NCBI GenBank assembly: GCA_946803585.1
Contig: CAMPEQ010000007.1
Coordinates: 501,336 to 565,335, forward strand
Length of the DNA stretch: 64,000 bases
From: an uncultured Actinomycetes bacterium
GTDB taxonomy: Bacteria; Actinomycetota; Actinomycetes; S36-B12; UBA10799
Direction: 5' to 3'
Position numbers and translations under genes: made by a program. The notes under the pieces were generated by a model. The model saw only the letters and a program-made list of their open reading frames with translations. It was not told the DNA's origin and searched no databases. The stretch's first letter is position 1; the number at the start of each line of letters is the position of its first letter. Shown here piece after piece: positions 1 through 64,000 of this stretch.

Positions 1-888
1 GCGGTTACTTCCAGCGATATCTACGGATACCCGGCGATGGACCGCCTCGTTAACGAGACTCGGACAGGGACCCAGGGGCAGTACGCTTCTGCCTTCGCCA
101 TCATGGCCCGAACCGCCGGTTATTCGACTCGGCTCACCTCTGGTTTTCGACTGCCAGCGGCAGAAGGCGGTCTTGTCACCACGTTGGATGCGATTGTCTG
201 GCCGGAGGTGAATCTCACTGGAGTTGGTTGGGTCTCGTTCGCGCCCGGTCCCAAATCAGCCCAGGAAGGTATCCCCGTTCCGATCACCAACTCCGATGAT
301 GTCTTCCCGACGCCAATCGATCCGGTCATCCCCGAACCCTTCCCGCAACCAGAACCCGAGCCAACAGATTCGACTCTGTCCGGATCATCACTGGTGTCGA
401 TCGTCTTGGGCCTAGTTGCGCTGTTGATCGTGGGCTTTATCGGATGGATAGGCCTCGTAGCCGTTGGCAGGTCGAGGCTCAAGTCGAACCTCTCTACGGC
501 CAATACCCCTTCATCATTCGGACCGTGGGTCTGGTCGCGTTCGGTTCGACGCCACCTCCACGCACCGGTCCCACTATCCCCCTATGCGGCCGCAACAGGC
601 GAGTCGTTATATCCCAACGGACTGCGACCTCAATCAGTGATCGATGAGGAACCTGGTCCCCGACCCAGCGAGACCCTGCGCGCGCTCGGCGCGATCGCCC
701 AGACTGCGCTCTACAGCCCGGCCGAGGTCTCAGATGAACAGCTCACCAGCGCGTGGAAGCTCGCCAACTCGGATGGTGCCGATGCCCTGCGCGCGGGCGG
801 GCTTCGTGCCAGAGCCCGCTGGCTGCTCATACCCTTGCGAAGGGAGCCCAGCGTCAGGACTTTGAGTCAGGCTCCTGATCAAGGGTGA
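1..888 (+). CDS. TgpA-like transglutaminase-fold membrane protein, 5' end outside window
   Basis: The frame is open from base 1. Transglutaminase-core-like GQYASAFAIMARTAGYSTRLTSGF and GVGWVSFAPGP are followed by a Pro-rich linker and one TM segment (LVSIVLGLVALLIVGFIGWIGLV). Catalytic positions look replaced. Confidence 0.75.
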   Translation, partial: AVTSSDIYGYPAMDRLVNETRTGTQGQYASAFAIMARTAGYSTRLTSGFRLPAAEGGLVTTLDAIVWPEVNLTGVGWVSFAPGPKSAQEGIPVPITNSDDVFPTPIDPVIPEPFPQPEPEPTDSTLSGSSLVSIVLGLVALLIVGFIGWIGLVAVGRSRLKSNLSTANTPSSFGPWVWSRSVRRHLHAPVPLSPYAAATGESLYPNGLRPQSVIDEEPGPRPSETLRALGAIAQTALYSPAEVSDEQLTSAWKLANSDGADALRAGGLRARARWLLIPLRREPSVRTLSQAPDQG

Positions 889-1315
889 TACTCAGCGAGT
901 TAATACACCACCGCTGATCCGTTGGAGTGCCATAGCCCTCACCGTCGAAGACGTGCCCAAGGTGCGAACCACAGCTCGCGCACCTGGCCTCAACACGCGT
1001 TGACATGAGCGATCGATCCTCTAGTAGGACGACCGAGTCCCCAGCCAACGGAGTGAAGAACGAAGGCCATCCACAATGGGAGTCGAACTTGGTCTCTGAC
1101 GAGAACAATGCTGCCTGACACGCTCGACAGCGGTATGTCCCGCGAGTCGTGGTGTCGGTGTACTCACCAACAAACGGGGCTTCGGTACCGGAGTCGCGCA
1201 GAACGTGATACTCCTGCGGCGAGAGCTTCTCGCGCCACTCGGTCTCTTGCCTGGCATCTGGATATGTCGTTCCATCGGGTCGCTTGACCCCATCACGAGC
1301 TGGCGTACTCGACAT
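854..1315 (-). CDS. msrB: Peptide-methionine (R)-S-oxide reductase MsrB
   Basis: CxxC pairs (CRAC, CASC), HCGWPSF, GHVFDGEG and the catalytic RWCINSLSI motif. Start chosen at MSSTPARDG. Confidence 0.95.
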   Translation of the reverse strand: MSSTPARDGVKRPDGTTYPDARQETEWREKLSPQEYHVLRDSGTEAPFVGEYTDTTTRGTYRCRACQAALFSSETKFDSHCGWPSFFTPLAGDSVVLLEDRSLMSTRVEARCASCGSHLGHVFDGEGYGTPTDQRWCINSLSITLDQEPDSKS

Positions 1316-1335
1316 ACGTCGGAGCCTCCTAAGCA

Positions 1336-2079
1336 CTAGCAGATTGCGGAGAGGAAGTCGGCTAACTCTCGTCGCCGACCGGTATAAAACGGAATCTCTT
1401 CCCGCACGTGCATCCTCGCGCGGGAAGCCCGTAGGTCCCGCATCAAATCAACGATGCGATCCAACTTGTCGGCCTCGAATGCCAAAATCCACTCATAGTC
1501 CCCTAGTGAGAAGGCTGGCACCGTATTCGCCCGGACATCTGGATATCCGCGGCCCATTTTGCCATGCTCAGCGAGCAATTCCCGGCGCTGCTCGTCAGGG
1601 AGCAAGTACCACTCGAACGATCGCACGAACGGGTAAACACTGACGTAGTCCCTGGCTCGCTCATCCGCTAGGAACGCTGGCACGTGGGACTTATTGAACT
1701 CCGCCGGACGATGAAGTGCCATCTGTGACCAAACACCGGTCAGGCTCTGGCCTAGGCCGCTGTTTAGCAGCCCGTGGTACGCCTCTTGCAGAGCGTCGCT
1801 CGTGGGGGCATGGGTCCAGAGCATGAGGTCTGCGTCCGCTCGAAACCCAGCGACGTCGTACCAGCCACGGAGTTTCACGTCCGTGGTGTCAGCTAAGCCC
1901 GCGAGTAGCCCATCAACCTCATCAGCGAGTTGCTCCGATGGACTATTCAACGTCGATCGATCGATCTTGAACACCGACCACATCGCGTAACGGACTACGT
2001 TGTTGAGATCTCGCGCCTTAGGCTTTACCGTCGGCGTCTCGGCGTCGCCGGGACTCGGTTCATGTGTCTGCTCAGCCAT
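1336..2079 (-). CDS. hemQ: Coproheme decarboxylase (HemQ/ChdC, chlorite dismutase family)
   Basis: YVSVYPFVRSFEWYLLP, GRGYPDVRANTVPAFSLGDYEWILAFE, and position next to hemY. Confidence 0.93.
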   Translation of the reverse strand: MAEQTHEPSPGDAETPTVKPKARDLNNVVRYAMWSVFKIDRSTLNSPSEQLADEVDGLLAGLADTTDVKLRGWYDVAGFRADADLMLWTHAPTSDALQEAYHGLLNSGLGQSLTGVWSQMALHRPAEFNKSHVPAFLADERARDYVSVYPFVRSFEWYLLPDEQRRELLAEHGKMGRGYPDVRANTVPAFSLGDYEWILAFEADKLDRIVDLMRDLRASRARMHVREEIPFYTGRRRELADFLSAIC

Positions 2080-3712
2080 GTGCGATCCGTCCTCGTTCTT
2101 TCAAATAGCCGGCGGTCTGACCCGCAGCGAACTGTGCGGAGCCGATACACGCCGGAATGCCAACACCATCGTAGGCCGCACCGCACAATGATATCCCGGG
2201 TGTCGACGACAGCGCTTCACGTGCCGACATCATCCGCTCTCGATGACCCACTGTGTACTGCGGAAGCGAGTCGTCCCAGCGAGTAATAGTGCTCGCGACA
2301 GGCTTGGCAGACAACCCGGCAATCGCGGCCAGGTCTTTTACCGCAACCTGAGCAAGTTCGTCGTTGCTGTGCTCTTGAACGAACGGATCGCCGAAGCGAC
2401 CAAGCGATGTTCGAACGACGGCAACGCTGCGCTTGTTTCCCTCGGAGTCCCGTGCACGCGCGCCTGCCCGTGCAACCCATGACCACTTCCGCGAGGCATA
2501 CGTTGCGGCCTTCACTGCGAACCCCTCCACCGGCGGGACCAAAAAGCCGCTGCCAGAGACAGTCGCCGGAATATCGTCCGGTGAATACATCAATGTTGCG
2601 AGGGCAACCGAGGCGTAGGGAACGGTATCCAGTAGCACGGCTGCCGCGGGATTGACCTTTGCCAGCATCTTCGCTGCCGCGGGCGCTGGCACCGCCACCA
2701 CCACGGCATCGAAGTCTTGCGGAGTCGACCGCCCGTCGATTCGAGCCGAGACTCGCCAGCCAGCACTCGTCCGACGAATCGTCGACACCGGCGCATCACA
2801 CTCGATCTGCACACCTCGTTGCTTAAGCCGATCCGCCATCGCGATTGGCAGGCGCCCTAATCCGCCAGAAATTCCTGCAAAGATCGGTCCGCCCTTACGT
2901 GCTCCACTGTTGGCGGCGCCGGTTGCGCGTGCTTCTCGGGCGGCCACCAGCAACGACTTCTCTCGCCGGGCAAGGCGGTAGAGCGCGGGCACCGTCATCT
3001 CGAGGCTGAGGTTGTCTGCTTGACCGGCATAGACTCCCCCGAGCATTGGCTCCACGAGTCGGTCAACTACCTCGCGGCCGACTCTGGTCGTAACGTAGTC
3101 ACCAATCGAGATGTCGCCGGTTAAGTCCGTCTTAGGAAGCACATGATCGAGCGGGATCCTCATCAGCCCCGGAACGCTCATAACGTCGCTTGCTGCCAGC
3201 GCCCGTAGATCTGTGGGGATTCCGCTTATGAGACCAGCTGGAAGCGGCTGTAATTCCCCATGAGCGACGACACTGGCCTTCATGGTCGAGGGACTCACCA
3301 GGGATGAACTCAGGCCCGCTGCCTTGGCCATTGCGATTGCTTCGGGCCGGACGGCAAGCATGGACTCGGCACCGGCATCGAGATTGATCCCCTCCAGTTC
3401 CAGCAACTGCAACTTGCCGCCAACGGAGGAGCTGGACTCGAAGACCGTGATCTCGGCATCAACGTTGCGGTCCTTGACGAGCGACCAGGCTGCCGACAAT
3501 CCAGCGATTCCTCCGCCAATGATCGCGATCCTGGGAGTGGGTTCTCCTGGCCTGCTCGTGGTTGCCACGGACTCCTCCACTGACTCACCATCGCCAGGTC
3601 GCTTACCCGTGAGCGCAACCTCAGCAATGTCAGCGACATCTTGTGCAAGGCTCGTCACCAGATCACCGGCGATCAAGCGCAGACTCGGACGTGGGGACCG
3701 CGGTTCAGCCAT
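2072..3712 (-). CDS. hemY: Protoporphyrinogen/coproporphyrinogen III oxidase (HemY/CgoX)
   Basis: FAD motif IAIIGGGIAGLSAAWSL, EGINLDAGAESMLAVRPEAIAMAKAAGL, C-terminal GVGIPACIGSAQFAA. Overlaps hemQ by 8 bp. Confidence 0.92.
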   Translation of the reverse strand: MAEPRSPRPSLRLIAGDLVTSLAQDVADIAEVALTGKRPGDGESVEESVATTSRPGEPTPRIAIIGGGIAGLSAAWSLVKDRNVDAEITVFESSSSVGGKLQLLELEGINLDAGAESMLAVRPEAIAMAKAAGLSSSLVSPSTMKASVVAHGELQPLPAGLISGIPTDLRALAASDVMSVPGLMRIPLDHVLPKTDLTGDISIGDYVTTRVGREVVDRLVEPMLGGVYAGQADNLSLEMTVPALYRLARREKSLLVAAREARATGAANSGARKGGPIFAGISGGLGRLPIAMADRLKQRGVQIECDAPVSTIRRTSAGWRVSARIDGRSTPQDFDAVVVAVPAPAAAKMLAKVNPAAAVLLDTVPYASVALATLMYSPDDIPATVSGSGFLVPPVEGFAVKAATYASRKWSWVARAGARARDSEGNKRSVAVVRTSLGRFGDPFVQEHSNDELAQVAVKDLAAIAGLSAKPVASTITRWDDSLPQYTVGHRERMMSAREALSSTPGISLCGAAYDGVGIPACIGSAQFAAGQTAGYLKERGRIAHG

Positions 3713-3800
3713 AGCGTCACTCTCTCACTCTCAGGCTTCCCTCGCTCACTTTCGGCACCGTGTTCCACTCCAAAACCACAGCAGCAGCACCTGCCGTGAA

Positions 3801-4223
3801 CTACTTAACCGCCAGGAACTGCGCCGAGAGGTCGAGTTGCCGAGCCGGAAGACCAAGGAGTCGAGCAACTCGCGAAATGAAGCTTGCAGCATCGCGCAGC
3901 GAGTCATCAGCTTCCCTGGTGGTGACCACAACGGTGCCCGACGATGCAGCGGCGCGCTTCTCGGAACTGTAGTTGAACAGCTCGGCCCACTCTGCAAGTT
4001 CGGGTGCGAACCTAACAAGCAACTGCCAAACATTCGTAACGCGAGCGCGCGGAGCCGGTAGAGTCGATGTTTGCGTCGACCTGTCGGCCACCATCGCAGC
4101 GGCGGCACGAAGGGCGGCGAGTTGGGCGTCAACGTATCGCCGGGTTGGGTCAGACTCCCTCGCCGAAGTCCCCAAACCACTGATTGCCAACCGGACTAGG
4201 TCATGAGCTTCACTCGAACACAT
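3801..4223 (-). CDS. SAV_6107-type HEPN domain protein
   Basis: 140-aa helical protein with RYVDAQLAALRAAAAMVADR and VWQLLVRFAPELAEWAELF, recognised as the SAV_6107/HEPN pattern. Confidence 0.75.
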   Translation of the reverse strand: MCSSEAHDLVRLAISGLGTSARESDPTRRYVDAQLAALRAAAAMVADRSTQTSTLPAPRARVTNVWQLLVRFAPELAEWAELFNYSSEKRAAASSGTVVVTTREADDSLRDAASFISRVARLLGLPARQLDLSAQFLAVK

Positions 4224-4229
4224 GTTCGA
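4214..4229. promoter_or_regulatory. Putative LexA/SOS box TCGAACACATGTTCGA
   Basis: Perfect 16-bp palindrome matching the recalled actinobacterial SOS-box consensus TCGAAC-N4-GTTCGA. Overlaps the start codon (4221-4223) of the HEPN gene. Confidence 0.65.
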
Positions 4230-4341
4230 AGCGTAGTCGTCTGGCTTGCCCTAGTCAACCACTATTCCGGCGTAGTTGCCGCGACCCGGCAGCCAGCTAC
4301 CGCCTCCAAAATTCCTGACCCTGACCCGAAACGCGCGGTGG

Positions 4342-4371
4342 TTGTCGCGGTGTCCCAATAGCGGCTACTAG
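4342..4371 (+). promoter_or_regulatory. Possible promoter of crtA-like gene
   Basis: TTGTCG at 4342-4347, 18-nt spacer, TACTAG at 4366-4371, nine bases before the ATG at 4381. Fits a near-leaderless start. Motif only. Confidence 0.35.
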
Positions 4372-4380
4372 CGTGTCCCT

Positions 4381-5109
4381 ATGGCCGAGACGCAGCGAGT
4401 CCCTCCAACAGTGGTTGTCCACTTGTGGGGTGTGAGCTTGCGTGGGCTTCCTGGCTCGTTCATCCGAATGGCGACGCAGCCATGGCTGCTACGCGAAGGA
4501 GCCCGACGACGCAGCCACGGCCTACGGTTCGCCAAGCTTGTGGGTACTGGCTCTGGCCAATCCTTCAGCGTTCGCGATGCGGATCCACGTCACTGGGGCT
4601 TGATCACCGCGTGGGACGACGAGGCTGACGCACGCGTATTCGAGCAAAGTGACGTGGTGACCAACTGGGACCGCCACTCGTTCGAGAAGGCACGGTTCGT
4701 GCTCGATCCGATACATAGTCGTGGCCAGTGGGGAGGCAAAGAGCCCTTCAGCCCCGGAACCAGAACGACGCAGGACTCCCCGATCGCAGCTATCACCCGA
4801 GCTCGCGTGCGCGCCACTGCGTGGCGACTCTTCAGTTCGGCAGTCCCACCCGTGGCTGCAGCAGCGAATGATTCTGCGGGCCTACTACTGAGCACCGGAA
4901 TTGGTGAAGCTCCGATCGGCCTACAGGGCACCTTCTCGATCTGGCGCGATTCCGCCGCCTTGCGCAGCTTTGCACAGGGCTCCTCCCATCAACTTGTTGT
5001 CGATCGCACAGCGAGCACCGGTTGGTATTCCGAGGAGCTCTTCGCCCGGTTCAGCGTGAGATCGGCTCTCGGCGAGTTCTGTCACAAGTCGGTGGACTTC
5101 AGTCGATGA
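4381..5109 (+). CDS. crtA: Spheroidene monooxygenase-like protein (CrtA family)
   Basis: GLRFAKLVGTGSGQSF, QWGGKEPFSP, SPIAAITRARVR and GIGEAPIGLQGTFSIW...WYSEELFARF line up with recalled CrtA sequence blocks. Confidence 0.85.
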   Translation: MAETQRVPPTVVVHLWGVSLRGLPGSFIRMATQPWLLREGARRRSHGLRFAKLVGTGSGQSFSVRDADPRHWGLITAWDDEADARVFEQSDVVTNWDRHSFEKARFVLDPIHSRGQWGGKEPFSPGTRTTQDSPIAAITRARVRATAWRLFSSAVPPVAAAANDSAGLLLSTGIGEAPIGLQGTFSIWRDSAALRSFAQGSSHQLVVDRTASTGWYSEELFARFSVRSALGEFCHKSVDFSR

Positions 5110-5963
5110 GCCATCCCACCCAGTCGTCTCAGGATCGCCCCGCGACGCGGACTAGCTGGATTCCGTGGGTCGGGCTGGTAGCCACTATTGGCCTTCAGAT
5201 CTTGTGGCCGCTGTCTTCTGGCCAGCCAAGGATTGCGCTCACAATCACAACTGTGATCGTCTTTGCGGCCACTAGCGTTAGTCATGCGTGGGTGACCCAC
5301 GGGGCCGGCTGGGCGATGGCCTACCTCGGCATCACGTTCGGGTTCGCGTTCGCCCTTGAAGCGGTCGGCACCAATAGCGGATTCCCGTTCGGGGCATACG
5401 AGTACGGCGACATGCTGGGAGTGCGCGTTACCGACGTGCCCCTGCTCATCCCCCTCGCCTGGGCAATGACTGCCTACCCGGTACTGCTACTGAGTCGGCG
5501 TATTGCACAGTCCTTCACTAGCGCGGGCGTAATCCGGTACGTCGCAACGACCGCGGTAGGCGCATTCGCCATGACAACCTGGGATCTCTTCCTCGACCCG
5601 CAAATGGTCTCGCAGGACTACTGGGTGTGGCGTGATCCCTCACCCGCCCTGCCGGGAATTGAAGGGATACCTGCGGGCAACTATCTGGGCTGGCTAGTCG
5701 GAAGCGCAATCCTGATCGCTCTACTTAACTCCTTGCCGACGAGAATCGCTGATGAGCGAGTTCCGGCTGCACTCTGGACATGGACCTGGGTCGGCGGAAT
5801 CATCTCGAATGCCTTCTTCTTCGGCCGCCCATCTGTTGCCGTCGTTGGCGGTATTGCGATGGGATTGGTAACGGTTCCCTACCTCTACCTCCTCACCAGG
5901 GATCGACGAACTCCCACCAGCAGCCAAGCCGCCGACCAGCCCCTGGCACAGGTGGATCAGTGA
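5106..5963 (+). CDS. cruF: CruF-like carotenoid 1',2'-hydratase family membrane protein (DUF422)
   Basis: ALEAVGTNSGFPFGAYEYGDMLGVRVTDVPLLIPLAW and FAMTTWDLFLDPQMV...GNYLGWLVG. ATGA overlap with the crtA-like gene. Confidence 0.85.
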   Translation: MSHPTQSSQDRPATRTSWIPWVGLVATIGLQILWPLSSGQPRIALTITTVIVFAATSVSHAWVTHGAGWAMAYLGITFGFAFALEAVGTNSGFPFGAYEYGDMLGVRVTDVPLLIPLAWAMTAYPVLLLSRRIAQSFTSAGVIRYVATTAVGAFAMTTWDLFLDPQMVSQDYWVWRDPSPALPGIEGIPAGNYLGWLVGSAILIALLNSLPTRIADERVPAALWTWTWVGGIISNAFFFGRPSVAVVGGIAMGLVTVPYLYLLTRDRRTPTSSQAADQPLAQVDQ

Positions 5964-7174
5964 ACTCGCTCGTTCCTCCCCGGTCGACGACGGTGCAACC
6001 ACGGCGGTGGCGACGACCACTCCAGATAGCGATGGCGGTATCGGCAGGACTTGGTGTTGCCCTCGCCGGCCAAACACTGCGCAACTGCCGAGCGCTGCCA
6101 TCAGTGACAGTCCGAAAACCCACTAGCGAAGAGCCTGATATGAGCAACAACGTCGGCACCCGCGCGGGGCAAACACCCACACCGACGATCGCAGTCTTAC
6201 TTCCCGTTCGAAATGAGCAACGCAACATTCGCCAGTGTCTGGATTCCATCCTTGCCCAGCAAGGAGTGACCGAGATCATCGTGCTGGATGATCAATCAAC
6301 AGATGACACCGCTGAGATGGCCGCTGAGCTGCTTGGATCAGATCCACGCGCACAACTGATCCTTGGCGAGAGTGACCCACCCGAGAACTGGCTGGGGAAG
6401 CCGTGGGCGTGCGCCCGACTTGCCGCGGCGACGAATGCCGACGTGCTCGTCTTCGTCGATGCCGACGTCGTCTTGGAACCTTCCGCCGTCGTGGCCTCCA
6501 CCGACCTGCTGATCGCGGAGGGTCTGGCCATGCTGTGTCCCTATCCGCAGCAGGACGCCAACACCGCTCTCACTCGACTCATTCAGCCCCTCTTGCAATG
6601 GTCGTGGCTTACCTTCATTCCCTACCGCTACTCCATGACCGCACAACCACCGTCGATGGCCGTTGGCAATGGCCAACTCGCGCTGTTTACCCGGGATGCC
6701 TACTTGCAGGTCGGAGGCCACCACGCCGTTGCCAATGAAGTTGTCGAAGACATCGCTCTCGCGCGAGCGCTTCGCAGCGCTGGAATGCGTACCGCAGTTG
6801 TCGATGGTCACCAGATCGCCACCTGCAAGATGTACGCGACCGACCGCGAGTTGATAGACGGCTACACCAAATCCCTCTGGCAGGCATTCGGCCCTCCCGT
6901 CCAGCAACTCAGCACCCTGGGACTTCTCGCCTACCTCTATCTACTCCCCCCGATTGCGCTCAGCAGTAGTGACCGCCCAACTCGGGTCTCGACGATAGTG
7001 GCGATGGCAGCGGCAGTGGTCGGGCGTGGCTTGGTCGCACACCGAACCGGACAACGGATACTCCCGGAAGTCGCCTTTGCGCCTGTCGCGGTCGGCGGAC
7101 TGATCGCCCTCACCGCGTTGTCAACATATCGCCGTGCACGGGGGCAGCTAACGTGGAAGGGCCGCCGGGTATAG
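5960..7174 (+). CDS. Family 2 glycosyltransferase, possibly CruG-like
   Basis: TIAVLLPVRNEQRNIRQCLDSI, VLDDQSTDDT, DVLVFVDADVVL. GTG start at 5960 overlaps the cruF-like stop. Confidence 0.85.
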   Translation: MNSLVPPRSTTVQPRRWRRPLQIAMAVSAGLGVALAGQTLRNCRALPSVTVRKPTSEEPDMSNNVGTRAGQTPTPTIAVLLPVRNEQRNIRQCLDSILAQQGVTEIIVLDDQSTDDTAEMAAELLGSDPRAQLILGESDPPENWLGKPWACARLAAATNADVLVFVDADVVLEPSAVVASTDLLIAEGLAMLCPYPQQDANTALTRLIQPLLQWSWLTFIPYRYSMTAQPPSMAVGNGQLALFTRDAYLQVGGHHAVANEVVEDIALARALRSAGMRTAVVDGHQIATCKMYATDRELIDGYTKSLWQAFGPPVQQLSTLGLLAYLYLLPPIALSSSDRPTRVSTIVAMAAAVVGRGLVAHRTGQRILPEVAFAPVAVGGLIALTALSTYRRARGQLTWKGRRV

Positions 7175-7939
7175 CGGCTGACGATCTTTGATCGCGGCCC
7201 ATAGCCGGGTGCCAAACTCGAAGTGCCACCACTCACAGTCGAGCTGGACGAATCCAGCCGTGACCATCACGCAGCGCAGTAGCCGACGTAAGTCTCGCAC
7301 CATCCGGTCAGCATCGCCCGCACCATCCGGGGCCCCAACCTGCTCGAAGTAGTCACTAGTCGCGGCCGGGACGAACTCGTCAAATCTTGTGCCCAGATTG
7401 AGCGGAACTGACTGCCAAGTCAGGGTCACATCTAGCGTGCCACCTGTCGCATGTGGCGGGGGCCTAGTCGCATCTAGTGAGGGCGGACTGACGAACCCCG
7501 GTGCGAGACCACCATCTTGGTAAGCGACCGTATGAAGCTCACGCTGGAGTTGTGGGTCACGCCAGCCGTCCCACACGGCGAAACCAAATCCTGGTGGGAG
7601 CTGACGCAGCGCCAACCGCAGCGCTGCTCGGGTTCCTTCTCGGATCATCGCGCTGGGGACCGCATGCGGCCAACCCTCGTGCCAATAGGCGCCGAGATCA
7701 CGGATGAGCGCGGTGTCGATTGCTACCAGGCTCTCCTGTCGACCATAGGCCTGCTCGGGTGAGACAGGCGGGAACGAGTCCCCGCTCGGATCGCCCAACA
7801 GCGACGGGATTGCCGAGTAGGTCGAAAGATCCGGTATCGCCGGAATGTCAGGGACCACCACCGAAATCGATTCAACGTCGACGCCACACCACTGGTAAGT
7901 CGGCAACTGCGAGAGCCGGTGCTGATGATCGTGAGCCAT
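7148..7939 (-). CDS. D-alanyl-D-alanine dipeptidase (VanX/DdpX-like)
   Basis: PPHATGGTLDVTL and CEWWHFEFG zinc-ligand motifs, GFAVWDGWRDPQLQRELH. Confidence 0.85.
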   Translation of the reverse strand: MAHDHQHRLSQLPTYQWCGVDVESISVVVPDIPAIPDLSTYSAIPSLLGDPSGDSFPPVSPEQAYGRQESLVAIDTALIRDLGAYWHEGWPHAVPSAMIREGTRAALRLALRQLPPGFGFAVWDGWRDPQLQRELHTVAYQDGGLAPGFVSPPSLDATRPPPHATGGTLDVTLTWQSVPLNLGTRFDEFVPAATSDYFEQVGAPDGAGDADRMVRDLRRLLRCVMVTAGFVQLDCEWWHFEFGTRLWAAIKDRQPLYPAALPR

Positions 7940-7959
7940 AGGACATATCGTCGGGCACC

Positions 7960-9453
7960 GTGGCACAGGTGATTGTGATCGGGGCAGGCATCGGCGGTTT
8001 GGCGACAGCTGCCCGATTGGGCGTCAAGGGACACGATGTGACCGTCCTGGAGCAAGCTGACTCAGTCGGAGGGAAGGCACAGTCCTTCACTCGCGACGGT
8101 TTCGTCTTCGATACTGGGCCAAGTCTGTTGACACTGCCCGCGGTGTATCGCGACCTCTTCCTCAAGACGGGATCCGCGCTTGAAGAGAACGTGGATCTGC
8201 AACCAGTAGACCCAGGCACGGCCTACTGGTGGCCAGATGGTGCTCACGTCACCCTTCCTGGAGTCGGGCCCGCTGCCATCGCGAACACGCTCGGTGAGAC
8301 CTTCGGTGGGACTGCCCGCGAGGATTGGCTCGCCCTGATGGCTCGGGCCGCTGACATCTGGGAGATCACTCGACGTCCGTTCCTGGAAGCCCCGCTTTCC
8401 GGACTACCTGATTTGATGCGCCTGGCAAAGGACCCTAAGGACGTCAAGACTGTGGCTCCGTGGCAATCGCTGCGTTCACTTGGCAAGCGATACCTACAAG
8501 ATCCGCACCTGCGAGATCTACTGGACCGGTATGCCACGTACTCGGGATCAGACCCCCGAAAGGCACCCGCGGCGCTGGCCACAATTCCCTACGTCGAGCA
8601 GACCTTTGGCAGCTGGCATATCGGCGGCGGGGTCCATCACTTGGCGGACGCACTAGCCCAACGTTGCCTCGAGCGGAAGGTCACCATCGAGCTTGGGACT
8701 GACGTCGTTTCAATCGACCTACTTGGTGGCGAAGTGAGCTCGGTGACCACTGCCGACGGCCGAGTTCACCCCGCAGATATCGTCGTTGCGAATGCCGACG
8801 CCTCGCATGTCTACACCGACCTCGTTAGCGACTCGCGAACCAGAGGTCCGCTACGCGGCATCAGTAAGGCCACCGCATCCTTCTCCGGCTTCGTTCTGCT
8901 GCTTGCAGTCAAGGGTCGTACTCCCGGAATTTCACATCACAATGTCTGGTTTGGCCAGGACTACGATGCGGAGTTCGACGCAGTGTTCGGTGGCCAACCC
9001 GCGACCGAACCAACAATCTATGCGTGCGTCCCAGACGATCCAGAGATGCGGCCGGACGATGCTCATGAGTCATGGTTCGTCCTTATCAATGCACCCACCC
9101 ATGGCGACGGTAAGAACCAGTTTGAATGGACCGACGAATTTGCGCAGTCATATGCCGACCAGATGATCGAACTGCTCGCAGCGCGCGGAGTTGACCTACA
9201 CGATCGGATTCTGTGGCGAGAAGTGGTCACTCCGGCCGACTTAGCACACCGAACGCGAGCACCCGGAGGATCGATCTACGGGACTTCCAGTAACGGAATG
9301 CGCGCTGCATTTTTGCGACCGTCTAACAAGTCCCCGATTCCCGGGCTATTCCTCGTCGGCGGTTCCGCGCATCCCGGTGGCGGCCTGCCGCTCGTCGGAA
9401 TGTCAGCCGACATCGTGGCAACTCAGATCGGCCGAGCTAAGAAGCGTCGCTAG
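7960..9453 (+). CDS. CrtI/CrtD-family carotenoid desaturase, possibly 3,4-desaturase
   Basis: VIVIGAGIGGLATAARL, VFDTGPSLLTLPAVYRDLF, C-terminal GLFLVGGSAHPGGGLPLVGMSADIVA. GTG start. Confidence 0.85.
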   Translation: MAQVIVIGAGIGGLATAARLGVKGHDVTVLEQADSVGGKAQSFTRDGFVFDTGPSLLTLPAVYRDLFLKTGSALEENVDLQPVDPGTAYWWPDGAHVTLPGVGPAAIANTLGETFGGTAREDWLALMARAADIWEITRRPFLEAPLSGLPDLMRLAKDPKDVKTVAPWQSLRSLGKRYLQDPHLRDLLDRYATYSGSDPRKAPAALATIPYVEQTFGSWHIGGGVHHLADALAQRCLERKVTIELGTDVVSIDLLGGEVSSVTTADGRVHPADIVVANADASHVYTDLVSDSRTRGPLRGISKATASFSGFVLLLAVKGRTPGISHHNVWFGQDYDAEFDAVFGGQPATEPTIYACVPDDPEMRPDDAHESWFVLINAPTHGDGKNQFEWTDEFAQSYADQMIELLAARGVDLHDRILWREVVTPADLAHRTRAPGGSIYGTSSNGMRAAFLRPSNKSPIPGLFLVGGSAHPGGGLPLVGMSADIVATQIGRAKKRR

Positions 9454-10187
9454 TCCCCGATCAGTCTCTTGCGCAAGGTGGCGAACACCTGACACACACC
9501 CACCACTGCCACCGCGAGAGCGAGCCAGGCTCCAATACTCGCCCACCCCGCTGTATCGATTCCGTAGGGTGACCAGCTCGCTAAACCGATGAACACCGCC
9601 ACGATAATCACTCTCGTCGGCCGCTCGGAGATACTCACGACGCCCACCTCGGCCACGCCCAGGCCCGCAGCCCTAGCCCTGGCGTACTCCTGAATCGATC
9701 CGGCAAATCCGGCGGCAACGACTACCCAACCGGGTGCGCCAAGCACCCACAGTGCGACCAGCAGCGATACATCGCTGATCCGATCGGCGATCGAATCTAG
9801 AACGTAGCCCCACCGCGTCGTTCGCCCACTGATGACCGCGACCGCACCATCGAGGTTGTCCAGCAGGCCGGTTGCAGCCGTGAAAACTACCGCAACAACC
9901 AGCCACCAAGACTGTTCAGTTCGGGTGTACTGCCACGCCAACAGAGGTACGGCGATCGCGATTACCAGCCCGATACCGGTCACGCCATTGGGCGACAGGC
10001 CAATCCGGGTCATTGGCCGGGCCAGACCGTAGGCGAATGTAAGCCACACCCTGATGAGTGGGCTCGTTCGCGGGTCAACACCGCCGTGTAGCTCGGACCA
10101 GCGATGAAAGTACTGCTCGAGGGTTGTCGCCGCCGCAGCCGGTCCGTACTTGTCCGTTCCGCCAGGCAATGGCCGGTCAGCAGTCAC
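9450..10187 (-). CDS. CDP-alcohol phosphatidyltransferase family protein
   Basis: DNLDGAVAVISGRTTRWGYVLDSIADRISD matches DGxxAR(x8)GxxxDxxxD except Arg to Val. Several TM helices. Confidence 0.85.
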   Translation of the reverse strand: MTADRPLPGGTDKYGPAAAATTLEQYFHRWSELHGGVDPRTSPLIRVWLTFAYGLARPMTRIGLSPNGVTGIGLVIAIAVPLLAWQYTRTEQSWWLVVAVVFTAATGLLDNLDGAVAVISGRTTRWGYVLDSIADRISDVSLLVALWVLGAPGWVVVAAGFAGSIQEYARARAAGLGVAEVGVVSISERPTRVIIVAVFIGLASWSPYGIDTAGWASIGAWLALAVAVVGVCQVFATLRKRLIGD

Positions 10188-10188
10188 G

Positions 10189-11067
10189 TCACGCAGAGGT
10201 AGTAAGACCGAGATTCGTGTAGATCTCCCGTGTCGCGGTTGACCTATTCAGCGTGTAGAAATGCAGACCGGGCGCACCGCCATCAAGTAGTTCGCGGCAC
10301 ATCTGACTTGCCTTCTCAATGCCGATGCCGCGAACAGCATCGGGAGCCACCCCGTCGAAACCTGCCTTGACAGCGGCTGGGAATTCCGCGCCAGAGAGCG
10401 TAGCGAATCGTTGAATTTGGGCTAGGTTCGTAACCGGCATGATCCCGGGAATGATCGGGATAGTCACGCCGATCGCCCGCGAGCGCTCCACTAGGTTGAA
10501 GTAGGTTGCTGACTCGAAGAAGAACTGGGTGATGGCAAAGCTTGCCCCCGCCTCTTGCTTTGCCAGCAAGATCTTGGCGTCAAGGTCCGCCGACTGGGAG
10601 GCTGGATGCGGGTCCGGGAACGCGGCTACGCCAACACAGAAACCATTGGACCCCCTCACGAGCTCGACGAGGTCACTCGCATAGTTCAGTCCACCCTCGA
10701 ACGGAACCCACGCGGCTCCCGGTCCCCCCGCCGGGTCACCCCGCAAGGCGAGGATATTGCGAACACCGGCAGCTTCATACTCGGCTACAACCTTGTGCAA
10801 CTCCTGAACGGACGCACCGACGCAGGTCAAATGCCCAACAGGCAGCAGTGACGTCTCCCGAGCAATTCGACCAGTAATAGCCACTGTGCGCTCGCGGGTC
10901 GTGCCACCGGCACCGTAGGTTACCGAGACGAAGCTGGGAGCGAGCGGCTCAAGGTCACCGAGTGCCTGCCAGAGCGCGACCTCTCCAGCATCGGTCTTGG
11001 GTGGGAAGAACTCAAATGAAATCGAGGTCTTACCCGCAGCAATGGACTCGTCAACACGTGCAGACAT
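10189..11067 (-). CDS. metF: 5,10-methylenetetrahydrofolate reductase
   Basis: SFEFFPPKTDAGEVALWQAL, VSVTYGAGGTTRERT, GHLTCVGAS, ITQFFFE. Confidence 0.95.
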   Translation of the reverse strand: MSARVDESIAAGKTSISFEFFPPKTDAGEVALWQALGDLEPLAPSFVSVTYGAGGTTRERTVAITGRIARETSLLPVGHLTCVGASVQELHKVVAEYEAAGVRNILALRGDPAGGPGAAWVPFEGGLNYASDLVELVRGSNGFCVGVAAFPDPHPASQSADLDAKILLAKQEAGASFAITQFFFESATYFNLVERSRAIGVTIPIIPGIMPVTNLAQIQRFATLSGAEFPAAVKAGFDGVAPDAVRGIGIEKASQMCRELLDGGAPGLHFYTLNRSTATREIYTNLGLTTSA

Positions 11068-11157
11068 GTGTGCAGCCTAGTACGCCAAGCGCGATCTTTC
11101 GCACAGTGTTTACCACCTGGATTCGCTGCCGAGATCGCCGTGCCTAGAGTTGGTCTC

Positions 11158-12234
11158 GTGGATACGCCAACGTCCCCCTTGGATATCGATGACGTGCGCT
11201 CCCGCATCTCATCCGCTCTCGAAGAATTTATCGACGGCCAAGAGAACCATCTCAACGAAATCAGCCCACAACTAGAAGCGCTCTACGACCTTGCTCGGTC
11301 CTTCACTACCGGCGGCAAGAGAATTCGATCGGTGCTGGCATGGTGGGGCTGGCGCGGGGCGGGGGGTGGCGCCGCGGACGGTGACGCTGTCAAAGCCGTG
11401 ACCTCGTTGGAACTCCTTCAAGCCTGCGCGCTCATCCACGATGACGTGATGGACGGGTCGGACACGCGGCGCGGACTACCGTCGATTCACCGCAGCCTGG
11501 AGCGACTGCACGCCAATCGAGGCTGGACTGGATCCGCCGAGGGTTTTGGGGTGGCCGGTGCGATCCTTCTCGGCGACCTCTTCCTCACATGGTCCGATCA
11601 GCTGCTCTTCGAGTCCGGGCTTCCCCCTGAGAGCCTGTTGCGGGCAAAACCGGTCTTTGACGTGATGCGAAGCGAGCTCATGGCCGGGCAGTATCTCGAC
11701 GTCGTCGAGCAAGCTCGGGGGGACACAACAACCGACCGCGCGCTTCACGTAGCCCGCTACAAGTCAGCTAAGTACTCCATCGAGCGGCCCCTTCACATCG
11801 GCGTCACTCTGGCAGCCGAGCGACCCGACCTTATTTCCGCACTCTCTAGCTACGGGCTTCCCCTAGGCGAGGCATTCCAACTCCGAGATGACGTGCTGGG
11901 TGTCTTTGGCGATCCAGTTGTTACTGGAAAGCCCGCTGGGGACGATATCCGCGAGGGCAAGCGAACGTTCTTAGTCGCAGCTGCCTTCGAGTCCGCAGAT
12001 AGTGCCCAAGCAGACGTACTCCAGGTTGCCCTCGGCAATCCATCCCTGTCACAACAAGACGTGGAACGCGTCAGGGAAGTTATCGTCGCAACAAGGGCGT
12101 TGGCGCGCACTGAGGAGCAGATCGAGACTCTGACCCAACAGGCACTGGCAGCGCTAAGCGGCGCCGATCTCGCTAACGGCGCCGGAGATGTCCTCACCCG
12201 TTTGGCCACTGCGACAACCCAGCGAAAGATGTAG
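11158..12234 (+). CDS. crtE: Polyprenyl (likely geranylgeranyl) diphosphate synthase
   Basis: GGKRIRSVLAWW, first Asp-rich motif IHDDVMDGSDTRRG, second QLRDDVLGVFGDP. GTG start chosen at 11158; GTG at 11140 is an alternative. Confidence 0.85.
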   Translation: MDTPTSPLDIDDVRSRISSALEEFIDGQENHLNEISPQLEALYDLARSFTTGGKRIRSVLAWWGWRGAGGGAADGDAVKAVTSLELLQACALIHDDVMDGSDTRRGLPSIHRSLERLHANRGWTGSAEGFGVAGAILLGDLFLTWSDQLLFESGLPPESLLRAKPVFDVMRSELMAGQYLDVVEQARGDTTTDRALHVARYKSAKYSIERPLHIGVTLAAERPDLISALSSYGLPLGEAFQLRDDVLGVFGDPVVTGKPAGDDIREGKRTFLVAAAFESADSAQADVLQVALGNPSLSQQDVERVREVIVATRALARTEEQIETLTQQALAALSGADLANGAGDVLTRLATATTQRKM

Positions 12235-12238
12235 TCGC

Positions 12239-13705
12239 GTGAAGAGGGTGCAGGGCAGATCTGACCACGTCGTTGTGGTCGGTGCTGGACTCGGTGGACT
12301 CGCGACAGCGATGCGACTGGCCGGGGCAGGTAGGCGCGTCACGGTGCTTGAGCGGGAGTCAGTTCCGGGTGGCCGCGCCGGAATTTGGCAAGCCGATGGT
12401 CACGTTTTTGACACCGGACCGACAGTGCTTACGATGCCGAACCTCATCGACGATGTATTCGCCGCGCTTGGTGAGCAGACGAAGGACTGGCTAGAGCTTG
12501 AGCCGGTCTCACCGCTCTACCGGACGTACTACCCCGACGGCAGCCAGCTTGATGTCCACTCCGATATCGGGCAGATGGCCGAGGAGATCGCGGCTGTTAT
12601 TGGCCCCGACGAGGCTGGAAACTACGAGCGGTTCGTCGAGTACGTTCGAGAGCTATACCGACTTGAGATGCACGACTTCATTGACCGCAATATTGATTCT
12701 CCCCTCGACCTACTCACGCCAAATCTTGCCAAACTGATCGCCATCGGCGGGTTTCGTCGACTAGCTCCGAAAGTCAACGAGTTCCTCAAGGATCCGCGCA
12801 CGCAGCGCGTATTTTCGTTCCAGGCCATGTACGCCGGACTTTCACCGTTCGATGCATTGGCTATCTATGCAGTGATCGCGTATATGGATTCAGTCGCTGG
12901 AGTGTACTTCCCAAAGGGTGGAATGCATGCCCTACCGAATGCGATGGCCGCAGCCGCAGGCGCTCATGGAGTTGACTTCCGCTACAACACCGAGGTCACC
13001 TCGGTTGAACACGATGGATCCCGAGCCTGCGCGGTCATCACCGACGGCGGTGAGCGGATCAGTGCTGACGTCGTCGTTTTGAACCCCGACCTTCCCGTTG
13101 CGTACCGGGATCTGCTCGGCATTGACCCCTGGTCGATTCGTCGGCTGGACTACTCCCCTTCCTGCGCATTGCTACTAGCCGGTTCCACCGCTCGATACAG
13201 CAAGATCGCCCATCACAATATTCACTTCGGGGCAAAGTGGCGGGGCGTATTCGACGAGCTCATTACCCGCTCAGAGATCATGACTGACCCGAGCTTCTTC
13301 GTGACGAACTCCTCGCGCTCGGATCCCTCCCTCGCTCCAGATGGGAAGGAGAACTACTACGTGCTGTTTCCAACACCGAACAATCGCGCACGAATTGACT
13401 GGAAGCAGTTTGGTCCGCGCTATCGCGACGAGATGGTGCGGGTCATGGAAGCCAACGGCTACGTCGGGTTCGGTGATTCGATCACTGTGGAGCAGTTGAC
13501 CACCCCAGCAGACTGGCAGGCTCGTGGGATGGAAGCCGGTGCCCCGTTCGCCGCGACCCACTCCTTTAGCCAGACCGGTCCATTTCGCCCCCGCAACCTT
13601 TGGGGAGAGAACGTCGTCTTCGTTGGATCGGGAACGACCCCAGGCGTTGGTGTTCCAATGGTGTTGATCTCGGGCCGTCTCGCTGCACAGCGAATCACTG
13701 GATGA
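12239..13705 (+). CDS. crtI: Phytoene desaturase
   Basis: VVVVGAGLGGLATAMRLAGAG, HVFDTGPTVLTMP, FSFQAMYAGLSPFDALAIYAVIAYMDSVAGVYFPKGGMHALP, GTTPGVGVPMVLISGRLAAQRI. GTG start. Confidence 0.9.
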   Translation: MKRVQGRSDHVVVVGAGLGGLATAMRLAGAGRRVTVLERESVPGGRAGIWQADGHVFDTGPTVLTMPNLIDDVFAALGEQTKDWLELEPVSPLYRTYYPDGSQLDVHSDIGQMAEEIAAVIGPDEAGNYERFVEYVRELYRLEMHDFIDRNIDSPLDLLTPNLAKLIAIGGFRRLAPKVNEFLKDPRTQRVFSFQAMYAGLSPFDALAIYAVIAYMDSVAGVYFPKGGMHALPNAMAAAAGAHGVDFRYNTEVTSVEHDGSRACAVITDGGERISADVVVLNPDLPVAYRDLLGIDPWSIRRLDYSPSCALLLAGSTARYSKIAHHNIHFGAKWRGVFDELITRSEIMTDPSFFVTNSSRSDPSLAPDGKENYYVLFPTPNNRARIDWKQFGPRYRDEMVRVMEANGYVGFGDSITVEQLTTPADWQARGMEAGAPFAATHSFSQTGPFRPRNLWGENVVFVGSGTTPGVGVPMVLISGRLAAQRITG

Positions 13706-13718
13706 AAGGCAGACAATA

Positions 13719-14519
13719 ATGGCTAGCTCACAGTCTCGGCCGTTCTCGCAATCCGCCCTACCCGAACGCGGAGACGACGGGTCCCTGTTCCTTACGGCTA
13801 CCCCCGAGTGGGCGCAAGGGCGAACCCTGTTCGGTGGACTCGTGGCAGCGAATCTCTACCAAGCAATGGCATCGCTTGCACAGCCGGATCAACTCCTCCG
13901 TTCCATCTCGGTGAGCTTTCCCGCGCCCATCAGCCTTGGCCGGGCGAGGCTAGATGCTGACCTGGACCGCGCCGGGGGCTCAACTAGTTTCACCAGCGCA
14001 ACCGTGATCCAAGACGGTGATATTCGTACGCGTTGCCATGCGGTATTCGCCCGGTCGCGTCCTTCGAAGATTGTCGTTTCAGCGCCCCTACCGCAACTGG
14101 ACCTCGCACTAGCTGATGCTCCCGAGTTTCCCTATATCGAGGGCGTGATGCCGGAGTTCATTCAGAAGTTCGATATCCGATGGGGTATCGGCGATTGGCC
14201 GTTCTCCGGCTCGGATCGTGGAACCCTAGGGGGTTACATTCGCCATCGCGATTCCGTATCGGGCCCTGCCGCGATTCTCGGCCTACTCGATGCGTGGCCT
14301 CCTGCAGTGCTCCCGATGGCGCAGGGACGCGCTGCATCCAGCACGATTAGTTGGACCACCCATATCGTCGATGACATCCCGCCAGCCAGTGATGCCTGGT
14401 ACGAGTTCCGCTCCGACACGGTATCTTCCCGCGATGGCTACGCAACCTTCACTGGAACGCTCAGCCAGCAGGGGCGCGTGATCGCCTGGAGTGAACAGCT
14501 AGCGGCCGTGTTCGACTAG
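13719..14519 (+). CDS. Acyl-CoA thioesterase-like (double hotdog) protein
   Basis: ATPEWAQGRTLFGGLVAANLYQAMAS and the C-terminal GYATFTGTLSQQGRVIAWSEQLAAVFD pattern. Confidence 0.75.
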   Translation: MASSQSRPFSQSALPERGDDGSLFLTATPEWAQGRTLFGGLVAANLYQAMASLAQPDQLLRSISVSFPAPISLGRARLDADLDRAGGSTSFTSATVIQDGDIRTRCHAVFARSRPSKIVVSAPLPQLDLALADAPEFPYIEGVMPEFIQKFDIRWGIGDWPFSGSDRGTLGGYIRHRDSVSGPAAILGLLDAWPPAVLPMAQGRAASSTISWTTHIVDDIPPASDAWYEFRSDTVSSRDGYATFTGTLSQQGRVIAWSEQLAAVFD

Positions 14520-14544
14520 CGCCATACGGCCCCTCGGTATTTGG

Positions 14545-15813
14545 CTAGGCGGCGGCAGAGACCGATTCCGCGGCCGGTCGCTTCGCTGCGATCAGCGATG
14601 TCGCTCCCGAAAGCAGGAATGCCACGACTAACCCGATCGCAGTCGAAGAATCGAACGCAAGGGTCGACTCGATACCCATCACGAGGGCAACCACAATTCC
14701 ACCAACTACCCCGACAACGATCGGAATTGTCGGAGCAAGGTTGATCGTCGCGCCACCGAATACCGGCAGCCCAGCCCCAAACGCAGCAGCGGCAATCACC
14801 GACGCAATGACCAATATCTGACCGGTGGCGGGCAAGACCATCGCGATCACAATCGCCGCAATCGCAAAACCGAACGTGAGTATCTGGCGCTTACTTGAGT
14901 CAGCGAGTTCGCAGCCCACCTCTGTTGCGGCTGAAAGCTCGGTGTCAGCAACCGAAGCAAGGACGAACACAGCGAAGAATAGGAAGAACCCGATTCCCAC
15001 TGCTGGCGCGGCAGCAAGTAGGAATGCCTGCAGTGAAGGCGCCACGAAGGCCCCGCCATACAGCAGGATCAATCCGAGCGAGAAGACCGCAACGAAGACT
15101 GCTGAGATGACCGCTCCCCAGAGCGCCGTCTTGCTCGGGATCTCGACTGACTTCAATACCTGCCCGATAGCCGGATCGACAAATCCCATCGCCCCAGCAG
15201 ACAGCACGAGGGCAAAGGCCGTGCCGATTCCCAGCTCAGTGGATGGAACAAGCGGACTAGCGATCGTGGCGGGCGAGCCCAACAGCGCACCACCGACCAG
15301 CAGCAGTGCAGGGATGAAGAAGGCCATCACGACGGTCCAACGACTAGTCCGTAGCGATGACAGTCGACCGCAAGCCAACAGGTAGGTCGCGATCGCCAGT
15401 CCAATGACGGCAATAACAAGCAGGCGGTTAACGCCTCCCATTAATGACAGGACCGCACCGGCGCTAGCGAGTACCCCAACGAGTAGGGCGAATGCAGCGA
15501 TTGCACCAACGAGGCTTAAGACCCGTTGCCCATCGGCACCCATGCGAGCGCGAGCACGTTTGAACAGCCCCGAGACGGTCGCAGGTAGGGCAACTACCAC
15601 GATAAAGAGCACCATCGAGGGAAGGTTGAAACCCTCAGGAGCGATCACTGGAGCGAGAACCACGGCGTAGGCGAGGCTGGCGACAAAGATACTCAGTGGA
15701 CCGCCCCGGGCACGAACTGCAGACTTATCCGAGGCGCGAGTCCCCGCGGTGACTGCAACGATCGCCAAGATCAGCAAAGCGAGGCCGACAAAGACGGCTG
15801 TAACTAGTCCCAT
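14545..15813 (-). CDS. Polytopic membrane protein of unknown family
   Basis: 422 aa with about 11-13 hydrophobic segments and typical start/stop context. No confident family motif. Confidence 0.65.
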   Translation of the reverse strand: MGLVTAVFVGLALLILAIVAVTAGTRASDKSAVRARGGPLSIFVASLAYAVVLAPVIAPEGFNLPSMVLFIVVVALPATVSGLFKRARARMGADGQRVLSLVGAIAAFALLVGVLASAGAVLSLMGGVNRLLVIAVIGLAIATYLLACGRLSSLRTSRWTVVMAFFIPALLLVGGALLGSPATIASPLVPSTELGIGTAFALVLSAGAMGFVDPAIGQVLKSVEIPSKTALWGAVISAVFVAVFSLGLILLYGGAFVAPSLQAFLLAAAPAVGIGFFLFFAVFVLASVADTELSAATEVGCELADSSKRQILTFGFAIAAIVIAMVLPATGQILVIASVIAAAAFGAGLPVFGGATINLAPTIPIVVGVVGGIVVALVMGIESTLAFDSSTAIGLVVAFLLSGATSLIAAKRPAAESVSAAA

Positions 15814-15828
15814 TGGTTGACCTCCTAC

Positions 15829-17148
15829 CTACTGATTGGCGCAGCCGTTGGGGGCCGCAAGACCCTCAAGCCGGTCCTTCATCCACTGCTGGATGAGGCT
15901 GCGGGAGTTGGTTACAACGCTGGAGTGCACGTCGTCGGGGTAGATGTGGAAATCGACCGTGTTGCCGATTTGGCAGTATTGCTTGTTAAAGGCCAGAGTT
16001 AGTTGGGGAATGATCGTTGTGTCCTTCATTCCCTGGACCATCACGATCGGCATATCTGTTGGTGTGGCACCCGGGGTGTTCTTGGTCGCAAGGTCGTAGA
16101 ACACGGCCGGCACCGGGTCCTTGATGTACTCCGACATTGGGCCGTCTTTGAACGCGTCACTCTGCTGCGATCCACAAAGTGTGTTGACGATCGGGAGCTT
16201 CGCAACGCCAGCAGGAGTCAAGATGTCGTCTGGACTCATCTGGTCGGGGTAGGTAGCAGACCAAGACGCCGCGATCAGCATCACGAATCCGGTCTGACCG
16301 CTCGGCTTGGTCGATGCCAGCAAACCTTCGACGGCCAGCGGAAGCGAAGGCAGGAGTCCAGGAGCTAGAACGGCTGCACCTTGGATCTTGAGTTCCGGTG
16401 CATAGGTCGGCGCCATTTGGGCAGCGAATGCGGCTGAATGCCCGCCCTGGGAATGCCCCCAAATAAGTGTCTGGTCCTTATTCACATTGGTCTGCCAATT
16501 ATGCACGGCACGGACCGCGTCGAGCGTGTTCTGCCCCTCAATCTGACCAACCAAATAGGACGGATCTCCCGGAGCACCCATCCCTTGATAGTCCGTGCCC
16601 ACGACCGCGTAGCCTTCCTGAACTAGCGGCAGGATCTGGCTCATCCCCTGGTAGCCCGGAGTGTTCGGCTCAAATGGCGTCAGCGAAATGCCACAGTGGC
16701 GGTTGGCTCCGGTCGTTCCGTGGGCGTAGGTAATGAGTGGAAAGCCACCGGCAGGCGCGGGGGTGGTGGGCGTGACGAAGATCCCCGAGACCACGGTGCT
16801 GGCGTCATTGAGGTCGGTCGAATTGTAGATGAACCGGTAGCTCTTGGTGCCGTCTGGAGATCCAGGGATCTCCTCGCTCTTGACCATCGTTCCAGGCGGT
16901 TGGGTTGATGCATCGGGAACGTCGTAGAACTGCGGAATCTGCGGGCTCTTCGTAACGTCGGTAGATTCTGGCGCAGCTGGCGCGGCCGCAACGTCAACGA
17001 CTTGGGATGGCGGGGCTAGGACAGCAAGAAGTATCGCGCCGACCGCGACAACCGCGACGGATATGGCCGCCCAGAACCCTCGTGGCCTCTCACTACTTCT
17101 GGCGACACGGGTCTGATCGCCGTCCGAGTTTTTGGGCACGATGTCCAC
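15829..17148 (-). CDS. Secreted lipase, LIP family
   Basis: N-terminal TM/signal, ITYAHGTTGANRHCGIS, nucleophile elbow IWGHSQGGHSAAFAA, C-terminal DDVHSSVV. Confidence 0.85.
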   Translation of the reverse strand: MDIVPKNSDGDQTRVARSSERPRGFWAAISVAVVAVGAILLAVLAPPSQVVDVAAAPAAPESTDVTKSPQIPQFYDVPDASTQPPGTMVKSEEIPGSPDGTKSYRFIYNSTDLNDASTVVSGIFVTPTTPAPAGGFPLITYAHGTTGANRHCGISLTPFEPNTPGYQGMSQILPLVQEGYAVVGTDYQGMGAPGDPSYLVGQIEGQNTLDAVRAVHNWQTNVNKDQTLIWGHSQGGHSAAFAAQMAPTYAPELKIQGAAVLAPGLLPSLPLAVEGLLASTKPSGQTGFVMLIAASWSATYPDQMSPDDILTPAGVAKLPIVNTLCGSQQSDAFKDGPMSEYIKDPVPAVFYDLATKNTPGATPTDMPIVMVQGMKDTTIIPQLTLAFNKQYCQIGNTVDFHIYPDDVHSSVVTNSRSLIQQWMKDRLEGLAAPNGCANQ

Positions 17149-17222
17149 GCTAGTGCCAAGGAGTCGAACATTGCGCGATACCGCAGCCCAAACCAGTCGA
17201 AGACTTACCCATCCGTGAACTC

Positions 17223-19379
17223 TTACTTAACCCTGACCCGAAGCTTCGTCTTGAGCTTCTTCACTTCGGCGTTAGCGGGCGCTCTGAGTTTGAGTTTGCA
17301 TATCCCGACTCGCTTTCCCTTCACCTTCCACTTCTTCTTCCCTTGCTTCACCAAGCAAATGCGCTTCTTCTTCGACACCACCGTGAGCGGTTGACCGGAG
17401 TCGGTTAGCTTAGAAATCCGAAGGACCCGACCCCGCTTGAGTTTGCGCTTCACCGAACCGATTTCTTGCTTTGTTTTGGTGGGGGTCGTATTCGTTGGTG
17501 AGGTTGGCAGCGTTGACGGTTCTCCAGCCGGGGCCGCTGGGACGTAACCGGTGATTTCGACGGATTGACTGACACCGCTGCCGAGCGAATCACGCGCACT
17601 AATAACCACCGAGTCGACGTCGTCGGTGTTAGCTACCGTGACGTACCCAGTTGTTCCGTCAAAGGCTGACTCTCCGAGGATCTGCTCGTCGTTTGATAGG
17701 GCTGTAGCGGAATAGCTCGTTGCTCCACCGCTCGGTGGAGTAAACGTGACACCAATGGTTGTCGAGTCGTACACGCCGGCGAGGGCCGCGACCACACCTG
17801 AGGGAGGTGTCACGACATCAAGGAGTGCGGCCAGATCCAGTGCCCCAGTCCCGCAGCTGAACTGGGCATTACATCGATAGTTACCGAAGGCACTGTTCTG
17901 CATGAACGTCGACGATGAGCTCTTCAGCGCAGCTTCGACCTCACTGGGGGTGGCGCTGGGCTGATAGGTCAGGTACAGCGCGACGGCACCCGCGACATGC
18001 GGTGTGGCCATCGACGTTCCCTGATACCACGCGTAGTCAGGATCCTCCGGCTCCGTCGTCCCCGTATTCAGAGTCGAGAGAACCATCGATTGGTACCCGA
18101 AATCCCGGTTACCCCCCGGAGCCGCGAGATCAACCGCTGATCCGTAGTTGCTGTACGACGCACGCGATCCGTACGGACCGATTGCAGCCACGGTCACGAC
18201 GTCCCTACAGTTAGCTGGAAAGAAACTCGACGCCGAGATATCGGAGTTGCCGGCAGCGACCACGATTGTCGAACCGCGCGCCGTCGCGGCGTCGATCGCC
18301 GTCTGAACATAGCTTGGGCAGTTTCCAACACCACCGAGGGACATGTTGATGACTTTCGCCGGTGTCGCATTTACGGGCAAGTGGGATACTGAACCGCCTG
18401 ATGCCCAAGTGATTCCGTCAGCGATATCCGCACCGTTTCCGCCGCATTGCGCAAGGACTCGGACGGCTTGAATTTTGGCATCGTCGACGATTCCAGAGAT
18501 ACCCAACTCGTTATTCCGCGTTGCCCCTATGGTTCCGGCGACATGGGTTCCGTGCCAGCTACTACTGTCAATCTCGCAGGCGTCGGGGTCGGAATTCCAG
18601 TCTCCCTCGTCTGCCGGGTTCGCGTCACGCGCGTTGCCATCGCGTGCCCGTGACGCACTCGAAACCATGTCGTAGCCAGCGACCCACCGGCCATTAAGAT
18701 CTGGATGTGACGTCGATCCGGTGTCCAATACCGCAATGGTCGGTGACGCGGAGCTACCTGGTTCCTGCACCCAGCCATACCGAGCGTTAATGCCGACGAT
18801 CTTGCTGTCGTCTTCGCTTGTGAGGCTACCGTTTGACCAAAGTGACCACTGATCCTCGTAATAGGGATCGTTCGGGGTTGCTACCGGGCCACCTCCTTGA
18901 GCTGGGAATACCCGCAAATTGGGTTCGGCGCTCACCACTTGGGGATCTTCCAAGATCTTCTGCGATAGTCGCTCAGCCTTAGCTTCGGATACCGGCTTTG
19001 GAAGCTCGATGGTACGAAATCCGTCATCGAGGCGGTTGCCCTTCTCAGCAGCTTTGCCGAGAACATCACTTCCCGTGGCTAGCCCGTCTTTCTGTTCAAC
19101 GGGCGCGCCCTGCGCGTACTTGACTACCAACTCCTCGACGGGCGCAGGCTTGAAGTCTGATGCGCTGGGCACGTCGAACGGGTCAGCCCTAAGCTCGCCA
19201 GCAGGAACGCCATTCAACGGTGCGCCAAGCGAAACAGAACTGTGCGATAACGCCGCGCTAGGGATGGCGGTCGCTGGGACCACCGCAGCCACGAGCAGTC
19301 CAGTCGCACTCGCCGCGACCAGTGCCCGCCCCACTAGCCGCCGAAATCGGCCCGTTTGATTGCGGGATACGCACCTCAT
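17223..19379 (-). CDS. Secreted S8 (subtilisin-like) serine peptidase with basic C-terminal domain
   Basis: Signal peptide; TIAVLDTGSTSHPDL, WHGTHVAGTIGA and GTSMATPHVAGAVAL carry Asp/His/Ser. Lys-rich C-terminal region. Confidence 0.93.
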   Translation of the reverse strand: MRCVSRNQTGRFRRLVGRALVAASATGLLVAAVVPATAIPSAALSHSSVSLGAPLNGVPAGELRADPFDVPSASDFKPAPVEELVVKYAQGAPVEQKDGLATGSDVLGKAAEKGNRLDDGFRTIELPKPVSEAKAERLSQKILEDPQVVSAEPNLRVFPAQGGGPVATPNDPYYEDQWSLWSNGSLTSEDDSKIVGINARYGWVQEPGSSASPTIAVLDTGSTSHPDLNGRWVAGYDMVSSASRARDGNARDANPADEGDWNSDPDACEIDSSSWHGTHVAGTIGATRNNELGISGIVDDAKIQAVRVLAQCGGNGADIADGITWASGGSVSHLPVNATPAKVINMSLGGVGNCPSYVQTAIDAATARGSTIVVAAGNSDISASSFFPANCRDVVTVAAIGPYGSRASYSNYGSAVDLAAPGGNRDFGYQSMVLSTLNTGTTEPEDPDYAWYQGTSMATPHVAGAVALYLTYQPSATPSEVEAALKSSSSTFMQNSAFGNYRCNAQFSCGTGALDLAALLDVVTPPSGVVAALAGVYDSTTIGVTFTPPSGGATSYSATALSNDEQILGESAFDGTTGYVTVANTDDVDSVVISARDSLGSGVSQSVEITGYVPAAPAGEPSTLPTSPTNTTPTKTKQEIGSVKRKLKRGRVLRISKLTDSGQPLTVVSKKKRICLVKQGKKKWKVKGKRVGICKLKLRAPANAEVKKLKTKLRVRVK

Positions 19380-19506
19380 CTCGGACCTCTCGCTGCGTAG
19401 GTCCTCCTATCTTCGCTGCCAGGAGACCGGGACGTCGATCACCAGGTGGAGAATTCACCCGTTCGCGCACTTGGCAGCTAGCTCCGGCCGCTATGCCTAA
19501 TACCGG

Positions 19507-21342
19507 CTACCGGCCTCGGAGGGCCTGACCCAGTCCCGAAGCCCGCCGAGAACGTCGATTGATCGCGGCAACTAGCGATGCCCTAGACCCGACGACGATC
19601 ACTCGATCTGTCGCCCGCGTCACTGCGGTGTAGAGCAGCTCGCGACTCAACACATGTGATTCATGATGGGGAAGGACGACGACGACAGTTCCGAACTGTG
19701 AACCTTGGCTCTTGTGTACGGTACTGGCGAAGGCGGTCGTGACGTGTCCCAAGCGGGTCGGCACTACGCGAAGCGGCGTGGGCTCACGCTCGAAGACCGC
19801 TACCTCGCCATCCACCGAATCCGCAACGATGACAGCACTGTCTCCGTTAAACACACCGAGCTGGTAGTCGTTCTCGGTGACCATCAGCGGCCGCCCGAGG
19901 AACCAACCGTTGGGATCGTGGCCGATTGACCGGTGGCTGGCCAACGATGAGAATGCGTGCGCGTTCCACAACGCCACCCCCGCTGGTCCTTCGCGATGCG
20001 CACAGAGAACGCGAGCCTGGCTCACTGCATGGCTCGCCCCAGCAGCATCACCTTCTTCTGCGTGATCAATGAGTGAGAGCCAATGCGGTTCAAGTTCCGC
20101 GAGCGCCACCGCCCTGGCCGTGGATGTATCGGCGTCTTCGGCGGTCTCGCACCATCCGATCGAAGGGGAATCACTTCGCATCAGCTCCTCAGCCGCATCC
20201 GAATCACCGACGAGTATCGCCTCCGCCAGACCCGCGATCTCCCCACCGAATCGATGTACTCGGGTAAGGACGACAACGCCGATACCCTTGTCACTGGCCT
20301 TAGCTGGACCCACGATATCGCCGAAAATGGAGCCAGCATCGACCGATGCCAGCTGTCGCGGATCACCCACCAGCACGACTCGGGCCTCTGGCCGAACGGC
20401 ATCAAGGAGCTGATCCATGAGCGCCAAACTGATCATCGAGCACTCATCAACGATCACGACGTCGTGAGGAAGCGGGTTACCGCTGTGGTGGCGAAATCTG
20501 CTGCGATTACCTGGCTGCCATCCAAGTAGGCGATGCAGTGTCGAAGCCTGGATTGTCTCCATGTACTTCGCACCTTCTTCATCACCGGAGAGTCCCGCGG
20601 CCGCCCCTTGCACCGCCTCCTGTAACCGCGCAGCAGCTCGACCTGTGGGCGCGCTCAATGCAATCATCGGATGAACGATCGGGCTCGATGCAAGCTGAGT
20701 TGTGAGGGCGGCGACCACTTTGGCAATCGTCGTCGTCTTACCTGTGCCCGGCCCGCCGGCGATCACGGCAAGTGACTTCGTCACCGCCGTCTCTACCGCA
20801 TCGCGTTGATTCGGGTCGAAGTCCGTCTGAAAGAGCCTCGAGAGTGACTCCTGAAGCAGCACATCATCAACTTCTACTTCTCGAGCCCGACGGCTCTGAA
20901 TCGCGGCGAGCAAATGGTCCTCGTGGCGAACGTATCGATCCAGGTAGAGCAGGGTCCCGCGCAGCGTAATTGGCGGATCAACGCTTTGCGTCAGTGGACT
21001 GCGAGCTACTAGCTGACACCATTCTTGTGGCTGCGGCCATTGCAACGGCTCGACAGCAAGCTCATCGTCCGCAACCTCTCCGACTGTTGTGTCCGAACCG
21101 ATTAGTGCCGTAGTTTCCAGGTCCAGGCACACACTCCCCGCACGAGTCTGGGCGACCAAAAGGGCAACGGCTAGGAGGACTTCTTGGTCATGCTCACCGA
21201 GTGCTCGGCCCAGATTGGTAGCGACATGGATATCAGTTGATTCGATCACTCCAGCTCTATTGAAGTCAGCGAGAACTCCACTTACGCCCTGCGCGCGCCG
21301 GTAGTCAGTGGAAGCCACCGACCTGAACCCACCTGCACTCAT
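19507..21342 (-). CDS. recD: Exodeoxyribonuclease V alpha subunit RecD
   Basis: Walker A VIAGGPGTGKTTTIAKVVAAL, DECSMISLALMDQLL, LTRVHRFGGEIAGLAEAI, TVHKSQGSQF. Confidence 0.93.
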   Translation of the reverse strand: MSAGGFRSVASTDYRRAQGVSGVLADFNRAGVIESTDIHVATNLGRALGEHDQEVLLAVALLVAQTRAGSVCLDLETTALIGSDTTVGEVADDELAVEPLQWPQPQEWCQLVARSPLTQSVDPPITLRGTLLYLDRYVRHEDHLLAAIQSRRAREVEVDDVLLQESLSRLFQTDFDPNQRDAVETAVTKSLAVIAGGPGTGKTTTIAKVVAALTTQLASSPIVHPMIALSAPTGRAAARLQEAVQGAAAGLSGDEEGAKYMETIQASTLHRLLGWQPGNRSRFRHHSGNPLPHDVVIVDECSMISLALMDQLLDAVRPEARVVLVGDPRQLASVDAGSIFGDIVGPAKASDKGIGVVVLTRVHRFGGEIAGLAEAILVGDSDAAEELMRSDSPSIGWCETAEDADTSTARAVALAELEPHWLSLIDHAEEGDAAGASHAVSQARVLCAHREGPAGVALWNAHAFSSLASHRSIGHDPNGWFLGRPLMVTENDYQLGVFNGDSAVIVADSVDGEVAVFEREPTPLRVVPTRLGHVTTAFASTVHKSQGSQFGTVVVVLPHHESHVLSRELLYTAVTRATDRVIVVGSRASLVAAINRRSRRASGLGQALRGR

Positions 21343-24300
21343 AGCGACTCACCTGTCCGAATTAGTTCTGATAGCGCGACGACGATGCGAGCCGTCGGCT
21401 GCCATGAGTAGATTCCGCACGGCTGGCCTCGGTATGCAGGATTGTCCGAGCCGAACATCCCTCGAACAAACAGATACTTGACCGGTCCAAGATTGACTTC
21501 GGGGTCGTACCCAGGAAGCCGGACGCTGAGCATGCGATGTAGCGCGACGTTGTAGAGCAGGAACTGCAACGGATAGTTGGCGGAGAACACCGCCTGCTCA
21601 ACTGCTTCTGGCCGGTAGTCCCAGGCGCTGAGGTCGACTCCGCCAAGCCGGTTGGTCTTGTAGTCGATGACGCTAAATCGCGGCTCGCTGGTGCCACCTC
21701 GTGTGCGCAATACGAGGTCGATACTTCCGCTAAGGAATCCGTGGACATCCCTATCGAGATCGGGATTTGCGAGAAACGGAAGGTACCCCCGTAGGCGATC
21801 GTCAGCAGACAACTCTCGATCGAGTAGTTCTCGAACTGCTGCGGTATTGAACTCACCTGTTGGGGTATTTCCGCCAGCGAGCGGATACTCGAAGTCCATC
21901 TCGTCGAGTCGGTCTTGCCTCGTGACATCAGCCAAGCTGATATTCGCCAAGTCCTGGCCCAGTGGAGTTTGAATCGCCGCCACGAGACCGGCAACTAGCG
22001 CAGTCGGCTGCTCGAGAGTGATCGCCCACCTTCGCATCGCGGCAGTGGTCTCGTCGGCGACTTCTACGGAAAGCTGGTCAGCTGCGAAGTCAACGTTCTC
22101 GAAGATCGAATGCACGAAGCTACCGAAGGTCGCACCACCCGCAATGTCGGCTAGCAGGGACCTCCGAGTTCGTAGTACCTCGTCTGACTCGTGCATCTGG
22201 AAACGACCTAGTTCCGAGTAAGGAAGCGACACCTCCATATCGCTCTCGTCCTCAACCGCGCTGACGTCTGGTTCTGCGACTCGGAACCCCCCGGCCCCGC
22301 CGTGGGCCACAGCGGTAAGGCCGCTGAATGAAGTGCGACCCCATCCTCCGTCGATGGTCCGCTGGAAACTATTCACCCGCGGACCCTCATTCAAGCCACG
22401 GTCTCTCGCCAGGTTCGCAGAGTCGGCGCTTGGCTTCCAACTCGTTTGTTCAGGCTGCCGATCGACAATCGTCACGTCGATCGTTGGGTTCTGCTCTGCT
22501 AGGAGGCGAAGTCGGTCCGCGGGCCCATCTGCATAGATATGGGAAACGACGCCGGCTAGCGGCGAAAGGTGAGAGTCATAGCCATCCGCCCACCAAACCA
22601 CCAACTCGTGGCGCGCGCGAGTCATCGCGACGTACGCCTGCCGCAGCCCCTCCCCTTGGGCTTCAGCCATCGAGTCGCGCTTCGCGTCGCGGAATCCCTC
22701 TGACCTGCTTCCTCCGACAAAGAGCTCCCGGCCGCCGCCTCGGTGGTAGTAGAAGGTCTCTTGGTTCTTGGGTACGACTGGCGCGGTCCAGAGGAATGGA
22801 CAATAGACAAGATCAAACTCTAGTCCCTTGGCAGCGTGGATAGTTATGACCTGAACCGCCTCAGCGTCGGACTCCAACCTCCGCGAACGCTCATCTGAAT
22901 CGGTCGAGGTCGTCGCCTCGTCTATTCGCTGGGTCAACCAGCTTGCGAGAGCTGCAGCTGAGGCCCTGGTCGATGTCTCGTACTCATGGACAAGTTCCAC
23001 GACCTGGTCAAGATCTGTCAGGGCTCTTTCGCCGTCTTGTTGAGCTAGCAGCCGCGTCAGTAGGCCGTATCTCGACTTAATCGACGCGAAGACCCCCGCG
23101 ATTCCGTCATGTTCGAGGTCGTGAGCCCAATCGGTCACTCGACGGCTGAGTCCTCCTAGCTCTTGGTCAGTCGCACTGGCCAATCGCGCCGTAGACCAAC
23201 CAATCAAGCTGCTGATCGCTAGGCGGTGCAGGGTCGGCGTGGAACTGGGACGGTCAAGCGCAAGCAGGAGTCGCTTCACATCATCGGCCGCCTGGGTTGC
23301 GAACACGCTACGACTACCCCGAACCACCGCGGGTACGCCACACGCGGTGAGCGCGTCGCGAACTTGGTCTGCATCGCGGTTCCTACCAACGAGGACAGCG
23401 ATCTCGCGAGGGACGGCGCGCTTGTCTGTGAGTGCCGTGACAATATCGGCCGCGACGTCACGCGAGATTAGTTCAATTCCCGCGTTCTTCTCCACCGCCC
23501 CCCTACTGGTTCGCTTAACCTGCGTCTGATCTGTCGTCATCCGAATACGCAGCGGAATTGATCGGTTCTTCTGCTGGTCTGGATTCACTGCCGATGTCAC
23601 TTGCCGATACTGAATGCTTGGGTCACCTAACTGCAATGAGCCAAATACTGCGTTAAGCGCTCTCACGAGACCGTCGTCCGTGCGGTAGTTACGGGTGAGA
23701 CTCCATCTCGAATCCGCTTGGTTGACTGCCGCCAAATAGGCGTAGATATCGGCTCCTCGAAACGCGTAGATCGCTTGTTTAGGATCACCGATCAGCAAGA
23801 GCCGGCAGCCGCCGCCGCCAAACGCATCTCTGAGCACATCCCACTGAGAGGTATCAGTGTCCTGAAACTCGTCGACCAGCACGATCGGATAGCGCTTCGC
23901 CAACAACTCGCGAGCCAGTGGCCCTCGCTGTTGGTCTTGGACTGCGGCCTTAAGGCGGCCGATCTGGTCACTAAAAGACATCTTGCCGGATACCCGCTTA
24001 CGGTGATTGATGAGTCGCCGCGCGTCTTGGGCGAGTACAGAACGAACCGTCGCGACGTCATCGGGAAGACCCATCGCTGGCGGGACGATCTCTGCATCCC
24101 ATTGATCAGTTGCTGCCGACACAACAGCTTGGGCCGCCGCGACAGTGATTGGCGCAAGCAGGTCTATGTCCTGACCCTGACCGAATCGCTTTGCGTAGAG
24201 GTCTGCGGCAGCTTCCTGCGCAAGCTCTGAGAGGTCGGTCTGAAACTCCGGTCTAAGTTCCGCATCGCCAGCTAGCCCAAGCTCGGAGAGTGCCGCATCG

Positions 24301-24707
24301 CAAAAGCCATGGGTGGTCGTAATCGTCGCCGAGTCAAAATCGGATACCGCGGCCGAAAGGTACGCGCGGCGGATTCGGATCTGTTCAGCTGTCCCATCGA
24401 GGAGCGCAGCAAGAACATCATCGTCATTGGAGCCTGTCTCATCCTTCGAGTCACCAGCTACGTGACTGTCGATCTTCTCAACACTGGATACCAGCCGGTC
24501 TCTGATGCGCTTACGCAGCTCGCCAGTCGCGGCCACGGTGAAGGTGATAATCAGGAAGTCCTCGATCGAAGTCCCCTCGGCAACGAACCGGGTGACTAAT
24601 CCGGCGATCGCGTAGGTTTTGCCAGTACCCGCACTGGCCTCCAACAGGGTCACGCCGGGGGCTGGGAGTTCACCCTTGAGTGAGAAGCTACCGCTACCTT
24701 GATCCAT
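21339..24707 (-). CDS. recB: Exodeoxyribonuclease V beta subunit RecB
   Basis: LLEASAGTGKTYAIAGLVTRF, LVDEFQDTDTSQW, LLIGDPKQAIYAFRGADI, nuclease motif FSVIDYKTNRLG. 4-bp overlap with recD. Confidence 0.95.
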   Translation of the reverse strand: MDQGSGSFSLKGELPAPGVTLLEASAGTGKTYAIAGLVTRFVAEGTSIEDFLIITFTVAATGELRKRIRDRLVSSVEKIDSHVAGDSKDETGSNDDDVLAALLDGTAEQIRIRRAYLSAAVSDFDSATITTTHGFCDAALSELGLAGDAELRPEFQTDLSELAQEAAADLYAKRFGQGQDIDLLAPITVAAAQAVVSAATDQWDAEIVPPAMGLPDDVATVRSVLAQDARRLINHRKRVSGKMSFSDQIGRLKAAVQDQQRGPLARELLAKRYPIVLVDEFQDTDTSQWDVLRDAFGGGGCRLLLIGDPKQAIYAFRGADIYAYLAAVNQADSRWSLTRNYRTDDGLVRALNAVFGSLQLGDPSIQYRQVTSAVNPDQQKNRSIPLRIRMTTDQTQVKRTSRGAVEKNAGIELISRDVAADIVTALTDKRAVPREIAVLVGRNRDADQVRDALTACGVPAVVRGSRSVFATQAADDVKRLLLALDRPSSTPTLHRLAISSLIGWSTARLASATDQELGGLSRRVTDWAHDLEHDGIAGVFASIKSRYGLLTRLLAQQDGERALTDLDQVVELVHEYETSTRASAAALASWLTQRIDEATTSTDSDERSRRLESDAEAVQVITIHAAKGLEFDLVYCPFLWTAPVVPKNQETFYYHRGGGRELFVGGSRSEGFRDAKRDSMAEAQGEGLRQAYVAMTRARHELVVWWADGYDSHLSPLAGVVSHIYADGPADRLRLLAEQNPTIDVTIVDRQPEQTSWKPSADSANLARDRGLNEGPRVNSFQRTIDGGWGRTSFSGLTAVAHGGAGGFRVAEPDVSAVEDESDMEVSLPYSELGRFQMHESDEVLRTRRSLLADIAGGATFGSFVHSIFENVDFAADQLSVEVADETTAAMRRWAITLEQPTALVAGLVAAIQTPLGQDLANISLADVTRQDRLDEMDFEYPLAGGNTPTGEFNTAAVRELLDRELSADDRLRGYLPFLANPDLDRDVHGFLSGSIDLVLRTRGGTSEPRFSVIDYKTNRLGGVDLSAWDYRPEAVEQAVFSANYPLQFLLYNVALHRMLSVRLPGYDPEVNLGPVKYLFVRGMFGSDNPAYRGQPCGIYSWQPTARIVVALSELIRTGESL

Positions 24708-24709
24708 AA

Positions 24710-27700
24710 CTACACCACAGCTCGAGTGTCATCATGACGCAATAACGGGCCCCAGAACTGATTCGCCAGCTCGAGGACTCGCGGGTTCTCACAAATGTCG
24801 GCAGCACTCACCTGTGGGTAAACCGCCAGGTTGTACGGATCTTGATCTTCTTTTGGGTAGCCGTAATCTGACGTCCATGCGCCTTCGACGGACAGCCTGG
24901 GATTCCTGTGGCCGCGCACGAGCGCCTGCGACGACTCGGGAAACAGCGGAAGTGGTTGCCTCATCCCCGTGAGATACAGGTCCACTAATTCGGAGAGCAT
25001 CGCTCTGGCGTTTTCTGGAGTCCGGAACAAACTCATCGCGGCCGATGATCCGCTCTTGCCCGAGGCCCCGCGACCAATAACCGTCGCGCAGAACTGCACG
25101 TCCGGGTAGCTCGCGGAGAGGGCGAGGAGTCTGATCCAAGCAGCAATACGCGGCTTCGCTTTGGGCGCAGGACCATTCACTTTTGCGAAATGAAGCAGTC
25201 GCGAGAACGAGAAGTCGACTATCTCGCTACCACATAGATTCCCGACGCTGCCGTAGACGAGGACCCCGTTTTCGCACTCGACCCGGACCGCCCTACTCGT
25301 CACCTCACTCTGCCCGCGCCGCAGGCGCACGCGGGCCGCAATCTCCATCACATCGCGATACGCATCTCTGATCTTCTGATCAGCTAGGTGACCGACTGGA
25401 AGTGCCCCCGAGGCCTTCTCCGCCAGGATCCAACGAGTACCGAGTTCGGAAATTGCGGCAGTGTCGTCGATTGCGCTGGCAGCTACCAGCAGTCGCTCGC
25501 AGGCACTCCAGAGTGCTAGGTGGTCTAGATCAAGCGGGAGTTCCTCATCGGTCTCGCGATCGTAGTCCTTCAACCGCACGTTGAGGCGCTGCACAATGAA
25601 GTGCCTCACCGGGTGCTGAAAGAACTCCACCAACTCGTCGGTCGAGATCGCTTCGGACGTGACCGGCGGGAGTTCGGGCTCACCAGCGGGCCAGAATGGG
25701 CTGCGTCGCTGCAGGTCACCGGTTCGTTGTAGAACCCCAGTGAATGCCGCCGAATCGAAACTCCACGGTCGATCTCCGATGAGCGCACCCACCTCAAAGT
25801 TGCGCTTGTCGAACGGCTGCAATGGATGTGAGACAACGACGTCCTCATCTGAGCTCACACCCCTGAGGTGCCGCAGTGAGGTCAGTAACTCAGCAAGTGG
25901 CACCGCTGGCGAGAGACGCTCATTTGTTCGCTCACTGCGGCCCGAGTAGGTGATGATAAGCGAATCCTGAGCCGCGAGGACTGCATCGAGTAGCAACTGC
26001 CTGTCCTCACCTCGAACGTCGTGGTCCCCCACCAATGGCTCGGCTCTGGTGAGGTCGTCACCTAGCGCCCTGCCCTTTCGTGGATAGGCCCCGTCGTCGA
26101 GTCCCAAGAGTGCGACGACGCGGTGCGGTACTGACCGCATCGGGGTGAGAGTGCAAACCGTGATGTCACCGCTGCGGAAGTTGGTTCGTGTCGGGCGCCC
26201 TGACAGCTTCTCGTTGACGACATCGCGGAACTCGTTAAGCGATACTAAGGTGCCTTCTCCCTTACTTCCTGCTTCATCATCGAGCTCCTCGAGTAGCTGG
26301 CGCAACGCAATCGTTTGCCATTCCTGTTCGCCGGGAGCGGCCAATAGATCCTCACTTGCCGACCGGAGGATCTCTAGTCCCTCGCCCACCGTGAACTGCC
26401 CGCAGAGTTTGTCGACGACCTGTCGGAGTCGCGAAAGAAACTCGGAAAGCTTGCCGACCAGGTCAATCTCTGTGCTCGCGACGTCATCGACTGGCCGTAC
26501 TGCGCCGATTACGCGCTGCCCCTCGTCGGCCATCACCACGCCGGCGAGTAGCCGGTCAACCCCAAACTCCCAGGTATTTGCCTCGATTCCCGCGACATCC
26601 CACCGGGCACGGTGCGATGAGTCCAGACCCCATCGGACTCCTGCCTCGGCAGCCCAGTCCTGCATTCGGGTCACGTCATCTCCGGTCAACTCGAAACGTG
26701 CCTGCACCGGCTCGAGTTGAAGAAAGCTGAACACTTGACTGGCTGTACAGCGGGAATCGGCTAGCTCGAGTAACGCACTGAGGGCGGAGACCATTGGATT
26801 AGTCAGCAACACTGACCGATCGGCAATCCGAACCCTCAGCTGATCGAACTGACCAAACACCGCCTTGATGTGCGGCGCATACGTGTCAACATCGGGGCAC
26901 ATGATGACGATATCCCGCGGCTCAAGGGTCGGGTCGCAATTGAGTTGGTGCAGAATCGCGTCGCGCAAGACCTGGACCTGCCGGACTGGTCCATGACAAG
27001 AGTGCACCTGAACCGAGTCATCGACGATCCCTGCAGCGTCATCGGCTTGGGCACGCTCAGACTTCGCATGAGCCGAAATAGCGGTTGGTTCGTTCTGATA
27101 GATCGATTGCTGTAGTCGACCGAGTAGCGTGACGGCCTCACTCCCGGCGGATCCGCCAGCTTCCGCTTGAATGACCGGCCCAGGATGGTACTGATCAATT
27201 GCTGTGACTGCTGCCGTGGCGAGCACAACCTGGAGCTCGCGCGAGTCCCTGCCCCACGATGCCACCAACTCGTTTCGGGCTAGCTCCACGGTCGGGTCCG
27301 CTGCCCGTGTCAAACCCATGCACAGAACCGGAGACTTCCGCCGATCCGTTGCCGATTCGGGCGACGCGACCACCTGGTCCTGCGCGAGTAAGCCCGCGAC
27401 CTGGTCCCATAGAACCCGCGAGGGAGTGAGCGCAAAGAGGTGGACCTCGCGATGGTTTGAGATGGCGCTAAGCACCGACAGCACGCTAGGGGGAAGACGT
27501 GTCAGCCCAAACGCGCTGACACGCGTTGGTAGCGAGAGCGCGGCTGCACCAGCGGCAATCTCCTCAGCGGCAGTGAGTAAGAGCTCCGGAGGGCTAGCGA
27601 CCGCAAGTCTCTGCCTGACCTCCCGCCATAGCTGCGGCTGCCACAGGTCGCGGGAGTCAAGCAACTCACCCGCAGCTCCGACATCCCTCCCCTGGGCCCA

Positions 27701-28168
27701 CGATCTGATCATGTCTGGACGCATCCAGTGATAGGTCGCGAAGAGGTTACGGATGTACTGAAAGGTGGCCACCCGGTCGGTTCGCTGACCACCGCTGCCT
27801 CGCTGCGTATCGATGCGCCCCTGCCTAATCTGGCTTGCGACCAGCTGCATCCAGGGGCTGTCCATGTTCTCATCGACCGCTGAGCCCACCGCCCAGAGCA
27901 GCTCTCCGTTGACCCACGGATCAGTCGAACGATCGCGCCCAGTCGACTCGGCGATCGCTTGCTCAACCAATGCCTGCGGGGACGGGAACTGGATATTTGC
28001 GCTGACTCCCAACCGACTAGCTACGCCCTGAGAAATCCACCGCTCAATACCGCGGCTCGGCACACTCACGACCTCTGGTGTGAGCACATCCGCAGTCGGC
28101 TTGCCGAGAACGCCAACGAGCGCGGACAGCAATGCGCTAGCGCTCTCGCTGCGATGAAGATGGAGCAT
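24710..28168 (-). CDS. recC: Exodeoxyribonuclease V gamma subunit RecC
   Basis: Start MLHLHRSESASALLSAL, VPSRGIERWISQGVASRLGVSANIQFP, MRSVPHRVVALLGLDDGAYPR. Adjacent to recB. Confidence 0.93.
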   Translation of the reverse strand: MLHLHRSESASALLSALVGVLGKPTADVLTPEVVSVPSRGIERWISQGVASRLGVSANIQFPSPQALVEQAIAESTGRDRSTDPWVNGELLWAVGSAVDENMDSPWMQLVASQIRQGRIDTQRGSGGQRTDRVATFQYIRNLFATYHWMRPDMIRSWAQGRDVGAAGELLDSRDLWQPQLWREVRQRLAVASPPELLLTAAEEIAAGAAALSLPTRVSAFGLTRLPPSVLSVLSAISNHREVHLFALTPSRVLWDQVAGLLAQDQVVASPESATDRRKSPVLCMGLTRAADPTVELARNELVASWGRDSRELQVVLATAAVTAIDQYHPGPVIQAEAGGSAGSEAVTLLGRLQQSIYQNEPTAISAHAKSERAQADDAAGIVDDSVQVHSCHGPVRQVQVLRDAILHQLNCDPTLEPRDIVIMCPDVDTYAPHIKAVFGQFDQLRVRIADRSVLLTNPMVSALSALLELADSRCTASQVFSFLQLEPVQARFELTGDDVTRMQDWAAEAGVRWGLDSSHRARWDVAGIEANTWEFGVDRLLAGVVMADEGQRVIGAVRPVDDVASTEIDLVGKLSEFLSRLRQVVDKLCGQFTVGEGLEILRSASEDLLAAPGEQEWQTIALRQLLEELDDEAGSKGEGTLVSLNEFRDVVNEKLSGRPTRTNFRSGDITVCTLTPMRSVPHRVVALLGLDDGAYPRKGRALGDDLTRAEPLVGDHDVRGEDRQLLLDAVLAAQDSLIITYSGRSERTNERLSPAVPLAELLTSLRHLRGVSSDEDVVVSHPLQPFDKRNFEVGALIGDRPWSFDSAAFTGVLQRTGDLQRRSPFWPAGEPELPPVTSEAISTDELVEFFQHPVRHFIVQRLNVRLKDYDRETDEELPLDLDHLALWSACERLLVAASAIDDTAAISELGTRWILAEKASGALPVGHLADQKIRDAYRDVMEIAARVRLRRGQSEVTSRAVRVECENGVLVYGSVGNLCGSEIVDFSFSRLLHFAKVNGPAPKAKPRIAAWIRLLALSASYPDVQFCATVIGRGASGKSGSSAAMSLFRTPENARAMLSELVDLYLTGMRQPLPLFPESSQALVRGHRNPRLSVEGAWTSDYGYPKEDQDPYNLAVYPQVSAADICENPRVLELANQFWGPLLRHDDTRAVV

Positions 28169-28238
28169 TGGTCCCCCGATGATCGTCAATGATCTTCGGT
28201 CAGTATGCGCTCAACGTCTGACAGTTGTGTCGCCGAAG

Positions 28239-28517
28239 TCACGATTCGAGTAGGTCGGCAAACTCTGGGTGCTTGACTATGTAGTGAGAAATGAATGAGC
28301 ATTCAGGCCGAACTAGCCAGCCATTCGTCTGTGCATCACTAAGCGCTGCCGCCGCCAGCTGGGACCCAACTCCACGACCCTCGAAGTCGTGCGAGACAAC
28401 CGTATGGGTCGTGACGAGCACTCGCCCATCAAGAAAGTAGTCGAGCGTTCCGGCGGTCTCCCCCTCAATAGTGGCCTCGAATCGTTGTTCGGATTGATTG
28501 TTGACGACCGTAATCAT
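28239..28517 (-). CDS. GNAT-like small N-acetyltransferase (YjdJ type)
   Basis: LDYFLDGRVLVTTHTVVSHDFEGRGVGSQLAAAALSDAQTNGWLVRPECSFISHYIVKHPEF. Confidence 0.85.
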   Translation of the reverse strand: MITVVNNQSEQRFEATIEGETAGTLDYFLDGRVLVTTHTVVSHDFEGRGVGSQLAAAALSDAQTNGWLVRPECSFISHYIVKHPEFADLLES

Positions 28518-28616
28518 CAAGCCCCCTTCGTCCTTCTCGCGTTCGTCCACGGCCTTGTGGAGGTCTCTCCGAATAGGAGAATACCGTCATCGACGTCGAG
28601 GCGGAAGCTCACTCCA

Positions 28617-29450
28617 CTACCGTTGACTGTCAAAGACATGCGCTTTTATGGCCTCCCAATCGGCCGCTCGTCCCGTTGCTAGCAGCCCAAATGACGTTGA
28701 TGTTGGGTCGTAGGCCCTGCCGTCGAGATCACGAACTGCCCCACCCGCCTGCTCGAGAATCAGAGCGCCCGCCGCATGGTCCCAGGGATACTGGCGACTA
28801 AATACTGCGTAGTCCAATCTCCCGCAGGCCAAATCCGGATAGACGTAGCCACAGGCCCCTCCCCGGTTGAGCCGGACACTCGGCAGCTTGCCAACTGTGC
28901 GCTCCACCGCCGATCTGGCTTCATCGCCAAAGTAGGTCGTTCTCACGTCACCGGATAGCTGCTCGAACGGTCCTCTTGATTCAGAGTTGACCGGCGCCCT
29001 ATCAATTGGTCTTGCGTTGAGTTGAGCGTCTGTCACCGATGTCGCCGTGTACATCGAGGACCCGATTGGCTGCCAAATCCATCCACCAATCGTGCGCCCG
29101 CCCTCGACCAACGCAACCATCACAGCGAATCGAGGCCGCCCGCGAACGAATGAGCCCGTGCCATCGATCGGATCAATGATCCAGACCCGACCAGTGCCGC
29201 GGGCAAGGTCGAGTATTTGGGGATCGCTAGCGACTGCCTCCTCGCCAACGACGACCGCAGCCGGATCTATCTCCAGCAGTCTCAGGGCGAGGGCTGCCTC
29301 GGACTCCCGATCAGCGATTGTGGCGAAATCACCTGGCCCCTTCTCGAATATCTCAGTATCTGCCAGATGCCGAAACCGCGGCATTATGTATTCATCACAG
29401 ACCTCTGTCATCGCCAGCTCTACATCGCCTACTGGAATTTCGATTCCCAT
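28617..29450 (-). CDS. Inositol monophosphatase family / histidinol-phosphatase-like protein
   Basis: GEEAVASDP, WIIDPIDGTGSFVRGRPRFAVMVAL, YPWDHAAGALILEQAGG. Confidence 0.9.
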   Translation of the reverse strand: MGIEIPVGDVELAMTEVCDEYIMPRFRHLADTEIFEKGPGDFATIADRESEAALALRLLEIDPAAVVVGEEAVASDPQILDLARGTGRVWIIDPIDGTGSFVRGRPRFAVMVALVEGGRTIGGWIWQPIGSSMYTATSVTDAQLNARPIDRAPVNSESRGPFEQLSGDVRTTYFGDEARSAVERTVGKLPSVRLNRGGACGYVYPDLACGRLDYAVFSRQYPWDHAAGALILEQAGGAVRDLDGRAYDPTSTSFGLLATGRAADWEAIKAHVFDSQR

Positions 29451-29524
29451 ATCGCGAAGCTTGCCCTCTCTTGCCGATCGATGCCCGATGTCGTACACCG
29501 AAGGTATCGCCTAGGTTGGTCTCC

Positions 29525-30439
29525 ATGAAAACCCTGACCACTCCTGTCGAGCGCCTTGAGGCGATTCCGGGCTTTGCCCATCCGATCGAGTACGCAACCG
29601 TCTCTGACGATGAGGGAGGTCAGCTTCGGATTGCCTACCGCGACATCGGGCCGCAGTCGGGGCCTGTTGTCGTTATGTTGCACGGAGAACCGACATGGTC
29701 CTTCCTCTATCGACACGTCGTTACGCCCGTCGTCGAAGCCGGCTACCGCGTGATCTTGCCTGACCTCGTCGGGTTCGGTGCTTCAGATAAGCCCACAGAG
29801 ATCAAGGACCACTCCTATGCGCGCCACGTCGAATGGATCCGGTCGCTACTACTTGACCACCTTGGGCTGACGAACATCGCCCTATTGGGTCAAGACTGGG
29901 GCGGTTTGATCGGCTTGCGGGTCGTTGCGGCCGACCTAGACAAGTTTCGGGCAATCATCGTTGCGAATACTGGCCTTCCCACCGGTGACTTCGGAATGCC
30001 AGAGGTCTGGTTGGAATTCCGAGACGCGGTGCGGACCGCACCGTCGCTAGACATCAGTCGTCTCGTTCAGTCTGGAACCATCTCGCGGCTTTCTCCAGAT
30101 GTCATTGCCGCCTACGACGCTCCGTTCCCGAACGAGCAGTTCAAGGCCGGGCCACGCGCAATGCCCTCGCTCGTTCCAACCCGTCCCGACGATCCGGCCA
30201 GTGAACTGAACCGACAAGCTTGGGCGACCCTTAGCGAGTCCTCTGTGCCAACTCTGGTGGCGTTTAGCGATTCCGATCCCATCACCGGGGCAATGGGACC
30301 GATCTTCAAAGCAGCATTCCTCGGCGCTGCGGGCCGTGACCACCCTGTCATCAAAGACGCGGGACACTTCCTTCAAGAGGACCAGGGTGCGGAGCTAGGC
30401 ACTGTCGTCGCGCAGTTCCTCGCCTCGGCCATGCCATAG
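29525..30439 (+). CDS. Haloalkane dehalogenase-like alpha/beta hydrolase
   Basis: HGEPTWSFLYRHV, nucleophile elbow LLGQDWGGLIGLR (Asp), VAFSDSDPITG, KDAGHFLQEDQG. Matches the DhlA/HLD-I type as recalled. Confidence 0.88.
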   Translation: MKTLTTPVERLEAIPGFAHPIEYATVSDDEGGQLRIAYRDIGPQSGPVVVMLHGEPTWSFLYRHVVTPVVEAGYRVILPDLVGFGASDKPTEIKDHSYARHVEWIRSLLLDHLGLTNIALLGQDWGGLIGLRVVAADLDKFRAIIVANTGLPTGDFGMPEVWLEFRDAVRTAPSLDISRLVQSGTISRLSPDVIAAYDAPFPNEQFKAGPRAMPSLVPTRPDDPASELNRQAWATLSESSVPTLVAFSDSDPITGAMGPIFKAAFLGAAGRDHPVIKDAGHFLQEDQGAELGTVVAQFLASAMP

Positions 30440-30457
30440 GCCTAGTTTGAGCGGCGG

Positions 30458-32230
30458 CTATTTGTTCGTTAGCCAAGACAAGACAGCGTCAGTTGCCCGC
30501 ACGTCGTCTTCGTTGTATTCCAAGATGCGTTGTCGAGCACCAGCATCGCCGGCGTAGACCTGATCGAGCCAAATCTGCGATTGCAGTCCGCCGGGGTCCT
30601 CGTCGCGCCATTGAAAACCGGGCCCATGTCGGGCGACATCTTTGAGCCCAAGCGACACGCGCCCGCGGAAGTTCGCACGAATAGTGTCGAACAGATCAAT
30701 GAAGTAGCGCTCGACTACCGCATTGACCTCCTCAAGAGCCGGAAAACTGACACCGTCTGCGAGCTTGGCCGCCTTTCGCAGACCTGTTGGCTCGGGCCTC
30801 GCATAGTGGTAAACACGAATCGAATACCCCGCAGCTTCAGCCTGCGAGATCATCTCCTTCAGCCGGAGCCAGAACTGCCTCGTCAAGGCGATTTCGGACT
30901 GGTCGTCAAGGGGCTCCCAGGCTGAGACTGCCTCATACCCAGACGATCCAGTCGGATGATCGACGACGTACATCCCCCATAGATAGATCCGAGTCGACCT
31001 ATCTGATTCGACATCTAAATGGACTTCGATATCTGCTCGTTGGACGTCGATCGGTTCAGCGCTGCGCCGCTCGAGAAATACCCCCGCCTCGATCATCCTG
31101 GCAGCCCTAACCGCTCGTGCCAGACTCGTTAGGGCATTGCGACTCGGTGTGACCTTGGCCAGGTAGTCGCGAAGGACCTCGTCGGTCCTGGACCCGTCGG
31201 GTTCGGCATCCTCGTCGAACTGGTCGATGGCAACCGGATCAAGCGCGGCAAGGTCGCCTACCGAGGAGATCTGCGCCTCGGCAAGGGCGAGCCACGACCG
31301 AGCATCCAATCGCCGGACGGCAAAGCTAGCGTTATCGCTGCCGAGTTCCGCTGCACAATAGAGCTGCCACGGGCACTGCTCGCACTCATTGATCCAAATC
31401 GGGGTGACGAGGGGAGCAGGGTCAGCGCCGTCGCCCATTCGCTGCGCCGCCACGTGCGCAACCTCGGAGCGGAAGCCGAACTCGCGGTCGTATCGCTCCA
31501 ATGCGCTGCGAGCAGTAGTAGCGTCCGGCTCGGATCGCGAGAAGGTCTGAAACGCTGGGTCTGCGAGATCAAACCAGCAGATCCTTGGTTCGCGGTCGGA
31601 GTCAAGATGGTCTGACCCGATCACGCCGGCCATGGTGCTTCCGGTGGGCGCTCGCCCACATGCCTGCAACATGCGCCAGTAGTGGGCCAGCTGCAAAGTG
31701 TCTGATTCTGACCGGTTTCGTCGTTCATTGAACTCAGGATCACGCCTTGCCTCAGTCAGATGGGGTGACGAGATTGGCGACAGGAGGGCGTTTCCGAGCT
31801 TCTTGTTCGCCTTTGACAACACCTTGTGGCGCTTGATCTCCACTGGATAGTAGGACCAAGGAGCAGGTTGAGCAGACTTCAGCAGAACATCCGGGCGCCC
31901 CTTGCGCCCACCAGCGACGTCATCGGGCAGCCACCCTCCGACGATAATCGGTACTCCGAGGGACATCGCCCCTTCTGTGGCGCAGATGGCAGCAGACCGA
32001 CCGAGGTCCGCGCCGATCTCGACCACCGACTCTCGATGGATCTGCATGATCTCCGCGACGATATCGAGCTCGAACTCTTTACCTGAGTCAATCCGCTCTT
32101 GTGCACTTGCGGAGAGCTCTAACGACTCGCTCCCAAGCGCGATGGTTCGATCGAAGTCATTGTGGGTTCGTCGGGGACAGCGGCGGGCTGCATAGGCACT
32201 GAGCAGGATTGGGCCTTCTTGCCGATCCAT
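30458..32230 (-). CDS. TM0106-type RecB-like putative nuclease
   Basis: LLSAYAARRCPRRTHNDFDR, VEIKRHKVLSKANKKLG, CEQCPWQLYCAAEL, C-terminal RNase H-like YNEDDVRATDAVLSWL. Confidence 0.8.
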   Translation of the reverse strand: MDRQEGPILLSAYAARRCPRRTHNDFDRTIALGSESLELSASAQERIDSGKEFELDIVAEIMQIHRESVVEIGADLGRSAAICATEGAMSLGVPIIVGGWLPDDVAGGRKGRPDVLLKSAQPAPWSYYPVEIKRHKVLSKANKKLGNALLSPISSPHLTEARRDPEFNERRNRSESDTLQLAHYWRMLQACGRAPTGSTMAGVIGSDHLDSDREPRICWFDLADPAFQTFSRSEPDATTARSALERYDREFGFRSEVAHVAAQRMGDGADPAPLVTPIWINECEQCPWQLYCAAELGSDNASFAVRRLDARSWLALAEAQISSVGDLAALDPVAIDQFDEDAEPDGSRTDEVLRDYLAKVTPSRNALTSLARAVRAARMIEAGVFLERRSAEPIDVQRADIEVHLDVESDRSTRIYLWGMYVVDHPTGSSGYEAVSAWEPLDDQSEIALTRQFWLRLKEMISQAEAAGYSIRVYHYARPEPTGLRKAAKLADGVSFPALEEVNAVVERYFIDLFDTIRANFRGRVSLGLKDVARHGPGFQWRDEDPGGLQSQIWLDQVYAGDAGARQRILEYNEDDVRATDAVLSWLTNK

Positions 32231-32283
32231 CACTGATACCCCAAGAACCTCGACACGGTGCCCGATCCTACTCACTCGAAGCG

Positions 32284-33342
32284 CTAGCCACCGAACGGTA
32301 AGACAGCCTCGATCTTCGCGAGCTCTTTCTCTGCCGCCAGTTGAGCAAGCTCGTTCTTGGCGATTTCCGCCTGAGCTACCCGTACCTTTTCAGAAGCCGA
32401 AGCCCGGGAGGTTCCGACGGTCTCGAGCAACTCAACTGCCTCGCGAATCGCCCGCGCATCCGAGCTCGCGGCATAGCCGGTGTAAGACTGAAGGATCGTG
32501 TAGGCAACCGGGTCGCCAGAATCGATCGCCTCAATATCGGCGAGCACTGTTGGTTCCATCCCCGACATGTACAACGTGCGAGCGAATCCAGCGAGCTTGG
32601 CCTTCGCGTCCTCGATCGGGCCCTCAATTCGCTGATAGCGCCTATTCAGGCGGTTCTCATCCTCGAGGGCAACAGCAAGCGCCGTTTGGGACGCGGCAAT
32701 AGCTTCCTTTGCACGTGCAACCTCGGCACGCCCAGCCTCACTCTTGCGGTCGAACTCCTGTGCCCACGTGGTGCACTCGTTCGAGAGGAACACTGCCGGG
32801 TTCTCAAACTTCGTACCCCAAACGGAGGTACCCACTGCTTGCAGAACCGCGAGTTGGTCGTCAGCTTGGTTGAGCGCGAGCCGCACGTAGTCGTAGTAGG
32901 CCAGATTGAGGGTTTTGACGGTTGCGTCAAGGCCCGTATTCCAGTTCGGGTAGTTGCGAACTCCATGGGAGTTGAACACCGAATCCCCGAGCATCGCCTG
33001 GCTGGTATTGAGCGGGTTGAATCGTGACGAACCGGGGACGAAGTGGCCACCCTCCGCCAGCTCCCACGCAACGACCGCACAGACGTTACTTCCGGTGAGG
33101 GGCCACCCACCGCGCTGCAATAACTCGACCGCGAACCGCTCTTTCGAGTCGATCTGTGGTTGAGCCACGGGGATGTTGGCGTCCTCCTCGACCGCGGTTG
33201 CGGTAGAGGTTGGGGCCAGGATTGCTCCGGCTACGGCGACGCCAACGACCGCGCGTCGTAGTCCGGCTCGAAGGGTCACACCCGCATCGTAGAAAACGAT
33301 CAGGATTGATGCAGGGTCAGGGAGATAAATCACCCACAACAC
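32284..33342 (-). CDS. Secreted lysozyme-like domain protein with coiled-coil C-terminus
   Basis: Hydrophobic N-terminal segment; VVAWELAEGGHF...NPLNTSQ...NSHGVRNYPNWNTGLDATVKTLNL is lysozyme-like. Long Ala/Glu/Lys heptad-like C-terminus. Confidence 0.65.
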   Translation of the reverse strand: MLWVIYLPDPASILIVFYDAGVTLRAGLRRAVVGVAVAGAILAPTSTATAVEEDANIPVAQPQIDSKERFAVELLQRGGWPLTGSNVCAVVAWELAEGGHFVPGSSRFNPLNTSQAMLGDSVFNSHGVRNYPNWNTGLDATVKTLNLAYYDYVRLALNQADDQLAVLQAVGTSVWGTKFENPAVFLSNECTTWAQEFDRKSEAGRAEVARAKEAIAASQTALAVALEDENRLNRRYQRIEGPIEDAKAKLAGFARTLYMSGMEPTVLADIEAIDSGDPVAYTILQSYTGYAASSDARAIREAVELLETVGTSRASASEKVRVAQAEIAKNELAQLAAEKELAKIEAVLPFGG

Positions 33343-34578
33343 TTGCCGCGCCTTCGCCGATTCGACTCATTGTCGGATTACGTTTCTTGGGTGAGACTTC
33401 GATTTTCGGCGACGGTTGCAAGCGCCGCGGTTCTTTGCCTCGGCGGGTTACTCACACCGGCAACCGCGATGGAATCTTCCTCGATTCCTTCTGCAACCAA
33501 GACGTCGACTCCCACGTCGAGCTCCCGAGCCCCGGTGGTTGAGTTCACGACCAAAGCCGACCGCTACGTGCCATCACCTCAGGTTGTCGCACAGAGTTGG
33601 ATCGTTGCCGACGCCGACACAGGCGAGATCCTCGCGAGCAAGGACCCCGACAGGCTTCTCCCCCCAGCCAGCACTCTCAAAATGCTGACGGCGGTGACAC
33701 TGATCGATCGACTCCAGGGCGATTCACTCTTCGCTCCCACGATGCAGGACATCCAACAAGCGGGTACGAAGATTGGCCTGCGTGCCGGTACCGAGTTCCG
33801 CGTTGATGACCTATTCGCCGGAATGATCATGAATAGTGGCAATGACGCCGCGAGCGCACTAGCCAATGCCTACGGCGGCTGGGACAACACCCTCGGACTG
33901 ATGAACGCGACCGCAGCCAGTCTCGGCGCAACAAACACCCATGCCCTCACTCCAAACGGGCTGGACAAGTATAACCAGATCAGCACCTCACGCGATTTGG
34001 CCACGATCTTCCGGGCCGCTATCAAGGTCCCCGAGATTCGCGAGATCCTCCAGACCAAGCAGCGCTGGATGGAGTCGCCAACCACTGGTCGCAAGATGAA
34101 GCTCTACAACCACAACGCAATGCTCCAGTGGGACTACCCGGGACATATCGGCGCTAAGACTGGATTCACCTCCATGGCTGGCAACACGTTGGTCGCTGCC
34201 TCCAAGCGCGACGGTCGAACGTTGGTAATGGCGGCAATGCGAACCGGCATGAAGATGAACGTCATCGCTCCGCGACTATTCGATTGGGTTACCGATAATG
34301 ACGAGGACCTAGTCGCGATCGGGAACTTACCCGAACCCGTATCAGCACCCGAGCCAGTTGCTATTCCAGCGATCGCAATGCACCAGGACGGGGGTCCGGT
34401 ACCTGGTCAAGAGGACCTACTCCAGGCCTCAGGCGCGATTCCAAGCGACACATCAGCGGGGCAGTCTTCCCCGACAACGTCGGCTGCCACGACTGTGTTG
34501 GTCGGGATCGCGATCATTGCCGCACTGGTGTTAGCCGCCATATTCTGGCGGCGCAGGACGTCCCAGCACGCCGCCTAG
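33343..34578 (+). CDS. D-alanyl-D-alanine carboxypeptidase (PBP5/DacA-like)
   Basis: SxxK (PASTLKMLTA), SxN (MNSGNDAAS) and KTG (GAKTGFTSMAG); signal peptide and C-terminal TM. Confidence 0.93.
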   Translation: MPRLRRFDSLSDYVSWVRLRFSATVASAAVLCLGGLLTPATAMESSSIPSATKTSTPTSSSRAPVVEFTTKADRYVPSPQVVAQSWIVADADTGEILASKDPDRLLPPASTLKMLTAVTLIDRLQGDSLFAPTMQDIQQAGTKIGLRAGTEFRVDDLFAGMIMNSGNDAASALANAYGGWDNTLGLMNATAASLGATNTHALTPNGLDKYNQISTSRDLATIFRAAIKVPEIREILQTKQRWMESPTTGRKMKLYNHNAMLQWDYPGHIGAKTGFTSMAGNTLVAASKRDGRTLVMAAMRTGMKMNVIAPRLFDWVTDNDEDLVAIGNLPEPVSAPEPVAIPAIAMHQDGGPVPGQEDLLQASGAIPSDTSAGQSSPTTSAATTVLVGIAIIAALVLAAIFWRRRTSQHAA

Positions 34579-34625
34579 CCCAACCCGCGTGCGTTGACAG
34601 AAAACCCAACAGCGAGAATCCAATA

Positions 34626-35573
34626 GTGCTTGCATACGAGGATGAGACTGCCCAAACCGTGTTTGCCGTCTACGTACGGCCAAATGACGGTCTAGGAAGG
34701 ATCAGTTTCTACGCCGACGAGGCCGCTGCGACCGCAGATGTTGGTCCAGGAATGCCACCAGGGGTGATCACCCACGGCGATACTTACGTCGAGTACATCG
34801 GGGATGCAATTCTCTACGCTCCCGAGGACTGGCCGCTCGTCAAAGTCAATCCTGACCTTCTCGTACAACTCGCGACCGACGACTACGAGATCTTCGTTGC
34901 CCTTACCCCCGCCGAGTCCGATGCCCTGACCCTATTGGCCGGTGACTCTTCATCAGACACCGATGACTCCGACGATGACGATGTCGACTTCGACAGCGAT
35001 CCAGTCGAGGCTCCCGAAGGTATTGACGGTGACTCACCTTGTGTCATCTGGCAGCCAAGCGGCGAGCTGGTGATCTTCCCCGAAGGTGGCGATGAGGACG
35101 GGGCCACCCTGTCGTCATCAATTCCGCGGGTCGACTTTGGCGATGAGATCGGCACCGACCGCGCGGTCGTTGCACTGCTGGACCTTGGCTGGGTCCCCCT
35201 CGTCGATGACCCCCATACATGGCGCGAGGTGGGGGAAGTCTGGGCGATGAACGTCCAACCGCGGGTTACCGACGACACCGAGCAGTTCTTCGGACGCTAC
35301 ACGGCCGAGGACCAAACCCTCGTCGTCACTCGCGCGGGGGCAGATACCGACAACGATGACGAGCACCTCCAGCTTATTGCCGAGGGTATTGATGTGGACT
35401 TCGATGCCTTCTCCGCTCACCTACAAGGTGAGGGATGGACTGTGGATGTCGACTCCGATGCGGCCGCGGAGATCTCGGTTCACCCTGAGCTGAGCGAGAG
35501 CCCCGGCTGGTACCCCGCCGAGGCCGGCGACGAGGTCGAGTGGGTTTGCGCAGTAACGAGGGTCGCGAACTAA
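34626..35573 (+). CDS. Very acidic hypothetical protein
   Basis: 315 aa, GTG start, Asp/Ser linker GDSSSDTDDSDDDDVDFDSDP. No signal peptide. Codon usage resembles neighbours. Confidence 0.7.
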   Translation: MLAYEDETAQTVFAVYVRPNDGLGRISFYADEAAATADVGPGMPPGVITHGDTYVEYIGDAILYAPEDWPLVKVNPDLLVQLATDDYEIFVALTPAESDALTLLAGDSSSDTDDSDDDDVDFDSDPVEAPEGIDGDSPCVIWQPSGELVIFPEGGDEDGATLSSSIPRVDFGDEIGTDRAVVALLDLGWVPLVDDPHTWREVGEVWAMNVQPRVTDDTEQFFGRYTAEDQTLVVTRAGADTDNDDEHLQLIAEGIDVDFDAFSAHLQGEGWTVDVDSDAAAEISVHPELSESPGWYPAEAGDEVEWVCAVTRVAN

Positions 35574-35596
35574 GACCAGTAGTGCCCAGAAAGCTG

Positions 35597-36172
35597 CTAC
35601 GCCATCAACGCCGCGAGGCGGCGGAACGTATTGCAGTTGCGCACCGTCATCTGGCGATATAGCTGCGTCCCCACCAGTTTATTCATCCCGCTGCGAGACT
35701 GGACTGATCGGTCCACCCGCCACAGCAGTGCGCCATTGGAATAGCGCACATCGTCGATGCCATCAACAACCGTCAAGGCCTCGATCACTCTCGGATCCGC
35801 GACCTCATCCCACAGAAACAACACGTCGGACTTCATCGTCTTGTCATTCGACCAACTATCGGGAAGGTCTGCTGCGATGGCCTCGATGGTGGCGGCATTC
35901 TTCACTAGCACTTTGACACCCAGGCCAAAATGCTCGTTGATTCCCGCCTCAATCGTGGCTACGAGTGCATCGGCAGGGGTGGCATCGCTGCGGAAAACAA
36001 CGTTGCCTGTATTGATGTAGGTCTCAACATCGTTGAACCCCAATCCGACGAAGAGGGCTGCGAGCCTAGGCATCTCAACTCGGTTCTTTCCCCCGACGTT
36101 GATACCGCGCAGCAATGCCAGGTACTTACCTGTTTGGGCTGGCTCATCCATCGTCCGCGCCGAGTCCGCCAA
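35597..36172 (-). CDS. DUF1697 family protein
   Basis: KYLALLRGINVGGKNRVEMPRLAALFVGLGFNDVETYINTGNVVFRS. Confidence 0.93.
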   Translation of the reverse strand: MADSARTMDEPAQTGKYLALLRGINVGGKNRVEMPRLAALFVGLGFNDVETYINTGNVVFRSDATPADALVATIEAGINEHFGLGVKVLVKNAATIEAIAADLPDSWSNDKTMKSDVLFLWDEVADPRVIEALTVVDGIDDVRYSNGALLWRVDRSVQSRSGMNKLVGTQLYRQMTVRNCNTFRRLAALMA

Positions 36173-36175
36173 TGT

Positions 36176-36481
36176 CTAGGACGCCGCGCTCGACTGCACG
36201 ACTTCGAACTCCAGTAACGATGCACCGGTTGCAACGGGGTTCTTGCGCTCCCCCGCGTGCGCGGCGGCAGCCCTACCCTTCGCCCACGCCTGATAGTCGT
36301 CCTCGGACTCCCACTTGGTGTAGACAAAGTAGCGGTCGTCACCAGCGACCGGGCGCAGTAGCTCGAAGCTAAGGAATCCAGGTGCCCCATCAACAGCCCC
36401 AAGTCGGGCGGCAAAGCGCGCTTCCAGCTCGGGTCCAGCGTCGGCGGGCAACTCGATTGCATTGATCTTCACAACAGCCAT
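36176..36481 (-). CDS. mhuD: MhuD-like heme-degrading monooxygenase
   Basis: MAVVKINAIELPADAGPELEARFAARLGAVDGAPGFLSFELLRPVAGDDRYFVYTKWES...AAHAGERKNPVATGASLLEFEVV is close to recalled M. tuberculosis MhuD, including Asn7 and the heme-ligand His. Confidence 0.87.
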   Translation of the reverse strand: MAVVKINAIELPADAGPELEARFAARLGAVDGAPGFLSFELLRPVAGDDRYFVYTKWESEDDYQAWAKGRAAAAHAGERKNPVATGASLLEFEVVQSSAAS

Positions 36482-36491
36482 AGCGACGAGT

Positions 36492-38330
36492 CTACTGCGA
36501 GCCGGTAACGACGCTGACGACGTCATCGCCATAGGTATCGCGTTTCTTCTCACCAATCCCGGTGATTCCTAGTAGCGCCTCACGTGTGCTCGGTCGCTGA
36601 CGGGCGATTTCCCGCAGCGTCGAGTCGTTAAACACCACGTAGGCAGGCAACGACTTCTCTCGGGCTTTCTCCCCACGCCACTGCCGCAGCAGTTCGAAGA
36701 GTTCCTCATCGGCTGGCGAGAGTGGTGCACCATCAGACTTAGCTTGCTTCCGGCGAGCGCCACTAGCGGACCGTCGCGAGGCTGGGACCGGGTCATTTCT
36801 AAGGTCAACCGAGCGCTCTCCGCGAAGAATCCCGTCGCTAGCGTCAGTGGTGACGAGGGTGCCGTATCCGTCTGTGCCGACAGCTAGCGCTCCGCTGGCC
36901 AACAGTTGACGAGTTATTGCTCGCCACTGCTGCTCGGAGATATCCGAACCAATTCCCCAGGTAGTGAGCTCATCATGACGCCACTGCCGGACCCTGTCCG
37001 TCTGCTTCCCGCGCAGAATGTCAATGATCTGCCCCGCACCAAACGACTGATTCCGTTCCCGCTTGAGCCGAACAACAGTTGAGAGCAGCTTTTGGGCGGC
37101 AACCGTCCCGTCCCAAGTTTCAGGGGGTGAGAGACAGGTATCGCAATTGCCACACGCTTGGCTTTTCTGGCCGAAGTAGCTCAACAAGTTGACCCGGCGA
37201 CACGTTGTCGTCTCACATAGCGCCAGCATGGCATCGAGATGCGACGATAGCTTTATCTTGAACTCGCGTTCCCCTGGCGAGTCATCGATCATTCTCCGCA
37301 GGTTTACAACGTCTCCGAGTCCATAGGCCAGCCAGGCAGTTGCGGCCAAACCATCCCTCCCGGCGCGTCCGGTCTCTTGGTAGTAGCCCTCGATCGACTT
37401 CGGGAGGTCAGCGTGGGCAACAAAGCGAACGTCGGGTTTATCAATCCCCATCCCGAAGGCAATTGTCGCGACGACGACCACGCCATCCTCGCGAAGAAAC
37501 CGAGCCTGGGTCTCGCGACGCGAAGTCGCATCCATGCCAGCGTGGTACGGGTAGGCGTTGACCCCCTTCTCACGCAGGAACTCCGCTATCCCATCCACGC
37601 TCTTACGCGAGAGCGCGTAGACGATCCCGGCGTCATCGGGGTGCTCGGTCCGGATAAATGACAGCACCTGAGACTTAACGTTGCTCTTTGGCTCTATCCG
37701 GTACTGGATATTCGGTCGATCGAAGTTGGCGACGAAGTGCCTAGCCTTCGGCATCTCGAGTCGCTCGGTGATCTCATCATGAGTTGCCCTCGTCGCCGTA
37801 GCGGTCAACGCTATTCGAGGGACGTCAGGCCAGCGCACCACCAAACCGGCTAGCTGCAAATAGTCAGGGCGGAAGTCATGACCCCACTGCGAAACACAAT
37901 GCGCCTCATCGATGGCGAATAGCGCAATCGATGAACTATCCAGCAGGTCGCGCGTTCCCGCCATCGCGAGACGCTCGGGTGCCACATACAGCACATCGAG
38001 TTCCCCCGACCGGTAAGCCTGCTCTACCTCAATCCGCTGCTGCGTGGATTGACTGGAGTTCAGGAATGCGGCCCGCACTCCGACAAGCTCAAGGGCATCG
38101 ACCTGGTCTTGCATGAGGGCGATCAGTGGCGAGACCACGATGCCCGTGCCGCTTCTGACCAGCGCGGGAATTTGGTAGCACAGCGACTTTCCGCCGCCGG
38201 TCGGCATTAATACGATGGCATCGCCGCCGGCCACCACGTGATCAATGATCTCCTGCTGCTCGCCCCGAAAACTGTCGTAGCCAAATACGCTTCCTAGTAC
38301 TTGCAGCGATGGATCCGTCTCGGCAATCAC
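36492..38330 (-). CDS. recQ: RecQ-family ATP-dependent DNA helicase
   Basis: [45 protein letters not shown], Cys cluster CGNCDTC, C-terminal HRDC-like region. Confidence 0.95.
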
Positions 38331-38420
38331 CTAGGCAGCATAAGCGCCCTTGCTTGTCAGCTGGTTTGGCTACCCACACGCCGTTCGATCTAGCCACGAA
38401 GCCTGGTCACGCGAACGCCA

Positions 38421-39767
38421 CTACCGGCCTTCACCACGGCGCTCGGGGCCAACGTATTTGACTCCGTCACCGGCGAACGCGATCTTCGTTAGCTCCAACT
38501 CGAGCGCAGACGCGGGCAGGTTGTCGTACCCGGCAGCCTCCAGCACGGCGCGACGGCTGAAGCCGGAACCGAATGGGGTCGGCGGTGGCTCGCCAAGGGC
38601 AAGACTCGCCAGGGCAGCAACGATTCGAGCAGAGGCGAATCCATCTCCATAGGGGTTAGTCCGCGATGTCATCCGTTGATAGCGCGTCGAGTCACTCAGT
38701 AGCCCAATAGCAGCGGCAACGATTCGTTCGGTGTCGGTTCCGACTAGTTCCAGGGTCCCCGCTTCAACGCCCTCAGCACGCTCGGTCTCTTCCCGCGTAA
38801 CAAGAACCGGCGTACCGACTGAAGGCGCCTCTTCCTGAATCCCACCTGAATCGGAAATGGCGATCTTGGCGGTTCCAAGCAGGCGGGCAAACTCAGCGTA
38901 GTCAAGCGGTTCAACCAGCAGAACGTTGTCGATTCCTTCCAGAATCGGCACGATCTCTTCGCGCACGACTGGGTTGGGATGTAACGACACAACGATTCGG
39001 GCAGTCGGCTCACTAGCTGCCACGATTGCGACCGCCTCAGCAATTCTGGCTAGTCCACCGCCCCAGTTCTCTCGCCGGTGGGCAGTGACAACAATGACTG
39101 GCCCGTCGTGATCATCCAGACTTTCAAGCCGGGGGTCGGTATAGGAAATCTGCTTTCCAGCAGCGATCTGCAAGGCATCGATTCCGGTATTCCCGGTCAC
39201 GAACACGCGATCGACCGGAATGTTCTCGTGAGCGAGATTTTGCAAGTTGTTGTCCGTGGGCGCCAAATGGAAGGATGCGAGCCGCGCAATGATCTGACGG
39301 TTAAGTTCCTCAGGAAACGGCGAGAGCGTGTTGCCAGTGCGTAGGCCAGCTTCGACGTGCACGACAGGGAGTTTGGCTTGAGCTGCCGACAGACCAGCTG
39401 CCATCGCGGTCGATGTATCGCCGTGGACCAGAATCGCCACGGTCGTTGGAATCGGGCTCGCACTGTCTGCCTCGCGAAGCTCGGCGATCGCCCCATCGAC
39501 TCCCTTGATTACTTTGGCAGTCAGTTGGTTGAGCGTATTGGGCTCACTCCCGACTCCGAGATCAAGGTCCGGGGTGATTCCGACCATATTGAGAACAGGC
39601 ATCACCATGTCGCGATGCTGGCCGGTATTGATCACATACGGCCGGAAGTACGCCGATTCTTGTAGTTTCAGAATCACCGGGAATAGCTTGATCGCTTCCG
39701 GGCGGGTCCCAATCACCACGATTACCCTCAGTTGGATCTGATCGGCAGCTTCCTGTTCAGCAGTCAT
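38421..39767 (-). CDS. wecB: UDP-N-acetylglucosamine 2-epimerase (non-hydrolysing)
   Basis: VVIGTRPEAIKLFPVI, NTGQHRDM, VHVEAGLRTGNTLSPFPEELNRQI, ISDSGGIQEEAPSVGTPVLVTREETERAEG. Confidence 0.93.
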   Translation of the reverse strand: MTAEQEAADQIQLRVIVVIGTRPEAIKLFPVILKLQESAYFRPYVINTGQHRDMVMPVLNMVGITPDLDLGVGSEPNTLNQLTAKVIKGVDGAIAELREADSASPIPTTVAILVHGDTSTAMAAGLSAAQAKLPVVHVEAGLRTGNTLSPFPEELNRQIIARLASFHLAPTDNNLQNLAHENIPVDRVFVTGNTGIDALQIAAGKQISYTDPRLESLDDHDGPVIVVTAHRRENWGGGLARIAEAVAIVAASEPTARIVVSLHPNPVVREEIVPILEGIDNVLLVEPLDYAEFARLLGTAKIAISDSGGIQEEAPSVGTPVLVTREETERAEGVEAGTLELVGTDTERIVAAAIGLLSDSTRYQRMTSRTNPYGDGFASARIVAALASLALGEPPPTPFGSGFSRRAVLEAAGYDNLPASALELELTKIAFAGDGVKYVGPERRGEGR

Positions 39768-39880
39768 GGACTGAGTCTTGCGAAGTTAGGACGCTGATCG
39801 CTCGGTGGCTAGCCCAAACTTGCACGCAACCCCACCGACGTCTCGATTCGCCTTGGTCCCCCACTCACCGCGAGAGCAGC

Positions 39881-40687
39881 TCAGCTCTGTGGCGGCGCCT
39901 TCAGCCGGTTGCTTGAGAGAATCGCCACGGCATGGCCAATGGTCGCGGGGACAGCACAGATGAGTAGCCCTGCCACCAGGATCCGAGTTGCGATCAGATC
40001 ACCCGCGATTGCGTCAATGACGGCCGCGACCAGCGCAAACAACGTCATCTCGATTGAATGGAACAGTTTATGGAATGGAACATATCGAGCGAACTTCCGA
40101 AGATTCGCCACGAGCCCATGTCGGGGCGCGGACACCTCAGCGGATTCCGAGACGCGAGGAAGGCCAGCCTGTGCACGCGCCACATGAACGAAGTCATTAA
40201 GGCTCTTATTCAGCAGAAGCACGACGGCGAGTAACGCACCAACCAGCACCCATCCACTGTCAGCACCAAAACCACCCGCAGCGCGCACACCAAGCGCTAT
40301 CGCGATGAATGCCTCGGTGGTGTAGTGGGCGATCTTGTCGAGGAACACACCAGTGGGGCTCATCGTTTGTCGCCACCGCGCGACTTCCCCATCGGTGGAG
40401 TCGATGAGCATCTGTAACTGCCCCAGAATCGCTGCCATGAAACCGCCTGGCAATCCGGGAATCAGTAGGGACGCGGCCGCGCTCCAGCCGATCAGAATCA
40501 TGACGCCGGTCACAGCATTCGCGCTAAATCCAAGCCGCAAGAAGACTCGGGTGATGTACGGCGAAATCGCTCGGTGGTACAGGTCACCTGCCCAGTGCTC
40601 GGAATTGCGCCGACCAATAACCGCTGGCGGCTGGCAGACCTCTCGGAGTTGGGCGATTGTTGGTCGCTGCGGCCGCTGCTCAGTCAC
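39881..40687 (-). CDS. CDP-alcohol phosphatidyltransferase family protein, variant motif
   Basis: DSTDGEVARWRQTMSPTGVFLDKIAHYTTE: motif kept except the fourth Asp is His. Confidence 0.85.
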   Translation of the reverse strand: MTEQRPQRPTIAQLREVCQPPAVIGRRNSEHWAGDLYHRAISPYITRVFLRLGFSANAVTGVMILIGWSAAASLLIPGLPGGFMAAILGQLQMLIDSTDGEVARWRQTMSPTGVFLDKIAHYTTEAFIAIALGVRAAGGFGADSGWVLVGALLAVVLLLNKSLNDFVHVARAQAGLPRVSESAEVSAPRHGLVANLRKFARYVPFHKLFHSIEMTLFALVAAVIDAIAGDLIATRILVAGLLICAVPATIGHAVAILSSNRLKAPPQS

Positions 40688-40762
40688 CGCGGCAGTCTAG
40701 CCTCCAATAACGTTGTGGGGGCCCGAGACGTTCGCGTTTCCTCGGTAGTGTCAGATAAGGGG

Positions 40763-41689
40763 ATGCCAGCGGATCAGCTTCCCCGCCCAGGGCCAAACGA
40801 CCGAGGCCTTGCGGTCGCAGGCGCACGGGTCATTGCCCAGGAGACGGTTGAGGCGTGGACGGCATTCCTCGCGGTCGCGGGCTCTGTCGATATCGACGCA
40901 CCAGCCCGCGTCAAGAAGACCTCAACACGGGCGGTTATCACCAAGGTCGGCTCCTGGCCAGAGAGTCGACAACTGCCGGAGATACTTGCTGATGCTCGAG
41001 CCGGATCAACGACTCTGATTGACCAGGACAAAATCGACGATCGGACTGTGGCGGCCAACTCACACCGCCCCAAAGACGAACTCATCGCTGCAGTCGCGCG
41101 CTCCCGTGACTCGTTGGTCGATTGGCTTGCGGGAACGACTCCGGATTTACCGCGGTTCGAGGAGTTTGCGCTGCGTTCGGCAGCCTCACCACTCGGCCCG
41201 CTCCCACTCATCACCTACCTGCACGCCGGAGCATTTCAGTTGGCGATCTCGGCCCGTGATATCGAGCCGGACTTTGACCGGATCCCTGATTCGCTGTTGA
41301 CTGCCGGCCTTCGTGCTCTCGTTGACACAACCGGTGCCCTCGCGTCGCGAATGGAGATCAGCTCCGACTTCGCCGTCGTCACTCCCTCAACGTCAGTCTT
41401 TACTGCAACCAGTCAACAAAGTTGGATCACGCAGAATGTCGAAGCGTCACTAGGACGTGAAGTTGCCGGTGTAGAAGGCAATATCGGGGTTGTCTTGGAT
41501 GTCGGAGCCGGACGAATCAATCCACTCCGAGGGATCGGAGGCCGCCAAGTCTCCATCCGTAACCTTCCGGCGCTACTGCGACTAGCTCCCATCGCGAATG
41601 CCAACCCTGGCCTGCCAGGTGGTCCGCTCCTACGCAAGACCGCCAGCTGGCTTGCCTTCACCAACAACAACAGCAAGGGCTCGCGCTAG
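40763..41689 (+). CDS. MDMPI/DinB-fold-like protein (maleylpyruvate isomerase N-terminal type)
   Basis: KDELIAAVARSRDSLVDWLAG and a general helical-bundle pattern. Family assignment is tentative. Confidence 0.5.
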   Translation: MPADQLPRPGPNDRGLAVAGARVIAQETVEAWTAFLAVAGSVDIDAPARVKKTSTRAVITKVGSWPESRQLPEILADARAGSTTLIDQDKIDDRTVAANSHRPKDELIAAVARSRDSLVDWLAGTTPDLPRFEEFALRSAASPLGPLPLITYLHAGAFQLAISARDIEPDFDRIPDSLLTAGLRALVDTTGALASRMEISSDFAVVTPSTSVFTATSQQSWITQNVEASLGREVAGVEGNIGVVLDVGAGRINPLRGIGGRQVSIRNLPALLRLAPIANANPGLPGGPLLRKTASWLAFTNNNSKGSR

Positions 41690-41924
41690 CTGCGGCGGCT
41701 GAAGTAGCGCTAGTAGATTCCAAGAGTTGCGCCTGCCGCCTTAATCCAGACGCAACTACCCTGGCGCAAGCGTTGCGCCAAACTCATCGGTCCCTGCTGC
41801 TGGGAGTCAGCGCTCGGTTCAACCGGTAACGGCGATTGATCCGTCGGATCCACGCCCGACTCCACAGTTCGATCAGACATCCGCGCTGGCCAGCCTTCCC
41901 GAGAGTCAATCAAAAACGATCTTG

Positions 41925-41998
41925 TGGGGCGACTCGGACTTGAACCGAGGACCTGACGGATTATGAGTCCGCTGCTCTACCAACTGAGCTACCGCCCC
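41925..41998 (-). tRNA. tRNA-Met (anticodon CAT)
   Basis: Reverse complement GGGGCGGTAGCTCAGTTGGTAGAGCAGCGGACTCATAATCCGTCAGGTCCTCGGTTCAAGTCCGAGTCGCCCCA folds as a cloverleaf. CCA is not encoded. Confidence 0.95.
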
Positions 41999-42105
41999 AA
42001 TGCCTCTTGCCGTCCATGACGGGCAGCGAGCGCATCCGGGGCCATTGTGCCGTACTCGAGTACAGAAACCGCCACGGGCGGCGTCCCCGATGCCATGAGA
42101 CGCCC

Positions 42106-43311
42106 CTACCGGCGAGCCGTTGAACCTCGATTGAGCTTCGTCATCGCCTCGGTCAGCCCATCAACAGTCATGGGATACATCTCGATCGCCTCAGCAATCT
42201 GCTCGATTGTGCTGCCGCGCCACCTGTTCTGCGGTTCGGGATTCAGCCAGGCGCTCTGCCGGAAGTGGTGCGACAAGATCTGTAACCACTCAATCCCGGT
42301 TACTCGGGAGTCATCACTGGCCGACAGTGCGCTGGAATGCCACAACTCATAGGGGGCCATGTATGCATCCCCAACAATGATCAGCTTGTAGTGACTCCCA
42401 CACTGCCTCATCAGGTCATGGATCCATATCGGCTCACTGAAGCGGTCCGTCTCATAGACCTTGCCGTAGATCATGTTGTGGAAGTAATACGTCCGAAGAT
42501 CCTTGAAATGGGTGGCCTTCTTCGTAGCACTGAACAACTGGGACATCAGTTGCGAATAGGGAAACATCGAACCGCCGACATCGATCATCAAGATCACATG
42601 AGTATTCGGCTTACTCGGTGGCCGGACAACGATCTCAATATCGCCCGCATTTGCCGCCGTGGCATCAATAGTCGCGGAAATATCAAGTTCATCCTCGGCA
42701 CCCTCACGAACGAATGCCCGCAATCGACGAAGGGCGACTTCAAACTGTCGGATGTCTAGTGCAACATCGGAGCGATAGCCTCGATAGTGGCGAGCGTCGG
42801 CAGCGTGTAGTGCGGCTCGTCCACCGCCAGAACTCTTGGTGCTAATCCCCTGTTTAGCTTTTCCAGAGTGCCCAAACTGTGACGTCCCCTGCGAGCCGAT
42901 CCAGTAGTTCCCGCCATCATGACGCTCGGTTTGTTCCGCCATACGTTCCTCAAACTTTCGGCGTAACTCGGCGAGCTCTTCATCGTTGAGGAACTCCGTG
43001 AAGTCCTGCGAATCGTCATCGGCGCAGTCCCGTTCTCCAAACTCATCGGCAGCATCATCGAGCCACTTCTGCAGTTCTTCAGTCAGGTCGCCAGCGTCAA
43101 ACTCGATGCCCTTGAACTCAGCAAGGAAGGCTTGATCAAACGCGTCGAGATGACCCTCGTGATGGATCAGCGTCGCTCGGGCGGTGTAGTAGAAACCGTC
43201 GAGGGTTTGTTCGTGCAGGCCGTGGGACAACGCTGAAGCCAGCGTTAATGCCTCGCCGACGCCTACCGGAACATCAAGGTCCCGGAGCCGATACAGAAAG
43301 CTGTTGAACAT
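42106..43311 (-). CDS. CoxE-like VWA domain protein
   Basis: THVILMIDVGGSMFPYSQLMSQLFSATKKATHFKDLRTYYFHNMIYGKVYE. Next to a MoxR ATPase gene. Confidence 0.87.
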   Translation of the reverse strand: MFNSFLYRLRDLDVPVGVGEALTLASALSHGLHEQTLDGFYYTARATLIHHEGHLDAFDQAFLAEFKGIEFDAGDLTEELQKWLDDAADEFGERDCADDDSQDFTEFLNDEELAELRRKFEERMAEQTERHDGGNYWIGSQGTSQFGHSGKAKQGISTKSSGGGRAALHAADARHYRGYRSDVALDIRQFEVALRRLRAFVREGAEDELDISATIDATAANAGDIEIVVRPPSKPNTHVILMIDVGGSMFPYSQLMSQLFSATKKATHFKDLRTYYFHNMIYGKVYETDRFSEPIWIHDLMRQCGSHYKLIIVGDAYMAPYELWHSSALSASDDSRVTGIEWLQILSHHFRQSAWLNPEPQNRWRGSTIEQIAEAIEMYPMTVDGLTEAMTKLNRGSTARR

Positions 43312-43345
43312 CTGCCACCCCCTTCCTTCACGAGCCAGACTGTGG

Positions 43346-44221
43346 CTAGCGAATCCGCGGTCGAGTTGATCGGCCAGACGCGTAGTCAGCGAACACTTCG
43401 AGGTCTTGTTCCTTTTTCAGGAGCGTCCCAAGGTCGGCCAGCTCTGGGGAGAGCTCGACAGTTGTTTCACGGCGCGCGAGCAGCATCGAAATCCAGTCCA
43501 CGAGCTCACTGGTACTCGGCTTCTTCCGTAACCGTTCCAAGCCCCTGATTCGATAGAAGACCTCGAGAGCTTGGTCAAGCAGTCGATCGTCAAGTCCGCG
43601 ATGGTGGACTTCCACGATCCGTCTCATCAACTCCCGATCTGGAAAATCGATGAAGTGAAAGATGCACCGTCGCAGGAAGGCATCCGGCAACTCCTTCTCC
43701 GCATTGCTGGTGATGACGACGATCGGGCGGTGCTCGGCCGCCACGACATCACCGGTCTCCGCGACGGTGAAGCGCATCCGGTCTAGCTCGTGCAGAAGGT
43801 CGTTCGGAAACTCAATATCGGCCTTGTCGACCTCATCGATTAGCAGAACGACCCGCTCGTTGGATTGGAATGCCCGACCCACCGGACCCATATGGATGTA
43901 GTCCCGAATATCACTAACGTTGCGATCGCCAAACCTGCTGTCGTAGAGCCGCTGGACTGTGTCGTAGTGGTAGAGCCCGTCTTGGGCCCTCGTGGTGCTC
44001 TTGACGTTCCAGGTGATGAGATCCAGGCCCTCAGCCTCCGCAATCGCCTCAGCCAGCAGGGTCTTACCTGTCCCTGGCTCGCCCCGAACCAGGAGCGGCT
44101 TCTTGAGCACGAGTGCACATCGAACCGCTGCCTCTAGCGAAGGGTTAGTCAGGTAGGAGCCTGTTCCACGGAATTCCTCGGAGCCTTCGAAGCCTGCGTC
44201 ACTCGTCACTGATCCGGTCAT
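43346..44221 (-). CDS. MoxR-family AAA+ ATPase
   Basis: LLVRGEPGTGKTLLAEAIAEAEG, VVLLIDEVDKADIEFPNDLLHELDRM, VITSNAEKELPDAFLRRCIFHFIDFP. Confidence 0.93.
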   Translation of the reverse strand: MTGSVTSDAGFEGSEEFRGTGSYLTNPSLEAAVRCALVLKKPLLVRGEPGTGKTLLAEAIAEAEGLDLITWNVKSTTRAQDGLYHYDTVQRLYDSRFGDRNVSDIRDYIHMGPVGRAFQSNERVVLLIDEVDKADIEFPNDLLHELDRMRFTVAETGDVVAAEHRPIVVITSNAEKELPDAFLRRCIFHFIDFPDRELMRRIVEVHHRGLDDRLLDQALEVFYRIRGLERLRKKPSTSELVDWISMLLARRETTVELSPELADLGTLLKKEQDLEVFADYASGRSTRPRIR

Positions 44222-44265
44222 TGCTCGATCCTATCGAGCCGACTGGAGCAGTTCCGCATCTCCTC

Positions 44266-45678
44266 CTATTGCGGCTGCACCGACTCCGTGGCAGATGCTG
44301 ACTCCGACGGCGACGCTGACGGCGCTGGCCCGACCGGCACCCCTACCGTTGCGGGTGCTTGCAGAACCTCAGGTGGCAGCACGACATTCGGGAACGGCTC
44401 AGAGGCCGGCGGGTAGTCACAGTTCGGCGATGTGGGCTTACCCGCGAAGCGAGCAACCGCCCATTCCATGAACGTTGGGCCCGAAGCCTTCGCGACCTCC
44501 ATGTGTCCGACGCCACCCAACCACTCGACTGTGAGATCCGAACCAGCCTTGCACCAGTTCTCCTGCATCAGCGCATTCGAGCCACTGAGCACAATCTGGT
44601 CGTTGGTTCCCTCGCTCATGAAGACCGGCATATCCGGCTCGTAGGGCTCAGGAGTGATCTCGACGATGGTCTGGGCCCACGACGGGATGTCATTAGGATT
44701 GGACTCGAAGAAGTTGGCACCAAGTGACTCCGAGATCAGGCCTTCGATCCCACCACCTTGGGTGCACTGGCTGAGAACGGAATCAAGCTGTGAGGACCCA
44801 CTAGAGGTAATCGCTGATCGGAAGTCTCGATCCGGGAAGGCATCCTCCATGGAAACCAACGTGTACGGCCCGATAACCCAACCCACGACCTGATCCCATT
44901 GACGTTCCACGATTGACGTGAGCTCAGCCGCTGGTGCAGCTGCTCCAACGGCAATCAGATCCAACTCGGGAGCGATCTCTTTGGCCAGTGTGCCTGTCCA
45001 GAGGGAAGCGTGGCCACCCTGGGAGTGACCCCAAACGATCCACTTCTTACCTGCGGCCGCTTCTTGCATATTGCGGGCGGCTCGAACCGAGTTAACGACG
45101 TCGCGGGCTTCTTGACCGGGAACCAGGTAGGTAGGCGGCCCAGGTGTCCCCAACCCGTAGTAGTCAGTTGCCGGAACGACATAGTTACGATCCATCGCGA
45201 CATTCAGCCAGTTCTCAGTGTCACCAATCGGATCTGGCTGTCGAGATGGCGCACATTTATCGGCAAGACCGACAGTTCCGTGCGCCCAGGCGAGGACCTC
45301 GCGTCCCTCTGCTGGCGCTGGCTTGTTCGGCAGATACACCATGCCGCTGACCGCGACTGGGTTACCGGCCTCGTCTTGGCTTGTGTAAAGGATCCGAACG
45401 GCCTTTCCCCCGGGTACCGTCGCGTTGGGGATCTCCTCAGACCGGATGATCGAGCCGGGTTCCGCTGGGATCTCCGCCGGCGGGGTGTAGAAGGGTTCGA
45501 GCTGAGCTTGCTGATTCGCGACTGTCTCGTCGCTATTCCACAGAAACAACCCGATTACTGTCCCCAGAACCAGGATGAATGCGACTGCGATGGCTCCAGC
45601 GATTATGAAGAACTTTGCGCGCGGCGGCGTCGGCTTGTCTACTGGCGGGGTAGGCGGTGCTGCCTGGTCGGAGGTCAC
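44266..45678 (-). CDS. Membrane-anchored/secreted lipase, LIP family
   Basis: N-terminal TM FFIIAGAIAVAFILVLGTVIGLFLW, LAWAHGTVGLADKCAPS, WIVWGHSQGGHASLWTG. GTG start at 45678 chosen. Confidence 0.83.
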   Translation of the reverse strand: MTSDQAAPPTPPVDKPTPPRAKFFIIAGAIAVAFILVLGTVIGLFLWNSDETVANQQAQLEPFYTPPAEIPAEPGSIIRSEEIPNATVPGGKAVRILYTSQDEAGNPVAVSGMVYLPNKPAPAEGREVLAWAHGTVGLADKCAPSRQPDPIGDTENWLNVAMDRNYVVPATDYYGLGTPGPPTYLVPGQEARDVVNSVRAARNMQEAAAGKKWIVWGHSQGGHASLWTGTLAKEIAPELDLIAVGAAAPAAELTSIVERQWDQVVGWVIGPYTLVSMEDAFPDRDFRSAITSSGSSQLDSVLSQCTQGGGIEGLISESLGANFFESNPNDIPSWAQTIVEITPEPYEPDMPVFMSEGTNDQIVLSGSNALMQENWCKAGSDLTVEWLGGVGHMEVAKASGPTFMEWAVARFAGKPTSPNCDYPPASEPFPNVVLPPEVLQAPATVGVPVGPAPSASPSESASATESVQPQ

Positions 45679-45762
45679 GCGAGTATTTAGCCATGAACGG
45701 CGCGCCGTTCGCGCGTTGAGACAACCCGATCGAACCAAGATCGGTCATACGTGGAGTCTGTG

Positions 45763-45835
45763 CTCCCCCGGCTGGACTCGAACCAGCAACCTATCGATTA
45801 ACAGTCGAACGCTCTGCCAATTGAGCTACGGGGGA
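45763..45835 (-). tRNA. tRNA-Asn (anticodon GTT)
   Basis: Reverse complement TCCCCCGTAGCTCAATTGGCAGAGCGTTCGACTGTTAATCGATAGGTTGCTGGTTCGAGTCCAGCCGGGGGAG folds as a cloverleaf. Confidence 0.95.
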
Positions 45836-45928
45836 ATGGTCGGCGTCGAAGCCTAGCAAGTCGGATTCTCGGGCCCTCGCCTGGTATGGCCAGACCCAAC
45901 CAACGATGGATATCGATGCCGCCAGTCC

Positions 45929-45966
45929 GAGGTGGGTTCGATGACCGCTGGTCGCCGAACCCACCT
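45929..45966. terminator. Strong hairpin, probable terminator downstream of lipoprotein gene
   Basis: 12-bp perfect arms GAGGTGGGTTCG (45929-45940) and CGAACCCACCTC (45955-45966), inner GACC/GGTC pairing, no U-tract. Confidence 0.6.
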
Positions 45967-45982
45967 CAAAGTGGCTACCTAG

Positions 45983-46432
45983 TTAGGAGCAGTTTGCCGA
46001 CTTTGCGACTGCCTTGAGTGAGGCGGCAAGTGCCGTTGTCGCCGTCTCGAGCTGGGTTCCAGCTTCCGAGAGCGTGGCATCTTCCGGAATGCTCTGGACT
46101 GCAGCGTCATAGGCGTTGACGAGGGTCTCGTTAGCTGCTTTTTGGACCGAATCGAGATTCTCGGCCTCGGTTGCCAGAGTCTGTAGGTCTTCCTTGACCG
46201 TGGCGCGCTGCGACTTGAGTTCGTCGACCGAGGAGTTCGAGTTCGTCGCGGTCGCGGCCAGTGCCGAGACAGCGTTCTCAGTGGTTGCCAACTGAGCACA
46301 GTAGGACGACGAGGCTTCGCTCACCGATGCGCTCGCATCGGCGACCGGATCGCTGCTGCTGCAGCCTGCCGCCGACAATGCGAAGACCGCGCCGATCGCA
46401 CCAATAACAACTCGTTTCACTGAAATCTCCAT
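45983..46432 (-). CDS. Putative small lipoprotein
   Basis: Signal sequence VVIGAIGAVFALSAAGCSSSD with lipobox-like AAGC; helical Ala/Thr-rich remainder. Confidence 0.7.
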   Translation of the reverse strand: MEISVKRVVIGAIGAVFALSAAGCSSSDPVADASASVSEASSSYCAQLATTENAVSALAATATNSNSSVDELKSQRATVKEDLQTLATEAENLDSVQKAANETLVNAYDAAVQSIPEDATLSEAGTQLETATTALAASLKAVAKSANCS

Positions 46433-46503
46433 TCAATAGGATGAGGGTTCTCGGACTGTAGCCGAATCATGGAGTATTTCCCGGCTTCAACGCCGCAGGT
46501 CGC

Positions 46504-47025
46504 TCAGATTCCCAACGAGGAGCGAAGGGCAGCAAGTTCCTCGTCCGCTCTCTCGCGCAGCTCGACATCGGCTGGATCAAGTCCTTGATCGAAGACGACT
46601 TCCCACCGAATCTCGTCGCTGGCCGGCACCCGACGGGCCAGAAATGTCGCGCCAAGTTTGCCCGAGAACTCCACGTGGCGTTGGACAACGATCGTGGCCA
46701 TTACTCGCTCGAAGACCACCTGCGGGATCGATCCGGCATCATCGAGAGTTACTCGTAAGACGTTGACGCCCCCAACTCCGTCATTGGTGACGACTTCCTG
46801 AATCGGGTCATCCCATACCGCCCGCATCACGGTCTCCCACGGGACACGCTCGGCATACCCAAACGGGTAGAGCGCGCGGTCGGTCGCGACCACCAGCGTC
46901 TGTTCCTGAATTGCCGGGGTTGCGGGTCCATAAGTCCAAGCAAGGAGCCGCTCGCTCGATGGAATCTGAGCTGCCAGGTCCGCGAACTCATCTGGAAACC
47001 GACGCTTGCTAAATATCCCCATCAC
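46504..47025 (-). CDS. Conserved-type hypothetical protein downstream of dnaG
   Basis: 173 aa, overlaps the dnaG 3' end by 4 bp, same strand. Confidence 0.75.
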   Translation of the reverse strand: MMGIFSKRRFPDEFADLAAQIPSSERLLAWTYGPATPAIQEQTLVVATDRALYPFGYAERVPWETVMRAVWDDPIQEVVTNDGVGGVNVLRVTLDDAGSIPQVVFERVMATIVVQRHVEFSGKLGATFLARRVPASDEIRWEVVFDQGLDPADVELRERADEELAALRSSLGI

Positions 47026-48956
47026 TCTCCCCCAAGGGCTAGCTCGCGCAGTTGCCGCCGGTATTGCTCAAGCGCCAGCAGGTCTGCGAACAACTTGTTG
47101 TATTCGACTTCGTTCTCGACTGGATTAGTGCGCTGCAGCCGTCCCTTGAGCTCCACTGTTCGACGAGTCGCATCCATCTCGAGTAGCCGTGCAATCACAG
47201 CGGCTGCATAATTTCGAAGGCCCTCGTCATCGTCTTGTTTGGTGTGGAGCGGGTCCACCGCGAATTCCCGTACATAGGTGCGGACCGTGTCATCCGGACA
47301 CTGCTCAAGCACGGCCTGGATCCACGCCCGTCCGTCTCCGATTGAGCCAGGAGATCCGGCCGCAGTGATGGCCTCGTGCACGGCCACATGTACATCCCAG
47401 GTGAAGGCCAGCGGTTCCACACTGGCGTACCAAGCATCGACATGTTGCGGGATCTGGATTGCACATTTAAGTGATTCGCGCTCAACCGCCGTTGCCGTCG
47501 TTGCGCTATCTGGGCGCTCCCAGACCGCGCGACCAGCCGACTCAGCAACGGCAGCCTCCCCGGCACCAGCCGGTTCCTGAGATCTGGGATCACCCCGACG
47601 CTGAGCGCCAGAGCGACTGCCCGAACTCACGACAGGCTTGGCTCGCTTTACCGCCTCGGAGACTTCACTGGGTTCAAGGCCTAGCCACCCCGCGAGCAGG
47701 CGGGTGTACTCGGGTCGAAGCGCTTGATCCCGAATGGAGGCCAACATCGGAGCCACAGCCTTCAGCCCGGCAACGCGCCCCTCAGCCGTCTCAAGGTCGT
47801 ACTCGGCCAAGGTCGCTCGAATCGCAAACTCAAACATCGGAATTCGCTTTGCTATCAACTCCCGCACAGCTTCTGGCCCGTCAGCAAGTCGCAGGTCACA
47901 CGGGTCCATCCCGTTAGGGTCGATTGCGACGAATGTTTGAGTAACAAACCGCTGATCCTCGGTGAAGGCTTTTCGTGCCGCCTTCTTACCTGCCTCGTCA
48001 CCGTCGAAGGTGAAGATGACCTGCCCACGAAATTCATCCTGATCCATAAGTAGGCGACGAAGAACCTTGATGTGATCAACCCCAAATGCGGTACCGCACG
48101 TGGCCACTGCCGTCTCAATTCCTGAGAGATGCGCGGCCATCACATCGGTGTAGCCCTCGACAATGACCGCTTGTTGGCGCCGCGATATCTCCTTACGAGC
48201 AAGGTCTACGCCGTACAGCACTTGCGACTTCTTATAGAGCGGGGTCTCTGGCGTATTCAAGTACTTAGGACCTTCATCGTCGTCGCGCAGCCGACGTGCA
48301 CCGAAGCCGACAACGTCACCGGAGAGGTCGCGAATTGGCCACACCAGGCGGCCACGAAACCTGTCGTACGGGCCCCGTTTTCCGGCAACAGCCAGACCGC
48401 CGAGGGTCAACTCCTGGTCTGTGAAGCCGTTAGCACGCAGGTGATTAGTGAGTCCGTCCCAGCCCACTGGTGCGAATCCAACGCCAAAGTGCTCAGCAGC
48501 GTCGGAGTCAAAATCCCGTTCGGTTAGGAAAGTGCGTCCGATCTGTGCGCCGGGGGTGAGTAGTTGGTCGGCATAGAAAGCAGCAGCAGCTTTGTGCGCC
48601 TCCGCTAGTCTCGTGCGCACCCCTTTGAGACGGTCAGGTTTAGCGCTACCACCCTCCTCATAGCGAAGGGTAGTTCCAGACTTCGCGGCAAGCTTCTCCA
48701 CTGCTTCAGCGAAGCTCAAGTGGTCGACCTTGCGAACAAAGTCGATCGCGTCCCCACCCTCTTGGCACCCAAAGCAGTGGTAGTAGCCCTTTGCAGGCGT
48801 GACGTGAAAAGAAGGAGATCTCTCGTCATGGAATGGGCACAGCCCCTTGAGGGAACCGCCACCCGCGGGCTTAAGCGCCACAACTTCACGGACTACCTCA
48901 TCAATCCGCGTGCGCTCACGCACGAGCGCGATGTCAGTGTCCTTGATTCGTGGCAC
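47022..48956 (-). CDS. dnaG: DNA primase
   Basis: Zinc motif CPFHDERSPSFHVTPAKGYYHCFGCQEGGD, TOPRIM VIVEGYTDVMAAHLSG, VIFTFDGDEAGKKAA. Confidence 0.97.
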   Translation of the reverse strand: MPRIKDTDIALVRERTRIDEVVREVVALKPAGGGSLKGLCPFHDERSPSFHVTPAKGYYHCFGCQEGGDAIDFVRKVDHLSFAEAVEKLAAKSGTTLRYEEGGSAKPDRLKGVRTRLAEAHKAAAAFYADQLLTPGAQIGRTFLTERDFDSDAAEHFGVGFAPVGWDGLTNHLRANGFTDQELTLGGLAVAGKRGPYDRFRGRLVWPIRDLSGDVVGFGARRLRDDDEGPKYLNTPETPLYKKSQVLYGVDLARKEISRRQQAVIVEGYTDVMAAHLSGIETAVATCGTAFGVDHIKVLRRLLMDQDEFRGQVIFTFDGDEAGKKAARKAFTEDQRFVTQTFVAIDPNGMDPCDLRLADGPEAVRELIAKRIPMFEFAIRATLAEYDLETAEGRVAGLKAVAPMLASIRDQALRPEYTRLLAGWLGLEPSEVSEAVKRAKPVVSSGSRSGAQRRGDPRSQEPAGAGEAAVAESAGRAVWERPDSATTATAVERESLKCAIQIPQHVDAWYASVEPLAFTWDVHVAVHEAITAAGSPGSIGDGRAWIQAVLEQCPDDTVRTYVREFAVDPLHTKQDDDEGLRNYAAAVIARLLEMDATRRTVELKGRLQRTNPVENEVEYNKLFADLLALEQYRRQLRELALGGE

Positions 48957-48993
48957 GACGTCATCGTATGCCCGCAGTGGCAGGATGGGCGTT

Positions 48994-50169
48994 ATGGCTC
49001 TCGACCTAACTCAACTCCAGCGCGACACTCCAACCTGCGCCAACCAGAACTTTCTCGATAATGCGGGCTCCGCACTTAGCCCAACCATCGTCAATGACAC
49101 GCTCTCGCGGCACTTGGAACTCGAACAACAGGTTGGCGGATACGTCGCCGCCGAGCACGCGCTACCAGCAATCACCGAGGCGACGGTGGCCCTGGCCAAC
49201 CTCGTCGGAGCCGCACCTCACCAGATTGCCTGGCAGCCAAGTGCCACCGCAGCATGGAATCGGGCGGTCAGCTCAGTCCCGCTGCAACGTGGGGATCGAA
49301 TCCTGACAACTAGCGCCGAGTACGCCAGCAATGTCATTCCCTTCCTACAAGCTCGAAAGCGCTTAGGTGTTGACGTCGAAGTCATTCCGAACGGACCGGA
49401 TGGCTCCGCCGATCCGGCTGCCTTGGCGCACATGCTGGACGGGCGGGTCAAGGTTGTCGCGATTACTCACGCGCCAAGCCAAAACGGCCTTTTGGTCGAT
49501 GTTCAGGCAATCGCCGAGGTCTTGCGGGCATCGAAGTCCCCCGCGTGGTTCTTCCTTGATGCCTGCCAGTCAGTTGGACAGCTTCCGATCGATATGACTG
49601 AGCTACGTGCCGACTTCGTTACTGCGACGGGCCGAAAATGGTTACGGGGGCCGCGTGGAACCGGATTCCTAGCTGTTAGCGATCGTGCTCTCGCCGAACT
49701 CGAGCCCAACCCCATGGATATGTGTGGGGCTATGTGGCTTGGGGACAACGACTATGAGCGCTTCGAGAACGCCACTCGATTCCAGTCCTTTGAGATGTCG
49801 ATTGCCGGAGTGCTCGCGCTCGGAGCTGCTGCACAGTACGCCCTCGATCTTGGCTTGGCTGAGATCCGATTGCGAATCGATAGCCTTGCTGGTGAACTGC
49901 GGTCGCAACTCGACGAGATCCCAGGGGTCCGCGTCGTTGACCGCGGAACAGCCCAAAGCGGAATTGTCGCCTTCGCTATTCCAGGAGACAACGCCTTCAC
50001 TGCCGCAAGTCGGCTGCGCGAGCGCGGGATCACGCTCACCCCCGTCACTGCATTAACCAATCCGAGCGACTACGCCTCAACCGATGCCACGTGCATCTTG
50101 CGAGCATCACCGCATATCTACAACGACAAGGATGACCTCAATAGCTTGGTCGCCGCACTCACTGACTAG
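48994..50169 (+). CDS. Class V aminotransferase (cysteine desulfurase-like, PLP)
   Basis: FLDNAGSALSP, WFFLDACQSVGQLPIDM, TATGRKWLRGPRGTGFLAVS (PLP Lys). Confidence 0.9.
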   Translation: MALDLTQLQRDTPTCANQNFLDNAGSALSPTIVNDTLSRHLELEQQVGGYVAAEHALPAITEATVALANLVGAAPHQIAWQPSATAAWNRAVSSVPLQRGDRILTTSAEYASNVIPFLQARKRLGVDVEVIPNGPDGSADPAALAHMLDGRVKVVAITHAPSQNGLLVDVQAIAEVLRASKSPAWFFLDACQSVGQLPIDMTELRADFVTATGRKWLRGPRGTGFLAVSDRALAELEPNPMDMCGAMWLGDNDYERFENATRFQSFEMSIAGVLALGAAAQYALDLGLAEIRLRIDSLAGELRSQLDEIPGVRVVDRGTAQSGIVAFAIPGDNAFTAASRLRERGITLTPVTALTNPSDYASTDATCILRASPHIYNDKDDLNSLVAALTD

Positions 50170-50201
50170 TGCTACATGCCGACTACCGTCACGACACTTG
50201 C

Positions 50202-51434
50202 CTACCGACACAGGGTCGTATGCCAGCGAATCACGGATCTATCGGTGAGCGAAGCGACCTGATCAATAATCACGCGCCGTTTCGCCGCGTCATCTGAGGC
50301 AGACAGGAAGACGGGGGCAAAAAGCGCATCAAGTCCGTTTGGAGCTTGGGCAACGAGCGCCTCAACCAACTCGGCGAGAACCTCTCGCTGCCGTTGGTAC
50401 ACAGCGGCGGAGTCCTCACGTTGAAACACAAAGAGGTTCGCGAGGGCTTTCAAGACTGCGACCTCGCTGCGCCGGTCCCGCGGAATGACGAGGTCGGCGC
50501 CATACCGGTGCACCGGTTCGTCACCGAATGCGGCACGAGTTGCCTCAATACTGGGCTGGACAAACCGCCCGATCAAACTGCTAGTGAGGTTCTTCAGCGC
50601 CACCATGTCTGCCGCACTGGCGTCAAACTTCCTAGGCCATTGTGGGAGACCCTGAACTCGATCGAGAGCTTCGCGTAACTCGTCGACGGCTATGTCGTTG
50701 GCGTACCAATCGTGTGCCAGTTGACTAACGGCTTGCTTCTGCTCCGGATCTGCGGCGATCTCTAAATCGATATGGCCGCCGTGGACGCCGTCTTCAACAT
50801 CGTGGACCGAATAGGCGACATCGTCTGACCAATCCATCACCTGTGCTTCAAAGCAGCGCCGGTCGGTAGGTGCGCCGTCACGAACCCAATCGAATACGGC
50901 TTGGTCATCGCTGTAGGTGTTGAACTTCCGATTGCCAGGCTGGCGCGGCCACGGGTACTTGATTACTCCGTCGAGTGAGGCTCGGGTGAGGTTGAGTCCC
51001 GCAGACTGTCCACTGCTAGTGATTGATTTGGACTCCAGCCGAGTCAGTACTCGGAAGCTCTGAGCATTCCCCTCGAATCCACCAATCTCCTGCGCGGCCT
51101 CGTTGAGAGCGTCCTCGCCGTTATGGCCGAAGGGTGGGTGACCTAGGTCGTGAGCTAATCCGGCAAGGTCAGCCACATCCGGGTCGCAGCCGAGGGCCTC
51201 GCCCAACTCACGTGAAATCTGGGCAACCTCGAGTGTGTGGGTCAACCGAGTACGCGGGAAATCTGACTCGCCGGCCAACACCACCTGCGTCTTAGCAGCG
51301 AGACGCCGCAGCGCCGACGAGTGCAACACCCGTGCCCGGTCACGTTGAAAACACGAACGGTTCGCTCGCTTTGCCGACTCAGGCACCCAACGCTGTCGAT
51401 CGTGGTCAGAGTAGGCCTCGTGGGTCGTCACCAT
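50202..51434 (-). CDS. dgt: dGTPase-like HD-domain triphosphohydrolase
   Basis: RTRLTHTLEVAQISRELGEALG, AGLAHDLGHPPFGHNGEDAL, MDWSDDVAYSVHDVEDG. Confidence 0.93.
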   Translation of the reverse strand: MVTTHEAYSDHDRQRWVPESAKRANRSCFQRDRARVLHSSALRRLAAKTQVVLAGESDFPRTRLTHTLEVAQISRELGEALGCDPDVADLAGLAHDLGHPPFGHNGEDALNEAAQEIGGFEGNAQSFRVLTRLESKSITSSGQSAGLNLTRASLDGVIKYPWPRQPGNRKFNTYSDDQAVFDWVRDGAPTDRRCFEAQVMDWSDDVAYSVHDVEDGVHGGHIDLEIAADPEQKQAVSQLAHDWYANDIAVDELREALDRVQGLPQWPRKFDASAADMVALKNLTSSLIGRFVQPSIEATRAAFGDEPVHRYGADLVIPRDRRSEVAVLKALANLFVFQREDSAAVYQRQREVLAELVEALVAQAPNGLDALFAPVFLSASDDAAKRRVIIDQVASLTDRSVIRWHTTLCR

Positions 51435-51470
51435 CCAGAACCTACCGCTAGTTGAGTGGGGTTCGGCAGC

Positions 51471-52214
51471 TTAGCTATCGATGATCCGCGGAACATCCCA
51501 TTGTTCGAGGACTTCGAAGGCCAGGTACGCGGCTGTCTCCCGGGCGAGGTAGTCCTGCGTCACCTGGCTACCGTCTCCTGACTGCGTGGGGTTGGGATAT
51601 GCCTCGAATCCCAGTCGGTTAGCAATTGCTTGGCTGCGTGCCATATGCGCGGGATCAGAATCAAGAGTGATCGAGGTCCAACCGTTACGTTCCGCGAGAT
51701 TGGCAACATCAATCATGCTGGTGACGGTGTTCTCCCCTTCCTCGACCGCAAATACCCTTGAGCGATCTACCCCTTGATCGATAAGCCAGGCGCGTCCCGC
51801 ACCTGCCTCAGTGAATCGGTCCCCCGACTGTCGGCCACCCACTGTGATGATCCGTGGCGCGACACCCTGCTCGTAGAGGTCCAGAGCATGTGCCAGCCGC
51901 GCTTCCAAGACTGGTGAGGGGCGGCCATCATATTGAGCGGCTCCGAGCACCACAATCGCATCAGTCCTTGTTGAATCAGCGATCTCTGCGGTTTGATTCA
52001 CGTAGTAAGCAGAACCGCCGAGGGCAATCACGGGCAATGCGACCAGCGCAAAAACGAGCATCCCCACAACTGCGGGCAGTCCCGGGTGTGGGCGCCGACG
52101 GTTGGGCGGCGCGCTGTGAACAACCCTAATCTCCGGTTGCCTCGATACCGCCAGACGATCCCGCTGCGAGCGTGGAGAACCCACTCGCGTCCGACCGTCA
52201 GTGGATAAGGGCAT
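51471..52214 (-). CDS. YdcF/SanA-like (DUF218) membrane protein
   Basis: TDAIVVLGAAQYDGRPSPVLEARLAHALDLYEQGVAPRIITVGG, one N-terminal TM. Confidence 0.9.
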   Translation of the reverse strand: MPLSTDGRTRVGSPRSQRDRLAVSRQPEIRVVHSAPPNRRRPHPGLPAVVGMLVFALVALPVIALGGSAYYVNQTAEIADSTRTDAIVVLGAAQYDGRPSPVLEARLAHALDLYEQGVAPRIITVGGRQSGDRFTEAGAGRAWLIDQGVDRSRVFAVEEGENTVTSMIDVANLAERNGWTSITLDSDPAHMARSQAIANRLGFEAYPNPTQSGDGSQVTQDYLARETAAYLAFEVLEQWDVPRIIDS

Positions 52215-52314
52215 CGCAACATTCTGACAGGAATATCAACAAACTGGGTGGGGATTTGGCGGCCTGTTGATAGTAATTCTGACCACTGGCCCGACTACGC
52301 AGTATTGCGCGGAG

Positions 52315-53517
52315 CTAGCCGCCAGACACCGATAGCTCTGCTTCGCGCAATGTGGCAGTCTCTGCGTCCGCGATTGACTGGGAGCTCAACCAGTGCTCTG
52401 GCAGGGCGACCTTGCGCTGGCCGGACGTTCGACCCCGCGGCCGCGCAGCAGCCTCGGGCAGATACTGCTGATCCGCGTCAATGCCGACAATGAGCTCATC
52501 AAGCTCAGCCAATGATGTGGTTAGTCCGAGCCCTCTCCTGGTCGCCGAACCCACCGAGAACCCCTTGAGATACCAGGCGACGTGCTTGCGGAAGTCTCGA
52601 CAACCTTTGTCCTCGCCGTAGAGCTCAGCGAGTAGCTCCGCATGCCGTCGCATCACCATCAATACCCCTGCAAGGTCTGGCTCCGGGGCAATCGGACGCC
52701 CAGCCATCGCGTCTGCCAGCTGCCCAAATAGCCAGGGCCGCCCCAGACATCCGCGACCGACGACGACGCCCGCGCAGCCGGTCTGCTCCATCATCGCCAC
52801 GGCATCACTTCCGGTCCAGATGTCGCCGTTGCCCAAGACCGGCACTCCGGTCGAAGCGAGATGGCGCACGAGCTCTGCGATCGCCGGCCAGTCGGCCTCA
52901 CCACCGTAGAGTTGCGCGGCGGTTCGTGCGTGAAGCGCGACCCAGGCGACACCTGCTTGCGCGGCGATCTGTCCTGCATCAAGGAAAGTCAGGTGATCGT
53001 CATCGATACCCTTGCGCATCTTCACCGTTACGGGCGGGGGCTGCACACCTCGTTTGGCTGCTTCCACCCGTGCCGTCTCAACCGCGGATCCGATTAGATC
53101 GGCGAACAAATCCTTCTTCCACGGCAGCGCTGCACCGCCACCTTTGCGCGTCACCTTGGCAACCGGACAGCCCATATTCAGATCAATATGGTCCGCCCGG
53201 TCTTCCGACACCAGTATCTTCACCGCCGCAGCAACCGTACCTGGATCGACTCCGTAGAGCTGAACGCTGCGCGGATACTCATCAGCCTCAAATGAGGCCA
53301 TCACCATCGTGTGCTCATTGCGTTCGACAAGCGCGCGTGAGGTGACCATCTCGGATACGTAAAGACCCGCACCCGACTCGCGACAGAGCCGACGGAATGC
53401 CCGATTGGTTATGCCGGCCATGGGCGCCAACACAACCGGTGGGTCTAGGACCAGTCCGCCCGCCTGCAACGGAGCTACACCCTCGGCGAACTCGTCTGAT
53501 GTGGACTCAATAGGCAT
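52315..53517 (-). CDS. dusB: tRNA-dihydrouridine synthase
   Basis: VLAPMAGITNRAFRRLCRESGAGLYVSEM, IDLNMGCPVAKVTRKGGGAAL, ALHARTAAQLYGGEADW, GNGDIWTGSDA. Confidence 0.94.
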   Translation of the reverse strand: MPIESTSDEFAEGVAPLQAGGLVLDPPVVLAPMAGITNRAFRRLCRESGAGLYVSEMVTSRALVERNEHTMVMASFEADEYPRSVQLYGVDPGTVAAAVKILVSEDRADHIDLNMGCPVAKVTRKGGGAALPWKKDLFADLIGSAVETARVEAAKRGVQPPPVTVKMRKGIDDDHLTFLDAGQIAAQAGVAWVALHARTAAQLYGGEADWPAIAELVRHLASTGVPVLGNGDIWTGSDAVAMMEQTGCAGVVVGRGCLGRPWLFGQLADAMAGRPIAPEPDLAGVLMVMRRHAELLAELYGEDKGCRDFRKHVAWYLKGFSVGSATRRGLGLTTSLAELDELIVGIDADQQYLPEAAARPRGRTSGQRKVALPEHWLSSQSIADAETATLREAELSVSGG

Positions 53518-53524
53518 GGGTTGG

Positions 53525-54910
53525 CTAGCAGGGAGGCAGTTTGGGTAGGAGCCACTGTTCAACGGCATCCAAGGAGATCCGCTCCTGTGCCATGGAGTCA
53601 CGCTCGCGAATCGTTACCGCATTGTCGTCTAACGTGTCGAAGTCGACCGTGATGCAGAACGGCGTACCGATCTCATCCTGGCGTCGGTAGCGACGACCAA
53701 TTGCGCCGGCGTCGTCGAAGTCCACGTTCCAGCGCTTACGAAGCATCGCGGCGAGGTCGCGTGCCTTGGGCGACAAGTCCGCATGTCGGCTCAGCGGTAG
53801 GACTGCGACCTTCACCGGCGAAAGTCGAGGATCGAGCCGCAAGACAGTTCGCTTGTCGACGCCGCCCTTGGAGTTAGGTGCCTCATCCTCGTGGTAAGCG
53901 TTGAGAAGAAACGCCAAGACACATCGGGTCAATCCGGCAGCCGGCTCAATAACGTACGGCGTCCATCGCTCATCGGCTTGCTGGTCGTAGAACGAGAGGT
54001 CCGTTCCGGAGTGCTCACTATGGGTACTCAAGTCGAAGTCGGTTCGGTTAGCGATCCCCTCGAGTTCACCGAACTCCGAGCCGCCGAACTGGAATCGGTA
54101 CTCAATATCGACCGTCCGCTTGGAGTAGTGCGACAGTTTCTCTTTTGGATGCTCGAACTTGCGCATGTCATCGGGATTCATGCCCAGATCGACGTACCAG
54201 TCCCATCGCTGCTGCAACCAATAGTCATGCCACTGCTCGTCGCTTCCCGGCTTGACGAAGAACTCCATCTCCATCTGTTCAAACTCGCGGGTGCGGAAGA
54301 TGAAGTTACCTGGGGTGATCTCATTGCGGAAACTCTTGCCGGTTTGAGCAATACCGAATGGCGGCTTCTTTCGGGCTGCCGAGGCGACGTTGTTGTAGTT
54401 GACAAAGATCCCTTGGGCAGTCTCAGGTCGCAAGTAGTGCTTGGAGTTCTCGTCCTCAACTGGACCCAAATGGGTGCTCAGTAGTCCATTGAACATCCGC
54501 GGCTCGGTCCAGCTGTCCTTACTGCCGCAGTTGGCGCAGGCGATATCGGCTAGGCCATTGGCAGGCGCGCGACCCTTCTTCTCCTCGTAGGCTTCGAGTA
54601 GGTGGTCCTCGCGGTATCGCTTGTGACAGGAGGTGCACTCAACAAGCGGATCGACGAATGCCTGCAGGTGACCGGAGGCCTTCCAGACATCCGTCGCCAG
54701 AATGACTGACGAGTCGATCCCGACAATGTCGTCACGCTGACGCACGACCGCGGACCACCATTGGCGTCGGATGTTCTCTTTGAGTTCGACACCTAGGGGC
54801 CCGTAGTCCCAGGCTGAGCGTGTTCCGCCATAGATCTCTGACGAGGGAAACACAAACCCGCGTCGCTTACTCAGACTGACGATCGCATCGACACGGTCGG
54901 CCACGCGCAC
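53525..54910 (-). CDS. glyS: Glycyl-tRNA synthetase (dimeric type)
   Basis: [77 protein letters not shown]. Confidence 0.97.
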
Positions 54911-54979
54911 TCCCCTTGTGAGTTATCTGATTGAACATTCGACTGTCATCGATCCTAACGCCGACGGCGGCGCTGTCGT

Positions 54980-55324
54980 CTACGGGAACCGCGGACCGTC
55001 CGGTGCAATCGAGGACTGCGCATCCACGACGCCGTCTAGACCCCTGCTGTGTAGTAGTTCAAATGCGGTTGGTTCGTCGATCGCCCTGGACAGTACCGGG
55101 ACCGCAGTGATCTTTACGTCGTAGTTGGATAGTGCTCGCCGATAACTACCAACGTCGTCGAACTCGAGCAGGATCGTCATCGATCCCGCCTCATCGAGCG
55201 CTTGCCCAATGGAACCGCGAACAAACCCTGGGCGCTGTGAGAGCACATCGATCGCGGCTCGCGCATCCGAAACGAACTCTGGGAATCCGGAAGTTCCCAC
55301 GTCGTAGCGCAGTACTACAAACAC
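54980..55324 (-). CDS. Antibiotic biosynthesis monooxygenase (ABM)-like small protein
   Basis: Dimeric alpha-beta-barrel-like pattern, RPGFVRGSIGQALDEAGSMTILLEFDDVGSYRRAL. Confidence 0.65.
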   Translation of the reverse strand: MFVVLRYDVGTSGFPEFVSDARAAIDVLSQRPGFVRGSIGQALDEAGSMTILLEFDDVGSYRRALSNYDVKITAVPVLSRAIDEPTAFELLHSRGLDGVVDAQSSIAPDGPRFP

Positions 55325-55376
55325 CTATCTCGACCTCCCGTACGAACGCGAACGAAGCGTGAGTGACTATTGATAC

Positions 55377-55766
55377 ATGGTGAAACCTTCCACAGGGCCG
55401 GGCCGGTCCTCAAGTTCAGCCCGCCGTAGCGCGAATGCACCGCTGGGTCCCCGACCACAACGTGTCGCTAGTCAGTCAAAATCCCCAGCTCGGCTGAAGC
55501 TAGAACGAGTAAGCGTTCGCCCTCTTCACTTCTTCAATCGCCTTCCACGCCTCATCCTGCCGGTGGTGATGGGCGCCCTACTACTCGCCGGTCTTCTCTT
55601 ACCGAGCCAGTTCGCTGGGCTCCTTCTGCTCGTCGTTGCTTTCTTCCTTGGCTGGCTCCTGGCGTTGTCTTGGCCCGCTCTCATCGTCTCCTCGCGGGTG
55701 ATTCGCCTACTCGTGGTCGTCGTCGTGACATTCGCGGCATTCTGGCGCCTGGCCGGATTCGGATAG
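55377..55766 (+). CDS. Small membrane protein (DUF6703-like)
   Basis: Basic N-terminus then two to three TM segments. Family name is from recall. Confidence 0.6.
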   Translation: MVKPSTGPGRSSSSARRSANAPLGPRPQRVASQSKSPARLKLERVSVRPLHFFNRLPRLILPVVMGALLLAGLLLPSQFAGLLLLVVAFFLGWLLALSWPALIVSSRVIRLLVVVVVTFAAFWRLAGFG

Positions 55767-55776
55767 GTCGTCCGCA

Positions 55777-56688
55777 CTAAGGGTGGGCGTCGGCTTCCTG
55801 GGCCGTCTGCTGAGTGGTTTCCAGCTGAAAAGTTGTGTGCCCGATCCCGAAGCACTCATCAAGGCAATCGTTGAGTTTGGCCAAGATCTCTTCACCTTTG
55901 CCCTGCTCGTATGGGGTCGGCTCGACCGTTACGTGAGCCGAGAGCGACGGCATCCCGCTCGTAATGGTCCAGGCATGCAGGTCATGAACTGAGACGACGC
56001 CGGGAACCTCACACATATGCCGCCGAACATCCTCTAGGTCCAAGCCAGTCGGAGCGCTTTCCATCAGAATGTTGAAGGCATCCCGCAACAACAACAGCGT
56101 TCGCGGAATCATGAACAACGCAATGGCGATCGAGACCAGGACATCGACCCGCGCCCACCCCGTCGCCATTAGTACGATCGCGGCAAGGACGACACCGACA
56201 GACCCGAGTGCGTCGGAGAGCACCTCTAGGTACGCCCCCTTGACCGCAAGGCTGCGCGTCGCCCCTCGCCGTAGCAGCCACACCCCAATGCTGTTTGCAA
56301 CCAGTCCGTAGATTGCAGCGAGCAACATGATCGGGGCATCAATCGTCGTCGGGTTCATCCAACGGTCATAGGCTTCGATCAAGATGAAAACCGAGAGGCT
56401 CAGCAGGAGCACCCCATTGACAACAGTCGCAAAGATCTCTAATCGGTAGAGGCCGAATGTTCGGCGCGACTTGGTCGGGCGGGCTGCCAGCGTGATGGCG
56501 CTGAGCGCAAGTCCAACCCCAAAGACGTCGGCAAATACATGAACCGTGTCAGCGAGCAGAGCCAACGAGCCCGACAGAACCGCACCAGTGAACTGAACAA
56601 CTAGTACCGATAGACCCAGACAAAAGGTAATAGCAAGGTGTTTCCTACTTGCCATTCCTGCACTCGCGTAACCGTGATCGTGGCCCAC
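55777..56688 (-). CDS. Cation diffusion facilitator transporter
   Basis: GSLALLADTVHVFADVFGVGLAL, YLEVLSDALGSVGVVLAAIV, C-terminal SVHDLHAWTITSGMPSLSAHV. Confidence 0.93.
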   Translation of the reverse strand: MGHDHGYASAGMASRKHLAITFCLGLSVLVVQFTGAVLSGSLALLADTVHVFADVFGVGLALSAITLAARPTKSRRTFGLYRLEIFATVVNGVLLLSLSVFILIEAYDRWMNPTTIDAPIMLLAAIYGLVANSIGVWLLRRGATRSLAVKGAYLEVLSDALGSVGVVLAAIVLMATGWARVDVLVSIAIALFMIPRTLLLLRDAFNILMESAPTGLDLEDVRRHMCEVPGVVSVHDLHAWTITSGMPSLSAHVTVEPTPYEQGKGEEILAKLNDCLDECFGIGHTTFQLETTQQTAQEADAHP

Positions 56689-57539
56689 TAGACGGCCGGA
56701 CCCTTCGCGCCCCCATACCGGCGATCGCGATCGATGTAGATACCGATTGCCTTCCAGAGGTCACGGCGGTCGAAGTCCGGCCAGAGTTGTTCCAAGAAAA
56801 CCATCTCCGCATAAGCAGACTGCCAAAGTAAGAAGTTGCTAGTTCGCTGCTCACCGCTGCTACGCAGGAAGAGATCAACATCAGGCATCTGCGGCTCGTC
56901 GAGATACCGCGCAACCGTCGCTTCAGTGATTCGCTCCGGGTTGATTCGCCCCTCCCGCGCAAGTGCAGCGATCCTAGCCACCGCATCGGCGATCTCCGCC
57001 CGTCCGCCGTAGTTCACGCACATCACCAGGTTCATACGGGTGTTGTACTTAGTTCGTTCCTCGGCTGTTTCGAGCTCCTTGACGACGCTGCGCCATAGCC
57101 GTTTGTGTTGCCCTGCCCACCTCACTCGAACGCCAAGGTCGTCTAGTTCCTCAAGCCTGCGATGGACGACATCTCGGTTGAACCCCATGAGGAACCGGAC
57201 CTCTTCCGGGGAGCGCTTCCAGTTTTCAGTTGAGAATGCGTAGGCGGATAACCACGGGATATTGAGTTCCAAGGCCCCGTGAACTACGTCGAGCAGTGAG
57301 TCTTCCCCCATCTCGTGCCCTCGGGTGCGAGGCAGCCCACGCTGGTTTGCCCAACGCCCATTCCCGTCCATCACGATCGCTACGTGTTGTGGCAGGAGCT
57401 CGGCTGGAAACTGCGGCGCAATCGCGCCTTCCCGATGCGGGGTTGCGGCGCGATAGGTTGCCGGATCCCGCGGAGGGGTAGGCGTCGAGCGCTTCTTTCG
57501 GACCATGTCGGCCAAGTTTGGCAGGTTAGCGCTCAACAA
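56688..57539 (-). CDS. uppS: Isoprenyl (undecaprenyl/decaprenyl) diphosphate synthase
   Basis: [80 protein letters not shown]. Confidence 0.95.
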
Positions 57540-58254
57540 GCGGCAGTGACCGAAGGTTTTTCTCCAACTGCCACTGCAGGTACGACGACGTCAAACCTGC
57601 CGCGTCGCGTCTTTGTCGGGCAGTGCTTGCCTCGGCGGTGTCCCACTCACCTTCTAGCAGCGCTCCCATCAACTCCAAGGTTCCTTCGGCAGGCATCGAG
57701 TAACCGGGCTGTCGGCACGTCGTACAGACGGCGCCACCGGTAGCTGGATGGAAGGCGCGGTGCGGGCCTGACTCGCCACAACGCGCGCAGTCGTAAAACG
57801 TTGGTGCCCATCCGGCAACAGACAGGGAACGTAACAAGAAGGAATCCAAGATCAGGCCGGCCTCGTGCTCTTCACCGCTCATACTCCGCAGCGCACCAAC
57901 GAGAAGTAGGAACTGCTGGACGGACGGCTCGCCCTCCTCCGAGGTCAACCGTTCCGCGGTCTCCAACATGACCTGCCCAGCCGTCCAACGCTGGTAGTCG
58001 GCGCTCAAGGGTGCGCCGAAAGCCGAGATGGTCTCTACTTGCGTCACCGAATCGAGGGACCTGCCCTCGTAGGCCTGAATGTCAACCAGCGAGAAAGGCT
58101 CGAGCCGACCACCGATTCGACTGGAAGTGCGCCGGACCCCACGAGCAACCATTCGTACTCTGCCTCGGCCCCGGGTAAGAACTGTGACGATGCGATCCGA
58201 CTCGCCAAGCTTCTGAGTTCGAAGGACCACTCCGGACTCTCGATACGTCGCCAC
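57526..58254 (-). CDS. recO: DNA repair protein RecO
   Basis: [39 protein letters not shown], zinc-type CARCGESG and [11 protein letters not shown] start at 58254. Confidence 0.92.
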
Positions 58255-58312
58255 GGGCCCAGTCTGGCCTAGGCGAGTGCGGGAGCAGGACGGCTCGCGG
58301 TAGTTTGGGGGT

Positions 58313-59746
58313 GTGTCGGAAGATGAATTGATCATCGTTGCGAACCGCTTACCGGTTGAAGCGGTTACCGGCCCAACGGGCGAGGTCACTTGGAAGGTCT
58401 CCCCGGGCGGGCTGGTTGCCGCCGTCGAGCCGTCCCTGAAGGGTCGTCAGGGCGTCTGGATCGGATGGAATGGTCACTACGAGACCCCTGGTGAATCCAC
58501 CCTGCCACCAATCCCGGAGACCGCGGACAATCGCGACTACCGGATTGCTGAGGTTCCACTCAAACGCCAGGACGTCGAGCTGTACTACGACGGCTTCAGC
58601 AACTCCGCACTCTGGCCGCTCTACCACGATGCCATTGCCACCCCGATCTACCACCGCAACGAATTCGATGCCTACCGGCGCGCGAATATGCTCTTTGCCC
58701 AGGCCGCAGCCCGCGCCGCGGCACCGGGAGCCACCGTCTGGGTCCACGACTACCAACTCCAACTCGTCCCAGCGATGCTGCGATCGCTGCGACCAGATCT
58801 ACGAATTGGCTTCTTTCTCCACATCCCGTTTCCCGCACCCGACCTATTCCTCCAGCTCCCTTGGCGTCGAGCAATCGTGCTCGGCATTCTTGGAGCAGAC
58901 TTGGTCGGGTTCCAAACCACTGGCGGGGCCCGCAACTTCCTCGCCGTCACAGAACGACTGCTCGGGTGGCCGGCCAAGAGCAATATCGTCGAGGTCCCCG
59001 GCGCTCACGGCGGTCGACGCGAGTCCAAGGTTGGCGCGTTCGCGGTGTCGGTCGATGTTGACAGACTCGATCGGCTTGCCCGCTCACCAGAGACGGCGAA
59101 CCGGGCACAGCAGCTACGCAAAGATCTCGGGAGTCCACGCACGATCCTGCTCGGAGTGGATCGGCTCGACTACACCAAGGGCATTGATGTCCGTCTGCGT
59201 GCCTACACCGAACTCCTCGAAGAGAAGCGGCTCGACCCGGCCGAGACTGTGCTTGTCCAGGTCGCGACTCCCAGCAGGGAGAACGTCGACGAATACCAAC
59301 GAATCCGCGACGATGTGGAGCTCATCGTTGGCCACGCAAATGGGTCGCTAGGGCGTATCGGAGCACCAGCGATCCACTATGTGCGCGACTCCCTGCCGAT
59401 CGAAGAGCTGATGGCTCTCTACCAAGCAGCCGACATCATGTTGGTGACCCCGCTTCGCGATGGAATGAACCTGGTAGCCAAGGAGTACGTCGCCTCTCGA
59501 ATCAACGACGACGGAGCCCTCGTCTTGAGCGAGTTCACCGGCGCGGCTCGCGAGATGCCCCAGTCCTGGCTGGTCAATCCCTACGATATGGACGGTGTCA
59601 AAGAAGCGATCGTTGCCGCTGCCAACGCCGGCCACGATGAGAAACGACGCCGGATGCGGGCTATGCGTGCCCATCTCCTCAAACATGATGTTCAGCGGTG
59701 GGCAGCAGAGTTCATCGACCAACTCACCACCACTACCGAGACGTGA
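58313..59746 (+). CDS. otsA: Trehalose-6-phosphate synthase
   Basis: [86 protein letters not shown] start. Confidence 0.96.
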
Positions 59747-60543
59747 TGCGCCCCAAACTGACCGAGTCCGATCACCTCGACCCCGAGCTACTCCGTGCCC
59801 TCGCGCAGGTGGCTCGCACAAGCAAACTACTGGTTGGTTGTGATTACGACGGGACGCTATCTCCCATCGTCGCCGACCCTGCACTGGCTGTTCCCGAGGT
59901 GGGTGCGGCCCCGGCCCTCATCGATCTAGCTGACCTGGCGGCCACCGACGTCAGTTTGGTTTCGGGCAGAGCACTGCGCGACCTTGCCGCACTCTCCCAG
60001 CTGCCGCCACAGATCATGCTCGTCGGTAGTCACGGCGCAGAGTTCAACCTCAATTCGATGGCCAACCTCGACAGTGCCGCCGTAGCGCGGCGCAGCACCC
60101 TACTCGAACAGTGCGAAACCATCGTCGACGGTGTGGCCGGGGCCCATTGCGAGACCAAACCCTCTGGGGTGGCCGTCCACGTGCGCAACGCTAACCGCGA
60201 CGATGCTGCCGACGTGCTAGCCGAGCTCCATAACCTCTTTGACGAGGATGCCAGCATCAAACTGACTCGCGGCAAAGAGGTTCTCGAGATGTCTGTCGTA
60301 CACACCGACAAGGGCTCTGCGATGGAGCGGATCCGCACCGAAAGCAGCGCCACTGCCGTCATCTTTATCGGCGACGACGTCACCGACGAGTACGTGTTCG
60401 AACGACTCGACCACGAGCCCCATGTCACCGTCAAGGTAGGCCCAGGTCAGACTGCCGCCCGCTTCCGAGTCGAGACCACCAAAGACGTGGTTGCCCTACT
60501 TAACCGGCTCGCGCAAGAGCGTGTCGTGGGTCTGGCTAGCTAG
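59746..60543 (+). CDS. otsB: Trehalose-6-phosphate phosphatase
   Basis: HAD motif GCDYDGTLSPIV, VSGRALRDL, GSHGAEF, FIGDDVTDEYVFERL. TGATG overlap with otsA. Confidence 0.95.
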   Translation: MRPKLTESDHLDPELLRALAQVARTSKLLVGCDYDGTLSPIVADPALAVPEVGAAPALIDLADLAATDVSLVSGRALRDLAALSQLPPQIMLVGSHGAEFNLNSMANLDSAAVARRSTLLEQCETIVDGVAGAHCETKPSGVAVHVRNANRDDAADVLAELHNLFDEDASIKLTRGKEVLEMSVVHTDKGSAMERIRTESSATAVIFIGDDVTDEYVFERLDHEPHVTVKVGPGQTAARFRVETTKDVVALLNRLAQERVVGLAS

Positions 60544-60555
60544 TGAGCGCTAGCG

Positions 60556-61518
60556 TCAAAAGCCCAAGCGACGTAGTTGCTTGGGGTCGCGCTGCCACTC
60601 CTTGGCTACTCTCACATGGATGTTCAAGTAGACGGGCATCCCAACAAGCACCTCGATATTGCCGCGAGCTGCGGTACCGATTCGTTTGAGGTGCGCGCCG
60701 CCCTTGCCAATGATGATTGGCTTCTGGCTGTCGCGTTCGACATGAATCGTGGCGTGGATATCCATCAGTGGTTTGTCGACGGGACGACCTTCCCGCAACG
60801 TCATCTCGTCCACCGTAGCTGCGATCGAGTGCGGCAGTTCATCTTTGACGTCGGCTAGGGCAGCCTCTCGAATGAGTTCGGCCACCATCGCTTCTTCCGG
60901 CTCATCTGTGTCTTGAGTTGCCGGGAAGAGCTGTGGGCCCACCGGTAGTCCCGCGATGACAAGATCGACGAGAACATCCACGTTCGCTCCGGTGACGGCG
61001 GACAGCGGAACATACTCTGAGACCTCGAGTCCAACTTTCTCAGCCAACTCCTGCACTGATGTCAACCGGGCAGCAATCTGATCGGGGGTGGCAACATCGG
61101 TCTTGGTGATGATGCAGACAACTGGGCCCCGCTGGATCTCCGCAAGTTCAGCAGCTAACCGGCGATCGCCGACTCCGGTCTGCTCGTTGGCTGCCAGACA
61201 GAACCCGATGACATCAACTTCAGTCCACGTCGACCGGACGAGGTCGTTGAGACGCTCGCCGAGTAGCGTCTTTGGTTTATGCAGCCCAGGGGTATCAACA
61301 ATGATCAACTGACCATCCTTGCGAGTCAACACCCCGCGCACTGTCCGCCGAGTCGTCTGCGGCCGGTCCGAGGTGATCGCAATCTTGCGGCCAATAATGC
61401 TGTTGATCAGCGTCGACTTCCCTGCATTCGGGCGTCCGACGAGGCAAACGAATCCACTTCGAAAGTCGTTACCCTCACCGGAGGAGGGTTGCTCAATCGC
61501 GTACTTATCAGCCATCAC
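60556..61518 (-). CDS. era: GTPase Era
   Basis: CLVGRPNAGKSTLINSIIGRKIAITSDRPQTTR, DTPGLHKPK, KH domain KPIIIGKGGAHLKRIGTAAR. Confidence 0.97.
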   Translation of the reverse strand: MMADKYAIEQPSSGEGNDFRSGFVCLVGRPNAGKSTLINSIIGRKIAITSDRPQTTRRTVRGVLTRKDGQLIIVDTPGLHKPKTLLGERLNDLVRSTWTEVDVIGFCLAANEQTGVGDRRLAAELAEIQRGPVVCIITKTDVATPDQIAARLTSVQELAEKVGLEVSEYVPLSAVTGANVDVLVDLVIAGLPVGPQLFPATQDTDEPEEAMVAELIREAALADVKDELPHSIAATVDEMTLREGRPVDKPLMDIHATIHVERDSQKPIIIGKGGAHLKRIGTAARGNIEVLVGMPVYLNIHVRVAKEWQRDPKQLRRLGF

Positions 61519-61925
61519 GAGCCGCCTTCACTCGTCGAAGCACTCTGTCCTGGAGTCGATCGGTCAGCGGGTAGATCAACTTGGATCTCACCGTTGGGAA
61601 GGGCCGCAAGGACCCGCACCTGGGTACCGCCGAGGTCATGGGCAGCCGCTAGGTCCTCGGCCTGGATACCGCCATCGGCCGACACGACAACCGCGCACTC
61701 GCAACCACTTGCCCCAGCCGCGACTGCCTGGGCAACTGCGAGTTGCAGCGCGCCGACTCGCAAGCTTGGCAAGGTGACATCGGCGCCGGAATAAGTGCGA
61801 CCTGTCTCGTCGCGCAGGGCGGCCCCAGTGTCGGCGCCGATCCGCCCACGGGCTCCTCTGGCTAGCGCAACGAGTTTGCTGTCTTCCTCATCTAACTCGA
61901 CCGTTGGTCTGACGTCTTGGCTCAC
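61515..61925 (-). CDS. Cytidine-deaminase-fold protein lacking zinc ligands
   Basis: TYSGADVTLPSLRVGALQLAVAQAVAAGASGCECAVVVSADGG aligns by eye with the CDA core, but CAE and PCxxC are absent. Confidence 0.65.
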   Translation of the reverse strand: MSQDVRPTVELDEEDSKLVALARGARGRIGADTGAALRDETGRTYSGADVTLPSLRVGALQLAVAQAVAAGASGCECAVVVSADGGIQAEDLAAAHDLGGTQVRVLAALPNGEIQVDLPADRSTPGQSASTSEGGS

Positions 61926-63334
61926 TTCGATACTTCCTCATCTTGGCTGGCGCCGTCGCGGTCTGAGTCGTGCGCCGACGACTCACCGGGGTCGGACTCC
62001 ACCGACACATCATGCATCTGCACCGGACTGACGAATACGGCGCCGACACGATTTCTTCGACCGGCAGATAGCTCTGCGACTAGGCGATATCCCTCGACTT
62101 CGATACTAGATCCAGAGATAGGCACGACTCCGAGCCGATTCGCGAGTAGTCCGGCAACTGTCTCAACACCTTCGGACTCCTCCGTGACGTCGAGACCGAG
62201 GAGCTCGGCGAAGTCATCTAGTTGCATTCGTGCGCTCACCCGCCAGCACGAATCGGCCAACTCCTCACTCTCGGCGATCTCCTGACCATCGTACTCGTCG
62301 GCAATCTCCCCAACGATCTCCTCAAGGATGTCCTCGATAGTGATGAGACCAGCGGTTCCGCCATACTCATCAATCACGATTGCCACGTGGGTACGCGTAG
62401 CTTGCATCTCACGCATCAGCTCATCAGCGGGTTTGGAGTCAGGAATGAACATCACCGGGCGCATGAGCTTCTCGACACGTTCGCTGTGTTCGGCTTCTCG
62501 GTGTTCGAATGAGCGGCGGGCTAGATCCTTCAGATAGACAATCCCCACCACGTCGTCAAGGTTGTCACCGATCACTGGGATTCGACTGAACCCGCTTCGC
62601 AGCGCCAATGACAGCGCCTGGCGCAATCGCTTCTCCTGCTCAATCCACACCATCTCGGTTCGCGGGACCATCACCTCTCGCGCGAGGGTGTCGCCTAGTT
62701 CAAAAACCGAGTGGATCATCTCTCGCTCGCCGGCTTCAATGACGGCATCAGCCTCTGCCATGTCGACCATCTCGCGCAGTTCCGCCGTTGAGGCGAACGG
62801 GCCTTGTCGGTAACCCTTACCAGGGGTAATAGCGTTCCCGAATAGAATCAATAGCGAGGCGATCGGGCCAAAGATGGCGTTGAGGAACCTGGCAACTCCA
62901 GCTCCCTTGCGCGCGATCGACAAGGCATGTTGTTGGCCCAGCGTCCTTGGCGCGACACCGAGCATGATGAAGGTGACAAGCAGCATCACCAGTGCGGCAA
63001 CGAGGATTCCGAGCCATTGCGGGTCCGGCAATGCGCGCAGGCACACGACCGTCACGCAGACGATCGACAACGTGGATAGCGAAAGCCTGACAAGCAAAAT
63101 GACGTTGATATAGCGGGCCCGGTTAGCAACCACGCCAGCCAGGCGATCGGCGCCAGCCACCCCCGTTGCTTGCAACTCCGAAACGCTCACTTTGCTGACC
63201 CGGGTCAAAGCTGACTCCAGCGCAACAAGAAACATCGCGATGACGATGAGTACGACCGCGATGGCGATCAGTAGGACATCACCGGTCACTGTGGGGACTC
63301 CGGCGGCGGCACCTGGGCAATAGACCGGTTCCAC
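61922..63334 (-). CDS. CNNM/CorC-family protein with CBS domains
   Basis: N-terminal TM region, VFELGDTLAREVMVPRTEMVWI, FSRIPVIGDNLDDVVGIVYLKDL, VIDEYGGTAGLITIEDILEEIVGEI. Confidence 0.95.
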   Translation of the reverse strand: MEPVYCPGAAAGVPTVTGDVLLIAIAVVLIVIAMFLVALESALTRVSKVSVSELQATGVAGADRLAGVVANRARYINVILLVRLSLSTLSIVCVTVVCLRALPDPQWLGILVAALVMLLVTFIMLGVAPRTLGQQHALSIARKGAGVARFLNAIFGPIASLLILFGNAITPGKGYRQGPFASTAELREMVDMAEADAVIEAGEREMIHSVFELGDTLAREVMVPRTEMVWIEQEKRLRQALSLALRSGFSRIPVIGDNLDDVVGIVYLKDLARRSFEHREAEHSERVEKLMRPVMFIPDSKPADELMREMQATRTHVAIVIDEYGGTAGLITIEDILEEIVGEIADEYDGQEIAESEELADSCWRVSARMQLDDFAELLGLDVTEESEGVETVAGLLANRLGVVPISGSSIEVEGYRLVAELSAGRRNRVGAVFVSPVQMHDVSVESDPGESSAHDSDRDGASQDEEVSK

Positions 63335-63768
63335 TCTGCGACGAGTTGGCCTTGTAGACCGAACATCAACCGTTCCTCGTCGGGTTCGGCATGGTCGTAG
63401 CCCAGAAGGTGCAGGATCCCGTGAGTTAGCAGCATTCCCAACTCGTCGCGCTGACTATGGCCAGCCACTCCCGCCTGTCTCGATGCGACAGCCGGGCAAA
63501 TGACGATGTCACCGAGTAAGCCGGGGTCGGGGTCATCCTGCTCGTTTGGCGGACGAAGCTCATCCATCGGGAAACTGAGGACGTCTGTGGGACCCGGTTC
63601 ATCCATCCAGCGCTCGTGAAGAAGTGACATGGCGTCCTCGTCAACCAGGACCAGGGAGAGCTCCGCTTGCGGGTGGATTCTTAGCCGCCTCAGAACGAAC
63701 TCTGCCTGGCTCACGAGGCTCTCCTCGTATCCCTCCCAGGCTGATTCGTTTGCGATCTCGATGGTCAT
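63286..63768 (-). CDS. ybeY: Endoribonuclease YbeY
   Basis: LNERW-like LLHERWMDEPGPTDVLSFPMDE and HGILHLLGYDHAEPDEERLM. Confidence 0.96.
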   Translation of the reverse strand: MTIEIANESAWEGYEESLVSQAEFVLRRLRIHPQAELSLVLVDEDAMSLLHERWMDEPGPTDVLSFPMDELRPPNEQDDPDPGLLGDIVICPAVASRQAGVAGHSQRDELGMLLTHGILHLLGYDHAEPDEERLMFGLQGQLVAEWNRSIAQVPPPESPQ

Positions 63769-64000
63769 GGGCGCACCTGGTCATCCTCGAAAGAGCCATA
63801 CGCATCGACGATCCGCCCGACTAGCGGGTGGCGGACAACATCTTTGCTCGTGAGCTCACAGAACTGGACATCGTCAACATCAGCCAAGATGTCTCGGACG
63901 ACTCGGAGTCCACTGCGGGTCCCACCGGGAAGGTCCACTTGAGTGATATCGCCAGTGACAACGATCGTTGAACCGAATCCCAGCCGCGTGAGGAACATCT
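63765..64000 (-). CDS. phoH: PhoH-like ATPase, C-terminal part only (cut by window end)
   Basis: MFLTRLGFGSTIVVTGDITQVDLPGGTRSGL...SKDVVRHPLVGRIVDAY. 4-bp overlap with ybeY. Confidence 0.93.
   Translation of the reverse strand, partial: MFLTRLGFGSTIVVTGDITQVDLPGGTRSGLRVVRDILADVDDVQFCELTSKDVVRHPLVGRIVDAYGSFEDDQVRP

Follow-up and report, generated by a model that had tools for sequence, protein, structure and literature searches.

A predicted LexA operator over the start codon of an HEPN_SAV_6107 gene points to a conserved SOS family of Actinomycetes and a possible accessory of error-prone polymerases

The window, i.e., the whole stretch of 64,000 nucleotides from an uncultured Actinomycetes bacterium that was analyzed here, carries a gene encoding a protein of the HEPN_SAV_6107 family, the start codon of which is covered by a site resembling the SOS box of actinobacteria (Table 1). 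The assignment to this family, which had originally been predicted from the sequence, was borne out by the PF18726 profile, which the protein matched with 93.7 bits against a curated cut-off of 27.2. Downstream of the HEPN gene are hemY, hemQ and msrB, which overlap one another, and a gene resembling crtA is divergently oriented on the other side of the box.

Table 1. Features of the HEPN locus, with positions given in the window
Feature	Position	Strand	Remarks
HEPN_SAV_6107 (PF18726) gene, 140 aa	3801..4223	-	E 1.1e-26; ATG inside box
Predicted LexA operator (SOS box) TCGAACACATGTTCGA	4214..4229	.	12/12 consensus; same motif at lexA, recA, ruvC, imuA', DUF222 genes
Putative -10 hexamer TACGCT (TANNNT type)	4230..4235	-	Abuts box; TAnnnT equally placed in G002, G017, G037
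Putative -35 hexamer TTGACT	4253..4258	-	17-nt spacer to -10; TTGACC/TTGCGC, equal spacing, in three congeners
hemY-type protoporphyrinogen/coproporphyrinogen oxidase gene	2072..3712	-	88 bp downstream of HEPN, same strand
hemQ	1336..2079	-	NF042928, E 1.8e-101; overlaps hemY; possible SOS-promoter read-through target
Divergent CrtA-like (spheroidene monooxygenase-like) gene	4381..5109	+	NF045923, E 1.7e-42, under curated cut-off

The site agrees with the actinobacterial LexA motif TCGAAC-N4-GTTCGA at all 12 specified positions and includes the ATG of the HEPN gene (4221-4223, minus strand), as had been proposed. The original prediction of a perfect 16-bp palindrome was right as to position but not as to perfection; the reverse complement is TCGAACATGTGTTCGA and the site is palindromic in 14 of its 16 positions, with two arms of 7 bp (7+7) flanking a non-palindromic 2-bp center (CA). 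The exact motif was found once in the window and four times in the whole genome (2.71 Mb, 11 contigs), while only about 0.13 sites per genome would be expected from base composition (Poisson P(>=4) ~1e-5). With up to one mismatch allowed, 31 sites were found genome-wide versus 14 for a reversed-pattern control. A chance palindrome over the start codon, for which nothing but the short length of the motif speaks, is hardly credible in light of this excess and of the retention of the box in 4/4 genomes of the genus examined and before 94 of 105 related genes (see below), and this explanation was rejected on both counts.

Read on the strand of the HEPN gene, the upstream sequence has the order TTGACT-N17-TACGCT-TCGAAC-ATG, in which two putative promoter hexamers (partial agreement, 8/12) immediately precede the box. 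These hexamers were absent from the list produced by a strict sigma-70 promoter scan, such that the promoter call draws on conservation. In the congeners G002, G017 and G037, TTG..., a 17-nt spacer and a TAnnnT hexamer are followed by TCGAACATGAGTTCGA, with the ATG equally placed in the box; the layout of -35, N17, -10, box and ATG was thus seen in 4/4 genomes of the genus examined. In a four-way alignment of these genomes, the box represents the longest invariant block, while the flanks and the N-terminal linker of the protein vary. Transcripts usually start 6-7 nt after the -10 hexamer, and leaderless mRNAs are common in actinobacteria. As the -10 hexamer abuts the box, this distance ends on the A of the ATG, suggesting a leaderless HEPN transcript that would start at or next to this A. 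An operator located from about -6 to +10 around such a start would, when bound by LexA, block RNA polymerase at the promoter.

Elsewhere in the same genome, the motif was found at lexA, recA and the operon containing imuB, i.e., the genes at which the original prediction had proposed to look for it. On contig C6, an imuA'-imuB-dnaE2 operon opens with imuA' (NF058630), and one exact box precedes this gene by 10 bp; the two remaining exact boxes each precede a DUF222-HNH gene by 16 bp. Boxes with one mismatch were found at lexA (PF01726 + PF00717; two boxes), at recA (PF00154; one box), 38 bp upstream of ruvC (PF02075) and at four DUF222-HNH genes; the remaining one-mismatch sites are mostly within unrelated genes and probably represent chance matches. 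The occurrence of the same motif at lexA, recA, ruvC, the imuA'-imuB-dnaE2 operon and six DUF222/HNH genes marks it as the LexA box in this lineage. The operator TCGAAC-N4-GTTCGA is identical to that of the LexA regulons described in Streptomyces venezuelae (PMC9380542) and Corynebacterium glutamicum (Jochmann et al. 2009, as cited in PMC5055667), and the core targets lexA, recA, ruvC and dnaE2 are shared with these regulons. However, the S. venezuelae report and the C. glutamicum regulon as summarized in PMC5055667 name the HEPN gene neither as an HEPN gene nor as a member of a polymerase operon.

At each of the six DUF222-HNH (13E12-type) genes (L002, L004, L006, L021, L022 and L023), a LexA box that is exact or has one mismatch is located at or close to the start, and much of the predicted SOS regulon would therefore consist of this nuclease-like family.

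The box could, in principle, control either of the neighboring transcription units instead of the HEPN gene. Its end is 151 bp from the ATG of the divergent crtA-like gene at 4381, consistent with the approximately 150 bp of the original prediction, and this proximity is the one argument for the carotenoid gene as the target. In congeners, however, at least about 0.75 kb separates the crtA-like gene from the box, which remains with the HEPN start codon, and most boxed PF18726 loci have no crtA-like neighbor. Regulation of this gene by the box in place of the HEPN gene is very improbable and was rejected based on the congener layouts; the CrtA-like gene is probably not a target. An SOS promoter serving mainly hemY-hemQ-msrB, and thus tying DNA damage to heme synthesis, would fit the shared strand, the short gap, the overlaps among these genes and the HEPN-hemY order kept by six members of the window's family. 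In addition, the gap between HEPN and hemY contains only a single weak terminator-like stem (3782-3796; 0.9 expected by chance), and read-through from the SOS promoter into hemY-hemQ is possible. Heme synthesis as the main purpose of the promoter is nonetheless unlikely, as the HEPN gene and its box are kept together without hemY nearly everywhere else, and as heme synthesis is required without damage, which means that hemY must have another promoter.

In the order Nanopelagicales, 108 of the 148 genomes have PF18726 genes. Among the 105 loci with enough upstream DNA, all of which were oriented before scanning, an exact box was found within 1.3 kb upstream in 94 loci and a one-mismatch box in 8 more; outside of this 1.3-kb zone, no exact box was found in 325 kb from the same loci, and the reversed pattern gave no match. 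Conservation of the start-codon box in the congeners and of an exact box before most PF18726 genes of the order supports the LexA-site reading of the original prediction. In 95 of the 105 loci, the HEPN gene is directly upstream of dnaE2 (Pfam DNA_pol3_alpha + PHP), and in 69 of these 95 a DUF6504 gene (PF20114) is located between the box and HEPN; HEPN precedes hemY in 6 loci and dinB in 3. All loci without a DUF6504 gene ahead of HEPN (36/36) have an exact box. Since the box serves the entire DUF6504-HEPN-dnaE2 operon in most of the order, it could be a genuine LexA operator whose original target was dnaE2 (or DUF6504-dnaE2), with the HEPN gene being passive and the box in the window a relic of the operon. 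This is improbable, as the box is still exact in 6/6 HEPN-hemY and 3/3 HEPN-dinB loci, where dnaE2 is gone from HEPN, as it persists without adjacent dnaE2 in Corynebacterium, Rhodococcus-like and Streptomyces contexts, and as it is unchanged in the genus of the window while the promoter flanks have diverged.

Outside of the order, PF18726 was found in 228 of the 251 Mycobacteriaceae genomes that were sampled; nearly all genomes without it belong to a single genus inferred as Mycobacterium. In Rhodococcus/Nocardia-like loci, the sequence TCGAATN4GTTCGA/G was found between -120 and -240, and exact or one-mismatch boxes were found in Pseudonocardiaceae, Stackebrandtia and other actinomycete families. 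In Streptomyces, CGAACN4GNNCG (or its complement) was found at a near-fixed distance in 42 of 64 loci (background 0.024 per interval), in agreement with the S. venezuelae LexA consensus tCGAAC-N4-GNNCGa (PMC9380542). In Corynebacterium-type loci, the HEPN gene is near mraZ and/or a DUF3040 gene in 17/17 cases, and box-like sites near -240 were found in most. A control search also detected PF18726 in the C. glutamicum genome, in which mraZ is cg2378; the kept order HEPN-DUF3040-mraZ points, by synteny only, to cg2381 as the HEPN gene of this organism. The gene cg2381 has been reported as a LexA-regulon gene of unknown function that is induced by ciprofloxacin to the same level as recA (M = 3.86; PMC5055667). 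The upstream sites mark PF18726 as an SOS gene that is conserved in Actinomycetes.

In the genome of the window, neither dnaE2 nor imuB shares an operon with the HEPN gene; both are located on contig C6, as is imuA'. Among HEPN-hemY genomes with a readable dnaE2 flank, DnaE2A-like proteins were classified by a high score to the DnaE2 of the window's genome and a low score to the other type. One dnaE2 type, DnaE2A-like, was found after imuB in this genome as well as in G002, G012, G032 and G037. All six HEPN-hemY genomes are members of the window's family, to which G022, G042 and G046 also belong; in these three, DUF6504-HEPN-dnaE2 was found with the other dnaE2 type. The HEPN-dinB genome G004 also has the DnaE2A-like type, and the score suggests the same for a second HEPN-dinB genome, G016. 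These patterns suggest that the polymerase operon was exchanged in the HEPN-hemY and HEPN-dinB genomes and that the HEPN gene remained, still accompanied by a LexA box of its own. Within the window's family, G008 and G027 (one of them only 68% complete) have imuB-dnaE2 and no HEPN match; together with the genus inferred as Mycobacterium, these dnaE2-bearing genomes indicate that HEPN is not essential to DnaE2 function.

Across Nanopelagicales, the two dnaE2 types, one linked to imuB and the other to DUF6504-HEPN, substitute for each other between close genomes. G046 carries two PF18726 genes (L069 and L070), each followed by a dnaE2-like sequence; as contamination of this genome is 7%, one copy may be foreign. 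In the streamlined genomes G085 and G093 (genus g23, family f6), a second dnaE scoring in the DnaE2B class was found without a PF18726 match, such that HEPN is either dispensable there or beyond detection.

Descriptions of the ImuA-ImuB-DnaE2 mutasome and of the DnaE2B/ImuB-C systems (PMC12926913 and PMC6511836) can be compared with the arrangement seen in most of the order, where PF18726 is directly upstream of dnaE2 and behind a small DUF6504 gene, a candidate stand-alone ImuB-C; HEPN is mentioned in neither paper. The HEPN gene of the window's genome is apart from imuA'-imuB-dnaE2. A W..E..WW layout is common to the DUF6504 protein (L074:2087-2386 and relatives) and the ImuB C-terminus, and DUF6504 may correspond to the stand-alone ImuB-C described in the literature. 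An hhalign comparison of DUF6504 with the ImuB C-terminal domain, run with one sequence and with 8, aligned the W..E..WW region only and was not significant (probability 0.8%), and a Pfam search of ImuB C-termini gave no DUF6504 match.

The AlphaFold2 model of the HEPN protein is helical and confident (pLDDT 90.7). The nearest solved folds identified by Foldseek are the HEPN domains 2hsb, 1wol and 3o10 (probability 0.96-0.98, TM ~0.5-0.6), with E-values >0.1, and a sequence search with the HEPN profile among solved structures gave no match. Conserved residues of PF18726 include an AxLAALRxAAA helix, W66, E78-W79, F83, R90, G96 and R103-x-ADD-x2-R110. Many HEPN proteins are RNases or toxins, and SOS control is common for toxins. 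Given its fold and predicted SOS control, the window protein could likewise be an RNase or toxin that is induced by damage and arrests growth, and in the wider family an R-x4-H (residues 29-34) is indeed 88-89% conserved within the second helix. However, the window protein has Q34 in place of the family histidine, R-X4-6-H, the HEPN RNase motif, was absent throughout its sequence, and in helix 102-122, where this motif is usually located, family members have R103...R110 but no histidine. Consistent with this, a survey of the HEPN superfamily (Anantharaman 2013; PMC3710099) lists SAV_6107 HEPN among those without R-X4-6-H; the sequence-family match and HEPN fold are common to this family and the window protein, but neighborhood and function of the family are not given in the survey. 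Furthermore, no MNT- or antitoxin-like gene was seen adjoining the HEPN gene, and PADLOC reported no family for the protein. Without the motif, an RNase role is unlikely, and the RNase/toxin candidate was rejected on the absence of the motif and of a PADLOC family; a role in binding or as a scaffold fits better than catalysis.

The explanation that accounts best for these observations, and one that is quite probable as a whole, is that the site is a LexA operator directly repressing the HEPN gene, and that HEPN represents a conserved SOS family, with a translesion accessory as its most likely role. LexA repression of the HEPN gene is strongly supported by the sequence evidence, from which binding of LexA is predicted. 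Upon DNA damage, RecA would be activated and LexA would cleave itself; repression would be relieved, and the HEPN mRNA would begin at the ATG within the box. The protein, proposed to be a non-nuclease helical protein, would accumulate along with DnaE2, ImuA', ImuB and RecA and assist translesion synthesis, and in the window's lineage it would do so from a gene apart from the imuA'-imuB-dnaE2 operon that has kept its own operator. The role as an accessory of DnaE2 or DinB, which is suggested by the [LexA box]-DUF6504-HEPN-dnaE2 operons found across most of the order, is put forward tentatively, with chances slightly short of even. A more specific proposal, in which PF18726 is an SOS-controlled component or regulator of the error-prone polymerase machinery (DUF6504/ImuB-C + DnaE2B, or DinB) left free-standing after an exchange of DnaE2B for ImuA'-ImuB-DnaE2A, is more tentative still.

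SOS boxes, dnaE2 operons and the membership of cg2381 in a LexA regulon are already known. In the openly available literature, which is incomplete, HEPN was not found together with DnaE2 or with ImuB and DnaE2, DUF6504 was unmentioned, and no source was found that classes PF18726 with SOS genes or assigns it to dnaE2 operons; novelty is therefore provisional. Recent surveys of DnaE2 systems do not include PF18726, and the HEPN gene has probably been overlooked as a part of the DNA-damage response of bacteria. An anonymous HEPN family that is widespread in Actinomycetes and common in Streptomyces would thus become a candidate core SOS gene, with the error-prone polymerase DnaE2 as its likely partner. 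The link to dnaE2 or dinB, the leaderless promoter and the family-wide conservation were not part of the original prediction.

Carotenoid genes (crtA-like and/or CruF) were found in divergent orientation beside HEPN/dnaE2 or HEPN/dinB operons in several families of the order (L045, L074, L085, L087 and L109), as well as at 4381-9453 in the window, which suggests an old shared neighborhood.
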